Below are positions 1 through 42,482 of a stretch of 42,482 nucleotides of DNA, one piece after another. Made by a program: the position numbers and the translations under genes. Origin of the DNA: Candidatus Vecturithrix granuli (GTDB taxonomy: Bacteria; Moduliflexota; Moduliflexia; Moduliflexales; Moduliflexaceae); NCBI GenBank assembly GCA_000739535.1, contig DF820464.1:418447-460928 (forward strand), written 5' to 3'. Numbering within the stretch: the stretch's first letter is position 1; each line of letters opens with the position of its first letter. The notes beneath the pieces are model-generated. The model saw only the letters and a program-made list of their open reading frames with translations, ran no database searches and was not told where the DNA came from.

Positions 1-65
1 GAGGATCTGAACATGATCACAAGATATTTGTCAAAGAACTTTTTTATCTACTGCGTAAAGTGAGT
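1..65. repeat. 65-bp terminal inverted repeat, left copy
   Basis: Bases 1-65 are an exact reverse complement of bases 42416-42480. The match stops at base 66 and could extend outward past base 1. The right copy contains the last codons and stop of the truncated hsdS. The left copy lies upstream of the aminotransferase and has no coding context: its reverse frame meets a stop after about 23 codons. Two copies in inverted orientation at both edges of a contig suggest that both edges run into the same end of a dispersed element, or that this is an assembly-graph artefact. Confidence 0.9.
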
Positions 66-148
66 TATGAATATCCCAGAAGAGAGAATTTTTTTCAGAA
101 CAGGAACCGTGTTTGATTAACACTCTTACATAATAAAGGGAGAGAAGC

Positions 149-1303
149 ATGTCAATTTCGTCGAAAGCTGAGAAGATTCCGCCATTCATTGTCATGGATG
201 TGCTGGAACATGCTCAAAAAATGGAACGAGAACAACAGGTCGAGGTCATTCACCTGGAAGTGGGAGAACCGGATTTTGATACCCCTGAATGTATCACCGA
301 GGCGGCGATTCGAGCGGTGAAAAGCGCCAGAACTCATTATACGCACAGTTTGGGGTTATGGGAATTACGAGAGGCAATCGCCGAATATTACGCAAAAACC
401 TATCATGTAACGATTTCACCGGATCAGATTATCGTGACTTCTGGCACATCGCCAGCCATGATTCTTATATTTTCAGCCCTGTTAGAACTCGGAGATGAAG
501 TGATTCTATCGAATCCCCACTATGCCTGCTATCCGAATTTTATTAAGATGCTCGATGGAGTTCCCAAATATGTCAATGTATATGAAGAAAATGGGTTCCA
601 ATATACGGTTGAGGGCATCCAGGCGCAACTGACCTCACGAACCAGGGGCATTATGATCAATTCCCCATCGAATCCGACCGGAAATCTTTTAAGTCCCGAT
701 GTCATGCAAGAGATTGCCCAATTTTCTCCCTGGATTATTTCGGACGAAATTTATCATGGATTGGTCTATGAAGGATGTGCCCATTCCATGTTAGAATATA
801 CAGACCGCGCCATCGTGCTGAATGGCTTTTCAAAACTCTTTGCGATGACCGGCTGGCGGCTGGGGTATGTGATTGCCCCCAAAAACCTCATCAGGCCGCT
901 TCAAAAGTTGCAGCAAAACTTTTTTATTTGCGCCAATAGTTTTGTGCAATGGGCAGGAGTGACCGCTTTACAAGAAGCAGAACCAGAGACGCTGCGCATG
1001 AAAGCGATTTATAATGAACGTCGTCAACGACTGATTCAGGGATTGCGTGAAATCGGATTTGGCGTAACGGTTGAACCTACTGGCGCGTTTTATGTGTTTG
1101 CGAATGCCAAAAAGTTTAGCCATGATAGCTATACCCTCGCGTTTGATATTTTAGAACATGCTAAAGTTGCTGTGACTCCGGGGATTGATTTTGGTTCAAA
1201 TGGAGAAGGGTATCTCCGCTTTTCCTATGCCAATTCGCTGGAAAATATCGAAGAGGGGTTACGGCGGACCAATCGATATCTGAATCAGGAGAGGCAGGCC
1301 TAA
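149..1303 (+). CDS. PLP-dependent aminotransferase, class I/II
   Basis: This is a 384-residue fold-type I aminotransferase of the aspartate/aromatic aminotransferase superfamily, cytosolic and full length for the family. It transfers an amino group between an amino acid and a 2-oxoacid using pyridoxal phosphate. Visible landmarks are the substrate-loop motif VGEPDFDTP (residues 38-46), NPTG at 175-178, SDEIY at 198-202 with the PLP-ring Asp199 and Tyr202, the Schiff-base Lys229 in FSKLFAMTGWRLGY, and the carboxylate-binding Arg357 in YLRFSY. The start is supported by a purine-rich GGGAGAGAAG just upstream. The exact amino-acid substrate cannot be told from sequence. It stands alone ahead of the cytochrome c maturation genes, with a 65-bp gap to the next small gene. 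Confidence 0.93.
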   Translation: MSISSKAEKIPPFIVMDVLEHAQKMEREQQVEVIHLEVGEPDFDTPECITEAAIRAVKSARTHYTHSLGLWELREAIAEYYAKTYHVTISPDQIIVTSGTSPAMILIFSALLELGDEVILSNPHYACYPNFIKMLDGVPKYVNVYEENGFQYTVEGIQAQLTSRTRGIMINSPSNPTGNLLSPDVMQEIAQFSPWIISDEIYHGLVYEGCAHSMLEYTDRAIVLNGFSKLFAMTGWRLGYVIAPKNLIRPLQKLQQNFFICANSFVQWAGVTALQEAEPETLRMKAIYNERRQRLIQGLREIGFGVTVEPTGAFYVFANAKKFSHDSYTLAFDILEHAKVAVTPGIDFGSNGEGYLRFSYANSLENIEEGLRRTNRYLNQERQA

Positions 1304-1368
1304 GTTCGTAGTTCTCGCTTGAACGAGTCTTCTGCCTATTAATTCATTGTGGTCAGGTCAATAGATTT

Positions 1369-1554
1369 ATGATAATGACAATTTCAGGATTGTTATTGCT
1401 GGTGGTGATTGGATACATCGTAATTCCTTTTGTGGCGAAGAATATTCGCGGAGTAAATGTAGAACAACGCAACAACCTGGAAATGGCGATAGAACTGGAA
1501 ATAGAAGCATTCAGGAAACGGGATGAAGAAACATCGCTGCAAGCGGAGGAATAG
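1369..1554 (+). CDS. Small single-pass membrane protein upstream of ccm genes (CcmI-like fragment?)
   Basis: This is a 61-residue protein with one N-terminal transmembrane segment (about residues 5-25, GLLLLVVIGYIVIPFVA), followed by a charged, probably helical tail rich in Glu. Its stop lies 4 bases before the start of the next gene, so the two are translationally close and probably in the ccm operon. The layout (N-terminal membrane anchor plus a short acidic helix) resembles the N-terminal part of CcmI-type proteins, but it is too short to assign. The ribosome binding site is weak; an ATG two codons downstream is an alternative start. Confidence 0.6.
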   Translation: MIMTISGLLLLVVIGYIVIPFVAKNIRGVNVEQRNNLEMAIELEIEAFRKRDEETSLQAEE

Positions 1555-1558
1555 AATC

Positions 1559-1990
1559 ATGATCAAAGGACAATCTCTGATTTCCTGGTTTCTTCTCATT
1601 GTCTGGATCGTTCTGTTGCCATTGAGGGTTGCCGGACAATCTCAGAATCGAGAGTTCGCTTCGGCTGGTCCTGCGACTATAGAAGTGTCTGGTTATGAAG
1701 AAAATCTGCAACAACGAGATGCAGAACAACTCCGATGGATGGGGATGATCCTCCTGGGAATCCTGGGATTACTTGGTTTACAGATGTATAAACGATTTGT
1801 AAAATCAGGACAATTTTCACAAGAGGATGTCGCCATATTTCGAGAACAGCGTCAATTGATGCTCAAAGAACTGGCGTGCCTGGATCAGCAATACGCCCTG
1901 GGGAAGATGTCTGAAAACCTCTATCTTGCGGAACGACGACAGCGAAAACAACAATTAATAGAATTGACAATATTGTGCCAAATCCTCTGA
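1559..1990 (+). CDS. Membrane protein with CcmI-like C-terminal helix region
   Basis: This 143-residue protein has an N-terminal signal or anchor segment (about residues 8-27), a periplasmic stretch, and a second transmembrane segment (about 57-75). Its C-terminal helical region carries a LKELACLDQQYALGKMSENLY pattern of the type seen in CcmI and in the small zinc-ribbon/CcmI-like proteins that precede ccmA in many bacteria. I chose the ATG at 1559 because GCGGAGGA lies 8 bases upstream; a longer frame from 1523 overlaps the previous gene and has no such site. The last 16 bases overlap the GTG start of ccmA, so translation is probably coupled. By position it is inferred to act in haem delivery or apocytochrome handling. 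Confidence 0.65.
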   Translation: MIKGQSLISWFLLIVWIVLLPLRVAGQSQNREFASAGPATIEVSGYEENLQQRDAEQLRWMGMILLGILGLLGLQMYKRFVKSGQFSQEDVAIFREQRQLMLKELACLDQQYALGKMSENLYLAERRQRKQQLIELTILCQIL

Positions 1991-2694
1991 TCGAAATCCA
2001 ACATCTGAGCAAACGTTATGGCAGCATCTGGGCCTTGCGGGATATCACATTGAATGTCGAGGCCGGAACGCGTTTGACCCTGTTAGGTCCGAACGGTTCC
2101 GGAAAAACCACCTTGATTCGGATTCTGGCGCGATTAAGTTCTCCCTCATCCGGTTCATTGAAAATGTTTGGTAGCGATCTGCACACGCAAGGAGATGAGG
2201 TGCGAAAACAGATTGGCGTCGTGTCGCACACCTCATTTTTATATCCTGCGCTGACGGCTGTAGAAAATTTGACCTTTTACGCCGGGATGTTTGGTGTTTC
2301 ACAGACAACAGAAACCATCGAATCGTTGTTATACGAAGTCGGGCTGCTTGAACGCCAGCACGATCTGGTGCGAACCTTTTCGCGCGGAATGCAGCAACGC
2401 CTGGCAATTGCGCGAGCAATTCTCCACCAGCCGACGCTTCTGCTGTTCGATGAACCATATTCAGGACTTGATGGTGCCGCTGTGAACTTGTTGCAGCATA
2501 TTTTGACAAATATCCACCATGAAGGCCGCACAATTATCCTGACAACGCATAATTATCGAAGTGGTTTAGACTTTTGCGATCAGGCCGCAGTGCTCGTGAG
2601 CGGTCGCTTAGTTTACTATGGGTCGCCTGCACACATTCGGATCGCCGCCAAAAATCCGGATTTTCCAGAAACGCCCGGAGATGTCCATCCATGA
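1975..2694 (+). CDS. ccmA: Haem-exporter-type ABC ATPase CcmA
   Basis: This 239-residue ABC ATPase powers the CcmABCD complex, which releases haem-loaded CcmE in cytochrome c maturation (System I). Walker A is GPNGSGKTT (38-46), the signature region is FSRGMQQRLAIARA (135-148), Walker B is LLLFDEP (155-161) and the switch histidine is His192. The signature has SRGMQ in place of the standard SGGQ. CcmA signatures are often divergent, so this is not necessarily inactivating. It starts with GTG, overlapping the upstream gene by 16 bases. ccmB, ccmC and ccmD follow on the same strand, which makes the ccm assignment firm although the ATPase alone could be another ABC-type protein. Confidence 0.88.
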   Translation: MPNPLIEIQHLSKRYGSIWALRDITLNVEAGTRLTLLGPNGSGKTTLIRILARLSSPSSGSLKMFGSDLHTQGDEVRKQIGVVSHTSFLYPALTAVENLTFYAGMFGVSQTTETIESLLYEVGLLERQHDLVRTFSRGMQQRLAIARAILHQPTLLLFDEPYSGLDGAAVNLLQHILTNIHHEGRTIILTTHNYRSGLDFCDQAAVLVSGRLVYYGSPAHIRIAAKNPDFPETPGDVHP

Positions 2695-2718
2695 ATAGGT
2701 TCTCGGAGTGCCAAAGCC

Positions 2719-2769
2719 AGGAGTGTCAAAGCTCCGCTTTGACCGACAAAGCTGAGCTTTGGCACTCCT
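2719..2769. repeat. Nested palindromic element, copy 1 (between ccmA and ccmB)
   Basis: Arms 2719-2741 and 2747-2769 are inverted repeats, 21 of 23 bases complementary, with a 5-base loop. Each arm is itself a small palindrome (TCAAAGC-TCC-GCTTTGA on the left, CAAAGC-TGA-GCTTTG on the right). The same architecture recurs at 4483, 30579 and 33882. It sits inside the ccm operon and has no T-tract, so it is more likely a mobile or RNA-processing hairpin than a terminator. Confidence 0.85.
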
Positions 2770-2812
2770 ATTAGCCTAATAGTCAAAATTAACTTTACAA
2801 AGTACTGGCAGC

Positions 2813-3505
2813 ATGGGCAAAAAGATATTGGAGTTTTTTCGAACAATTCAGCTTATTGTGCGGAAAGATCTGCTCGCAGAAACGCGGACCCGAGAAAGTT
2901 TTCCGCAAATGGCCGCTTTTGCCGTCTTATTGCTTGTGATTATCAATATCACGCTACAAATCGGAACGGCCGTGCAGGAGATTTTGCCTGGAATCTTGTG
3001 GATTATCTTGATCTTTGCAGGAATTTTGGGATTGAATCATTCATTGGCTCTTGAACATGAAAATGATTGTCTTCACGGCCTCAGAGCTTGCCCTGTGCCG
3101 CGTTGCACTCTTTATCTGGGGAAAATAGTTGGAAACTTCCTTTATATGGCCTTATTGGAACTGATTCTCTGGCCTGTGGTCATGGCGCTGTTTAACCTCT
3201 CGCTCGGATGGTCTTTCTTGCCGCTGGCTATGATTTTTCTGTTGGGAACATTGGGATTTGTTGGTATCGGCACACTTTTTGCATTTATATCTACAAATAC
3301 CAGAATGCGTGAAGTCATGTTACCCCTGTTGCTCTTTCCCATTATTCTTCCCATTTTGCTCGCGGCTGTAAAATCAACTGGAAAAATACTTGCGCAGAAA
3401 CCCTGGATTGAAATACGGTTCGAATTACAATTTCTCATTGTGTTTGATCTGGTTTTTTTGGGATTAGCCCTTCTATTGTTTGAATATATTATCGAGAATG
3501 AATAA
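2813..3505 (+). CDS. ccmB: Haem exporter membrane protein CcmB
   Basis: This 230-residue integral membrane protein has about six hydrophobic segments and is the usual length for CcmB. It opens with the family-typical cytoplasmic stretch VRKDLLAETRTRESFPQMAAF (about residues 16-36), then membrane spans at roughly 36-55, 60-78, 101-125, 130-153, 161-184 and 205-226. CcmB is the permease subunit that pairs with CcmA and CcmC. It lies 118 bases after ccmA (the gap holds a palindromic repeat) and 8 bases before ccmC. The start has only a weak ribosome binding site, which may mean coupled translation. Confidence 0.88.
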   Translation: MGKKILEFFRTIQLIVRKDLLAETRTRESFPQMAAFAVLLLVIINITLQIGTAVQEILPGILWIILIFAGILGLNHSLALEHENDCLHGLRACPVPRCTLYLGKIVGNFLYMALLELILWPVVMALFNLSLGWSFLPLAMIFLLGTLGFVGIGTLFAFISTNTRMREVMLPLLLFPIILPILLAAVKSTGKILAQKPWIEIRFELQFLIVFDLVFLGLALLLFEYIIENE

Positions 3506-3510
3506 AAAGT

Positions 3511-4302
3511 ATGGATTCTAAAAAGACGTATTTACCAATATTTAAAGATATCGGAATTTCTTCAGTCCTGTGTTGGCTTAGTTGCTTGGCAATGGCGGTG
3601 GCGATTTATATGGTGTTTTTGTACGCTCCGACGGAAGAAACCATGGGTGTTGTCCAGCGGATTTTTTATTTTCACGTCTCCTCTGCCTGGATTGCCTTTT
3701 TGGCCTTTTTTCTTGTTATGGCAGCCAGTATTGCTTATTTAATGACTGGCAATGTCCGGTGGGATATTTGGGCTTACGCCTCAGCCGAAATCGGGACATT
3801 GTTCTGTACCTTAGTGCTGCTCACCGGCCCGCTCTGGGCCAAACCGGTCTGGAATACCTGGTGGACCTGGGACATGCGGTTAACAACAACGTTGATCCTC
3901 TGGTTGATGTATCTGGGCTATTTGATGCTGCGAGCGAACCTGGAAGGGGAACGAAGCGCAAAATACGCAGCCGTGTTTGGGATTATTGCCTTTCTTGACG
4001 TCCCGTTTGTTTACTTTTCGATTCGCTGGTGGCGCACGCTCCATCCGGCTCCGGTCATCGCAGGGAAAGCCGGATCAGGCTTAGCCCCGGAGATGCTGAT
4101 TGCTTTGCTCGTTTCCCTGTTCACTTTTATGTGCCTCTTTGTCTATTTACTCCAACATCGCGTAATGGTCGCCTGGATGGAACGCGACTTAAACCAGATC
4201 CGTCAAACCGTCGTTGAACAAAGTACGCAATATGGAGTCTTGATCGAAAATCAGGATTTTATTATTGAAGAATATGATTTTCAGGAGTATAAACGATCAT
4301 GA
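3511..4302 (+). CDS. ccmC: Haem-handling protein CcmC
   Basis: This 263-residue member of the haem-handling protein family has six membrane spans. It carries the tryptophan-rich WWD signature (W109, W114, W117, W118, W120, D121 followed by MRLTT) and the two conserved external histidines, His55 in FYFHVSS and His178 in RTLHPA, which ligand haem in the known family. CcmC loads haem onto CcmE in the periplasm. A C-terminal hydrophilic tail of about 40 residues after the last span is longer than in the common CcmC. The stop overlaps the ccmD start by ATGA. No ccmE, ccmF, ccmG or ccmH lies in the window, so the rest of the pathway must be elsewhere. Confidence 0.93.
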   Translation: MDSKKTYLPIFKDIGISSVLCWLSCLAMAVAIYMVFLYAPTEETMGVVQRIFYFHVSSAWIAFLAFFLVMAASIAYLMTGNVRWDIWAYASAEIGTLFCTLVLLTGPLWAKPVWNTWWTWDMRLTTTLILWLMYLGYLMLRANLEGERSAKYAAVFGIIAFLDVPFVYFSIRWWRTLHPAPVIAGKAGSGLAPEMLIALLVSLFTFMCLFVYLLQHRVMVAWMERDLNQIRQTVVEQSTQYGVLIENQDFIIEEYDFQEYKRS

Positions 4303-4445
4303 ATAATAATATGATTTATTTTTTTCTCGCGTATGTCGTGGTGTGGGCATGTTTAGCAGGCTATATGTCTTCATTGTCTCGCCGACAGAAGCTTTTGCAC
4401 GATGAGATTCAGGTCTTAAAAAAGCGGCTGCGCATTCGAGAGTAG
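4299..4445 (+). CDS. ccmD: CcmD-like small membrane protein
   Basis: This is a 48-residue protein starting in a 4-base ATGA overlap with ccmC. It has one N-terminal membrane span (about residues 6-24, tyrosine- and valine-rich) followed by a basic tail with RRQKLL and KKRLRIRE. That is the build of CcmD, which stabilises CcmABC and helps release haem-CcmE. Sequence conservation in this family is low, so the name rests on size, topology and position directly after ccmC. Confidence 0.7.
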   Translation: MNNNMIYFFLAYVVVWACLAGYMSSLSRRQKLLHDEIQVLKKRLRIRE

Positions 4446-4482
4446 ATGTCAGCGAGCAAAACCGAGTTTTTCGAAAACAAAA

Positions 4483-4542
4483 ATGTAGCGTGAAACTCCA
4501 GTTTCGCGGGTGCGGGCGCGAAACTGGAGTTTCACGCTACAT
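4483..4542. repeat. Nested palindromic element, copy 2
   Basis: There are perfect 26-base inverted arms at 4483-4508 and 4517-4542 with an 8-base loop (GGTGCGGG). Each arm holds the inner palindrome GAAACT-CC-AGTTTC. It lies just upstream of the PqqD-like gene and ends 14 bases before its start codon. A half copy of another repeat (AAAACCGAGTTTTT, compare 26378) lies immediately before it at about 4458-4475. A transcript through this point would fold strongly close to the downstream ribosome binding site. Confidence 0.9.
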
Positions 4543-4556
4543 GGACAGAGGTGAAA

Positions 4557-4853
4557 ATGAATCTTCAATCAATTCCCAGGCGGTCTGAGCATGTGGCCTG
4601 GAGCCAGATTGATCAAGAGGCAATTCTGTTGAATCTGAACAACGGGTTTTACTATACGCTCAATGAAGTCGGCTGCGACGCCTGGAAACTCATTGACGCG
4701 CAGCGCCCAATTTGTGCCATCAGCGACGAAATACGCTCGCTGTATGCGGTCGAACAAGACCAGATTGTGCATGATCTGTGCATCTTATTTCAAGAATTGC
4801 AGCAGGAAGATCTCATTATCATTCTTGATTCTCAACCAGAACGCCATGAATAA
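4557..4853 (+). CDS. PqqD-like RiPP precursor recognition protein
   Basis: This 98-residue protein is a full-length stand-alone PqqD-family domain (RRE, RiPP recognition element). In this fold the peptide leader is bound by the winged-helix beta strand and helix 3. Typical family blocks are visible: VAWSQIDQEAILLNLNNG, then FYYTLNEVGCDAWKLID, then an acidic helical end with LFQELQQEDLI. In lasso and other RiPP pathways such a protein delivers the precursor, by its YxxPxL leader motif, to a peptidase or maturase. The chosen ATG has AGAGGTG 5 bases upstream; an in-frame GTG two codons earlier is less likely. It is followed 18 bases later by the transglutaminase-fold peptidase, the classical B1-B2 pair. 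Confidence 0.88.
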   Translation: MNLQSIPRRSEHVAWSQIDQEAILLNLNNGFYYTLNEVGCDAWKLIDAQRPICAISDEIRSLYAVEQDQIVHDLCILFQELQQEDLIIILDSQPERHE

Positions 4854-4871
4854 CACTGGATAAGGGAATGT

Positions 4872-5372
4872 ATGAAAGATCTTGCATCCTATTTGAAGAT
4901 CTTCAACAAATTTCGTCACTTTGAATCGTTCCGCGATGTTTGTCTTTTTTTTCAGATCCCGCTGCTCTGGATAGCTTTACCCTGCTTGCTGCTTCTACGG
5001 CTTCAAACGGTGTTACGACTACTCACACCGCGCCGCCAGAGTCTTGTCCGGGAAGCCGTCGCCAGAGACAGGTATCAAAAAATTCTGCACTTTGCCCACT
5101 ATTGGTTGCGGTGGAAATGGATCGCCGTTTATAACACCTGCCTGAAGAAATCCTTATTGTTGTATTATTTTTTAAACCGTGAAGGCATTCCGGCCCAAAT
5201 TTGCTTTGGAATTAAGAAAAACGAGGGCAATTTAAACGGACATAGCTGGATCGAGACCCCCTCTTTTATCCCCTCCCCTCCTGACTACAACAACGATTTT
5301 ATCAAAATCTACACCTATCCGGAAATGCCTGTCGAAATATTTTCCACTTCAAAAAATTCGCTATCGTCCTGA
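4872..5372 (+). CDS. Transglutaminase-like leader peptidase (lasso peptide B2-type)
   Basis: This 166-residue Transglut_core3-family protein is of the kind that cleaves the leader from lasso and related RiPP precursors. The catalytic Cys90 lies in VYNTCLKKSLLLYYFLNREG and the catalytic His124 in NGHSWIE, with about 30 residues between them as in the family. The third, acidic residue is not obvious after the His, because the expected D-G-x-P turn is replaced by a Pro/Ser-rich stretch, so activity is likely but not certain. N-terminal hydrophobic stretches (about residues 25-50) fit membrane association. Together with the PqqD-like gene it forms the recognition/protease half of a RiPP system whose precursor candidate lies about 5 kb downstream. 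Confidence 0.82.
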   Translation: MKDLASYLKIFNKFRHFESFRDVCLFFQIPLLWIALPCLLLLRLQTVLRLLTPRRQSLVREAVARDRYQKILHFAHYWLRWKWIAVYNTCLKKSLLLYYFLNREGIPAQICFGIKKNEGNLNGHSWIETPSFIPSPPDYNNDFIKIYTYPEMPVEIFSTSKNSLSS

Positions 5373-5825
5373 AAACAAAAGGATCATAGAAAAAATTTTT
5401 TGAAGAAGAAAAGAGTGTCGATTTTTTTAATAATTTTGTAAACATACTATAACGTTTTATTTGTTAATATGTTAGCAGATTATTTACAAAAATAAATTAA
5501 TATTCATGTCGATTTTTTTTACAATATGTATTCTCATCAGATGCTAACCTTCCAGGAATGAGGAGGAAATTATAGGTGGCATAAATTTTGCACAATATTT
5601 TTATAAAACGATACATCTTATGAAATACTGCCTGTGCTATTTTTCAATTGCCAGCATCTCGGAACCAAAAGTTTGAGGTTTACTCACTGCTATTCTCGAA
5701 TTGTCAGGATTGTTCTTTATTGAGATTGGATTTATTCATATTTTATTCTTGCTAAAACAGAAAGTTCGTACAAATATCATAGAAAAGTAAATTTTGATAA
5801 AAACTTTTAGAATGGGGGAAAGACG
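5373..5825. other. AT-rich intergenic region with a sigma-54 promoter
   Basis: This is about 450 bases without a credible gene, very AT-rich with several runs of T and A. It separates the peptidase gene from the 1177-residue exoprotein gene. The only firm element is the sigma-54 type promoter at 5577-5592. The distance from that promoter to the ATG implies an untranslated leader of about 220 bases. A good ribosome binding site (GGGGGAAAG) precedes the ATG at 5826. I see no clear terminator after the peptidase gene. Confidence 0.6.
5577..5592 (+). promoter_or_regulatory. Sigma-54 (RpoN) -24/-12 promoter
   Basis: The sequence TGGCATAAATTTTGCA matches the sigma-54 consensus TGGCA-N6-TTGCW at every conserved position, with the required GG-N10-GC spacing. 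It lies in the AT-rich intergenic region and points toward the large exoprotein gene at 5826. Transcription should start near 5603. Sigma-54 promoters need an AAA+ activator bound upstream; no such activator gene is in the window. Confidence 0.75.
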
Positions 5826-8800
5826 ATGAAAAAAGTAAGTGTTCTCATCATAATGATAGCATTGTTCATGCTGCCCGCATGGAATACCTACGCCGCGACG
5901 ATTATCGTCAATACAACTGATGACGAATTGAATAGTGATGGTGATTGTTCTCTGCGCGAGGCTGTTCAATCAATAAACACAGCAACGAATGTGGATGGCT
6001 GTAGTGCGACAGGTTCGTATGGAACTGATGATACAATTACTCTTCAAACCGAAACATATACTCTCACGATAGCCGGGGCGAATGAGGACAACAACGCTAC
6101 CGGCGATTTGGATATTAGATCTTCGCTAACGATTAATGGAGTAGATGCCAGTAAGACAATCATCCAGGGGGGAACTGCAGGACCTCCTACGCCAAACGGG
6201 ATTGACCGGGTGTTCCATATTCCTGTGGCAGGGATTATGGTGAATATCTCCAATGTAACTATTCGAAATGGAAACGCACCTGGCATCACAACGGGCCGGG
6301 GCGGCGGCATTTTTGTGGCTGTTAACGCTACGCTCAGTCTTAATAATAGTGTAGTCTCGAACAATACCGCGAATGTCAATAATGGGGGTGACAACGGCGG
6401 CGGCGGCGGTCTTGAAAATAATGGCGGGGCAGTAACTATAAATAACTGCACTTTCAGCAATAATGTTGCTGTCAGGAATGGAGGCGGCATTTATACCAGA
6501 AATGGAACATTGATGGTCACCAATAGCACTATTAGCGGAAATAGTGGTGCATCCTATGCCGGTGGTATTTATCAACGTCAGGGAGGGATAGTGACTTTAA
6601 CCAATACTACCATTAGCGGCAATATCTCTACTGCTGCGGGCGCTGGTGATGGCGGCGGAATTTTTGCTTATAGTGATACAACAGGCCCTACTATAACATT
6701 GAATAATTGCACGGTAAGTAATAACACAGCTAATCAGGGTGGCGGGATCTCTCGTTGGAGGGCAGGGTTAACGCCTGCAGGAGTAAATATAACCCCATCT
6801 CTAACGAATACGATCCTTGCTGATAATATTGCTCCTACCAATCCAGATTGTTATACAAATAACCTCACTTCCGGCGGTTATAATCTGATTGAAACTGCCG
6901 CGGGTTGTGGTACGATTAATGGCGATACCACTACTAATATACTTGGGAGTGATCCGAATCTTGCGGCTTTGACTGACAACGGCGGTCCCACCCCCACCCA
7001 TGCCCTGCTCACCACTCCGACTATTAGTCCAGCTATTGATAAAATACCTTTTGGCACAAGCGGTTGTGGTATGACGTATACAACAGATCAACGCGGAACA
7101 GGCTACTCTCGCCCCTCACCTGCCGGAGGTGCTTGCGACATCGGCGCGTATGAATATCAGTCCGTAACTACTTATATCCTGACGGTGACGACCAGTGGGA
7201 ATGGGACGGTGACGAGCACGCCGGCCGGGATTGACTGCGGGGCAGATTGCAGCGAGAGTTATGTCAGCGGGACGGCAGTCAGTTTGAGCGCCACCGCGGA
7301 CACGGGCTGGACGTTCAGCGCGTGGAGCGGGGATTGCGACGCCAGCGGGAACGTAACGATGGATGCGGCCAAGACTTGCACCGCGACCTTTGTGTTGGCA
7401 AGTTTTAGTGTTTTGATTGATGTTACGCCGGGGACGACGGTAGCTACCTGGGATTTGTTGACGTTTACTCCGGTTGCATCAGGGGGAACATTAGCGGCGG
7501 TAACGTGGAAGTTTGGGGATTGTTATGCTCCGCCGTGTGGGGCGAGTGCTGTGCAATCAGAGAGTACAATTACGTCGGCTCCGTTTACAGAGACATTCCG
7601 ATATCCAAAAGCGGGAACCTATGTGGTAACCTTAGAGGCAACTGATACCCTCAATAACACAGCGACAGCCAGCGTCACGATTACAGTGACAGGTTCGACC
7701 CCCAGCCTTACGCTGGCAACACAGAATCTGGGTAACAACCTGACAGCAGGTTCACCGATCTCAGGTGACCTTAACGGCGATGGCGTGAAAGAAGTGGTAG
7801 TTCCTTCAGACCACTCGATTCGAGTGGTCGGAGGAGTAAATATGGCACTTGGACCGGCGACTGGAATCTGTGGCTCTTCACCTCTATTAGCGAAAGACGA
7901 TGCTATCGGAGCTATTAATGGTATTTTTGCCCTGGATACGACTGGTAGATTGTACGGTTGGACTGCGGGCGGCGCGTCATTGACGGGTTATCCATTGACA
8001 GTTACGGAGATTAAGAATGTCTCGCCAATGGCGAGTCCGGCAATAGGCGATATTGATGGAGATGGCGATTTAGACATTGCCTGGGGAGGAGACGGCGACA
8101 CTAACGGTGAAGCATACGTCACTGCCCATGATATTGTAACAGGCGACCCACTGGGCGGTTTTCCGGTGCTTCTCTCGAACAATGTCGGTACCGGACCAAC
8201 ATATCCGCGCACCACTTCAGTGGCTTTAGCAAATGTGATCGGCGGCACAGGAAGGGAAATTTTTATCGGATATAACAATGTAAGCACTAATACCGGAAAC
8301 GTCATGCGAGTAGCTGCCGGAGGAGCAACGTTAAACTTTTCGATGAATGCTAATGAACAGATCGGTTCGGGCGGAATTCCCTCAACGCAATATGCGAATT
8401 CAGGACCAACAGTCGGTGATGTTGATAACGATAGAACAATGGAACTTGTACTTGGCGGTGATCAGGGCCATGTCTATATTTGGAATGCAAGTACCGGGGC
8501 TTTGGAGGCGGTCGTTGACGCTGGTACAGCTCCGATTACTTCTGATCCTACATTGGCGTATCTGACCAGTGATACCGGATTAGATATTGTCGTCGCCAAT
8601 GCGGAAGGAACGGTCTTTTGTATCCGGTGGAACGGTACTATCTCGCAGATCCTCTGGCAGACAGATCTCGGCACGCTTGGGCTGCTTTCGCCGGTGATCG
8701 CGGACGTTGACGGAGATAATGCACTTGAAGTCGTCATCTCCAAAATGAGAAGCGGCAGAGTGTTTGTGCTTGAGAGGGATGGCTCGATTAATACAGGGAT

Positions 8801-9359
8801 CAGTGCAGCAACCGGAACTGCCGGACAGATTAACGCTTCGGCCGCAGTTTCCGATTTAGATAGAGATGCTGATTATGAGATTCTGGTGACTGATGATGTG
8901 GCGTCGCCTGCTCAGGATAAGCTCTATATCTGGGATATTCCCAAAACCCTGCCAACCGCAAATCTCAGAACCATTGTCGGTTGGCCCTTCTTGCGCGGCA
9001 ATTATTACCGGGATGGTTCGATTACGACCGCGAATCTCTATCCGGTGAAAGTCACGTATGATACAATCGCCTGGCCGCTGATGAAGTTTTGGGTTCATGT
9101 TGAAAATAGAGGTACAGGAATTGCAAATAATGTCGCGTTGAAATATGTCAGTTACCAACCGTTCATGTCGCTGGTATCTCCGGCAAATGGCATTATCATG
9201 ATTACGCCGAATCCCCCGGCTTCTATTGCAGCCGGAGCGACAGGCGTCACGGAACCGCTCACCTTCAATATGAGCGCGTATGCCGGGCAGGAGATTATTA
9301 TGTATTTCGATATTACATATACGGATGCCGATGGAACCGAACATTTGATTCACCGGTAG
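5826..9359 (+). CDS. Large secreted beta-helix / PKD / FG-GAP beta-propeller protein
   Basis: This 1177-residue exported protein has a Sec signal peptide (about 1-23, cleavage after TYA). Domains in order: a CSLREA motif (C41-A46), which marks the start of many surface beta-helix proteins; a right-handed parallel beta-helix with Asn/Gly-rich rungs such as NNCTFSNN and TNSTISGN (about 55-445); a Cys-containing bacterial repeat with GNGTVTSTPAGIDCG (about 450-525); a PKD-like domain (about 525-622); a beta-propeller of FG-GAP/VCBS-type repeats with calcium-binding-like GDLNGDG, GDIDGDGDLD and ADVDGDN motifs (about 627-1045); and a C-terminal beta-sandwich (about 1075-1177). Function is probably adhesion or glycan contact at the cell surface. 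Six or more DxDxDG-like loops imply calcium binding. A sigma-54 promoter lies upstream and a cohesin-like exoprotein gene follows. Confidence 0.85.
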   Translation: MKKVSVLIIMIALFMLPAWNTYAATIIVNTTDDELNSDGDCSLREAVQSINTATNVDGCSATGSYGTDDTITLQTETYTLTIAGANEDNNATGDLDIRSSLTINGVDASKTIIQGGTAGPPTPNGIDRVFHIPVAGIMVNISNVTIRNGNAPGITTGRGGGIFVAVNATLSLNNSVVSNNTANVNNGGDNGGGGGLENNGGAVTINNCTFSNNVAVRNGGGIYTRNGTLMVTNSTISGNSGASYAGGIYQRQGGIVTLTNTTISGNISTAAGAGDGGGIFAYSDTTGPTITLNNCTVSNNTANQGGGISRWRAGLTPAGVNITPSLTNTILADNIAPTNPDCYTNNLTSGGYNLIETAAGCGTINGDTTTNILGSDPNLAALTDNGGPTPTHALLTTPTISPAIDKIPFGTSGCGMTYTTDQRGTGYSRPSPAGGACDIGAYEYQSVTTYILTVTTSGNGTVTSTPAGIDCGADCSESYVSGTAVSLSATADTGWTFSAWSGDCDASGNVTMDAAKTCTATFVLASFSVLIDVTPGTTVATWDLLTFTPVASGGTLAAVTWKFGDCYAPPCGASAVQSESTITSAPFTETFRYPKAGTYVVTLEATDTLNNTATASVTITVTGSTPSLTLATQNLGNNLTAGSPISGDLNGDGVKEVVVPSDHSIRVVGGVNMALGPATGICGSSPLLAKDDAIGAINGIFALDTTGRLYGWTAGGASLTGYPLTVTEIKNVSPMASPAIGDIDGDGDLDIAWGGDGDTNGEAYVTAHDIVTGDPLGGFPVLLSNNVGTGPTYPRTTSVALANVIGGTGREIFIGYNNVSTNTGNVMRVAAGGATLNFSMNANEQIGSGGIPSTQYANSGPTVGDVDNDRTMELVLGGDQGHVYIWNASTGALEAVVDAGTAPITSDPTLAYLTSDTGLDIVVANAEGTVFCIRWNGTISQILWQTDLGTLGLLSPVIADVDGDNALEVVISKMRSGRVFVLERDGSINTGISAATGTAGQINASAAVSDLDRDADYEILVTDDVASPAQDKLYIWDIPKTLPTANLRTIVGWPFLRGNYYRDGSITTANLYPVKVTYDTIAWPLMKFWVHVENRGTGIANNVALKYVSYQPFMSLVSPANGIIMITPNPPASIAAGATGVTEPLTFNMSAYAGQEIIMYFDITYTDADGTEHLIHR

Positions 9360-9456
9360 CCTGATAGACTCTCGGAGTCTCGAAAACTCCAGGAGCCTTG
9401 ACGTGTCATTACTTTCTTTGAAAAGTTAGAACATGTACAAAAGAGGGAAAAGAATT

Positions 9457-10002
9457 ATGAAAATCAAATGTTTTTTTGTTCAAAGTCTGGGTGTCATCTT
9501 CCTTTTGAGACTTTTGGTAGCCTCTCCCGGGTTGGCAAGCCAGCCGTTAATTCAAACCGCGCTTGCCGATCCTACTATCACTGCCGGAGATGAGTTCCTT
9601 CTCTCTGTGTTATTGGATCTTGACGATGCTCTGTCGTCCGGAGGATATATTGATCTGGTTTACGATCCTAATGTTTTGGAGTGCGTCAAGGTTCAGAATT
9701 TTAATATATTTGGCGGGATGAAATCTGATTCATGCGCGGTGGATAGCGGAATTCTTCGGATGACTTCGAGAACAGCAAGTTTGTTTCATGTGAGGACCTT
9801 TCTGTTGCTGGAGACCTATGCCATTGTGACATTCCGGGCAAAACAGGTAGCAGCCTCTACTGCGATTGAGTTTGCGGATACTTCTCAGATATTTGGCGTC
9901 GGGGGAGGAAATATTTTGGTGGAGCGCGATGATAGCGCAACCCTTCATATTACAACGGTAGAGCCTTCTGAACCGGCATCCTTTTTGCTATGGAGCCGTT
10001 AA
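9457..10002 (+). CDS. Exported cohesin-domain-like protein
   Basis: This 181-residue protein has a Sec signal peptide (about residues 1-28, ending near GLAS) and one cohesin-like beta-sandwich (about 40-170). It shows TAGDEFLLSVLLDLDDALSSGG, then IDLVYDPNVLECVKV, then AIVTFRAKQVA, the usual order of strands in cohesin-type carbohydrate-module scaffolds. Two cysteines (in VLECVKV and SDSCAVD) could pair. The tail VEPSEPASFLLWSR looks like the beginning of a PEP-CTERM sorting signal but stops before the membrane span and Arg cluster are complete. The ATG at 9457 is preferred over one at 9433 because a GAGGG lies about 10 bases before it. It probably acts outside the cell with the preceding exoprotein. 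Confidence 0.72.
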   Translation: MKIKCFFVQSLGVIFLLRLLVASPGLASQPLIQTALADPTITAGDEFLLSVLLDLDDALSSGGYIDLVYDPNVLECVKVQNFNIFGGMKSDSCAVDSGILRMTSRTASLFHVRTFLLLETYAIVTFRAKQVAASTAIEFADTSQIFGVGGGNILVERDDSATLHITTVEPSEPASFLLWSR

Positions 10003-10118
10003 AAAATAACCGTTGTACATTTTTTGGGATTGCCAAAATTCAACGTCAAAATGGCCTGGGTTTTGACAATTCAAGCCGAACAATGGGACACATGTAACAG
10101 AAGGATGGTTTTTCGCGA

Positions 10119-10478
10119 ATGAAAAAAAATGTTGGAACAATCGTTTTTTTTATTATCCTGATGCTATTTGTAGTATTATACCTTTCTCTTTCAGGTAAAC
10201 AGACGGACAAAACGCTGTCTCAAAAGACAGAAGTTTCGCAGACTGACGTATCTATTCAGGAATCTGAGACTGAAAAATCTCAACCAGTTTCGGACGAAAA
10301 AGTCATACTTCCATCTTCCCAACACCCTTCTTCTGAGACATTACGCCAGGAAGCCGAACAACGTTTTGAAAAGTTGATGAGAATCGAAGAAACGTCGGGT
10401 ACACCTGTTGAACGCGGAGATGGACTTCGGGTCCAAATAGAGATACCTATTCCATCTGAACCAGCGCAGACAGAATAG
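10119..10478 (+). CDS. Small membrane-anchored protein, function unknown
   Basis: This 119-residue protein has an N-terminal membrane anchor (about residues 6-25, IVFFIILMLFVVLYLSL). A hydrophilic, probably disordered Ser/Gln/Glu/Pro-rich outside region follows. I recognise no family. The only structured-looking part is a short predicted helix near 75-92 (SETLRQEAEQRFEKLMRIEE). The ribosome binding site is weak. It lies between the cohesin-like gene and the RiPP precursor, whose own promoter begins about 60 bases after this gene ends, so it more likely belongs with the exoproteins. Confidence 0.5.
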   Translation: MKKNVGTIVFFIILMLFVVLYLSLSGKQTDKTLSQKTEVSQTDVSIQESETEKSQPVSDEKVILPSSQHPSSETLRQEAEQRFEKLMRIEETSGTPVERGDGLRVQIEIPIPSEPAQTE

Positions 10479-10536
10479 AGAAATAGACTTCTTATGCCGA
10501 CAAATGAGCTTTGGGCGATTCCTTTGTTGTTTTTTG

Positions 10537-10566
10537 TTGACAAAAGAAAATTGTTTGCGTTATCAT
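10537..10566 (+). promoter_or_regulatory. Sigma-70-type promoter for the RiPP precursor
   Basis: TTGACA (10537-10542) is separated by 18 bases from TATCAT (10561-10566). The -35 is perfect and the -10 matches five of six consensus positions. Transcription would start near 10573, about 55 bases upstream of the precursor ATG. The spacing and position make this the likely promoter for the precursor, kinase, radical SAM, methyltransferase and nucleotidyltransferase genes. Confidence 0.65.
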
Positions 10567-10626
10567 TTTTTTAGAGTGAGGAAGCAGAAGCATGTGCAGC
10601 AATAGATAAGGGGAGAGGAGGTCACT

Positions 10627-10845
10627 ATGAAAGATTCCATAGATTCTGCCAACAGGAAATGTGAACACCCTGAAATTGTTCAGGATTCTGCGTCAGCAAA
10701 CAACAAGGAAATATCTGAGAAAAAAACCTATACTTCTCCAACCTTGAAACGGTACACTTCTCCGAAATTACGGAAGCATAGATCCTACAAAGATATTACC
10801 ATGTTATTCGCCGTGATCCCTCCGATTCCTCCAACTTCACCGTAA
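10627..10845 (+). CDS. Candidate RiPP precursor peptide with duplicated YxxPxL leader motif
   Basis: This 72-residue peptide has a very strong ribosome binding site (GAGGAGGT). The leader ends with two tandem recognition motifs, YTSPTL and YTSPKL (residues 38-43 and 46-51), then SYKDIT, which matches the lasso-type leader pattern YxxPxL...T except that the usual Gly is absent. After that Thr the presumed core is about 13-14 residues, beginning MLFAV and ending IPPIPPTSP. It contains five prolines and no Asp, Glu or Cys. A lasso macrolactam needs an Asp or Glu at core position 7-9, so a standard lasso fold is not possible. Ser is the second-last residue, a plausible target for the HprK-like kinase next door. 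Assignment rests on leader motif, size, strong start and the maturase genes immediately downstream. Confidence 0.75.
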   Translation: MKDSIDSANRKCEHPEIVQDSASANNKEISEKKTYTSPTLKRYTSPKLRKHRSYKDITMLFAVIPPIPPTSP

Positions 10846-10862
10846 GGTTATCGTATCCTGTT

Positions 10863-11906
10863 GTGAAATTACCCTCAGTTTCTTCTGCCTGTTTTGGATC
10901 CTTTTTGCAGCAGATTCCTGCATCCTCTCAAATTGTCCGCTATTATCATGTTCATGATCTCTGTCTGAAAATCGTCTCAAACCGAAGCGACCTGCTTCAA
11001 TTATTTGATGAGCTTTTGGGGTGTTTTCAGTCGCCAGATTTTTCCGGAGAGCCTTCGCTGGCCTTAAATTTATACGCTATTCCCTCTGAGTGCGCGCCTT
11101 CTTTCCAGATTCCGAAGAATTGGAGTTTATATGATCGCACTTCTCATATCTCGTGCTATCTCTGCGACCATGCCTTATTCTACCAATACAAGAGACAGGG
11201 GATGTTTTTTGCAGATATTGAGCAGGGCTATGGGCTTGGGTATATCACGATTCCTTATTCAGATCAAGATAGCCTGAACATATACCAGAATATCTGGCTT
11301 CTTGCCTTGTTTCATATCATGCGGGCGCGGAATGTGTTTCCGCTTCATGCTTCTGCCGCGCTGTTCAAGGAAAAAGGGGTGCTTATTGCTGGGGCTTCGG
11401 GACAGGGAAAGACAACGCTTCTGCTTCATCTGCTGCGAGCAGGATTTCAATATATGGCCGATGATACGGTTTTGCTGCGGCAGGATGCAGATAGTCTGAA
11501 GATGTTGTCGTTTCCAGCTACTATCAGAATAACTGCTGAGACGACAAGCCTTTTCCCGGAGCTCTCTTCTTTCATCAGAGAAACACAGCCGGATAGACGG
11601 GGAAAGTATCATATTGAACCGCAGAAACTTTCTTTGCTTCCTCCACCGCATTCTGCAATTCCTGCGTTCGTTTTGCTTCCGGAGATTACTGCCGGAGAGG
11701 AGACAGCGATTGTGCCAATCTCCAGGATGGCAGGGGCGATACAATGTATTCCGCAAAATACGCCTGTCAATAAGCTTGGAATAAGTCGAAATAATTTCGA
11801 TCTGTTGTGCCGGCTTTTTCATCATGCTCAATGTTATCAACTCCGGCTCGGACAAAATATGAATTCTATCGGGAGGCAGATTGCTGATGTGATGTGTGAC
11901 GTGTAG
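10863..11906 (+). CDS. HprK-like serine kinase associated with RiPP cluster
   Basis: This 347-residue protein has a C-terminal HPr kinase/phosphorylase-like P-loop domain. It shows FPLHASAAL (His162 region), the P-loop GASGQGKTT (177-185) and an acidic pair in MADDTVLL (Asp200, Asp201). The N-terminal 150 residues are the variable region common in the RiPP-associated HprK group. In characterised lasso clusters, kinases of this fold phosphorylate the C-terminal Ser of the precursor, so Ser71 of the adjacent peptide is a reasonable target here; that is inference. The start is GTG 17 bases after the precursor stop with no clear ribosome binding site, consistent with coupled translation at a lower level than the peptide. 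Confidence 0.82.
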   Translation: MKLPSVSSACFGSFLQQIPASSQIVRYYHVHDLCLKIVSNRSDLLQLFDELLGCFQSPDFSGEPSLALNLYAIPSECAPSFQIPKNWSLYDRTSHISCYLCDHALFYQYKRQGMFFADIEQGYGLGYITIPYSDQDSLNIYQNIWLLALFHIMRARNVFPLHASAALFKEKGVLIAGASGQGKTTLLLHLLRAGFQYMADDTVLLRQDADSLKMLSFPATIRITAETTSLFPELSSFIRETQPDRRGKYHIEPQKLSLLPPPHSAIPAFVLLPEITAGEETAIVPISRMAGAIQCIPQNTPVNKLGISRNNFDLLCRLFHHAQCYQLRLGQNMNSIGRQIADVMCDV

Positions 11907-11951
11907 CAAGGAAAACGAACGATTACGCATGACGCATGACGTGTTGCATGT

Positions 11952-12974
11952 ATGGACCCATTGATAGCTTTTCATCTTGCTGTTGAGTTGACAAATCGCT
12001 GTAATTTTTCCTGCATCCATTGTTTCAGGGAAAATAACATCACCGAAAATCCTGATATCCCGGTAGAAGTCTATGAAAAATTTTTGAAGGAGTCGTTATC
12101 CTATAAATCGCCGTACATTACTCTTACCGGAGGCGGCGAACCAACGCTTCATCAGGATTTTGAAGCGATCCTCGCTCTTACGGCTCGTTATCATTATGCC
12201 TATACGCTGATCACAAATGGCTGGACATTTGAAACGGTCTATCCGTTATTAGATCGATTTAGAACCAATTTACACACGGTTGTTCTGAGTTTAGATGGGG
12301 CAACAGAAGAAACTCATGACGCCATTCGTCAACAGCCCGGATCATATCGGAAAGTCATTCAAGCGTGCATGATCTGTTATTATAAGCAGATCCCATTTCA
12401 ACTGACCATGACAGTTCATCGGCTGAATTTTTCGGAAATTGATGAATTTCTGGTTCTTGCCTCGAAATTGGGCGCAACCGAAGTGAACCTGGGACCTGCC
12501 CAATTGACCAAAAAACTTGTGTCAAAAGGGTTGGCATTGTCACCTCAGGAACGGAAACAACTCCACGCGAAGAACCTTTCTCTGGAAGAAAATCCGCTTC
12601 TTCCGGTCAATATCGGGTTTGATTATTTTATTGAAAATCCATGCGTGCCTTGTTATACGCTCCGCATGTCTTCTCTGCTGCTGGATTATGACGGGCATGT
12701 ACGCTTTTGCTGTCAACTTTCAGGATATGAAGATCATGCTGAAACTGGCGGGCTGGATATGATCGAAGATTTGAGACAGTCCTCAGTCTGGGAATGCCAT
12801 CGAGCACTGGTGAGAAAAATAACGACATTTCAAGAGGAAAAAATCAGGCGGATTGAACAACAGACCTTCACGGAAAATGAGCATTTTCCCTGTTATTATT
12901 GCGCAAAGTATTTTCATAAGTTGGACTGGTTGAAAGATTTTCCAGACTCGGAATGGAGTGGCGATGATGATTGA
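11952..12974 (+). CDS. Radical SAM enzyme with SPASM/Twitch-like C-terminal cysteines
   Basis: This is a 340-residue radical SAM protein. The [4Fe-4S] cluster motif CxxxCxxC is Cys17, Cys21, Cys24 (RCNFSCIHC). A glycine-rich SAM-binding GGGEP lies at 60-64 and LSLDGATEETHD at 113-124. The C-terminal part has further cysteines at 231, 234, 253, 254, 314 and 317, the arrangement of an auxiliary-cluster SPASM or Twitch domain; Cys253/254 lie in VRFCCQLSG after DYDGH. Enzymes of this type modify RiPP precursors (thioether, C-C crosslink, epimerisation) or act in cofactor synthesis. The precursor has no Cys, so thioether formation on its own residues is unlikely. The start has no good ribosome binding site. 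The gene overlaps the methyltransferase gene at its 3' end. Confidence 0.85.
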   Translation: MDPLIAFHLAVELTNRCNFSCIHCFRENNITENPDIPVEVYEKFLKESLSYKSPYITLTGGGEPTLHQDFEAILALTARYHYAYTLITNGWTFETVYPLLDRFRTNLHTVVLSLDGATEETHDAIRQQPGSYRKVIQACMICYYKQIPFQLTMTVHRLNFSEIDEFLVLASKLGATEVNLGPAQLTKKLVSKGLALSPQERKQLHAKNLSLEENPLLPVNIGFDYFIENPCVPCYTLRMSSLLLDYDGHVRFCCQLSGYEDHAETGGLDMIEDLRQSSVWECHRALVRKITTFQEEKIRRIEQQTFTENEHFPCYYCAKYFHKLDWLKDFPDSEWSGDDD

Positions 12975-13986
12975 CCGGAAACGAGTGGCTGAAGTATATA
13001 ACCGCCCTGATATGGTAGCGTATTATGAAACGCTGGCAAATCGTTCAGGTTTGTGGAGAGAAGAACAATGCTTGATCAATCGGTATTTTTCGGCTCCCGC
13101 CAGAGTCTTAATTATTGGCTGTGGAACGGGAAGAGAGGCATTTCCCCTGGAACAGCAGGGCTTTACGACGATAGGGATTGATATTGCCCTCCGGACGCTC
13201 ATTCTGGCAAATGAGAAACTGCGGAAAATGCCTGAAGTAAAGCTGAGTTTTCAGCAGGGAGATGCTGTAGCTTTGCCCTATCGTGATGAAAGTTTCGAAA
13301 ATGTCCTGATGGTGACACAGGTTATTCAACATATTCCGAAGCGGCGGTATCGAAGGCAAGCACTTTGCGAAATCAATCGGATCTTAAAACCAGGCGGATA
13401 CGGCATTCTGTCAGCATTCAACGCCCCAATCAGTTTATTATATTTGTTGTGTATGGGGAGGCAATATCAACGCCTCTTACGTGAACAGGAGAGGGGTGAA
13501 GGGATTTGTGAGAAGAAGGTACAAATAGATGCGGACTTGTTTAAACATAGTGGAAAATTTGGATTACGGCAATTGATGTTACGAATCATGAACAGGATCG
13601 CCTGGGAAATCCACCCTGTCATCTGGAAGTACTCCGATCCTTTGCCTGTCACCTGGCATGCGGGATTTGCTGTGTTTTGTATGTTCACAAATATTCAGCG
13701 AATCTTGCGAAAGAAACTGAGTCGGTCTCCTGAAGCTATTTTTGAGCCAAACGATTTTATGCTGGACCACCGAGGATTCCACTTTCGCGTTTTCTCACAG
13801 GTAGGCGATTTGTTTGTCCACTTTCCTGATGTTGATGAAATCGCTGAGGATATTGCCGCTGCTCATCTTAACCTGATTGAATATCGCAGCCTGGAAGAAC
13901 TTCAGCAGGAACAGGTCCTTTCAGAGAAGGAACGCCGGTCAAAACGATTATTATTCTATGTCGTCCGGAAAAAGTGCGTAACATGA
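12964..13986 (+). CDS. SAM-dependent methyltransferase (class I)
   Basis: This 340-residue protein has an N-terminal class I methyltransferase domain. Motif I is RVLIIGCGTGREAFPLEQQG (about residues 47-66), an acidic residue follows strand 2 in IGIDIA, then come QQGDAVALPY and a motif near FENVLMVTQVIQHI. The C-terminal half after about residue 150 matches no domain I know and may confer specificity. It overlaps the radical SAM gene by 11 bases (ATG at 12964 or 12967, GTG at 12958), so the two are translationally coupled. Probable role: methylation of the peptide or of an intermediate in the cluster. The substrate is unknown. Confidence 0.8.
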   Translation: MMIDRKRVAEVYNRPDMVAYYETLANRSGLWREEQCLINRYFSAPARVLIIGCGTGREAFPLEQQGFTTIGIDIALRTLILANEKLRKMPEVKLSFQQGDAVALPYRDESFENVLMVTQVIQHIPKRRYRRQALCEINRILKPGGYGILSAFNAPISLLYLLCMGRQYQRLLREQERGEGICEKKVQIDADLFKHSGKFGLRQLMLRIMNRIAWEIHPVIWKYSDPLPVTWHAGFAVFCMFTNIQRILRKKLSRSPEAIFEPNDFMLDHRGFHFRVFSQVGDLFVHFPDVDEIAEDIAAAHLNLIEYRSLEELQQEQVLSEKERRSKRLLFYVVRKKCVT

Positions 13987-14009
13987 GTGTATAATGTTGT
14001 CATCCGCGG

Positions 14010-15245
14010 ATGTATCCAATGACATACTCCAAAGAACAGGAATTTTTGCTGCTTGCGGTACAGAGATCGCTTTGCGAAGATGAGCGGCAAAGACGGGAGA
14101 GGTTATGCGCTGAAGCTCTTGATTGGCAGTATATCCAACGACAAGCCGCCTTCCATCGAATAGGCCCGTTAATTTATCATCACTGTTTTTCTCAGGCCAA
14201 TCAGGGTGATCATATCCCTTCTGAGGTACGACAGTATTTTCAGGATGCATATCAACAAACCTATCTCCAAAATAGATTGCTTTATCAGCAATTGAATCTC
14301 CTTTTGCCAGAATTCGAAAAACATAATTGTCGCCCGATTGTCTTAAAAGGGATTTTCCTGGCAAAATACATATATCAGAATATCGCGCTGCGTCCGATGC
14401 ACGATATTGACCTTCTGCTTCAGCAGCAAGACGCCAACACCGCAGTGCAGATTTTGAAAAACGCCGGGTATTCAAATATACTCAACCATATAGTCTTTCT
14501 GTCCGATTGGCACCAGTTTCAAGAAGACCGTATTTTCAGGGAATTGGAATCTCAGGGCTTTCATCTTCCGATATTCATAAAAAAATTGGGAGCGTTCAAT
14601 GTGTGTGTGGAACTTCACCATCATATCACGCCGATATTAGACGCTCAACAGATTGATTCTATGCCTGTTTCAGGTTTTAATGGCCCTGTTCGTACCTTGA
14701 GTCCGGAATATTTTTTGCTGCACCTGTGTTTTCATGTATATAATCATTTCCAGAAAGAGTCTTCTTCGTATTTGCTCTGGTATTATGATATTGTTGAATT
14801 CATTCATACATATTATTTCCAGGATTCCTCGATGAGTTGGAAGAGGTTTCTTGTTCTTTGTCAGCAGATCCAGATCGAAGAGGAAGTATTCCGGAGTCTT
14901 GCGATAGTTCATACGCTATTTAAGGTTGCTGTGCCAGAGAAAGTTTTGACGTTCCCCTGGGATTTTCAAGAATTACTCATACACATCTTTTCTGAACCCA
15001 AACCTAACCCTGAGGTGAGTATGTTGCGATCTGTATTGGCGCAAAGAAAAAGTTTTGGATTACGCTATCTTTGGGACTGCTTGTTTCCATCGAAAGCATT
15101 TCTCGTTGCTCGCTATAATATCCGTCCTCGTTGGCTGGTTTACCTGTATTATCCTGTTCGATTGTTTAAAGCGTTGAGCCGTGGGGGAAGGCTTATCAAA
15201 GTCCTGTTCACAAATGATGACAAAAACGTTAAAAAGAGAATGTAA
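14010..15245 (+). CDS. NTP_transf_5-type nucleotidyltransferase-fold protein
   Basis: This 411-residue member of the uncharacterised nucleotidyltransferase family (NTP_transf_5) is common in lasso peptide and exopolysaccharide clusters. Its signature is visible: PIVLKGIFLAKYIY (109-122) followed by LRPMHDIDLLL, where Asp132 and Asp134 form the metal-binding DxD of the nucleotidyltransferase fold. A histidine-rich ELHHHI follows near residue 200. In one studied lasso pathway a protein of this family acts on the phosphorylated C-terminus made by the HprK-like kinase. The same pairing occurs here, which supports a kinase-then-transferase step. It is the last gene of the cluster and lies 24 bases after the methyltransferase gene. 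Confidence 0.8.
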   Translation: MYPMTYSKEQEFLLLAVQRSLCEDERQRRERLCAEALDWQYIQRQAAFHRIGPLIYHHCFSQANQGDHIPSEVRQYFQDAYQQTYLQNRLLYQQLNLLLPEFEKHNCRPIVLKGIFLAKYIYQNIALRPMHDIDLLLQQQDANTAVQILKNAGYSNILNHIVFLSDWHQFQEDRIFRELESQGFHLPIFIKKLGAFNVCVELHHHITPILDAQQIDSMPVSGFNGPVRTLSPEYFLLHLCFHVYNHFQKESSSYLLWYYDIVEFIHTYYFQDSSMSWKRFLVLCQQIQIEEEVFRSLAIVHTLFKVAVPEKVLTFPWDFQELLIHIFSEPKPNPEVSMLRSVLAQRKSFGLRYLWDCLFPSKAFLVARYNIRPRWLVYLYYPVRLFKALSRGGRLIKVLFTNDDKNVKKRM

Positions 15246-15372
15246 ACAATATTTTTGTGCTTCTCCTGAGAGTTTTGACTTGACATTCCTGTGATTTTTA
15301 TGGAATTATAACGCTTCATAATGTTGTATATTTTTTGTTTTTCAGGATTTAGTCAGGTAAGAGGTTGTACTC

Positions 15373-17034
15373 ATGTCAAAGCGATGTTGGACCTGTGGAA
15401 CGCATGTTGAGAATTGGAGCTATACCTGTCCATCATGTCAGCCTGTGAAAGAATTACAAGAATTACGAAAGTCTGTACAATGTGATGTTGCAAATGCTTC
15501 ACCTGAGAATACTACGAAATTCTATTGCTTCGGTTTTCCTGTATTACGACAAATACAACTGAAAGCATTTACACTATTGGAGGAGAAATGTTCTGAGCGC
15601 TTTTCAGATATTGCTTCAGCCGTTGAATGGGGCTTTGGTGAAATCGAATGGCAACTTGTGTTACAAACTGAAGCCTTGCATCATCTCGATGATGAACTGA
15701 ACATGCCTGGTCAAATTCAGGCAAACGAATGGCGCCATATAGCTGAGAAATTGAGAGTCCGTGGAGTATTAGAGGAATCTGAAGAATTTTATCTTAAAGC
15801 GCTTGATCTGAATCGCCTGGATTATCGGATGTATGCCGGGTTAGCTGAAACATACCTCCAGGGCAATCAATTTGACAAAGCCAGGAATTTTCTGGAAAAA
15901 AGTCTGCCCCATGCTCCGGCAATCCCAAATTTTGATTATAAATGTTATTCCTATCGACTTCTCGGTCACATTTATGCCTGTGAAGAAAACTATCGGGAAG
16001 CCTTCACTGCTCTGCGTTCTTCCATTGAACTTTCCCCAAACTATACGGATGGTTGTTATGATTACGCGCAATATGCCGTATTTGTCGATCAAAAAGAGGA
16101 GAGTCTGAATTCTCTTCAGAAGGCGATTGTCACCCCTTTATATTTTTCCTTAGCGCAAACGGAAAAAAATTTTGATCCCATGCGAGGAGATGTTCAAAGT
16201 TCTTTATTTCGAATCGGACTTACCCGTAAATTATCTGTTCAATATTTCCCTGGTCTTTTTGCCCTTGCTAAATATTGGGCAAAGGTTGGCAATACGCAAT
16301 CCTGCCTCTCTTTATTGAATCAATTAATCAACCGAGAACCGGGTTTTTTTGAGATGACGCAAAGTGCGAAGGCGCTAGAACCGTTGAAAAATGAGGTTCA
16401 ACAACTGTTATCTACTCTCAAATCAGAGGCTTTTCACAAAGCAGAGAAAGCTGTCAATGAGGCGGAAAATGCTCTAAATGCCGTAAAAGAGACCGTTTCT
16501 GAAGTGAAGCAGACAGCAGATCGAGTTGGGGTGACCTATGTGCTTAAATCGGATATTATGTATAAAAATGCAGAAACAACCCTTCAACGTGCGAGAGATA
16601 TGTTAAATTCAGGCAGTTATGTCGAACTTTTGGAAGTCGTATCAATTGCCGAACAAGCCGTGAATTTAGGCATAGAGGCCAAAACAGAGGTAGATAAGGA
16701 ATGGGAGAATAATATCGCTCACAGAGTAAAACACCGTTCAGGGAGAAGAAGCAAAAAAAGTAAAACAAGTTATTTGAAATTTTGGAAGCTTCTTGATCAA
16801 TTTATTTTTTGGCCGATAATCATAGGGCTTATTTTCGCTGCCATAGAGGTTTTTATTGCTGTTTTCATTGCAATATCTTATACAGTATTCTTTGGAGGAA
16901 TTTTTGTAGGGATTTTTATTGGGATTTTGATCGGGATTCAAGAGGAAGGGAACAAAATCAAAAAGTTTTTTCGACATACATCGCTGGGGCACAAGTTAAA
17001 ATTTTCCAACATGTTTAGACGTCAAAAATTTTAG
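15373..17034 (+). CDS. Zinc-ribbon, TPR and C-terminal membrane protein, function unknown
   Basis: This 553-residue protein has an N-terminal zinc ribbon with Cys5, Cys8, Cys19 and Cys22 (CWTC and CPSC). Several tetratricopeptide-like repeats follow (about 120-330; for example AEKLRVRGVLEESEEFYLKAL and YAGLAETYLQGNQFDKARNFL). A long helical/coiled region covers about 355-430, then a basic stretch (HRVKHRSGRRSKKSKTS) and a very hydrophobic, glycine-rich double membrane span at about 472-525 (IFVGIFIGILIGI). It is probably a tail-region membrane protein with a cytoplasmic TPR scaffold. I recognise no specific function. The start has AAGAGG about 8 bases upstream. Confidence 0.65.
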   Translation: MSKRCWTCGTHVENWSYTCPSCQPVKELQELRKSVQCDVANASPENTTKFYCFGFPVLRQIQLKAFTLLEEKCSERFSDIASAVEWGFGEIEWQLVLQTEALHHLDDELNMPGQIQANEWRHIAEKLRVRGVLEESEEFYLKALDLNRLDYRMYAGLAETYLQGNQFDKARNFLEKSLPHAPAIPNFDYKCYSYRLLGHIYACEENYREAFTALRSSIELSPNYTDGCYDYAQYAVFVDQKEESLNSLQKAIVTPLYFSLAQTEKNFDPMRGDVQSSLFRIGLTRKLSVQYFPGLFALAKYWAKVGNTQSCLSLLNQLINREPGFFEMTQSAKALEPLKNEVQQLLSTLKSEAFHKAEKAVNEAENALNAVKETVSEVKQTADRVGVTYVLKSDIMYKNAETTLQRARDMLNSGSYVELLEVVSIAEQAVNLGIEAKTEVDKEWENNIAHRVKHRSGRRSKKSKTSYLKFWKLLDQFIFWPIIIGLIFAAIEVFIAVFIAISYTVFFGGIFVGIFIGILIGIQEEGNKIKKFFRHTSLGHKLKFSNMFRRQKF

Positions 17035-17051
17035 TATAATCAATTTAAAGT

Positions 17052-17090
17052 GTTGTTTCGGGAATGAACCTTCGAAATTCCCGAAACAAC
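17052..17090. terminator. Inverted repeat between convergent genes, probable bidirectional terminator
   Basis: Arms GTTGTTTCGGGAAT (17052-17065) and its exact complement at 17077-17090 enclose an 11-base loop. It sits between the ends of two convergent genes (stops at 17034 and 17098). The same 13-base arm recurs at 38088 after the ABC ATPase gene, so it is a dispersed repeat used at gene ends. There is no long T-tract. Confidence 0.6.
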
Positions 17091-17097
17091 AAACGCA

Positions 17098-18435
17098 TTA
17101 GAAGCTATATTTTAACTCCACATACAGTCGGTCTTTCTCGTTGAATTGGCCGAACATGGTATCGTTATCGCCGCCTTCAAAGAAGTCTGCGCCAACTTTG
17201 ATTTTGGTCGAATCGGTGATGTCGTATTCAATTGATGGCCGAATCAAGAACTCCGTCTCATTCACCCCGTAAATCGTGGACACGACCACTTCAAGGGTCT
17301 CATTCATGAAATTCTTCGTCCCGCGTAAGGTGATTTTCGTATCGATTTCATCATCTGTGATAGCGCTATCGTAATCAAGTATCGTTTCTTGTAAAATTTG
17401 CAGGAGCCAGGAAACATCGAAGAGATCGCGCTCAAAGGCAAGTGCATAACTCAGTTGAGTTTTTTCGACCACCATATCGGAGACGGTCGGATCATCGACG
17501 CTGAAATACTGGCCGATTTTAGCAGCAAGCTCGCCGCGTACCACGGCATCCCAGAACACATTGGCAAAGCTGCCGCCCACAATGTGCAGGCGTTCGTGCT
17601 CAGGAGAAACGGTCAGGGTACCGGTCTCTCTATCCAACGATTTTTTGATGACCGGTATGTCGTCCCAACTGTAGAGATAATTCAGAGTAAAGTCCCACCC
17701 CGCATAAAACCCGGTAAATTTTATGCCGTATTCAGTATTCTTCATACTTTCATCCGGTTCTTTCGTGTCATTGATAACTGCGTGAATACCTTCCGGAATA
17801 GAAAGAGTGTTGAGTTCATATTCTGAACCGGTTTTGGCGAGTTCGAAAAATTGCATTTCCGGAATCACCAGGGCTTGCAACGAAAAGTCAGTGTTGAAAT
17901 AGTATTCGACTTTTCCCATCCAAAGCGGAATACGGGCATCAAGAAAATCGCTGAGGACAAATTCTTTGTAATCTAAAGGGTTCACTGTGTCTAACACCCG
18001 AAATCCGTCGGTTTTGCCCCAGACGACCTGTTGTTTTCCTAAGCGGAGATCCAGCTTGTCAAAGGTCAGATCCACAAAGGCTTCCCTGAGAGCGATGTAC
18101 GCGCGATACTCTTCTTCATCTTCAACATGCAAATCTTCTTCGACATCATAGACAGCGTCATATACTGCCAGACCTTTCAGAGTGATGCCGAACATGTCAG
18201 TCAGGCGTTTGGAATAGCCTAACTCAAAGCTGTTTTCAATTTTCACAAACCGGTCTAATTCATTAGCGCGGACAGCCGTGGCATTTTTCAGATATCCGTC
18301 AAATGTATCTTTAAATTTCATGAAAAGTGTGTCGGTATCCTCATCATTCTGGGCATGTCCTACAGTTACGACGCTGAGTGACAACATAAAAACAAGTATC
18401 CCCAGCCAGAGCATTCGTTGTCGTGTTTTTCTCAT
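17098..18435 (-). CDS. Outer-membrane DUF1302-like beta-barrel protein
   Basis: This 445-residue protein has a Sec signal peptide (about 1-28, cleavage after GHA), then a beta-barrel-like pattern of alternating hydrophobic strands ending in KYSF with a terminal Phe, the outer-membrane insertion signature. The block LRLGKQQVVWGKTDGFRVLDTVNPLDY (about 130-156) is typical of the DUF1302 group, whose members are found with RND/MMPL exporters and LolA-like proteins. It is the last gene of a four-gene minus-strand operon (TetR, RND, LolA-like, this). Its inferred role is the outer-membrane exit or acceptor for a hydrophobic compound or lipid. Confidence 0.8.
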   Translation of the reverse strand: MRKTRQRMLWLGILVFMLSLSVVTVGHAQNDEDTDTLFMKFKDTFDGYLKNATAVRANELDRFVKIENSFELGYSKRLTDMFGITLKGLAVYDAVYDVEEDLHVEDEEEYRAYIALREAFVDLTFDKLDLRLGKQQVVWGKTDGFRVLDTVNPLDYKEFVLSDFLDARIPLWMGKVEYYFNTDFSLQALVIPEMQFFELAKTGSEYELNTLSIPEGIHAVINDTKEPDESMKNTEYGIKFTGFYAGWDFTLNYLYSWDDIPVIKKSLDRETGTLTVSPEHERLHIVGGSFANVFWDAVVRGELAAKIGQYFSVDDPTVSDMVVEKTQLSYALAFERDLFDVSWLLQILQETILDYDSAITDDEIDTKITLRGTKNFMNETLEVVVSTIYGVNETEFLIRPSIEYDITDSTKIKVGADFFEGGDNDTMFGQFNEKDRLYVELKYSF

Positions 18436-18451
18436 GATCTTGTCAGCAAAA

Positions 18452-18484
18452 AGACCTGACAGGTTTTAGGAATCTGTCAGGTCT
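18452..18484. repeat. Short hairpin between LolA-like and DUF1302 genes
   Basis: 11-base arms AGACCTGACAG (18452-18462) and CTGTCAGGTCT (18474-18484) enclose an 11-base loop. It lies in the 62-base gap inside the minus-strand export operon. It may adjust relative expression or transcript stability; no T-tract is present. Confidence 0.55.
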
Positions 18485-18497
18485 TCCGGGTAGAAAA

Positions 18498-19343
18498 TTA
18501 TTGAATTCCTTTTTCCAGTCGGCGCTGCGAGAAAATATCATCGTCAAGCCCACTGTTATAAGTGATGTTACTGAAATGAAAAACAGTTTTGTGTTTCTCT
18601 TGTTCGTTGACCATCGTCATGGTTTTGGCGGTCCAAATCCCATTAATTTGTTCAACATCGCTCAGGGTCAGCTCTTTCAAGAATTTGAGTTTTTTGTCGT
18701 AAAATTTCATTTTGATGCCCATCCAGATGTCTGGACGCGCCCACATTTCTCCGCGACCATAGCCGGTTTTTTTGACAATATCGTCATTTTTCGGCGTCAT
18801 TTCAAGATGGTAACATTCAATGCCATCGAGTATTTCCGTTCCCAGATGTTTGTAGGTATAATCGTCAACGTCGCGGTCACCCATATCTTCGTAAGTGAAA
18901 TCCGTGCCCATAAAGTAATCTTTCTTTTTGCTGGAAGAAATACGGCGCACTTTCTTCAGGGCCGGGAGGTAAAGCCACTGGTCATCATCTTTGCTTTCGT
19001 CATCATAGTTCCAACTCAGAAAACCGGTATCTTTCACATCCGCCGGTTCCATAAAAAACATCACCATTTTGGAATCCTTGCCGTAGTCTTTACGATAGAC
19101 CTGGACTTTACGGTTGCGTTCCTGACCTTTGTCATTAATGAGTATCATCTCCAGTTCTGCGGTTTCATCGTCGCCATCTTCGCGTTCATCAACATTCACC
19201 GCCACCTGCTTGGCGTCAATCTCCGGTAATTCCGCCAAGGCTATCGTATTAAACATACTGACGACGAAAAATGCTGCAAGGAATGTTCCTGTCAATATTT
19301 GTTGTATTTTTTGCATCATGCTTTTCTTGAACTCTCTGATCAT
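18498..19343 (-). CDS. LolA-like outer-membrane lipoprotein-sorting protein
   Basis: This 281-residue exported protein has a signal peptide of about 37 residues (cleavage near ALA) and a LolA_like fold, the 'outer membrane lipoprotein-sorting protein' group that partners RND exporters. Recognisable blocks are MVMFFMEPADVKDTGFLSWNY, QWLYLPALKKVRRISSSKK and YFMGTDFTYEDMGDRDVDDY. The proposed role is to carry a lipid or lipophilic cargo across the periplasm from the RND protein to the outer membrane; this rests on the family, not on evidence here. The start could also be the internal MMQK eight codons later. The 218-base gap upstream holds a perfect 19-base inverted repeat. Confidence 0.82.
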   Translation of the reverse strand: MIREFKKSMMQKIQQILTGTFLAAFFVVSMFNTIALAELPEIDAKQVAVNVDEREDGDDETAELEMILINDKGQERNRKVQVYRKDYGKDSKMVMFFMEPADVKDTGFLSWNYDDESKDDDQWLYLPALKKVRRISSSKKKDYFMGTDFTYEDMGDRDVDDYTYKHLGTEILDGIECYHLEMTPKNDDIVKKTGYGRGEMWARPDIWMGIKMKFYDKKLKFLKELTLSDVEQINGIWTAKTMTMVNEQEKHKTVFHFSNITYNSGLDDDIFSQRRLEKGIQ

Positions 19344-19497
19344 GAAGACGCCTGTTACGCTTCATCTCATAAGTTCATTCGATATTCTACAGTTTACGTT
19401 TTAGTTCAACGAACTTCTTCAACGAACTTCCCTGACGGGAAGAACAGGAAGAATAATTTCTTCCTGGAATCCCTCTCTGGTCAAAAGGGAAATTAAC

Positions 19498-19536
19498 AAT
19501 TGATTATTGACAATTGACAATTGTCAATAATCAATT
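19498..19536. repeat. Perfect 19-bp palindrome inside the export operon
   Basis: A perfect inverted repeat with 19-base arms (19498-19516 and 19518-19536) flanks a single base. The core is TTGATTATTGACAATTG and its complement. It lies 25 bases beyond the RND gene stop on the minus strand. As DNA it could be an operator; as RNA it forms a long hairpin. Without a T-tract a terminator is not supported. Confidence 0.8.
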
Positions 19537-19561
19537 TCCTTCTTTGATTCAACAGCATTGC

Positions 19562-21949
19562 TCAATTCGCCGGTGCAGGCATTTCTGCTGCATTTGTTGT
19601 TCCTGGCAATGCTTTGGTGATGAATTTCGGCTTCAAATAGCTTAACAACACCGGTAGCAAGATCACGCTTCCGGCTGAGGTCGTGAACATGATACACGCC
19701 ACCAGGCCGCCTAAACGAACGAGCGGCATGAAGGTCGAAAAAATCATCACCAGAAAGCCCGCAGCCACGGCAATCGCATTATATAGAATCGCCTGTCCTG
19801 AGGTGGTCGCCGTGGCGAAGGCGGCTTTAAAATAACCTTCATTGGTCTGTGGCAGCTTGCGGGTCAACATCTCATAACGAAAGCGCGTGAGAAAATGGAT
19901 GGAATAATCCACGCCAATCCCGATGGCGGCGTTAGAGACAATCGAGGTCCCGATTTCCAAAGGAATTTTCAGAAACCCCATAATCGCAAAATTGATCAGG
20001 ACAGCCAGCGATAAGGGAATAATTGTAAAAAATCCACCACCAAACGATCTGAAAATAATACTTGTCAACAACCAGACCGCGATTAACGAAGAAATAATAC
20101 TCCGAATTTGACCTTTGACCACATGGGCATCCATGACCAATGGCAGATATGCGCTGCCAGTCACACGCACGCTATACTCTTGCGGGAAATTTGCTTTCGC
20201 GAACGCATAAATTTCATTCACGACTTTCTGGGTCTGGATCGTGCTGCCATCTTTCGCCAGAATGACAAGCCGCGCTTTTTTGTAATTGTAATCAACCACA
20301 TCATCAAAATCCCCCGGATCGCCTGACATTGAGTACAGCAGGAGATATTGAGCCACAAGTTCCCGCGAATTCGGATCCTCCACAGCGGGAATCGTGTAAA
20401 ACTCCTCCTGATTTTCATTCATCGCCATGTTCATTTTTTTGATATAATCCGCTAAAGACATGGTTTTACCGATAAAGGGGAAGGTGGTCTGAATGTGCTT
20501 CTGTAAAGCCTCCATATTTTTCAAGATGATCGGCTCCTTCATCGAATCATCTTCCGGGCCTTCGATAATGACGCTGTACAAGTGCGTGCCGCCGAAAAAC
20601 TTGGTCAACACCGCGTCATCGTTGCGTAGTTCCGTACCTTTCCGAAAATAGGCGATGCCGTTATCATCCACATACACGAGCGACGCGCCGATAATGGCAA
20701 TCAGCAGCAACGCCGCGGCTACGATCAGCGTGGCTTTGCGGTTGCGCATGGCAATGGACACTTCAGTTTTACGAAAGGCTTTCGCAAACCGCTCCACAAC
20801 ATTGCCTTTACCATTTTTTTCGTGTTTCTTTGAAGCTTCTGGCAGTTTTTCCAGATATAACACTGCCGGAACAAAGGTCAGCGACAACACCAGCGAAGCA
20901 AAGGTTCCGAAGGCTACAAAGATGCCAAAATCTTTCAAAGGAATGACATCTGAAGTCGCCAGGGTACCAAATCCGGCTACGGTCGTTAAACCTGCCATAA
21001 TTACCGCAATTCCGATCTTATTGAAACAACTGAGAAAAGCCGTTTCTTTGCCGAGTCCGTGCTGCACTTCATCGTAATAATCATGAATGACATGGATCGC
21101 GTAAGCACTGCCAACCGCAATAAGAATCACTGGAATTGCAGTACACGGCAGGGAGAGCGGAACCTTCAGGAACGCCATACTGCCAATCGTCCAGATCACG
21201 GCAATACCCACATTGATGAGCGGCAGCAGGACGCCGTTGAGGGTTCTGAAAGAAAGATAGAGCAACAGTGCCACCACGATAAAGGCAATCGGCAGCAGCC
21301 GTTTCAGATCATCAAGCATATATACGCCCAGCAGCACATTAATGGTTGATCCTCCGGAAAAGTGATAGGATTCGCCTTGCTCTTTGTATTCTTCGACAAT
21401 CCTACGTACCTCGTGATACACCTTTTCCTGATCCGGAACGGGCGCATTCGGTTCCAGCTTAATCGCAATCGTCGTAGCTTTACCGTCATCGGAGACCAGG
21501 TTGTTGACCAACACCTCCCATTTGTGGATTTGCTCGCGCACTCTTTGCGCGTCTTCGTCTGTTTCTGGCAATTCATCCTCATCTACAAAGGGATAGACTT
21601 CCATCCCCTCTTCCGTGCCCTCGATATTTTTGATTGACGCTAAACTATCCACGCTTTCCACGCCTTCAACCTCTTCCAGCAGCGTGGTCAGTTCGGCAAT
21701 TTTCGTTAATACTTGTGGTTCATAGACGTTATCTACCACCAGGCCGATATAAATCACATCGTCATTGCCGAAAAGTTCCTGTGTCTCTTCATCAAAAAGG
21801 CGATCCGGATCAGTTGGCGGAATAAAATCGCCAGCGTCGTTGTTAAATTTAACATCCGGAATGTAATATCCAAAAAACAGCGTGATCGCAAGTACTACGA
21901 GAATGATCCCCTTTGGGAATCGCATCACAAATTTTCCTAACCATTTCAT
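19562..21949 (-). CDS. RND-superfamily exporter (MMPL family)
   Basis: This 795-residue inner-membrane protein has the RND two-half layout: a first span at about 8-26, a large periplasmic loop (about 30-215), a five-span bundle, a second periplasmic loop, and a second five-span bundle at the C-terminus. Charged family residues in the membrane are seen in VGSAYAIHVIHDYYDE (first half) and GIGVDYSIHFLTRF (second half). At about 795 residues it is in the size range of the hydrophobe/lipid exporter branch rather than the 1000-residue AcrB branch. The gene overlaps the TetR stop by ATGA and leads the operon with a LolA-like protein and a DUF1302 barrel. Probable cargo is a lipid or hydrophobic metabolite. 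Confidence 0.88.
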   Translation of the reverse strand: MKWLGKFVMRFPKGIILVVLAITLFFGYYIPDVKFNNDAGDFIPPTDPDRLFDEETQELFGNDDVIYIGLVVDNVYEPQVLTKIAELTTLLEEVEGVESVDSLASIKNIEGTEEGMEVYPFVDEDELPETDEDAQRVREQIHKWEVLVNNLVSDDGKATTIAIKLEPNAPVPDQEKVYHEVRRIVEEYKEQGESYHFSGGSTINVLLGVYMLDDLKRLLPIAFIVVALLLYLSFRTLNGVLLPLINVGIAVIWTIGSMAFLKVPLSLPCTAIPVILIAVGSAYAIHVIHDYYDEVQHGLGKETAFLSCFNKIGIAVIMAGLTTVAGFGTLATSDVIPLKDFGIFVAFGTFASLVLSLTFVPAVLYLEKLPEASKKHEKNGKGNVVERFAKAFRKTEVSIAMRNRKATLIVAAALLLIAIIGASLVYVDDNGIAYFRKGTELRNDDAVLTKFFGGTHLYSVIIEGPEDDSMKEPIILKNMEALQKHIQTTFPFIGKTMSLADYIKKMNMAMNENQEEFYTIPAVEDPNSRELVAQYLLLYSMSGDPGDFDDVVDYNYKKARLVILAKDGSTIQTQKVVNEIYAFAKANFPQEYSVRVTGSAYLPLVMDAHVVKGQIRSIISSLIAVWLLTSIIFRSFGGGFFTIIPLSLAVLINFAIMGFLKIPLEIGTSIVSNAAIGIGVDYSIHFLTRFRYEMLTRKLPQTNEGYFKAAFATATTSGQAILYNAIAVAAGFLVMIFSTFMPLVRLGGLVACIMFTTSAGSVILLPVLLSYLKPKFITKALPGTTNAAEMPAPAN

Positions 21950-22587
21950 AATTGCCTCACTTTCAAGCTTTCTATCAGCAAGTTCGTCGTATAATCTAAT
22001 AATTCCTTGATCGGAATGCCAATGTATTTTCGATGTTCTTCATCTTCCAAAAGCATCATCACGCCTGTGGCCGCGCCCCAGAAACTGTTGGCCGTTTTCC
22101 AGCTATCAACCTGTCGAAAGAGACCATCCGCGATTCCTTTCTGAATAATATCTGCAAACACCATCAGGCATTTTTTCGTTTTTTGATGAGTTAGCGCCCA
22201 GATATAGGGGTTGATTTTGTCTTTAATCCTCCCATGATAGAGCAGTGAGTTGATATAAAAATATTCAGGATATTCTTTAAAAAACCTGTAATAGATTTCT
22301 TTAACTTCCTGAATCAACTCATCAGCACGCGCGCCTTGCAATTGGATTCGCATGGCTTGAAATTGCCCCATTAACACGTCCAGCCCTTTCAGGAACACAG
22401 AAATATACAATTCTTCTTTGCTTTTGAAATACAGATAGATCGTGCCTTTACTCAATTCCGCTTTTTCGGCCACATCATCAATTGTGGTCTGATCCAACCC
22501 TTTTGTCAGAAAAATCTTCTGCGCCGCTTTCAAAATGGCTTCCTGTCTGGCCAGCTTTTCCCGTTCTTTTCGTTCCTGTACGCCCAT
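21946..22587 (-). CDS. TetR/AcrR-family transcriptional regulator
   Basis: This 213-residue protein has an N-terminal helix-turn-helix of the TetR class: EAILKAAQKIFLTKGLDQTT, then DDVAEKAELSKGTIYLYFKSKEELY (about residues 18-62). The C-terminal helical ligand-binding domain is unique as usual. The gene starts the operon with the RND exporter (4-base stop/start overlap), so it is inferred to regulate the exporter in response to the exported compound. A TGAC-N5-GTCA operator candidate lies upstream at 22619-22631 next to a TATACT -10-like sequence on the minus strand. Confidence 0.92.
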   Translation of the reverse strand: MGVQERKEREKLARQEAILKAAQKIFLTKGLDQTTIDDVAEKAELSKGTIYLYFKSKEELYISVFLKGLDVLMGQFQAMRIQLQGARADELIQEVKEIYYRFFKEYPEYFYINSLLYHGRIKDKINPYIWALTHQKTKKCLMVFADIIQKGIADGLFRQVDSWKTANSFWGAATGVMMLLEDEEHRKYIGIPIKELLDYTTNLLIESLKVRQL

Positions 22588-22618
22588 ATTAATCTAATTG
22601 TAGATTCTGTTCATAAAA

Positions 22619-22631
22619 TGACTATCGGTCA
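22619..22631. promoter_or_regulatory. Candidate TetR operator
   Basis: The sequence TGACTATCGGTCA (read on the minus strand TGACCGATAGTCA) is an inverted repeat TGAC-N5-GTCA, the length and style of many TetR-family operators. On the minus strand it directly follows TATACT, a plausible -10, so a bound repressor would block the promoter. It is 32 bases upstream of the TetR start codon. It is supported only by symmetry and position. Confidence 0.5.
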
Positions 22632-22765
22632 GTATATGAATAGAAGGAATTATATGAATGTAAGTTGTCAAGTATTTTTTGAAAATTTTTTCAGGATGGA
22701 AGAGAATAACTACGATTCAGGCATTTATCAGGCCATTTTAAAACAAAACACTATCAATTATCCAT

Positions 22766-23995
22766 TTACCATCTGGAAAGTTGGAAATTTTTAAATGACA
22801 GGGCGTAACGTTCTTCGAGTTCTTTGAATTTTATGTCCATAGGAATCATAATCTGACTTTGAAAGGACCGGGCTATATCCTGAGGGCTGGTAAAACAAAC
22901 CGTGTCTAATACGGTTTTATAATGGTGGCGTAATGTTTGTAATATTGGCGGTTCCTGCTGATCGTGCTGGGTAAGAATTGGCTGAAAGGGGAGGAGGGTT
23001 GTGCGTACAATGTAAGCGGCTGGTTTCAGGATGGTTTTCGGCTGCGTAAAATCCACGATGATAAAACGCGCAAAGCGGGTGATCGTTGTAACGAGATGCG
23101 TGAAATCCTGATTCTCCGGTCGGTGGAAATCGAGCAAGACCGGCATATAGTCGTGCTGGCGTAAGGCATCGCGTAACTCATCAAGTACTGGTTTCCGTTC
23201 CTGCCCAAAACGTCCGAGCAAGATGACAAGCTGAGAAGGGAGTGTCTGAAAGATGTGGGGGATTTTCGGATTGTGGAGCAATAAATACATGAACTGCGCG
23301 ACGTCCAACTCATCAATACTGACAATCGGTTCATCCCAATCAGTGAGGATGAGATCCTGTTGATTCGTTGTGTCATTCAGGATATTTTCCCAGGAAAACA
23401 GTCCATACACATGACATCCGGAAAGATTGGCAGCGCTCAGATCGCTTTTGAAGAGCTGCGCCCCACGTAAATCCGCATCACGGAGATCCGCACCTCCCAA
23501 ATCTGCGGATCTAAACACCGCGTCGCTCAGATACGCTTCACGTAAATTCGCTTCTTTGAGATCTGTTTCTTGGAGGTTCGCAGAACGAAGGTCAGCTTCG
23601 TGCAGGTCGGCTTCGCGCAGGTCAGCTTCGCGCAGATTCGCTTCTTTCAAGTTCGCCCAACTCAGGTCTGCTTTCCGCAGGTTCGCCTGCCGGAGGTAGG
23701 CTTCGCGTAAATTGGCCCAACTGAGATTGCTCCAACTCAGATTCGCTTCCCGTAAAATTGCCCGTCGCAAATCAGCTTTACGCAGGTTCGCTCGTCGAAG
23801 ATTGGCCCAGGCCAGTTTTGTCTCTTGCAAATTGGCTTCCATCAGATTGACCCAACTCAAATCCACATTGCGTAAATCGGCGCCGCGCAAGTTTGCTCCG
23901 CTCAAATCAGGCTTTTTTTCATCCGTGGTTTCGCGCCACCTGTTCCAGATCTTCCCGCCTTGTTTCATCAGTTCAAGGTGCTTCTTGTTCGCCAT
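22766..23995 (-). CDS. Pentapeptide-repeat protein with C-terminal Rossmann/TIR-like domain
   Basis: This 409-residue protein begins with a short helical stretch, then about 33 A(D/N)Lxx pentapeptides from residue 29 to about 193 with an Arg/Trp-rich pattern (LREADL, LSWANL, LRKADL). This makes a right-handed quadrilateral beta-helix. After a linker, residues about 255-375 form an alpha/beta domain: QLVILLGRFGQERKPVLDEL, then YMPVLLDFHRP, then FARFIIVDFTQPK. Domains of this type commonly follow pentapeptides in cyanobacteria and similar lineages and look like a Rossmann or TIR-like sensor; I cannot point to a catalytic Glu. The start at 23995 has AGAGGTGA upstream. It lies 206 bases downstream of the ParA-TIR gene on the same strand, so it may be a third component of that system. 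Confidence 0.78.
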   Translation of the reverse strand: MANKKHLELMKQGGKIWNRWRETTDEKKPDLSGANLRGADLRNVDLSWVNLMEANLQETKLAWANLRRANLRKADLRRAILREANLSWSNLSWANLREAYLRQANLRKADLSWANLKEANLREADLREADLHEADLRSANLQETDLKEANLREAYLSDAVFRSADLGGADLRDADLRGAQLFKSDLSAANLSGCHVYGLFSWENILNDTTNQQDLILTDWDEPIVSIDELDVAQFMYLLLHNPKIPHIFQTLPSQLVILLGRFGQERKPVLDELRDALRQHDYMPVLLDFHRPENQDFTHLVTTITRFARFIIVDFTQPKTILKPAAYIVRTTLLPFQPILTQHDQQEPPILQTLRHHYKTVLDTVCFTSPQDIARSFQSQIMIPMDIKFKELEERYALSFKNFQLSRW

Positions 23996-24201
23996 ACAAA
24001 TCACCTCTTTTTAGAAAGTTGATGAAACGTATTAGATTCGTAGGATGGATGCTTGTCAACTTTTTTCATACTCAACCTGACAAGTATATTCATACGAATG
24101 TGATCTAAAATACCCCATGCTCGATTTGTAAAGTTGACGTTGGACAGGATCACCTCACTATAGATGCGATCGTCTGTTTGCCTTTGGCGATGGCGGCTGA
24201 T

Positions 24202-25674
24202 TTATAATAAGTTCTGCTGTGACATAAATTCCTCCGGGCGTTTTCCGGTAATACCCCAGATTAACTGCATGAGAGCATGTGGCGTATCTTTGCGGAAATC
24301 TACCCAACGTCGATCTGCCAGAGATAGAGGGAGCTTGGGGACTTCTTCACAGGTTTTGAGGATTACAGGGATCACAGGACGATTTTGTTCGATAAATTGT
24401 TGTAGAAGACTGTGCATTTCCTTATTTTGCCATAGATCAATTCCCCCTCGGCCAGTGCATACGGCAATGGATTTTACGTGCATAATCGCTTCTTTGATGG
24501 CATCTCGCCAGCGCATACCCGGACGCAGTTCCGTTATATCCAACCAGGGCAGTACCCCGTGCTGCATCAACTGTTCTGCGATAGCTTGCACCTCCTGCCG
24601 ATCGAGACTGTTATATAACAGGAAAACATCATAATCCTTCGCTTGCATCTTACGTTTCAGCAGAACTTCCGCAGGATAATCCCAGACATCAGCGAGCGTG
24701 GTTAAGCGGTTAGTAAACACTTCATAGCTGCGAGTCAGAGAAAACTTATCCTGGCCTCGTTCCGAAAGGACTGCAATTTCTTCTCCATACGCATAGGAGG
24801 GAACATGTTGGATTTGCACCTCATTGAAATAGGTTTCCAGACTACATGCCTCGAGGTGATATAATTCCTGAAATGTTTTCTCAAACTGCCCCTGATACCC
24901 GAGAAGATTTTTCCGCTCATTGCCATATCTCCAATCATAGCGTAGTTCAGGTTCAGTGGCTTCAATCCTCGAGGGCAGCGGAAAGATGACTAAAGGGCGG
25001 AGATCATCTGAATTCTTGCGATACTCTGTGGCCTGACGAATCAGATCGAGCACGCCAAACAGACTTTGTGCATTTGGCGTAAAGACCGCAACCAGTTTTT
25101 CAGGCATCAGCATGGTGCAAATTCCGCTAATATCCGTAATTCCGGTGCGTGAATCAATCAAGATATATTGATACTCTCGCATCAAATACCGGGCAAAGGC
25201 GGGAATCAGCCATGGGACCCGACGATAGAGCTGTTCCCATTGGAACGTATTGACTTGCATGGAGTATTTTTCATCAAACCGTCCGGCTTTTAATAAAAAG
25301 AGTGAAGCAATGTTGGTGCTCAGAATAAAACGTTGCAGGCCGACTTTTTCAAACAGTTCCTCGACCCTGTTTTCCGATTGATACGCCTTTTTGCGCGTCA
25401 TGGCATCCAATTCCCAAAAAAGATCGATCAATCCTGGCTGGCTGTCGAGCAATGTGTCAGTTGCAATGGTTTTTTGAGTCGTCTCGGATAGGTATTGTCG
25501 GAAAAACCGGTGAAGTCCGGGAGCTTCGAGATCCCAATCGACCATGAGCACGCCTTTTGGGGAGGAAGCGCGTTTTGCGAGTAAACAGGCGGCATTGGCA
25601 AGCGCCATTGAGCGGCCTGTTCCGCCTTTATAGGAATAGAATGTAATAATTTTGCCTTTCTGTTCAGTTGCCAT
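24202..25674 (-). CDS. ParA/MinD-like ATPase fused to a C-terminal TIR domain
   Basis: This 490-residue protein has two domains. Residues about 8-335 are a ParA/MinD-type ATPase with a deviant P-loop YKGGTGRS (15-22): the usual KGGxGK ends in Arg instead of Lys, the 'KGGxGR' variant known from bacterial conflict systems. VDWDLEAPG follows at 45-53, and LIDSRTGITD at 172-181 is the second acidic strand. Residues about 347-475 are a TIR domain: YDVFLLYNS (348-356), LPWLDITELRPGMRWRDAI (375-393) and WQNKEMHSLL, where Glu419 sits where the catalytic Glu of NAD-cleaving TIRs lies. The inferred role is NTP-gated activation of a TIR effector, probably in antiphage defence. It starts 11 bases after the preceding TIR gene ends, with an AGGAGAG site. 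Confidence 0.85.
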   Translation of the reverse strand: MATEQKGKIITFYSYKGGTGRSMALANAACLLAKRASSPKGVLMVDWDLEAPGLHRFFRQYLSETTQKTIATDTLLDSQPGLIDLFWELDAMTRKKAYQSENRVEELFEKVGLQRFILSTNIASLFLLKAGRFDEKYSMQVNTFQWEQLYRRVPWLIPAFARYLMREYQYILIDSRTGITDISGICTMLMPEKLVAVFTPNAQSLFGVLDLIRQATEYRKNSDDLRPLVIFPLPSRIEATEPELRYDWRYGNERKNLLGYQGQFEKTFQELYHLEACSLETYFNEVQIQHVPSYAYGEEIAVLSERGQDKFSLTRSYEVFTNRLTTLADVWDYPAEVLLKRKMQAKDYDVFLLYNSLDRQEVQAIAEQLMQHGVLPWLDITELRPGMRWRDAIKEAIMHVKSIAVCTGRGGIDLWQNKEMHSLLQQFIEQNRPVIPVILKTCEEVPKLPLSLADRRWVDFRKDTPHALMQLIWGITGKRPEEFMSQQNLL

Positions 25675-25685
25675 AGTACGCTCTC

Positions 25686-26318
25686 CTATCGCAGCGGAAA
25701 TGGAATGGTTTCATGGGAAATATTCTCTAACCAGGGACGAATCTCTTCTTCGGTCGGAAAGCTAAAATGCTCACACTGTTCACATGGATCAATGGCGAGA
25801 TTTGCAAAGGCCGTATAAAGATTCTCCATATATTCAACCACTTTTCTTATTTCCGAGGCATAATACGGATGACGTCTCATTGGTCCGTCACTCCCTAAAT
25901 AGCGATCAAAATTCAGACAGAGGCGTTGTTTCAGTTCTTGCGGCAGATAGTTTATGCCGCGAAAGACGATAGGGATGATTAAACCATGTAAGCGTTTTTC
26001 AGGAGGGAGCAGCTGCAATCGCTCCTGTTCTAGCTTTTCCATGGCTTTGTATTCACGGGCGCAGTAGGTGCGGTTTTGATCAAAATAGGCGCGCGTAAAC
26101 ACCAGAATCATGCACACGCTTTGACAGAGGGCCCGGGCTAAGGCGTCGTTTAAAAAATCTCCGCCGTGTAAGCGCGTTTCATCTCGAAAGACCGCGTTTG
26201 TTCCAAAGGCTAATTCGATTTCACCGGCCAGAGCATCGTGCAGATCCGCGATCATTTCTTTGGCCATATCCTCGGCACCGCGACGGTAACTTATGAAACA
26301 CGCATATTTAAAGGGCAT
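25686..26318 (-). CDS. TIR-domain protein
   Basis: This is a 210-residue protein made almost entirely of a TIR domain (about residues 4-125): YACFISYRRGAEDMA, VFRDETRLHGGDFLNDAL, and SVCMILVFTRAYFD followed by YCAREYKAM. Glu89 in the last block is at the place of the TIR catalytic Glu. A C-terminal tail (about 150-205) holds a CEQCEHF pair of cysteines and an acidic patch. It is the first gene of the operon (GAGGAG upstream), 11 bases before the ParA-TIR fusion. Two TIR proteins side by side with one NTPase suggest sensor/effector partners. TIR proteins can cleave NAD or make cyclic ADP-ribose signals, or act only as scaffolds; the sequence does not say which. Confidence 0.85.
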   Translation of the reverse strand: MPFKYACFISYRRGAEDMAKEMIADLHDALAGEIELAFGTNAVFRDETRLHGGDFLNDALARALCQSVCMILVFTRAYFDQNRTYCAREYKAMEKLEQERLQLLPPEKRLHGLIIPIVFRGINYLPQELKQRLCLNFDRYLGSDGPMRRHPYYASEIRKVVEYMENLYTAFANLAIDPCEQCEHFSFPTEEEIRPWLENISHETIPFPLR

Positions 26319-26377
26319 AGAATTTTCTCCTCAGCCTGATGTCACGGTTCTCTCGATCTTCAGCAGTCAATAGCAGG

Positions 26378-26411
26378 AAAAAACCGAGTTTTTTGAAAAA
26401 ACTCGGTTTTT
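26378..26411. terminator. Strong hairpin, probable terminator after the BMP gene
   Basis: Arms of about 16 bases (AAAAACCGAGTTTTTT and its complement) with almost no loop, flanked by A and T runs on both strands, would terminate transcription in either direction. It lies between the BMP gene end (26430) and the TIR gene start (26318), both minus strand. A half copy lies at about 4458. Confidence 0.7.
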
Positions 26412-26429
26412 AAATATGCCTTTACTTTC

Positions 26430-27434
26430 CTATTTGGTCGCTTCTAATCGCTCTTCCACGACGATTTTTCCGCTGAGAATATCTTGTTTGGCCTGTTCAA
26501 TCTTTTGCTGAATGTCTTCAGACACCAGGTCATGATAGGGGGCAAGATCCACGCCGCCTTGCAGATAGTCAAACAAATAGGCTTTGCTGGCGAATTTGCC
26601 ATCCATGATATCCTGAATCATATTGAGGTAGGCCGTTTTCTTCACGAGCATGACGCTGGTGATCACATGTTTGGGAGCGACATGATTCTGGTCAGCTACA
26701 TAGCCGATAGCATACGCTCCGCGGGATTGGCAGGCCAGAATTGCACCCACGCCGGGGCCGTCAGCCGCCTGACCAATCACATCCGCGCCTAAATCCAGGA
26801 GCGAGATAGCGGCTTCCTGGCCTTTGACCGTATCCACCCAACTGCCGGTGTAAATCACGCCGATTTTGACGTCGGGATTGACCGCCCGTGCGCCATCTTT
26901 GAAGCCCTCGGCCTGACGGACGATGTCGGGCACTTCGTAGCCGCCGACAAAACCGACATGCTGGTTTTTGCTCATATAGGCCGCTAACATGCCGGTCAAA
27001 TAACCCACCTGATGCGCCGGCCAGTCATAAACCGCATGATTGTCAGGCACATCGTCAAACCCGGCTTCTTTGGTTTTAAACCCTGTCGCTGTCGCAAATT
27101 TCAGGTTCGGATAATCCTGAGCCACACGAACGGTGGCATCCTGATAATTAAAACTTTCTGCCAAAATGAAATCATATCCTTGTTCGGCGTAATCGCGCAG
27201 CACACGTTCCACGTCCGCGTCAGCCACTCGTTCCTGATATGTGAATTCAAATCCTAATTCTTTTGAAGCGGCTTCAAGCCCCTGATAGGCCACAGCATTC
27301 CAGGAAAGGTCGGTAATCACATCCGGCAGTACTAAGGCCACACGCAAAGGTTTAGCGTCTGCTGCAGTCCAACCGCAACATGCGAGACCCGCAATAAGAA
27401 GACAACTGATCACAAATTTTGCGAATTTTGACAT
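26430..27434 (-). CDS. BMP-family ABC substrate-binding protein
   Basis: This 334-residue periplasmic binding protein of the basic membrane protein (Bmp/PnrA) family has a signal peptide (about 1-27, cleavage after ADA). Family blocks are VALVLPDVITDLSWNAVAYQGLE (32-54), then ADADVERVLRDYAEQGYDFILAESF and VGYLTGMLAAYMSKNQHVGFVGG. Known members bind nucleosides or purine-type ligands for ABC import. No permease or ATPase gene lies next to it, so it is an orphan here, perhaps serving a transporter elsewhere. The ribosome binding site is strong (GGAGGACAG). A probable terminator follows. Confidence 0.85.
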   Translation of the reverse strand: MSKFAKFVISCLLIAGLACCGWTAADAKPLRVALVLPDVITDLSWNAVAYQGLEAASKELGFEFTYQERVADADVERVLRDYAEQGYDFILAESFNYQDATVRVAQDYPNLKFATATGFKTKEAGFDDVPDNHAVYDWPAHQVGYLTGMLAAYMSKNQHVGFVGGYEVPDIVRQAEGFKDGARAVNPDVKIGVIYTGSWVDTVKGQEAAISLLDLGADVIGQAADGPGVGAILACQSRGAYAIGYVADQNHVAPKHVITSVMLVKKTAYLNMIQDIMDGKFASKAYLFDYLQGGVDLAPYHDLVSEDIQQKIEQAKQDILSGKIVVEERLEATK

Positions 27435-27504
27435 TGTTTCTGTCCTCCGTGATACTAAAAGTTTTTACCCACCTCTCCCCCTCCCTGGAGGGGAATATGG
27501 GAAA

Positions 27505-28179
27505 TTAATGATGTTTGCTAAAATCCAGATTGACAAAACTCCACCAATTTAACTCTGTCCAATAGGGATTATGCAGATTATCCCGTGTGAATGTGATTGT
27601 GCGGCGCTCACCTCCTTTTATGTGTACCGGTTCGAACCAGGCTAAGGTTGTTGTCGTGTATGTCAACACGCCATAGACCCGATAATGTCCTGGCGCGACA
27701 TCTCTTAAGGTCAATATCGTCGTCGCGAAAGGCGCATTGGGGATTTTTTGATGGGTATAACGCTGAAGAAGAACCGTAATCAGAGCAGTATAACGTTCGA
27801 GCACTTGCTGAATACGCTTTTCGGCAACGGTAAAGCTCTGCATGAGTTGAGCTTGCTGCTGGTCGGTGATCTTCCCATTTTTGAACTGATTCAAGGCCTC
27901 CGCAGCGTACATATATTGCTTGACTAACGGTTCGAGTTCCGGCTTGCTCTGATCTTGCAGCCTTTTGATTTGCCCCAGGATATCCTCATCATCAGCAAGC
28001 AGGGTAATTTGAAATTGCGGATCATATTTTGCCAGGGTCTCAATATCGGGAGGATACAGAACCTCAATTACAAGCTCTCCTCGCCCTTCACATCTTGAAG
28101 GACGTGCATATCCACACATGACTGCCATCAATATGATAAGCCATCCGCTTCGTTTCAATAAGATATGCACCCCATTCAT
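27505..28179 (-). CDS. Exported protein of unknown function
   Basis: This 224-residue protein has an N-terminal signal peptide (about residues 8-32, SGWLIILMAVMCGY). The mature part starts with a beta-like ELVIEVLYPPD, then a long helical region (about 50-120) rich in Gln/Lys and a C-terminal beta-rich part (TILTLRDVAPGHYRVYGVLTY) resembling small Ig-like folds. I recognise no family. The ATG at 28179 is preferred because AAGGAAAGG precedes it; a GTG five codons earlier is also open. It stands between the Uma2-type gene and the BMP gene on the minus strand. Confidence 0.55.
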   Translation of the reverse strand: MNGVHILLKRSGWLIILMAVMCGYARPSRCEGRGELVIEVLYPPDIETLAKYDPQFQITLLADDEDILGQIKRLQDQSKPELEPLVKQYMYAAEALNQFKNGKITDQQQAQLMQSFTVAEKRIQQVLERYTALITVLLQRYTHQKIPNAPFATTILTLRDVAPGHYRVYGVLTYTTTTLAWFEPVHIKGGERRTITFTRDNLHNPYWTELNWWSFVNLDFSKHH

Positions 28180-28220
28180 GCCTTTCCTTATCACGTTATT
28201 CTTGTTAGATATTCAGAGAC

Positions 28221-29021
28221 TTATGCGTTCTGTCCAAGCAACGCTCGTAACCGGGTGAGTTCAGCTTCGGCGGCCTCAGCGCGAAGTTTTTCTTGTTCGG
28301 CTCGCCGCGCTTCTTGTTCGGCTCGCTGCGCTTCTTGTTCGGCTTGCTGTTCGAGTTGGCGTATGGTGTCAGCAGCGTCCCTATGACCTGGAATCAGCCT
28401 TCCACTTTTCGGATTAAGCAAGCGCAAAAAATTCCTATCGGGAACCAATTGCAGCCCAAGTTCCTGACTGAACAATCGCCCCTGGTCATCCGGGTCAAGA
28501 TGAGTATATTGATGGTCTTCAAGACGAAACCCTGTAAGCTGCGGTTCTAAGTATTCTTGTAAGGGATCAAAAATAAAATATTCGCGCACTCCAAGTTGGG
28601 CGTAGAGCATGCTCTTGTTCACGAGATCCTCGAGCATTGAGGATTTTGACGTGACCTCAAAAATGACGCAGGGTCCCCTCTGTTCTTCCCAGAGTTTAAA
28701 AGACCGACGTTCGTACGTGCCGTCAACCCCTTTGATCACCATCACATCCGGAGCCTTGACCGCTTTCGGATTCCCTTCTTCATAATACAAAAACATATCG
28801 GTCGCCACATATACATCAGCGACGGCCTGAAAAAATGTCATTAATGCACTGTACAAGTACATGATAGCTTGCACATGAATCCCTGTTTCTCCCATAGGTT
28901 CTCCATCTGAATCAGGATAAATAATTTCCGACGTCTCGGGTTGGGCCAGTGCAAAAGATTTCTCGCCGTGCTCGCTCCAGGTTCTTGTTAGGCGGTGCTG
29001 CGGACGTGTTGCCGTGAGCAT
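28221..29021 (-). CDS. Uma2/DUF820-family putative restriction-fold endonuclease
   Basis: This 266-residue protein of the Uma2 (DUF820) family has a PD-(D/E)xK nuclease fold often seen in multiple copies in filamentous and phototrophic bacteria. The core shows APDVMVIKG (about 89-97) and PCVIFEVTSKSSMLED (about 112-127), giving the acidic D and E-x-x-x-K positions, with KSMLYAQLGVREYFIFDP next. A C-terminal coiled coil (about 215-260) is made of EQEARRAEQE-type repeats. Function in this family is unproven; a transposon- or conflict-related nuclease is the usual guess. The start has AGGGAGAG upstream. Confidence 0.8.
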   Translation of the reverse strand: MLTATRPQHRLTRTWSEHGEKSFALAQPETSEIIYPDSDGEPMGETGIHVQAIMYLYSALMTFFQAVADVYVATDMFLYYEEGNPKAVKAPDVMVIKGVDGTYERRSFKLWEEQRGPCVIFEVTSKSSMLEDLVNKSMLYAQLGVREYFIFDPLQEYLEPQLTGFRLEDHQYTHLDPDDQGRLFSQELGLQLVPDRNFLRLLNPKSGRLIPGHRDAADTIRQLEQQAEQEAQRAEQEARRAEQEKLRAEAAEAELTRLRALLGQNA

Positions 29022-29144
29022 TATACGATCTCTCCCTTCGGTTATTTATATAGCACATCTCTCAAAAACACATTTCTGATCTAAAATATTCTGATCTAAA
29101 ATATATTGTAAGCAGATGTCTTGTCAAGCACTAAATCGAGAACA

Positions 29145-30557
29145 TCATAAATCAGAATCACGCGATATATCCCGCCCGGGGAACCCCAGGCGTTTAAGTC
29201 GCGTGACAATCATCGCAAACTCCTCTTCTTCAAGGGTACGGACATCTAACAGATACACATCTTTCACAATGCGTCCGATAACCGGAGGCGTTCCCTTTCT
29301 CAGCGTTTCTTCAAGCTGATTGGGAGAATAGCCTGGCAATGTAAGCGCAATCCCGTAAGAGGAGAGTTCTTGCACCGGTAATGCCCCGCCGCCCACCTGG
29401 GATGTGGTTGCAATCATCTCAGCGGGAATTGCCGCATCGTGCAGCAGTGCCAGAAAACGTTCGGCTTTGCTGTAGAGTTCAGGGAGGGAGACTGCAATTG
29501 CCCGTAGGGTAGGAATGGCTGTAAGTGCGTCATTGTCATCCCGATAGTGCATCAGAGTGGCCTCAAGCGCGGCAAGCGTCATTTTATCAATCCGCAGGGC
29601 GCGGTTCAATGGATGTTTTTTCATGGACTCGATGTATGGCTTTTTCCCGACAATGATCCCGACTTGCGGCCCCCCTAAGAGTTTATCGCCGCTGAATGTA
29701 ATCACGTCAACCCCTGCGGCTAAACTCTCTTGCACGGTAGGTTCGTCTGAAAGACTGTATGGCGTGAGTTTGATCAACAGCCCGCTGCCCATATCTTCAA
29801 CTAACGGAACGCCGGCTTTGACAGCGAGGGTTTTCAAATCTTGCAGTGAAACGGATTTCGTAAAACCGACAATACGATAATTGCTGGTATGGACTTTTAA
29901 AATCATGGCGGTGTTTTCAGTGAGCGCGTGTTCATAATCGCGCAGGTGCGTTCGGTTCGTTGTCCCAACTTCTTTTAGAACACAGCCGCCTTGCTGCATC
30001 ACATCCGGGATGCGAAAACTTCCTCCGATTTCGACTAATTCTCCTCGAGAAACAATCGCCTCTTTCCCTTTGCCGAGCGTTGAAAGCACAAGCAGAACGG
30101 CCGCCGCATTGTTATTCACAACAAGCGCATCTTCACACCCCAATAATTCACACAGGAGACTCTTCACATGGCTATAGCGCGATCCTCGCTGCCCTTCTTG
30201 TAAATCATATTCCAGATTTGAATAATGACCAGCCGTCTCCACCACCGCCTCAATTGCTTTTTGACTCAGATTACTACGCCCTAAATTCGTGTGTACAATA
30301 ATGCCAGTGCCATTAATGACTCGTTTCAAGTGACGCTGAGATCGAGTGATGACGCCTGTCTGGATATGTTCAATCATGGCCTGCTGTGGAAATTCTTGGA
30401 GCGCGCCCTGTAAAATTGCCTGCCGGAATTGTTCTAAAGCCTCTCGAATGGCTTCGACGACGATGCAGCGAGGATGCTGCTCTAAAAGGGCAAGCACAGC
30501 ATTGTTTTGTAACAAGTCATCAACTTTCGGAATTTGGCGTAATAGATGCTGATTCAT
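29145..30557 (-). CDS. selA: L-seryl-tRNA(Sec) selenium transferase
   Basis: This 470-residue protein is the full length of bacterial SelA, the PLP enzyme that converts seryl-tRNA(Sec) to selenocysteinyl-tRNA(Sec) using selenophosphate. Visible features are the N-terminal helical domain with IPKVDDLL, then INGTGIIVHTNLGR (81-94), ELVEIGGSFRIPDVM (173-187), EDMGSGL (254-260), and the Schiff-base Lys292 in FSGDKLLGGPQ. The gene implies a selenocysteine system, but no selB, selC or selD and no obvious selenoprotein gene is in the window. Its start overlaps the tag stop by one base (TAATG), so the two are coupled. Confidence 0.95.
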   Translation of the reverse strand: MNQHLLRQIPKVDDLLQNNAVLALLEQHPRCIVVEAIREALEQFRQAILQGALQEFPQQAMIEHIQTGVITRSQRHLKRVINGTGIIVHTNLGRSNLSQKAIEAVVETAGHYSNLEYDLQEGQRGSRYSHVKSLLCELLGCEDALVVNNNAAAVLLVLSTLGKGKEAIVSRGELVEIGGSFRIPDVMQQGGCVLKEVGTTNRTHLRDYEHALTENTAMILKVHTSNYRIVGFTKSVSLQDLKTLAVKAGVPLVEDMGSGLLIKLTPYSLSDEPTVQESLAAGVDVITFSGDKLLGGPQVGIIVGKKPYIESMKKHPLNRALRIDKMTLAALEATLMHYRDDNDALTAIPTLRAIAVSLPELYSKAERFLALLHDAAIPAEMIATTSQVGGGALPVQELSSYGIALTLPGYSPNQLEETLRKGTPPVIGRIVKDVYLLDVRTLEEEEFAMIVTRLKRLGFPGRDISRDSDL

Positions 30558-31195
30558 TACAATTTCTCTCCATCTCCATCCGGAGTGTCAAAGCTCTGCT
30601 TTGACGGGCAAAAGCAGAGCTTTGACACTCCGGATTGAACTTCCTGATAGCGAAAACAGGTGACAAGGTGATCATTCACCAGACCGCCAGCCTGCATAAA
30701 GGCATAACAAATCGTTGGGCCGACGAATTTAAAGCCACGTTGGATTAAATCTTTACTCAGAGCTTCGGATTCTTTCGTTTTGGCCGGTAATTCTGCGAGG
30801 GTTTGCCAGGCATTGATTTTGGGCGATCCGCCGACAAATCGCCAGATATAGGCATCAAAAGTTCCGAATGCTTCCTGAATCTTCAGAAAGGCTCTGGCAT
30901 TGAGAATTGACGCTTCAATTTTCTTTTTATTGCGGATGATACCAGGATTGGCGAGGAGTTCCTGCATTTTGACGTCATCGTAATCTGCTACTTTTCGATA
31001 ATCAAATTGATTGTATGCTTGACGATAATTCTCGCGTTTACGCAGAATTGTCAGCCAGCTTAATCCGGCTTGCGCGCTATCCAATAAGATTTTTTCAAAC
31101 CACTTCTGGTCATCATGGATGGGCACACCCCATTCCTGATCATGATACGCGATATACAGGGTATCTGTTGTCGCCCAATTACACCGTGTTTTCAT
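30557..31195 (-). CDS. tag: DNA-3-methyladenine glycosylase I (Tag)
   Basis: This 212-residue protein of the Tag family removes 3-methyladenine from DNA in base excision repair. It has the conserved start TRCNWATTDTLYIAYHDQEWG with Cys5 and His18 as zinc ligands, then DSAQAGLSWLTILRKRENYR. FKFVGPTICYAFMQAGG and NDHLVTCFRYQEV carry the remaining zinc His and Cys. E. coli Tag is 187 residues. The extra C-terminal stretch after about residue 187, SGVSKLCFCPSKQSFDTPDG, is encoded by the palindromic element at 30579-30634 and is probably not part of the ancestral protein. It lies upstream of and coupled to selA. Confidence 0.9.
   Translation of the reverse strand: MKTRCNWATTDTLYIAYHDQEWGVPIHDDQKWFEKILLDSAQAGLSWLTILRKRENYRQAYNQFDYRKVADYDDVKMQELLANPGIIRNKKKIEASILNARAFLKIQEAFGTFDAYIWRFVGGSPKINAWQTLAELPAKTKESEALSKDLIQRGFKFVGPTICYAFMQAGGLVNDHLVTCFRYQEVQSGVSKLCFCPSKQSFDTPDGDGEKL
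30579..30634. repeat. Nested palindromic element, copy 3 (encodes the Tag C-terminus)
   Basis: Perfect 24-base inverted arms (30579-30602 and 30611-30634) enclose an 8-base loop, and each arm has the inner palindrome TCAAAGC-TCT-GCTTTGA. The element has the same sequence family as the copy at 2719 and is wholly inside the tag reading frame, before selA. It has become the 3' end of the coding region. Confidence 0.92.
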
Positions 31196-31536
31196 TTATT
31201 CAGAGGAAGAAAGAAAACATCTTTAGCAGACACTCCCCTTTTCCTCTCTACCGATGTTCAATCGTGCTGTTGTTCTATTATTCTTTTTTGTCAGAATTTC
31301 TTTTACTCTTTAATCGTTTCGGGAAGATTTATGTCAACATTTTTCAGGAAGGACTCCAAAAGAAAACTTTGTGATTGACCTGAATTGATTGAATATCAGG
31401 GGAAAAAACGTTTCCTTCAGAAAAGTCTCCCCAGGAAAGATTTTTTGATTGACAACTCATTGTTTGCTGACATATTCTTATTTTATTAATAACGTTGGGA
31501 ACATGATGCCTTGATTATAGGTGATTGGGGGAAAAT
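31196..31536. other. Divergent intergenic region between tag and the acidic-protein gene
   Basis: About 340 bases with no credible gene; short open frames here have no ribosome binding site. It should hold the tag/selA promoter on the minus strand and the promoter of the rightward gene; only the latter is clear (31449-31478). The stretch from 31250 to 31440 is AT-rich and otherwise featureless. Confidence 0.5.
31449..31478 (+). promoter_or_regulatory. Sigma-70-like promoter
   Basis: TTGACA (31449-31454) is followed 18 bases later by TATTCT (31473-31478). The -35 is perfect and the -10 matches four of six positions. Transcription would start near 31485, about 50 bases before the ATG at 31537. 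Confidence 0.5.
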
Positions 31537-32592
31537 ATGAGCAGAGACGCTGTATATCTTCCAGAAATTCCTGCGACGGCAACTGAAGAATATCTTGAAA
31601 AATTAACTGAAAAAATTCTAATGCAACTCGAAAAGGCAACCAATCGAAATGTGCGCTTGCGCCTTAACGCGCTGTTGCAGGAAGCGCAGAGACGAAAAAA
31701 GAAATTGCTTGAAGAAAAAACGCCCACAACCTCCAAAGGTGCCCCGCTGACAGAGAAACAATATACGCTTAAAATGTTTGATACAGCCAAACTCTCGGAG
31801 GAGGAACAACAGCAGATCAAAGAACGCTTGAGATACGTCCTGGAAGATATTCAAAAGCAACGGCCGGAATCTCAACAGATTTCCTTTGTTCTTGCAACTC
31901 ATGGTAAGGAAGAACTCGCTGAAATCTCCCCGCAGGCACTCCTCAACACGGTTGAACTAACAGAACAAGAATATCAGATTGTCAAAGAACGCATGAAAGG
32001 TATGTTGGCTGAAGTGAATGAACAACGACAAGAACAACTGTTAAATATGGAAATGGGAGAAGAAGAGGAAGAAGAAATCCTGTTAGAGGAGGAAATCATC
32101 CCCGGAGAAGAATCGCTGCAAGCAGATCTTTTGTTAGAAGGAGAAATCGTCTCCGAGGAAGATATGGATGCAGAAGATGTAATTCTCCTTGAAGATGAAG
32201 TGTTTCAGGATGAAGAGAGTTTAAAGGATGTATCAGACGAACATGAAGAAATCGGAATAGACGAGCAGGAAGATGAGTTTGAAGAGCCTTTTTCATTTGA
32301 AACAATCTGTAGAAAAGTCAAAGTGGGCGAACCGCTGATCTTATTCAGCAAAACCGCGTTAACAGAGCGGGAACAAGCGATGCTTGTTGCGTTTGAAGGG
32401 TATATAAAGCAAACAAAAGGATTAAAACGACAACAAGTGTTCGATATCCAGCATCTGACTGCCCGTTCAATCCGCGATTTGGATCAACTGTTTAAAACCT
32501 ATCATCTTCAGGGGTATCTCAGCGCCGAATTACATAATATCTATAACCGTCTCTTAAATTTACGCAGTCGAATCTCCACGCTTCTTTCATAA
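31537..32592 (+). CDS. Acidic helical protein of unknown function
   Basis: This 351-residue protein has no signal peptide or membrane span. The N-terminal third is helical (YLEKLTEKILMQLEKAT, then QEAQRRKKKLLEEK). Two similar helix-turn blocks follow, AKLSEEEQQQIKERLRYVLEDI and VELTEQEYQIVKERMKGMLAEV, about 80 residues apart, which look like an internal duplication. Residues about 165-255 are extremely Glu-rich (EEEEEEILLEEE). A compact C-terminal domain (about 260-351) includes KTALTEREQAMLVAFEGYI, a third instance of the same pattern. I know no family. The ATG at 31537 has GGGGGA 4 bases upstream; a TTG start four codons earlier is less likely. It converges with the DUF362 gene (16-base gap). 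Confidence 0.6.
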   Translation: MSRDAVYLPEIPATATEEYLEKLTEKILMQLEKATNRNVRLRLNALLQEAQRRKKKLLEEKTPTTSKGAPLTEKQYTLKMFDTAKLSEEEQQQIKERLRYVLEDIQKQRPESQQISFVLATHGKEELAEISPQALLNTVELTEQEYQIVKERMKGMLAEVNEQRQEQLLNMEMGEEEEEEILLEEEIIPGEESLQADLLLEGEIVSEEDMDAEDVILLEDEVFQDEESLKDVSDEHEEIGIDEQEDEFEEPFSFETICRKVKVGEPLILFSKTALTEREQAMLVAFEGYIKQTKGLKRQQVFDIQHLTARSIRDLDQLFKTYHLQGYLSAELHNIYNRLLNLRSRISTLLS

Positions 32593-32608
32593 TGTTTGAG
32601 AGGAATTC

Positions 32609-33613
32609 CTATCCTAATTTCTGTTCTATGGTCGTAATCTGATCGGGATTATTGGTTCCGATTCCGAGCCTGGACGCAGTATGTAAATAGCTAATTCTCT
32701 GAGATACTGACGCAATACCTTTCTCCTGGCGTTTGACATCAATCAGCCCCATCCCAACAGTATCTAACGCCACCGGATCAGTACCGGCCAAAATCTGATG
32801 CGCGATCCATTGCGGCGCGCCCATTGGCCCGCCCTGATAAATTCCGAATATCGCATCACACACGATCAGGGCAGTTTTCTCTCGAATCAACGGAGCGGCA
32901 TTCAGATTGGCGATGTAGGGGTCGCAGCCGCCGCCATGACATGAGCCTGGTCGGTCAATTGACCCGTAATGATTTTTTAGACTCAGCGTTAAACCAGCAG
33001 TACCGTGATCCTTCAATACCGGAACATTAATGAGATAGGTACACATCTGGCTTAATATCTTACTGAGATGCACAGTTTTTCCATGACCGACCTCAACCGG
33101 GGCATGTCGATCATAACCAATGCCATCCGACGTTGCCAGGCAGCGAATCCCGCTTTTCCCGGTGTTCATTTCATATCCGGCGCGCATCAACTCTGAACTG
33201 GTGCGATCCCAGATCAGAAGATTGTTGGGGTTGAAGTGGAGCGACGCTGACAAACTTTCAGCAATAGCATAGACCACTTCAGGGTGACTGGAATGGCGAC
33301 GGTTAATGCAATTCACTTTGATTCCAATCACATCAGAGGATTGTAGCTTTGGGAAAATGGCAGCCCAGGCGTCTTGAATTGACCGCGTATTCGTTAACGC
33401 AAGCAGCGTTTCATCTACGACTGTTCTGACAGTTCTGAAATTAATCCGTTCATTGGCATCAACAAGACCGCGATGAATTGAGGTAATGACCAGGCTTGCC
33501 GGAAGAGCGGCATAAGCCGGAGAACTTCCGGTAACAGGAGTTAAATAGGCCGCCGCAGCCCCTACCGTACTCACTTTAAGAAACTGGCGTCGTGTATATA
33601 TTGTATGGATCAT
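32609..33613 (-). CDS. Tat-exported DUF362-domain protein
   Basis: This 334-residue protein has a twin-arginine signal, YTRRQFLKVSTVGAAAAYL (residues 6-24), cleaved near SPAYA. The mature part is a DUF362 domain (often annotated as an iron-sulfur-linked or uncharacterised periplasmic protein): LPKLQSSDVIGIKVNCINRR-like region, AGYEMNTGKSGIRCL, VPVLKDHGTAGLTLSLKNH and IHRGLVDANE. Several Cys are present but no CxxCxxC ferredoxin motif. The start at 33613 is chosen because GGAGGAG lies 7 bases upstream. A longer frame from 33724 reads through the REP-like hairpin and is rejected. Function is unknown; the Tat signal fits a protein folded with a cofactor before export. Confidence 0.8.
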   Translation of the reverse strand: MIHTIYTRRQFLKVSTVGAAAAYLTPVTGSSPAYAALPASLVITSIHRGLVDANERINFRTVRTVVDETLLALTNTRSIQDAWAAIFPKLQSSDVIGIKVNCINRRHSSHPEVVYAIAESLSASLHFNPNNLLIWDRTSSELMRAGYEMNTGKSGIRCLATSDGIGYDRHAPVEVGHGKTVHLSKILSQMCTYLINVPVLKDHGTAGLTLSLKNHYGSIDRPGSCHGGGCDPYIANLNAAPLIREKTALIVCDAIFGIYQGGPMGAPQWIAHQILAGTDPVALDTVGMGLIDVKRQEKGIASVSQRISYLHTASRLGIGTNNPDQITTIEQKLG

Positions 33614-33663
33614 TTCACCGTCTCCTCCATCATCATGTGAAGAAAGAGAAATTAAACTTTTTA

Positions 33664-33778
33664 GGTAGTGGTTAAAGAGTAAGTGATGCCCGCTCGTTGA
33701 GCGAAGTCGAAACGAGCCGCTCACTGTTCCCTTCGACTTCGCTCAGGGAATGTATCACTTACCATGTAACCACTACCA
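33664..33778. repeat. REP-like double palindrome upstream of DUF362 gene
   Basis: Outer arms GGTAGTGGTTA and AAGTGAT (left) match TAACCACTACC and ATCACTT (right). Inside lies the core TGAGCGAAGTCGAA (33698-33711) with its complement TTCGACTTCGCTCA (33732-33745). The core is the same GAGCGNAGTCGA unit that builds the hsd-region repeats. Reading it as protein gives a spurious N-terminal extension for the DUF362 gene. Confidence 0.8.
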
Positions 33779-33881
33779 CTTTTTAATTCTTGATCACTTG
33801 AGCAATTAACATTATGTTGCTTACGCCATTTGTCAACCGGGGAAAATCAATATTCTTGTTGCTGTAAATATTTCTATGCCG

Positions 33882-33944
33882 CTGGAGTGCGAAAGTTCTA
33901 CTTTCACCTATGTCACGCGCGAAAGTAGAACTTTCGCACTCCAG
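33882..33944. repeat. Nested palindromic element, copy 4
   Basis: Perfect 24-base arms (33882-33905 and 33921-33944) enclose a 15-base loop, each arm with the inner palindrome GAAAGT-TCT-ACTTTC. Inner loop and flank (GGAGTG) match the copies at 30579 and 2719. It lies 145 bases upstream of the binding-protein gene. Confidence 0.9.
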
Positions 33945-34088
33945 TATGGAATTATTTACAGGTGCATATTCTTTGGAGAAAGAAAAGAATATTTTTGCTT
34001 GACAGATTTAGATACACACGCTTAGAGAGAGTTTGTCGTAAATTGTGTTCATTCAGATCATATTGTTATTACAAGGAGGAGTTTTGGT

Positions 34089-35069
34089 ATGAAAAAATTG
34101 TGTATCAGTCTCGTAGCCGTGACGCTTGTCTTCATGCTCGCTGTTGGAGCATTTGCTGCCGACAAAACTTACAAAATGGCGTTTATGCCGGGAATTACCG
34201 ACGCTTTTTATTTCACGATGGAAAAAGGCGCGCAGGCCAAAGCAAAAGAGCTTGGCGTGGAGCTCATTGTCGGCGAATATCCGAAATCCTGGGGGCCGGA
34301 AGCTCAGGTGCCGATTCTGGAAGCCCTGGTCGCTCGCGGCGATATTGATCTGCTCTTCACTGCTCCGACCTCGACCGAAGCCTTGATTCCGGTGCTGAAA
34401 AAAGTGCATGACAGCGGAATTCCGGTGATCACCGTGGATACCTATCTTGGCGATGGGGATTACAACAAAGAAAGCAACTATAATTTTCCATTGGCCTATA
34501 TTGGCACGGATAACTTCGCCGGCGGCATGGTTGTGGCCGAACAACTGGCGAAAATGATCGGTGAGAAAGGCAAAGTCATGGTTGAAAATACCAACCCCGA
34601 TGTGTCGAGCGTGCAGGGACGTGAGAAAGGGTTTGTGGAAGGGATGAAAAAGTTCCCGGGCATTGAAGTGGTTGCGATTGAATATTGCCTGGATAACCAG
34701 GAAAAAGCCCAGGCCCAGGTCGCTGCGGTTTTGCAGAAACACCCGGATCTGGCTGGCGTGTTTGGCGTCAATATTTTCAGCGCGCAGGGCGCATATCGGG
34801 CGATTGTGAACGCCGGATTGACCGGGGCCGTGAAAGTGGCAACCTGGGATGCGACCGAAGATTTGATCAATGCGCTGCGTAAGGGCGAGGTTGATCTGGT
34901 TTTAGCCCAGAAACCCGCAGAAATCGGCTCATTAGCTGTGGAATGGGGCTACAAATTCCTGAAAGATGGCACGCCGATTCCTGACAAAAAACAGGTGCCA
35001 GGGTTCTTTGTGTTCACCAAAGAAAATGTTGATGCTCCTGATTCACAACAGTATATCTACGCCAAATAA
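34089..35069 (+). CDS. Sugar ABC transporter periplasmic binding protein
   Basis: This 326-residue type-1 periplasmic binding protein (Peripla_BP_4, ribose/galactose type) has a signal peptide (about 1-23, cleavage near AFA). The mature fold shows KMAFMPGITDAFYFTMEKGAQ, DLLFTAPTSTEALIPVLKK, PVITVDTYLGDGDY, YIGTDNFAGGMVVAEQLAK and ATWDATEDLINALRKGEVDLV, which line the sugar cleft. It is the first gene of the importer operon, with a strong AAGGAGGAG site. A strong terminator directly after it should leave more binding protein than permease. The sugar is unknown; ribose, xylose, fructose or galactofuranose systems share this build. Confidence 0.9.
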   Translation: MKKLCISLVAVTLVFMLAVGAFAADKTYKMAFMPGITDAFYFTMEKGAQAKAKELGVELIVGEYPKSWGPEAQVPILEALVARGDIDLLFTAPTSTEALIPVLKKVHDSGIPVITVDTYLGDGDYNKESNYNFPLAYIGTDNFAGGMVVAEQLAKMIGEKGKVMVENTNPDVSSVQGREKGFVEGMKKFPGIEVVAIEYCLDNQEKAQAQVAAVLQKHPDLAGVFGVNIFSAQGAYRAIVNAGLTGAVKVATWDATEDLINALRKGEVDLVLAQKPAEIGSLAVEWGYKFLKDGTPIPDKKQVPGFFVFTKENVDAPDSQQYIYAK

Positions 35070-35083
35070 GCCTCAGCTTTGCG

Positions 35084-35119
35084 AAAAGATGCCATCTCTC
35101 CATGAGATGGCATCTTTTT
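35084..35119 (+). terminator. Intrinsic (attenuating) terminator after the binding-protein gene
   Basis: A 15-bp stem (AAAAGATGCCATCTC with its exact complement GAGATGGCATCTTTT, loop TCCAT) ends in a run of T. It ends 15 bases before the ATG of the first permease gene. Partial read-through would give high binding protein and low permease levels, the usual arrangement in binding-protein operons. Confidence 0.85.
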
Positions 35120-35134
35120 ATTTACGCCTGGATC

Positions 35135-36202
35135 ATGAATAATCAGAAAAAACTGCTATTTTTTGTGGCAAAAAATTGGGCCCTGATTTTTTTATTGCTC
35201 CTGATAGGGTATTTCAGCCTTGCCGGTGAAAATTTTTTCAGCCTCCGCAATTTTAATAATATTCTGATTGCGGCGACAACCACACTGCTCCTGGCCGCCG
35301 GAGAAACCTTTGTGATTATCAGCGGCGGCATCGATCTCTCCAGCGGTTTTGTGATGGGGTTTGTGGCGGTGAGTTCGGCCACTATCATGCAACGCCTGTA
35401 TGCCAGAGGCGAAGGTTATCCCGAGTTGGTCTGTATTCTGATCGGAGGATTGATCGGCATTCTGCTGGGCTTGCTTCCGGGATTGGTCAATGGGGTGCTT
35501 GTGGCAAAATTTCGCGTTCCGCCCTTTATTGCCACCCTGGGCATGTATGGCATCGCGAACGGCGTGGCCCTGAAAATTTGCGAAGGCTTCCCGGTATCCT
35601 TTTTGCCCCCGATTTCGGGGAAAATCGGCAATGGTTTTCTCGTCTATTATTCTGATAAGGTGGGATTCTCCTTGTTTGAGAAACCCACGTTAACCGAACG
35701 GGCTGATATTCTGGCCTTAAAAGGGTTGATGCCGGTTTCCGTGCTGGTTGTCCTGGTGTTGCTCCTGATTTTCGGATTCATCCTGACAAAAACGACGTTC
35801 GGGCAGCATACGTATGCGATTGGCGGAAATATGGACGCCGCTATTCGCGCCGGCATTAATGTGCCCCGGCATGTGATTAAAATTTACATGCTTTCCTCCT
35901 TTCTGGCGTCCTGCTCTGGCGTGTTACTGGTGCTGCGGTTTACCATGGGCAATCATACGCAATTTAGCTCGACCTACGAACTGTTTGCCATTGCCGCAGT
36001 TGTGATTGGCGGAGCAAGCCTGATGGGCGGCACCGGAAAAATCTGGGGCACGACGATTGGCGTCCTGCTGCTCGGCACCCTGGAAACCGGATTTGTGATT
36101 GTCGGAATCGAAGTCTTTTACCGCTATATTGCGGTGGGATGTATTTTGATTTTTGCCGTGTTGATCGATCAATTTTTCCCTGAATTAGTTCATCACGAAT
36201 AA
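35135..36202 (+). CDS. Sugar ABC transporter permease 1
   Basis: This 355-residue BPD_transp_2-family inner-membrane protein has about ten spans. Family blocks are FVIISGGIDLSSGFVMGFVAV (67-87), PGLVNGVLVAKFRVPPFIATLGMYG and the C-terminal ASLMGGTGKIWGTTIGVLLLG, which contacts the ATPase. The true start is the ATG at 35135; an in-frame ATG at 35102 lies inside the terminator stem. It is a paralogue of permease 2 (same VAKxRVPPFIAT and FGQHTYAIGGN blocks), so the importer probably uses a heterodimer, as in the YtfT/YjfF type. Confidence 0.9.
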   Translation: MNNQKKLLFFVAKNWALIFLLLLIGYFSLAGENFFSLRNFNNILIAATTTLLLAAGETFVIISGGIDLSSGFVMGFVAVSSATIMQRLYARGEGYPELVCILIGGLIGILLGLLPGLVNGVLVAKFRVPPFIATLGMYGIANGVALKICEGFPVSFLPPISGKIGNGFLVYYSDKVGFSLFEKPTLTERADILALKGLMPVSVLVVLVLLLIFGFILTKTTFGQHTYAIGGNMDAAIRAGINVPRHVIKIYMLSSFLASCSGVLLVLRFTMGNHTQFSSTYELFAIAAVVIGGASLMGGTGKIWGTTIGVLLLGTLETGFVIVGIEVFYRYIAVGCILIFAVLIDQFFPELVHHE

Positions 36203-36214
36203 CCAGCGTACAAC

Positions 36215-37297
36215 ATGAAAACACAGAAACAACTAGCAAAATACGAAGGATTACGAGATTTCCTGGTGCTCGTCGGCAGACACTGGGCCCTGATTTTTCT
36301 TCTTCTTGAGATTACCTATTTCAGTCTTGCCGGCACAGGGTACTTTTCGCTGCTCAATTTTCAAAATATTCTGGTCGCCTCAACAACCGTGATGCTGTTA
36401 GCCATCGGTGAAACTTTTGTGATTATCACCGGCGGCATTGATCTCTCCGTGGGGTTTATTGTGGGGTTTACCGGTGTGATTTGCGCGAAGATCATGGTCA
36501 CGCTGGAAGCCGCCGGCTATTCGCAGGCGGTTGCGATTCCAACGGGTGTGCTGATCGCGTTGGTCTTAGGGATTTTTCCAGGGCTTGTGAACGGCATCCT
36601 GGTGGCAAAATTGCGCGTACCGCCCTTTATTGCGACCTTTGGCATGTATGGCATTGCGTATGGCATCGCCGAAATTATTTCCGACAACGTACCGGTGCAC
36701 AATCTTCCGTCGGCCGTTGGTTTTGTCGGAAACGGCTATTTCTTGTATTATCTTGCTGGGAAATTTTCCTTCTTTGCCATGCCCGCAAACCTGACGCCCG
36801 AAGAACTGAAACATGTGGTCGGCATCATTCCGAATGTGGTCGTCCTCTCAGCCATTTTCATTCTCGTGTTTGCGTTTATTCTTGCCAAAACCCAATTCGG
36901 CCAGCATACGTATGCAATCGGCGGCAATATCGAGGCTGCGAGGCGCGCCGGCATCCAGGTGCCCCGCCATTTAATCAAGGTGTATATGATTTCGTCGTTT
37001 TTTGCCTCGGTCGCCGGAGTAGTCTATACCTTAAAATTTGTTACCGGCCGGGCTGATGCCGGCAGTGCGCGCATGCTGGATGCGGTCTCGGCTGTCGTGA
37101 TCGGAGGCGCGAGCTTGTATGGCGGTACAGGTACAGTGATCGGTACGGTGATCGGCGCATTAATCGTTGCCTGTCTGGAAATCGGTATGGTCAACCTGGC
37201 CATTCCGACGTTTAATCTGTATATTGCGGTCGGGGTGATCCTGATCTTTGCTGTCTTAATTGACCAATTCTTCCCGGAACTCACCCATAAGGATTAG
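36215..37297 (+). CDS. Sugar ABC transporter permease 2
   Basis: This is a 360-residue paralogue of permease 1, with the same order of spans: TFVIITGGIDLSVGFIVGFT, VNGILVAKLRVPPFIATFGMYG, AKTQFGQHTYAIGGN and YGGTGTVIGTVIGALIV. It differs mainly in the extracytoplasmic loop near residues 165-200. It begins 12 bases after permease 1 and ends 14 bases before the ATPase gene. Two distinct permeases with one ATPase suggest an asymmetric channel. Confidence 0.9.
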   Translation: MKTQKQLAKYEGLRDFLVLVGRHWALIFLLLEITYFSLAGTGYFSLLNFQNILVASTTVMLLAIGETFVIITGGIDLSVGFIVGFTGVICAKIMVTLEAAGYSQAVAIPTGVLIALVLGIFPGLVNGILVAKLRVPPFIATFGMYGIAYGIAEIISDNVPVHNLPSAVGFVGNGYFLYYLAGKFSFFAMPANLTPEELKHVVGIIPNVVVLSAIFILVFAFILAKTQFGQHTYAIGGNIEAARRAGIQVPRHLIKVYMISSFFASVAGVVYTLKFVTGRADAGSARMLDAVSAVVIGGASLYGGTGTVIGTVIGALIVACLEIGMVNLAIPTFNLYIAVGVILIFAVLIDQFFPELTHKD

Positions 37298-37311
37298 GAG
37301 CTCATTGAAAT

Positions 37312-38058
37312 ATGGAACCAGTATTAGAAGTTCGAAATCTTACCAAACGTTTCGGCGGATTGACCGCTGTGGATAATGTCAGTATGCAAGTCTATCCCGG
37401 TGAAGTTGTCGGCTTACTTGGGGATAACGGCGCAGGGAAATCCACCCTGATCAAAATGGTCTCCGGTGTGTATAGCCCGACAGACGGACAAATTATGTAT
37501 CAGGGTGAGGAAGTGGCGATTCATAATCCCATGGATGCCCTGAAAATGGGAATTGAAACGATTTATCAGGATTTGGCGCTGGCGGAAAATCTGAACGTCT
37601 ATTCCAATATTTTCCTGGGACGTGAAAAACTCAAAAAGTTCCTGGGGATAATTGATGTGCTCGATCATGAATATATGCTTGAAGAAGCCAAAGGAGTTCT
37701 TCACCGGCTCGACATCGAGATCCCGTCGCTCAGAAACAAAATTGCGATGCTGTCCGGCGGACAGCGCCAGGCTGTCGCCATCTCGCGTTCGATTTACTGG
37801 GACGCCAAATTGCTGATCATGGATGAACCGACTGCCGCCCTGGGCGTGGCGGAACAGAAAAAAGTGCTCGATCTGGTGCGCACACTCAAGTCGCAAAACG
37901 TGCCGGTCATCATTATCAGCCATCAAATGCACGACGTATTTTCAGTGGCTGATCGGCTGATTGTGATGCGGCGCGGCAAAAAAGCCGGCGAACGACTCGT
38001 CAAAGACACCAACCCCGATGAAATCGTCGGTCTGATTGTCGGATCTATTGAAAGTTGA
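37312..38058 (+). CDS. Sugar ABC transporter ATPase, single nucleotide-binding domain
   Basis: This is a 248-residue ABC ATPase of the carbohydrate importer group. Walker A is GDNGAGKST, the Q-loop is TIYQDLALAENL, the signature is LSGGQRQAVAISRS, Walker B is LLIMDEPTAALG and the switch His is in IIISHQMHDV. Most ribose-type importers use a double ATPase of about 500 residues; a single domain of about 250 is the FrcA-like form, so two copies are needed per transporter. It is the last gene of the operon. The repeat-type hairpin 38088-38118 follows. Confidence 0.9.
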   Translation: MEPVLEVRNLTKRFGGLTAVDNVSMQVYPGEVVGLLGDNGAGKSTLIKMVSGVYSPTDGQIMYQGEEVAIHNPMDALKMGIETIYQDLALAENLNVYSNIFLGREKLKKFLGIIDVLDHEYMLEEAKGVLHRLDIEIPSLRNKIAMLSGGQRQAVAISRSIYWDAKLLIMDEPTAALGVAEQKKVLDLVRTLKSQNVPVIIISHQMHDVFSVADRLIVMRRGKKAGERLVKDTNPDEIVGLIVGSIES

Positions 38059-38388
38059 AAATCAAAGGAAATTCATCAACGTGCTGAGTTGTTTCGGGAA
38101 TCCCCTTCCCGAAACAACAAAGTGATGACATGTCGTCACTTTGAAAGTTGCACATGATGTAAAATTATATCTTCAAAACAGATTTGAAAGCTTCTCTTCT
38201 TGAATCATTGAACTATCTCCCCATCGTTCACTCATAAACCCGTCTCATCAGAATCCTGTTTCTTCAGGTCAGATCATTGTTGACAAATTTTGTTCCATCA
38301 GACAGGATATGCAGCATGGCAAAATTGCTGCAAAACCCGGTAATGGAGAGACAGGAAAGGCTTACGCTAATACTCGGAGCTACGCACT
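38059..38388. other. Intergenic region before hsdM with two hairpins
   Basis: 330 bases with no convincing gene; a 61-codon frame at 38277 overlaps hsdM and has no ribosome binding site. It contains the GTTGTTTCGGGAA hairpin, a second imperfect palindrome AAAGTGATGACA / TGTCGTCACTTT at about 38120-38143, and a TTGACA at about 38279 as a possible -35 for hsdM without a clear -10. Confidence 0.5.
38088..38118. terminator. Dispersed hairpin, probable terminator after the importer operon
   Basis: Arms GTTGTTTCGGGAA (38088-38100) and TTCCCGAAACAAC (38106-38118) enclose a 5-base loop. It has the same arm as the element at 17052-17090 and also lies 3' of a gene. There is no T-tract; it may terminate or protect mRNA ends. 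Confidence 0.55.
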
Positions 38389-40512
38389 ATGACCTCAGAA
38401 GACCTGAAACATCTGGAAGATACCTTATGGCAAACCGCCGATACCTTACGCGCCAACTCTGATCTGAAATCTACGGAATACTCGACGCCGGTGTTGGGCT
38501 TGATCTTTCTGAAATTCGCGGATAATAAATACAGCCAGTATGAGCAGGAAATTCTGGCTGAATACCGGAAATTGCAGGGAACCCGGCGGGAAAAAGCTAT
38601 CAGCCAGATTGCGCTGGAGAAATGCGGATTCTATCTGCCGGAACATGCTCGCTATGATTACTTATTGAATTTGCCGGAAGATCAGGAGATTGACAAAGCC
38701 ATCAAGGAGGCAATGGCGTCGGTTGAAGAATATAAAACCGAGTTGAAAGGCGTGCTTCCACAGGATGAATATTTCCGGCTGACCCGTACCGACAAGGCGC
38801 TGCCCAAGCAATTATTGAAGAATTTCTCCAATATTCCCAAAGACGCCACGGGCGACATGTTCGGGCAGATCTATGAGTATTTTCTGGGCAATTTCGCCTT
38901 AGCCGAAGGCCAGGCGGGCGGCGAGTTTTTTACCCCGCGTTCGGTGGTGCGGCTGATGGTGGAAATCATTGAGCCGCATAACGGCACGGTGTTTGATCCG
39001 GCCTGCGGTTCGGGCGGCATGTTTGTGCAATCGGCGCAGTTTATCGAGCGCCGCAGGCAGGAATTGCAGCAGAACGGCGAGGCTGATCTGTTTGTGTACG
39101 GGCAGGAGAAAACGCTGGAAACCGTTAAACTGGCGAAAATGAACATTGCTGTCAACGGGCTGCGCGGCGATGTGCGGCAGGCTAACACCTATTACGAAGA
39201 CCCCTTCGACAGTTTTGAGCGTTTCGATTACGTGCTGGCCAATCCACCCTTCAATGTGGACGATGTCAATCTCAGCCGGGTGGAGCATGATAAACGCTTC
39301 AGCACGTATGGAGTTCCGCGCAAAAAGACTAAAAGCCCAAAGAAAGATGCTGGCATGGAAACGGTGCCGAACGCCAATTACCTCTGGATTGACCTGTTTG
39401 CCACATCTCTCAAGCCCGGCGGCCGCGCCGCCTTAGTCATGGCGAATTCCGCGTCCGATGCGCAGCACAGCGAGGCCGATATTCGCAGAACCTTGATTGA
39501 GAAAAACCTGATTTACGGCATGGTGACGCTGCCCTCCAATATGTTTTACACGGTCACGCTGCCGGCCACGCTCTGGTTTTTCGACAGGGGCAAACAGGAT
39601 TATTCCGTGTTGTTTATTGACGCCCGCAATGTGTTCACGCAGCGCGACCGGGCGCACCGCGAGTTTTCCGAAGAACAAATCCAGAACCTGGCCCTGATCA
39701 GCCGTTTGCATCAGGGCAAACGCGAGGATTTTGTGCGCGTGATTGACCGCTATTTTGCCAATGGCATGAAGGCGTTACGACAGCACAAGGAGACCTTGCA
39801 AACGGTCGCTGTTACGCTGGCCGAGTTTCTCGCCTCGAATGCGCTCGTCTCGACTTCGCTCGCTTCGACTCCGCTCAGCGAGCGAGAACGGTCGTCGAGC
39901 GGAGTCGAGACGAGCGGAGTCGAGACGGATTTTGCCGGACGGCTTGAGAAAATTCAGGAATTGGAACAGGCGTATGCGGCCTACACCTCAACGCGGAAGC
40001 TTGAAGACATCGAGGCCGTCAACCAGCAGCAGCGGCAGCTTGCCGCCATCTTTCAGCCCTTTTTCGCCTCCATCCACGCGATGCTGAAGGTGCTTGATCA
40101 CAAGGTGCGCCATCTTGAAAAACAGCAAACCGCCGCCAAAGACGCCAAAGCGGTGAAAGCTGAGTTGGAACGGCTGCATTATGAACTCAAGGACGTCGAG
40201 TATTTCTTCACCCAAATCGCCTGGCTGCACGAACGCTTTCCTGAAGCGAAATACGAAGATGTGACCGGCCTGTGTAAACGCGCCAGCATGAAAGACATCC
40301 GCGAGCAGGACTATTCGCTGAACGCCGGTCGCTATGTCGGCGTAGTGATTGAAGAAGACGGCAAAACCGAGGAGGAATTCGCGGCCGAGATTCTGGCATT
40401 GAACGAAGAATTGAACGCCCTCAACGCCGAAGCGCGAGAGTTGGAAAGCGTGATCAATCATAATGTTGGGGAGTTGGTGGGGTGCGCCTCGACTTCGCTC
40501 GGCGACCGATAG
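38389..40512 (+). CDS. hsdM: Type I restriction-modification system methyltransferase subunit HsdM
   Basis: This 707-residue adenine methyltransferase subunit has the HsdM_N helical domain (about 5-145), then GGEFFTPRSVVRLMVEI (178-194), the SAM motif FDPACGSGGMF (202-212) and the catalytic NPPF at 285-288. A long coiled-coil C-terminal part follows. It methylates DNA with HsdS and, with HsdR (not in the window), restricts unmodified DNA. Two abnormalities come from REP-like repeats: residues about 483-514 (NALVSTSLASTPLSERERSS then SGVETSGVET) are read from a palindrome at 39841-39930 inserted without shifting frame, and the last residues CASTSLGDR come from the first copy of the downstream array. 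Core motifs are intact, so activity may survive. Confidence 0.93.
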   Translation: MTSEDLKHLEDTLWQTADTLRANSDLKSTEYSTPVLGLIFLKFADNKYSQYEQEILAEYRKLQGTRREKAISQIALEKCGFYLPEHARYDYLLNLPEDQEIDKAIKEAMASVEEYKTELKGVLPQDEYFRLTRTDKALPKQLLKNFSNIPKDATGDMFGQIYEYFLGNFALAEGQAGGEFFTPRSVVRLMVEIIEPHNGTVFDPACGSGGMFVQSAQFIERRRQELQQNGEADLFVYGQEKTLETVKLAKMNIAVNGLRGDVRQANTYYEDPFDSFERFDYVLANPPFNVDDVNLSRVEHDKRFSTYGVPRKKTKSPKKDAGMETVPNANYLWIDLFATSLKPGGRAALVMANSASDAQHSEADIRRTLIEKNLIYGMVTLPSNMFYTVTLPATLWFFDRGKQDYSVLFIDARNVFTQRDRAHREFSEEQIQNLALISRLHQGKREDFVRVIDRYFANGMKALRQHKETLQTVAVTLAEFLASNALVSTSLASTPLSERERSSSGVETSGVETDFAGRLEKIQELEQAYAAYTSTRKLEDIEAVNQQQRQLAAIFQPFFASIHAMLKVLDHKVRHLEKQQTAAKDAKAVKAELERLHYELKDVEYFFTQIAWLHERFPEAKYEDVTGLCKRASMKDIREQDYSLNAGRYVGVVIEEDGKTEEEFAAEILALNEELNALNAEARELESVINHNVGELVGCASTSLGDR
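39841..39930. repeat. REP-like palindrome inserted in frame within hsdM
   Basis: An imperfect palindrome with outer arms CGTCTCGACTTCGCTCG (left) and CGAGCGGAGTCGAGACG (right, one mismatch) and several internal copies of the CGACTNCGCTC unit in both orientations. It lies inside the hsdM reading frame and adds about 30 Ser/Thr/Glu-rich codons without a stop. Confidence 0.88.
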
Positions 40513-40646
40513 TCTCGTTCATCGAGCGAAGTCGAGATGAACATGATGATTATGCCATATTGGTGGGGTGCGCCTCGACTGCGCTCGGCGACCGATAGTC
40601 TCGTTCATCGAGCGAAGTCGAGATGAACATGATGATTATGCCATAC
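40474..40646. repeat. 86-bp tandem duplication at the hsdM / GIY-YIG junction
   Basis: A unit starting TTGGTGGGGTGCGCCTCGAC at 40474 recurs at 40560, offset 86 bases, with only a few mismatches. Each unit contains a REP-like hairpin (TCGACTNCGCTCG with CGAGCGAAGTCGA) and ends with ATGAACATGATGATTATGCC, the region just ahead of the GIY-YIG start. The first unit also supplies the hsdM stop codon. Confidence 0.9.
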
Positions 40647-41021
40647 TTGTATATTCTCGAATGCGCCGATGGCACATACTACACCGGCAGCACATGGAAC
40701 CTGGAAAAGCGGCTTTGGCAGCACCAGAACGGACAGGGCGCGAATTACACCAAAAAACGTTTGCCCGTGAAAGTGGTGTACTGTGAAGAATTTGAACGGA
40801 TCGAAGACGCCTTTCTCCGGGAAAAGCAGGTGCAAGGATGGAGTCATAAGAAGAAATTGGCCTTAATCGAACGGAATGCGCAAAGGCTTCATGAATTGGC
40901 GGAATGCCAGAATGAAACGCATTGGTCTCGACATCTCGATAAGCTCGCCTCGACTCCGCTCGGCGACCGGTTGTCCTGCTCGGCGGCCAATTGCTCCGCT
41001 CATCGAGCGAAGTCGAGATGA
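40638..41021 (+). CDS. GIY-YIG domain protein (YhbQ/UvrC-type single domain)
   Basis: This 127-residue protein has a single GIY-YIG nuclease domain (residues 1-85). The GIY strand reads YIL (5-7), the YIG strand reads YYTG (14-17), then the catalytic Arg25 in EKRLWQHQ and the metal-binding Glu62 in FLREKQVQGW. Such small proteins are common and their roles are unclear (repair or mobile-element nicking). The ATG at 40638 starts the conserved MPYLYILEC; ATGs upstream belong to the duplicated repeat. The last about 25 residues, from DKLASTPLGD on, are read from REP-like sequence, so the ancestral stop has been lost. It lies between hsdM and hsdS. Confidence 0.82.
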   Translation: MPYLYILECADGTYYTGSTWNLEKRLWQHQNGQGANYTKKRLPVKVVYCEEFERIEDAFLREKQVQGWSHKKKLALIERNAQRLHELAECQNETHWSRHLDKLASTPLGDRLSCSAANCSAHRAKSR

Positions 41022-41349
41022 GCACGCTGCCGGGTTCGCCTCGACTGTGATCGGCGAACGGTTACCTCGCTCATCGAGCGCAGTCGAGATGAGCACACTG
41101 CTGTGTTCGCCTCGCCTCCGCTCGGCGACCGGTTACCCCGTTCATCGAGTGCAGTCGAGATGAGCACACTGCTGGGTTCGCCTCGACTGCGCTCGGCGAT
41201 CGGTTGCCTCGCTCGGCGGCCGATAGTCCGCTCGCTGAGCGAAGTCGAAGCGAGCTTGTCAAGGTATGGAGATGAGCACGCCGCTGAGTTCGCCTCGACT
41301 GCGCTCGGCGACCGGTTGCCCCGCTCATCGAGCGCAGTCGAGATGAGCA
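40926..41349. repeat. REP-like hairpin array (about 70-bp tandem repeat) between the GIY-YIG gene and hsdS
   Basis: At least five copies of a hairpin unit: a left arm CCTCGACTNCGCTCGGCGA, a spacer about 20 bases long, a right arm CATCGAGCGNAGTCGAGATGAGCA, and then a short linker CACTGCTGGGTT. The common tail GATGAGCA occurs at 41018, 41088, 41159, 41271 and 41342, so the period is 70-71 bases except for one unit with an extra 41 bases (a further partial hairpin). All open frames through it are repeat-derived. The 371 bases between 41022 and 41392 hold nothing else. Confidence 0.9.
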
Positions 41350-41392
41350 ATAGCAGGAAACATCAAAACATTAAAACAACGGTAAGACAAAA

Positions 41393-42433
41393 ATGATGGA
41401 ATGGAAGGAAGAAAATTTAGAAAATATATTAAAATTCTATAACGGTAAAGCCATTAAGGATATGGATAATGGCAATTATCCCGTATATGGCTCTAATGGA
41501 ATTATTGGTTATTCAAATGGTTTTAAATATGAAAATGCTTTAATCATTGGACGAGTAGGCGCTTATTGTGGTTCGCTAAGATATGAAAAGAAGAAGTTTT
41601 GGGCGACTGATAATACAATTGTAGCAACAACAAAAGATGGGTATTATCAACAATTTATGTTTTATGTTCTTCATTCCTTTCCTTTAAATGACTTAGCGGG
41701 TGGAAGTGCCCAACCATTATTAAATCAGACGATACTATCAAGAATCAAACTAAAAATCCCTCCCCTCCCCATCCAACGCAAAATCGCCGCCGTGCTTTCG
41801 GCTTACGATGACCTGATCGACAACAACACCCGCCGCATCGCCATTCTGGAACGGATGGCGGAGGAAATCTACCGCGAATGGTTTGTGCGGATGCGCTTTC
41901 CGGGGCATGAACGGGTGAAGTTTCAGAAAGGTGTGCCAGAGGGGTGGGAGGTTGTCAGTTTAGGTGAATTGGCCAATATCACAATGGGACAAAGCCCTTC
42001 TTCTGAATTTTATAATCAAACAGGAGAAGGCTTGCCATTTAACCAGGGTGTTGGTACTTATGGACAAAGATTTCCAACACGAGAAATATTCTGTTCTGTT
42101 TCTGGAAGAATTGCAAAAAAAGGCGATATTCTTTTCAGTGTGAGAGCGCCTGTTGGAAGACTAAACATTGCTGATTGTAAAATGATAATTGGTAGGGGAT
42201 TGTCTGCAATTTCGCATAGAGAGCATTATAATTCCTACCTATTTTATGCCTTAAAAACTGCATTTTCAGATGAAGATATTATAGGAAATGGCGCAATTTT
42301 TAATGCTGTCAGCAAAAAAGAGTTACTAAATTTTAAAATGAATCAACCAGCCTATAATTTAGATGGTATCTTTGATAAACTGATTGCACCTATGGATCGA
42401 AGGGTTGAATTATTGACTCACTTTACGCAGTAG
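41393..42433 (+). CDS. hsdS: Type I restriction specificity subunit HsdS, C-terminally truncated
   Basis: This 346-residue HsdS has two target-recognition domains. TRD1 is about 1-122 (AT-rich DNA), the central conserved region is about 123-180 (PPLPIQRKIAAVLSAYDDLI, then a helix NTRRIAILERMAEEIYREWF), and TRD2 is about 183-320 (WEVVSLGELANITMGQSPSS and onward). The distal conserved region begins with IFDKLIAPMDRRVELL but stops at THFTQ, where a complete HsdS would continue about 25-35 residues with a NLRQTRDLLLPKLISG-like end. The stop lies inside the 65-bp terminal inverted repeat, so an insertion or rearrangement probably removed the 3' end. Loss of this helix would weaken HsdM contacts. 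Whether the sequence continues beyond the window is unknown. Confidence 0.85.
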   Translation: MMEWKEENLENILKFYNGKAIKDMDNGNYPVYGSNGIIGYSNGFKYENALIIGRVGAYCGSLRYEKKKFWATDNTIVATTKDGYYQQFMFYVLHSFPLNDLAGGSAQPLLNQTILSRIKLKIPPLPIQRKIAAVLSAYDDLIDNNTRRIAILERMAEEIYREWFVRMRFPGHERVKFQKGVPEGWEVVSLGELANITMGQSPSSEFYNQTGEGLPFNQGVGTYGQRFPTREIFCSVSGRIAKKGDILFSVRAPVGRLNIADCKMIIGRGLSAISHREHYNSYLFYALKTAFSDEDIIGNGAIFNAVSKKELLNFKMNQPAYNLDGIFDKLIAPMDRRVELLTHFTQ

Positions 42434-42480
42434 ATAAAAAAGTTCTTTGACAAATATCTTGTGATCATGTTCAGATCCTC
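42416..42480. repeat. 65-bp terminal inverted repeat, right copy
   Basis: This is the exact reverse complement of bases 1-65. It starts within the third-last sense codons of hsdS (reads THFTQ then TAG) and runs into AT-rich DNA to the end of the window. The coincidence of repeat boundary and loss of the hsdS C-terminus suggests that an element end lies at about 42416. Confidence 0.9.
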
Positions 42481-42482
42481 TG

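Follow-up and report, generated by a model that had tools for sequence, protein, structure and literature searches.

We describe a gene set of Candidatus Vecturithrix granuli UASB270 that likely specifies a modified peptide of a kind apparently not described before; the set recurs in distant bacterial lineages and several times lies beside large lipoproteins. The gene set is best explained as a RiPP pathway in which lasso-type leader recognition and cleavage are combined with phosphorylation of the core, and in which a radical SAM enzyme replaces macrolactam closure. We regard this explanation as likely; neither a product nor an assay is available to support it.

Organization of the locus

The window is the whole stretch of DNA that was analysed (42,482 nucleotides). 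UASB270, of the phylum Moduliflexota/KSB3 (PMC4312070), has wastewater granules as its habitat. Every pathway gene of the window is on the forward strand, in a B1/B2 block and, approximately 5 kb on, a precursor block with the order precursor, HprK-like kinase, radical SAM enzyme, methyltransferase, and NTP_transf_5 protein. The gene content, which is shown and not inferred, is as follows:

4557..4853 (from ATG; frame 4551-4853), +, PqqD-like discrete RRE (B1), PF05402, E=4.6e-12
4872..5372, +, B2 leader peptidase with transglutaminase fold, PF13471 (Transglut_core3), E=1.7e-14
5826..9359, +, 1177-aa secreted protein (CSLREA, choice-of-anchor Q, PKD, FG-GAP) between B1/B2 and precursor
9433..10002, +, 189-aa exported protein, weakly cohesin-like (PF00963, E=0.003, under cut-off)
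10119..10478, +, 119-aa protein with N-terminal membrane anchor, without Pfam match
10537..10566, +, promoter-like site TTGACA-18-TATCAT upstream of precursor, 11/12 consensus matches (consensus match only)
10627..10845, +, precursor peptide, 72 aa, leader register Y-17 P-14 L-12 T-2
10863..11906, +, HprK-like peptide kinase, PF07475, E=4e-6 (under cut-off), and TIGR04352, 53 bits (under cut-off)
11952..12974, +, radical SAM enzyme, PF04055, E=7e-17
12958..13986, +, SAM-dependent methyltransferase, PF08241, E=5e-19
14010..15245, +, NTP_transf_5 protein (BsfN/PsmN type accessory), PF14907, E=2.2e-47

All frames of the pathway genes are open, and their catalytic motifs are present. B2 retains its catalytic residues (Cys in TCLKKSL, His in GHSW), passes the lasso B2 model NF033537 (NCBIfam lasso_biosyn_B2; 50.5 bits vs. 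a cut-off of 33), and is the sole PF13471 match of the genome. The top NCBIfam model for the PqqD-like protein is lasso_PqqD_Bac, at 50.7 bits and thus below its cut-off of 80, and the kinase motif H...GxxGxGKT...DD is retained in the HprK-like protein. No exporter gene is encoded in the module.

An earlier note, made from the sequence alone, had placed a PqqD-type protein and a transglutaminase-fold peptidase at 4.5-5.4 kb and a precursor, HprK-like kinase, radical SAM enzyme, methyltransferase, and NTP_transf_5 protein 5 kb away, and had reported a radical SAM enzyme in place of an absent lasso cyclase. All three claims held: the first pair is confirmed by Pfam matches, with NCBIfam support above the cut-off for B2, the second group lies at the coordinates given above, and the window contains no Asn_synthase. 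The description of the 5-kb gap is amended, as the gap holds the 1177-aa secreted, the 189-aa cohesin-like, and the 119-aa membrane-anchored proteins. Each of the latter two is a possible, unproven companion of the pathway.

The precursor peptide

The window precursor is preceded by a strong Shine-Dalgarno sequence (GGAGG); its leader ends in ...YTSPKLRKHRSYKDITM and its predicted core is LFAVIPPIPPTSP. The leader is an exact match to the lasso register Y-17 P-14 L-12 T-2. In BsfA, Tyr(-17), Pro(-14), Leu(-12), and residue -2 (Ile in BsfA, where Thr is usual) have been probed by mutation for phosphorylation and cleavage (PMC10368454). YxxP leaders are not specific to lasso peptides (PMC12710340). 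The pattern [YF]xxPx[LIV]x9[TV] fits only one short ORF in the 42-kb window, the precursor, with a chance expectation of ~0.003 in the 500 bp preceding the kinase gene and ~1 per whole window. The predicted core contains no Asp/Glu and no Cys; without Asp/Glu, it would be unable to form a lasso macrolactam. Both the register and the absence of an acceptor are shown.

Search for a lasso cyclase

The genome (21 contigs, 8,384,694 bases) contains eight Asn_synthase matches, none of which is in the window. One of them (on G000:C21) is an odd, stand-alone protein of 612 aa that lacks the usual Cys2. It scores 44.8 bits with the lasso cyclase model, for which the cut-off is 525, and amidotransferase models score better; a PDB sequence search with this protein gave no match at 1e-5, and no B1, B2, or kinase gene was found within the 20 kb examined around its gene.

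The locus could in principle be a lasso cluster served in trans by a cyclase from another site in the genome. This explanation is favoured by the presence of B1, B2, kinase, and NTP_transf_5, which together are the accessories of lasso clusters with a kinase (PMC10368454), and by the existence of the 612-aa protein. However, that protein was rejected as a trans-acting cyclase on its score far under the cut-off, the lack of B1/B2/kinase genes nearby, and the core without Asp/Glu; moreover, no module in relatives has a cyclase, whereas the lasso-type loci L105 and L106 of the same order keep theirs by B2. We therefore consider a cyclase in trans very unlikely.

Modules in relatives

The radical SAM family was found by profile search in 13 of 385 sampled genomes (all E<=1e-104), including all four sampled genomes of the phylum of G045, with no additional match beyond those 13 genomes down to the 1e-40 limit. 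A single-sequence search with the window protein likewise gave clear homologues in unrelated genomes. The family gene usually sits with HprK, PqqD, and B2: an uninterrupted run of PqqD, HprK, radical SAM, and B2 genes is found in L035, L040 (a Schekmanbacteria contig), L066, and L067; the order in L037 is PqqD, lipoprotein, precursor, kinase, radical SAM, PD40 protein, B2; and other relatives have subsets of the set. In 8/12 genomes, the distance between B2 and the orthologous radical SAM gene is 0-5 kb. Named relative loci are Schekmanbacteria GWA2_38_11, Deltaproteobacteria RBG_13_61_14, and Sericytochromatia. None of the radical SAM modules has an Asn_synthase match; this absence of a linked cyclase and the conservation of the set are shown. 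The methyltransferase is not conserved in the family and was not found beside other B1/B2 modules, and NTP_transf_5 is present in some relatives only. The conserved unit is likely B1, B2, kinase, radical SAM enzyme, and precursor.

These data bear on the possibility that the locus is a decayed lasso cluster, i.e. a remnant left after loss of the cyclase. The absence of a cyclase and the division of the locus into two parts 5 kb apart would fit such decay, but the frames are open, the catalytic motifs are intact, the precursor core is not a degenerate lasso core, and the cyclase-free set recurs across many distant lineages. Decay is thus largely contradicted by conservation and is all but excluded.

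The precursor family and its lipoprotein neighbours

One register, Y/F(-17) P(-14) L/I/V(-12) T/V(-2), is common to 13 precursors and is that of lasso B1/B2. No core has Cys or has Asp/Glu at positions 7-9, and 12 of the 13 are devoid of Asp/Glu altogether; the control lasso precursors (L103, L105, L106, and L114) carry D8 or D9. A profile built on five precursors led to more in G320, G190, G045 (four), G308, and G023. The E-values of training-set members are good by construction; the independent matches are those of the first round outside the training set (E=1e-8 to 0.14), the weak ones among which are supported because they share the register and neighbours. A second profile yielded no further family precursors in the genomes searched; its only matches outside the family, confined to the leader, were lasso precursors from two genomes of the same order, G002 and G003. 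Beside the modules of L035, L040, L066, and L067, no precursors were found locally. For G045 and G190, the profile search located precursors elsewhere, unlinked to the module; in the module-bearing G188 and G322 (both fragmented) and G385 (70% complete), it found none.

In G045, which has a precursor with the core FTSVSNVSGTTFF, precursors are found immediately upstream of three paralogous lipoproteins (~1050 residues, 45-85% identical). A lipoprotein 39% identical to these occupies the same place behind the precursor in G190, and a different one, of 907 aa, is encoded directly downstream of the precursor in G023. These precursor-adjacent lipoproteins (0.9-1.07 kaa) have no Pfam match among those scanned, and a lipoprotein AlphaFold2 model (pLDDT 32) was unusable. 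PD40 or FG-GAP propeller proteins recur nearby.

The position of precursors directly upstream of lipoproteins in these three genomes, together with the recurrent propeller proteins, could mean that what the system yields is not a free peptide but a modified or otherwise supported surface lipoprotein, or a protein cofactor. We consider this unlikely: no homology was detected between the lipoproteins of most lineages, the precursor is short and has a lasso-type cleavage site, and no lipoprotein gene follows the window precursor.

Lasso control loci and phylogeny

Among 20 other B2 loci used as a control, 10 have an adjoining Asn_synthase; the other 10 are of various kinds, some of them truncated where the contig ends. 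L105 and L106, from the window's own order, are clusters with kinase and NTP_transf_5, with a cyclase beside B2 and with cores that carry Asp8. A second arrangement without cyclase is seen in L116 (B1, B2, another radical SAM gene, two precursors, kinase, NTP_transf_5), and L115 and L118 combine B1, kinase, B2, and NTP_transf_5 with neither cyclase nor radical SAM. In the HprK and B2 trees, the radical SAM modules and the window split from the cyclase-linked lasso loci with support of 99/99 and 96/93, respectively, and the B2 proteins of L035, L040, L067, and L066 are the nearest relatives of the window B2. The placement of the window within the module side is unresolved; the window HprK is on a long branch, and many lasso rows in the kinase tree are short.

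It is also conceivable that the B1/B2 pair has nothing to do with the radical SAM-kinase pair and lies 5 kb from it by chance. The precursor has a promoter-like site of its own, and radical SAM and kinase genes occur without adjoining B1/B2 in G023, G308, and L041-L043 (G023 and G308 have PqqD and B2-like genes elsewhere in the genome, the B2 of G308 being partial). However, B1 and/or B2 adjoin the pair in most genomes, the leader register suits B1/B2, and G043 and G320 resemble the window in having a gene for a large secreted protein between PqqD and precursor. A chance association is very unlikely.

The remaining claims of the earlier note can be judged on these results. The accessory set that it had proposed is partly qualified by the limited distribution of methyltransferase and NTP_transf_5. 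The genome search for a cyclase elsewhere, which it had set beforehand as a test, found none fit to act on the precursor, and the gene neighbourhoods of the radical SAM enzyme in relatives have HprK, PqqD, and B2 as usual neighbours and never a cyclase. That B1/B2 might serve another peptide was not borne out: B2 is unique in the genome, B2 is near the radical SAM gene in 8 other genomes, and the trees agree. The suggested difference in maturation chemistry is supported by conservation and by the precursor cores; the radical reaction itself is inferred.

The radical SAM enzyme

In addition to the CxxxCxxC motif, the enzyme has residues invariant in 17 radical SAM sequences, Cys234, Gly248, Cys253, Cys254, Cys314, and Cys317, spaced as C234-x13-G248-x4-C253 with C254 adjacent, then C314-xx-C317. 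C-x13-G-x4-C fits the first half of the SPASM/twitch motif. The invariant cysteines likely hold an auxiliary cluster, although this is inferred. Should four of the five extra cysteines bind a cluster, the fifth might serve as a hydrogen donor, as in epimerases, which is possible and no more than a guess. The AlphaFold2 model (pLDDT 90) matches BlsE, SkfB, SuiB, CteB, and PqqE in Foldseek (TM ~0.5-0.6), RiPP maturases being among the matches. The reaction is therefore not fixed by the fold, and no known residue pattern predicts it.

Proposed pathway

Leader binding, the cleavage site, phosphorylation, the radical modification, and the order of the steps are all inferred. The PqqD-like B1 would bind the 72-aa precursor through its YxxPxL leader, as inferred from the register mutated in BsfA. 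By analogy with BsfK, PadeK, and PsmN, the HprK-like kinase would phosphorylate Ser/Thr of the core, probably Thr11 or Ser12, and NTP_transf_5 may decorate the phosphate. The radical SAM enzyme would install the defining modification on the core free of Cys and Asp/Glu, most likely an epimerisation or a C-C/C-O link at an unactivated carbon. In UASB270, a methyl group may be added by the methyltransferase. B2 is predicted to cut off the leader after Met(-1), directed by Thr(-2). On weaker grounds, the mature peptide may work at the cell envelope together with the large lipoproteins that are encoded beside precursors.

Relation to known systems

Kinase-bearing lasso clusters (bsf of Bradymonas, paeninodin, and pseudomycoidin) share with the window the register Y-17 P-14 L-12 T/I-2, a discrete B1, B2, an HprK-like kinase with H-GK-DD, and, in some, NTP_transf_5. 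The window differs in lacking a cyclase, an ABC exporter, and an Asp/Glu acceptor, in having a radical SAM enzyme instead, and in the position of its kinase and B2 on the other side of the tree.

The SynChlorMet cassette (NCBIfam Scm models) likewise joins an HprK-related protein, a PqqD-like chaperone, and radical SAM/SPASM proteins, but it has two radical SAM enzymes, whereas the window module has one, and it is not known to include a B2. Membership was rejected on scores relative to cut-offs (ScmC 21/125, ScmD 25/100, ScmF 63/400 bits).

PQQ, StsC sactipeptides, and mycofactocin (with YxxP-type RREs) share a PqqD-like RRE and a radical SAM enzyme with a likely auxiliary cluster, and the fold of the window enzyme resembles SkfB, SuiB, and PqqE of radical SAM RiPPs; the window set adds a lasso-type B2 and an HprK kinase. 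Of the features of a radical SAM RiPP, the genes for precursor, RRE, and radical SAM enzyme and the Cys pattern of the enzyme are present; modification of the precursor is inferred and not shown. The Cys donors that a sactipeptide or ranthipeptide needs in its core are missing from 13/13 cores, so that no thioether is expected.

RRE-Finder reported almost 8000 discrete lasso-type RREs, only ~4000 of which co-occur with peptidase and cyclase; loci with radical SAM neighbours account for ~300 of the false positives of its lasso model and were counted only as such (PMC7470986). The combination of B2, kinase, radical SAM enzyme, and lipoprotein-linked precursors is undescribed in the literature searched, which left out most subscription journals.

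Seemingly, the unit that recognizes and cleaves lasso leaders is a portable module that can also feed a radical SAM enzyme. The named enzyme family, the precursors, and the predicted cleavage register make a potential new radical modification on Cys-free peptides testable. A bolder reading, which we hold to be less likely than not, is that of a multi-phylum RiPP class in which one central B1/B2/kinase/radical SAM set serves scattered precursor-lipoprotein pairs, the phosphorylated, radical-modified peptides acting at the cell envelope and not as secreted antibiotics. The link to lipoproteins is a hint of a physiological role.

Clusters and gene rows at other loci

Loci read from the sampled genomes and from that of the window (G000) are listed here.
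L116 3980-10549 (genome G228): cyclase-free cluster
L118 4617-7825: PqqD, HprK-like kinase, B2 and NTP_transf_5 set
L115 4727-7833: the same set
L072 7139-13549 (genome G312): two Cys-Gly-rich precursor-like peptides
L098 2-7205 (genome G045): gene row with a precursor
G000:C21:14876-16714 (L038): stand-alone Asn_synthase-like protein, 612 aa

The L116 cluster comprises PqqD, B2, a radical SAM protein, two precursors, a kinase and NTP_transf_5. Its radical SAM protein differs from that of the window, with the mycofactocin maturase and TIGR04133 as top NCBIfam matches, and its two precursors have the leader YTKPTLTKHKPLRDITA and the cores GDISGARG and ANPSIT.

Both cyclase and radical SAM are absent from the L118 and L115 clusters; L118 has a precursor-like ORF (core VSDPKLHLERHELYVGDEL). 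Next to the L072 peptides (pattern YSKEELEE...GCGCGCG) are radical SAM and PqqD proteins, two of each, together with NTP_transf_5 and a kinase of the HprK-like type. Cyclase, kinase and NTP_transf_5 occur together at L105 and L106 (G002 and G003, of the same taxonomic order as the window's host), which by appearance are likely true lasso clusters.

The 612-aa protein lacks an N-terminal Cys; its neighbours are an acetyltransferase resembling GNAT enzymes and a short fragment similar to radical SAM proteins. In the L098 row, the precursor is accompanied by a lipoprotein and by PD40/BACON, cytochrome-c-like and TonB-receptor-like proteins.

Inverted repeat upstream of the window PqqD

Window 4484-4541: perfect 25-bp inverted repeat, directly before PqqD

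Whereas a reversed control gave 0 matches in the same search of the window's genome (≤2 mismatches), the repeat gave 165 forward and 178 reverse matches; it belongs to a palindromic family spread genome-wide.

Follow-up and report, generated by a model that had tools for sequence, protein, structure and literature searches.

A putative RRE-dependent peptide precursor with a doubled YxxPxL leader motif in Candidatus Vecturithrix granuli

A 72-residue reading frame in Candidatus Vecturithrix granuli, located in a window of 42,482 nucleotides (the whole stretch of DNA that was analysed), is probably the precursor of a modified peptide (RiPP) that depends on an RRE protein and is not a lasso peptide. 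Its leader carries two copies of the YxxPxL motif, and the surrounding cassette encodes a PqqD-like protein, a B2-type protease, an HprK-like kinase and a radical SAM enzyme. No paper describing this cassette was found among the open PubMed Central papers searched, and it appears to represent an undescribed RiPP-type pathway that extends across several bacterial phyla. The leader offers a natural, selection-tested case of two predicted docking sites for one adaptor, in which the role of a second RRE motif is directly testable. In addition, a C-terminus common to the peptides and to secreted proteins in anammox bacteria gives a new lead on peptide pathways that may be tied to the cell surface.

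The precursor gene and its predicted core

The gene and its parts all lie on the forward strand:

10616-10622 (+), strong Shine-Dalgarno sequence AGGAGGT, 4 nt 5' of the precursor ATG, read from the sequence
10627-10845 (+), precursor peptide gene, 72 aa, with a weak match to the lasso-leader family NF033528 (18.4 bits against a cut-off of 33)
10729-10752 (+), motif copy 1 (the extra copy), YTSPTLKR; the equivalent copy is conserved in 14 Brocadiales precursors
10753-10776 (+), motif copy 2, YTSPKLRK, its Tyr at the canonical lasso position -17 and 15 residues from Thr58
10798-10803 (+), predicted leader/core junction, Thr58 (-2) and Met59 (-1), placed by spacing
10804-10842 (+), predicted core LFAVIPPIPPTSP, assuming cleavage at that junction

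The full translation of the reading frame, MKDSIDSANRKCEHPEIVQDSASANNKEISEKKTYTSPTLKRYTSPKLRKHRSYKDITMLFAVIPPIPPTSP, contains YTSPTL at residues 35-40 and YTSPKL at residues 43-48, an offset of 8 residues. The duplication of the motif, proposed in the initial annotation, is real: two strict YxxPxL motifs appeared in only 3 of 100,000 composition-preserving shuffles of the precursor, and a relaxed close pair in 0.03% of such shuffles. At the nucleotide level, the 24-bp units of the two copies are identical at 14 of 24 bases. The precursor as sole query returned itself and chance matches only, and a profile of tandem precursors, of which it forms one row, recovers it. Motif matches within long or antisense reading frames were discarded as mechanical.

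Lasso leaders carry YxxPxL at -17 to -12 and Thr at -2 (Duan et al. 2023, PMC10368454). Applied to copy 2, this numbering places Tyr43 at -17 and Thr58 at -2, and cleavage is therefore predicted after Met59. The 15 residues from Tyr43 to Thr58 are also the spacing of lasso leaders (PMC10368454) and of most precursors associated with the cassette, giving the window precursor a lasso-type leader for which recognition by a B1 protein is predicted. The resulting core is 13 residues long, with five Pro and no Asp, Glu, Cys or Lys. It thus has no Asp or Glu at positions 7-9, where a lasso core would carry its ring acceptor, and position 8 is Ile, making a lasso macrolactam impossible for this peptide, as had been claimed from the first reading of the sequence.

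The cassette in the window

The other genes considered are also on the forward strand:

4551-4853 (+), PqqD-like RRE protein (B1-like): PF05402, 4.6e-12; lasso_PqqD, 1.5e-13; TbiB1 (PDB 5v1u/5v1v), 4.2e-7
4872-5372 (+), B2-type transglutaminase-like leader protease: NF033537, 2.5e-13, over the cut-off; PF13471, 1.7e-14; Cys90 and His124 invariant
5826-9359 (+), secreted CSLREA / choice-of-anchor Q / FG-GAP protein, between the PqqD-B2 pair and the precursor: NF041518, 4.6e-17; TIGR04214, 6.3e-9
9433-10002 (+), possible cohesin-domain secreted protein: PF00963, 0.0032, below the cut-off
10119-10478 (+), 119-aa protein encoded immediately 5' of the precursor, with a hydrophobic stretch at its N-terminal end; no family above the cut-off
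10863-11906 (+), HprK-like kinase: TIGR04352, 1.9e-14, below the cut-off; His162, Gly182-Lys183 and Asp200-Asp201 invariant
11952-12974 (+), radical SAM enzyme of a cassette-specific Twitch/SPASM-like subfamily: PF04055, 7e-17
12958-13986 (+), SAM-dependent methyltransferase, not constant in the cassette: PF08241, 4.7e-19
14010-15245 (+), NTP_transf_5 nucleotidyltransferase, also in six anammox cassettes: PF14907, 2.2e-47

All window genes are intact, and the PqqD and B2 genes lie 5 kb upstream of the precursor with three genes intervening. The PqqD-like protein is the top match among three PqqD matches in the genome; its likeness to lasso B1 proteins, together with the leader spacing, agrees with the earlier suggestion that the precursor is PqqD-dependent. 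The B2 protein is a lasso-type cysteine protease by both profile and retained Cys90 and His124. The invariant residues of the kinase agree with the lasso-kinase catalytic motif in PMC10368454, and the kinase had zero matches in viral contigs. A profile able to find the genuine lasso cyclases of two clusters (L031 and L033) in a genome of the same order detected no macrolactam cyclase, either in the window or in cassette loci elsewhere. The asparagine-synthetase-like genes (PF00733) of the host genome lie elsewhere, either on different contigs or at a distance of about 300 kb. No gene near the window cluster was recognised as a dedicated exporter.

Two further regions of this genome were observed. 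Judged from a reading of the sequence, window positions 38389-42433 hold genes resembling HsdM and HsdS, subunits of type I restriction-modification systems. A second uncharacterised locus, on contig C16 (L038:4259-11528), has a gene for a PqqD-domain protein and another for a delta-60-repeat protein of 510 aa whose N-terminus carries the Tat-like sequence RRAFLG. Several other large genes lie there too, and a radical SAM motif is present in at least one of them.

In the proposed pathway, the PqqD-like protein would bind the YxxPxL leader, most likely at copy 2 as the ordinary lasso-type docking site, and would present it to the HprK-like kinase and the Twitch-type radical SAM enzyme for modification of the short hydrophobic C-terminus. 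The B1 protein docks the leader in this way in the phosphorylated lasso and linear polyphosphorylated peptide (LPP) pathways (PMC10368454, PMC13381572). Cleavage by the B2 protease behind the Thr-x pair might then free a peptide of about 13 residues, either linear or radically crosslinked. Copy 1 would be a second docking site kept by selection, allowing the precursor to engage two PqqD proteins, or PqqD and a further maturase; the initial annotation had suggested two maturases or tighter binding. Points against this pathway are the distance of the PqqD and B2 genes from the precursor, a window core that differs from the anammox one, the existence of cassettes with no precursor recognised nearby, and the failure to identify an exporter.

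The cassette across phyla

The radical SAM subfamily, whose members are 29-43% identical to the window enzyme, is present in 12 of 385 distant genomes and also in named genomes of Schekmanbacteria, Brocadia, Myxococcota, Oligoflexia (Bdellovibrionota) and Deltaproteobacteria. An invariant CxxxCxHC region and invariant Cys234, Gly248, Cys253, Cys314 and Cys317 form a Twitch-like arrangement. The structures nearest to a predicted model of the window enzyme (pLDDT 90.5) are BlsE, SkfB, SuiB, DesII and viperin, a likeness that does not fix the chemistry. The HprK-like gene adjoins the radical SAM gene in nearly all close members, and most cassette loci also have genes for PqqD and for a B2 protease of the lasso type. 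The cassette itself ranges over anammox planctomycetes, Myxococcota, Bdellovibrionota, Schekmanbacteria and others. Among the Brocadiales, a search for the radical SAM gene at the chosen cut-off found it in 10 of 62 genomes, and the precursor led to two more. In the window and most anammox loci the precursor lies just 5' of the kinase gene; no recognisable precursor was found nearby in cassettes L054-L057 and L064-L068. The nucleotidyltransferase accompanies the doubled motif in the window and at six or more other loci, and was seen at no locus with a single motif, several of these being on short contigs; this is a possible hint as to what copy 1 might dock. Elsewhere, at L058:13094-13549, two Gly/Cys-rich YxxP-type precursors (GGGGGCGCGCGGG) sit beside a second radical SAM gene and apparently belong to a different peptide family.

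Doubled motifs and selection in anammox bacteria

The search for homologous precursors with one or two motifs, suggested in the initial annotation, found both forms. The tandem motif is present in all 14 Brocadiales (anammox) precursors, which come from 12 genomes, with the consensus FxEPKLT-FxEPKLT-KxGDAT-x-IT or a near variant (first copy FTNPKLT in L156; second copy FAEPKLI in L183). Their cores are short and acceptor-less, for example AGFFGSFTP. Cassettes in the remaining lineages have one motif copy per precursor, at the 15-residue spacing to Thr (or Val) in L059, L060/L069, L062/L094, L048/L070, L073, L089 and L076. The repeat unit is 8 residues long in the window and 7 in the Brocadiales, and in the radical SAM tree the grouping of the window with the Brocadiales (AU p = 0.365) leaves one versus two motif duplications undecided.

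In 12 of the 14 Brocadiales precursors, pN/pS was 0.10 at copy 1, 0.03 at copy 2 and 0.08 at the junction, against 0.67 in the seven codons upstream; these ratios are rough, with synonymous differences near saturation, but the contrast is large. The low values at both copies indicate that, in the anammox genes, copy 1 is maintained in its own right. Two irregular precursor regions were also observed: at L155:2154-2219 an intact precursor is directly followed by an additional, degenerate leader junction and core, suggesting that the region has been duplicated repeatedly, and at L183:825-1214 the frame continues beyond the usual core end to 129 residues.

A C-terminus common to anammox cores and secreted proteins

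Most anammox precursors have a large secreted protein directly upstream, and 8 of the 14 adjoin one ending in FFGRF[RY]P, a tail (as FFGRFRP) much like the peptide core FFGTFVP. These tailed proteins, at Brocadiales loci L152, L154, L155, L158, L159, L167 and L182, are unrelated in their N-terminal parts, which comprise VWA, beta-helix, SBBP propeller, M6 peptidase and C1 peptidase domains. What they have in common is a C-terminal domain of some 150 residues. It was detected at nine Brocadiales loci and was absent from every other protein searched; L182 was obtained later and its domain judged by eye. Nine of the tails read FFGRF[RY]P at their end, followed by at most one residue, and a tenth reads FFRRFHP. 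The nearest matches to most anammox cores among 897 proteins are tailed proteins, and at one locus the match between core and tail runs across the junction (ATRISGNGFFGRFRP versus ATKITGNNGFFSIFKP). Of 62 genomes, 5 contain FFGRFRP followed by a stop codon, and each of these has the cassette.

This has led to two alternative proposals. The cassette could be a protein-tailoring or surface-sorting system, in which the RRE-bound peptide and the tails of secreted proteins carry the same site and the doubled motif holds two adaptors; we consider this unlikely. A related and still less probable idea is that the core is a recognition tail common to secreted proteins, with the cassette modifying or sorting tailed proteins and the small peptide acting as carrier or competitor. 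The restriction of the tail and its domain to cassette-bearing genomes and loci, on otherwise unrelated proteins, is consistent with this idea. However, the tails lack the RRE motif, 6 of the 14 precursors have no tailed neighbour, and the window has no matching tail: the best C-terminus from the same window ranks 20th of the 897 proteins. The shared-tail finding is thus not transferable to the window, where the sole parallel is a choice-of-anchor Q protein at the same place, a domain also present in the anammox neighbours of L154 and L158. A resemblance between the window core and the end of the 119-aa protein, IEIPIPSEP, was dropped as low-complexity. The initial annotation had named an unconserved C-terminus among homologues as evidence against its proposal; conservation holds within the anammox bacteria (FFGxFxP) and breaks down between them and the window, whose core is dissimilar to theirs.

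Redox cofactors and degenerate lasso clusters

Two other explanations compete with a modified-peptide precursor. The radical SAM enzyme could rearrange the core as PqqE and MftC do, yielding a peptide-derived redox cofactor that serves an enzyme and is not secreted. The enzyme does resemble mycofactocin, tungsten-cofactor and PQQ maturases and the PqqE and SkfB structures, anammox bacteria show strong conservation of the core, and the lack of a visible exporter would fit an internal product. However, no conserved partner dehydrogenase was noticed, the core varies widely among lineages, a kinase and a nucleotidyltransferase are unusual for such pathways and the neighbours are secreted surface-type proteins, so that a cofactor seems quite improbable.

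There is similarly little chance that the window holds a degenerate lasso cluster, in which the cyclase and ring acceptor were lost from a lasso ancestor and the remainder is decaying. The leader spacing, PqqD and B2 are all of lasso type, and genome G002, of the same order as the window, has two true lasso clusters with Asp-bearing cores (L031:7217-11994, its cyclase split among several reading frames, and L033:1856-7538), one core of which, GLPPIPSPDVNGLSA, resembles the PPIP stretch of the window core. Decay is nevertheless at odds with intact window genes, purifying selection on the anammox precursors and the occurrence of acceptor-less precursors and the same cyclase-free cassette in several phyla.

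Comparison with known systems

Among described families, LPP comes closest (Popov et al. 2026, PMC13381572): the window cassette shares with it a discrete RRE protein, a YxxP leader, an HprK-like kinase, an NTP transferase, the absence of a cyclase and, as predicted, a linear core. LPP pathways, described from Bacillota, rely on a SipW-like signal peptidase together with an MsbA-like exporter, and the text of that paper makes no mention of radical SAM. In contrast, the window cassette has a B2-type protease, a constant radical SAM enzyme and a doubled motif, and neither an SpI (SipW-like) peptidase nor an MsbA-like exporter was recognised near the cluster when the open reading frames were read through and the main genes scanned against families. 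Phosphorylated lasso peptides (paeninodin; bsf of Bradymonas, PMC10368454) share the Tyr -17 spacing, conservation at -2 (usually Thr, with Ile in bsf), B1 (PqqD), B2, the HprK-like kinase and a nucleotidyltransferase, whereas the window cassette lacks a cyclase and a ring acceptor and adds a radical SAM enzyme and the doubled motif.

The SynChlorMet (Scm) cassette (NCBIfam TIGR04248-04251) also combines PqqD, HprK-like and radical SAM proteins. However, its annotation lists two radical SAM proteins, ScmE and ScmF, where the window cassette has one, and the window proteins score far below the cut-offs (ScmC 21.2 bits against 125; ScmD 25 against 100; ScmE 62.2 and ScmF 63.4 against 400). PQQ and mycofactocin pathways likewise have a short precursor, PqqD and a radical SAM enzyme, but the window cassette additionally has a kinase and a B2 protease, and its radical SAM enzyme falls short of equivalog level (mycofactocin 73.8 bits against 265; PqqE 62.8 against 381). 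With two defining lasso features absent, and an RRE protein, HprK-like kinase and NTP transferase present as in LPP but without its peptidase or exporter, the system is assigned to the RRE-dependent RiPPs.
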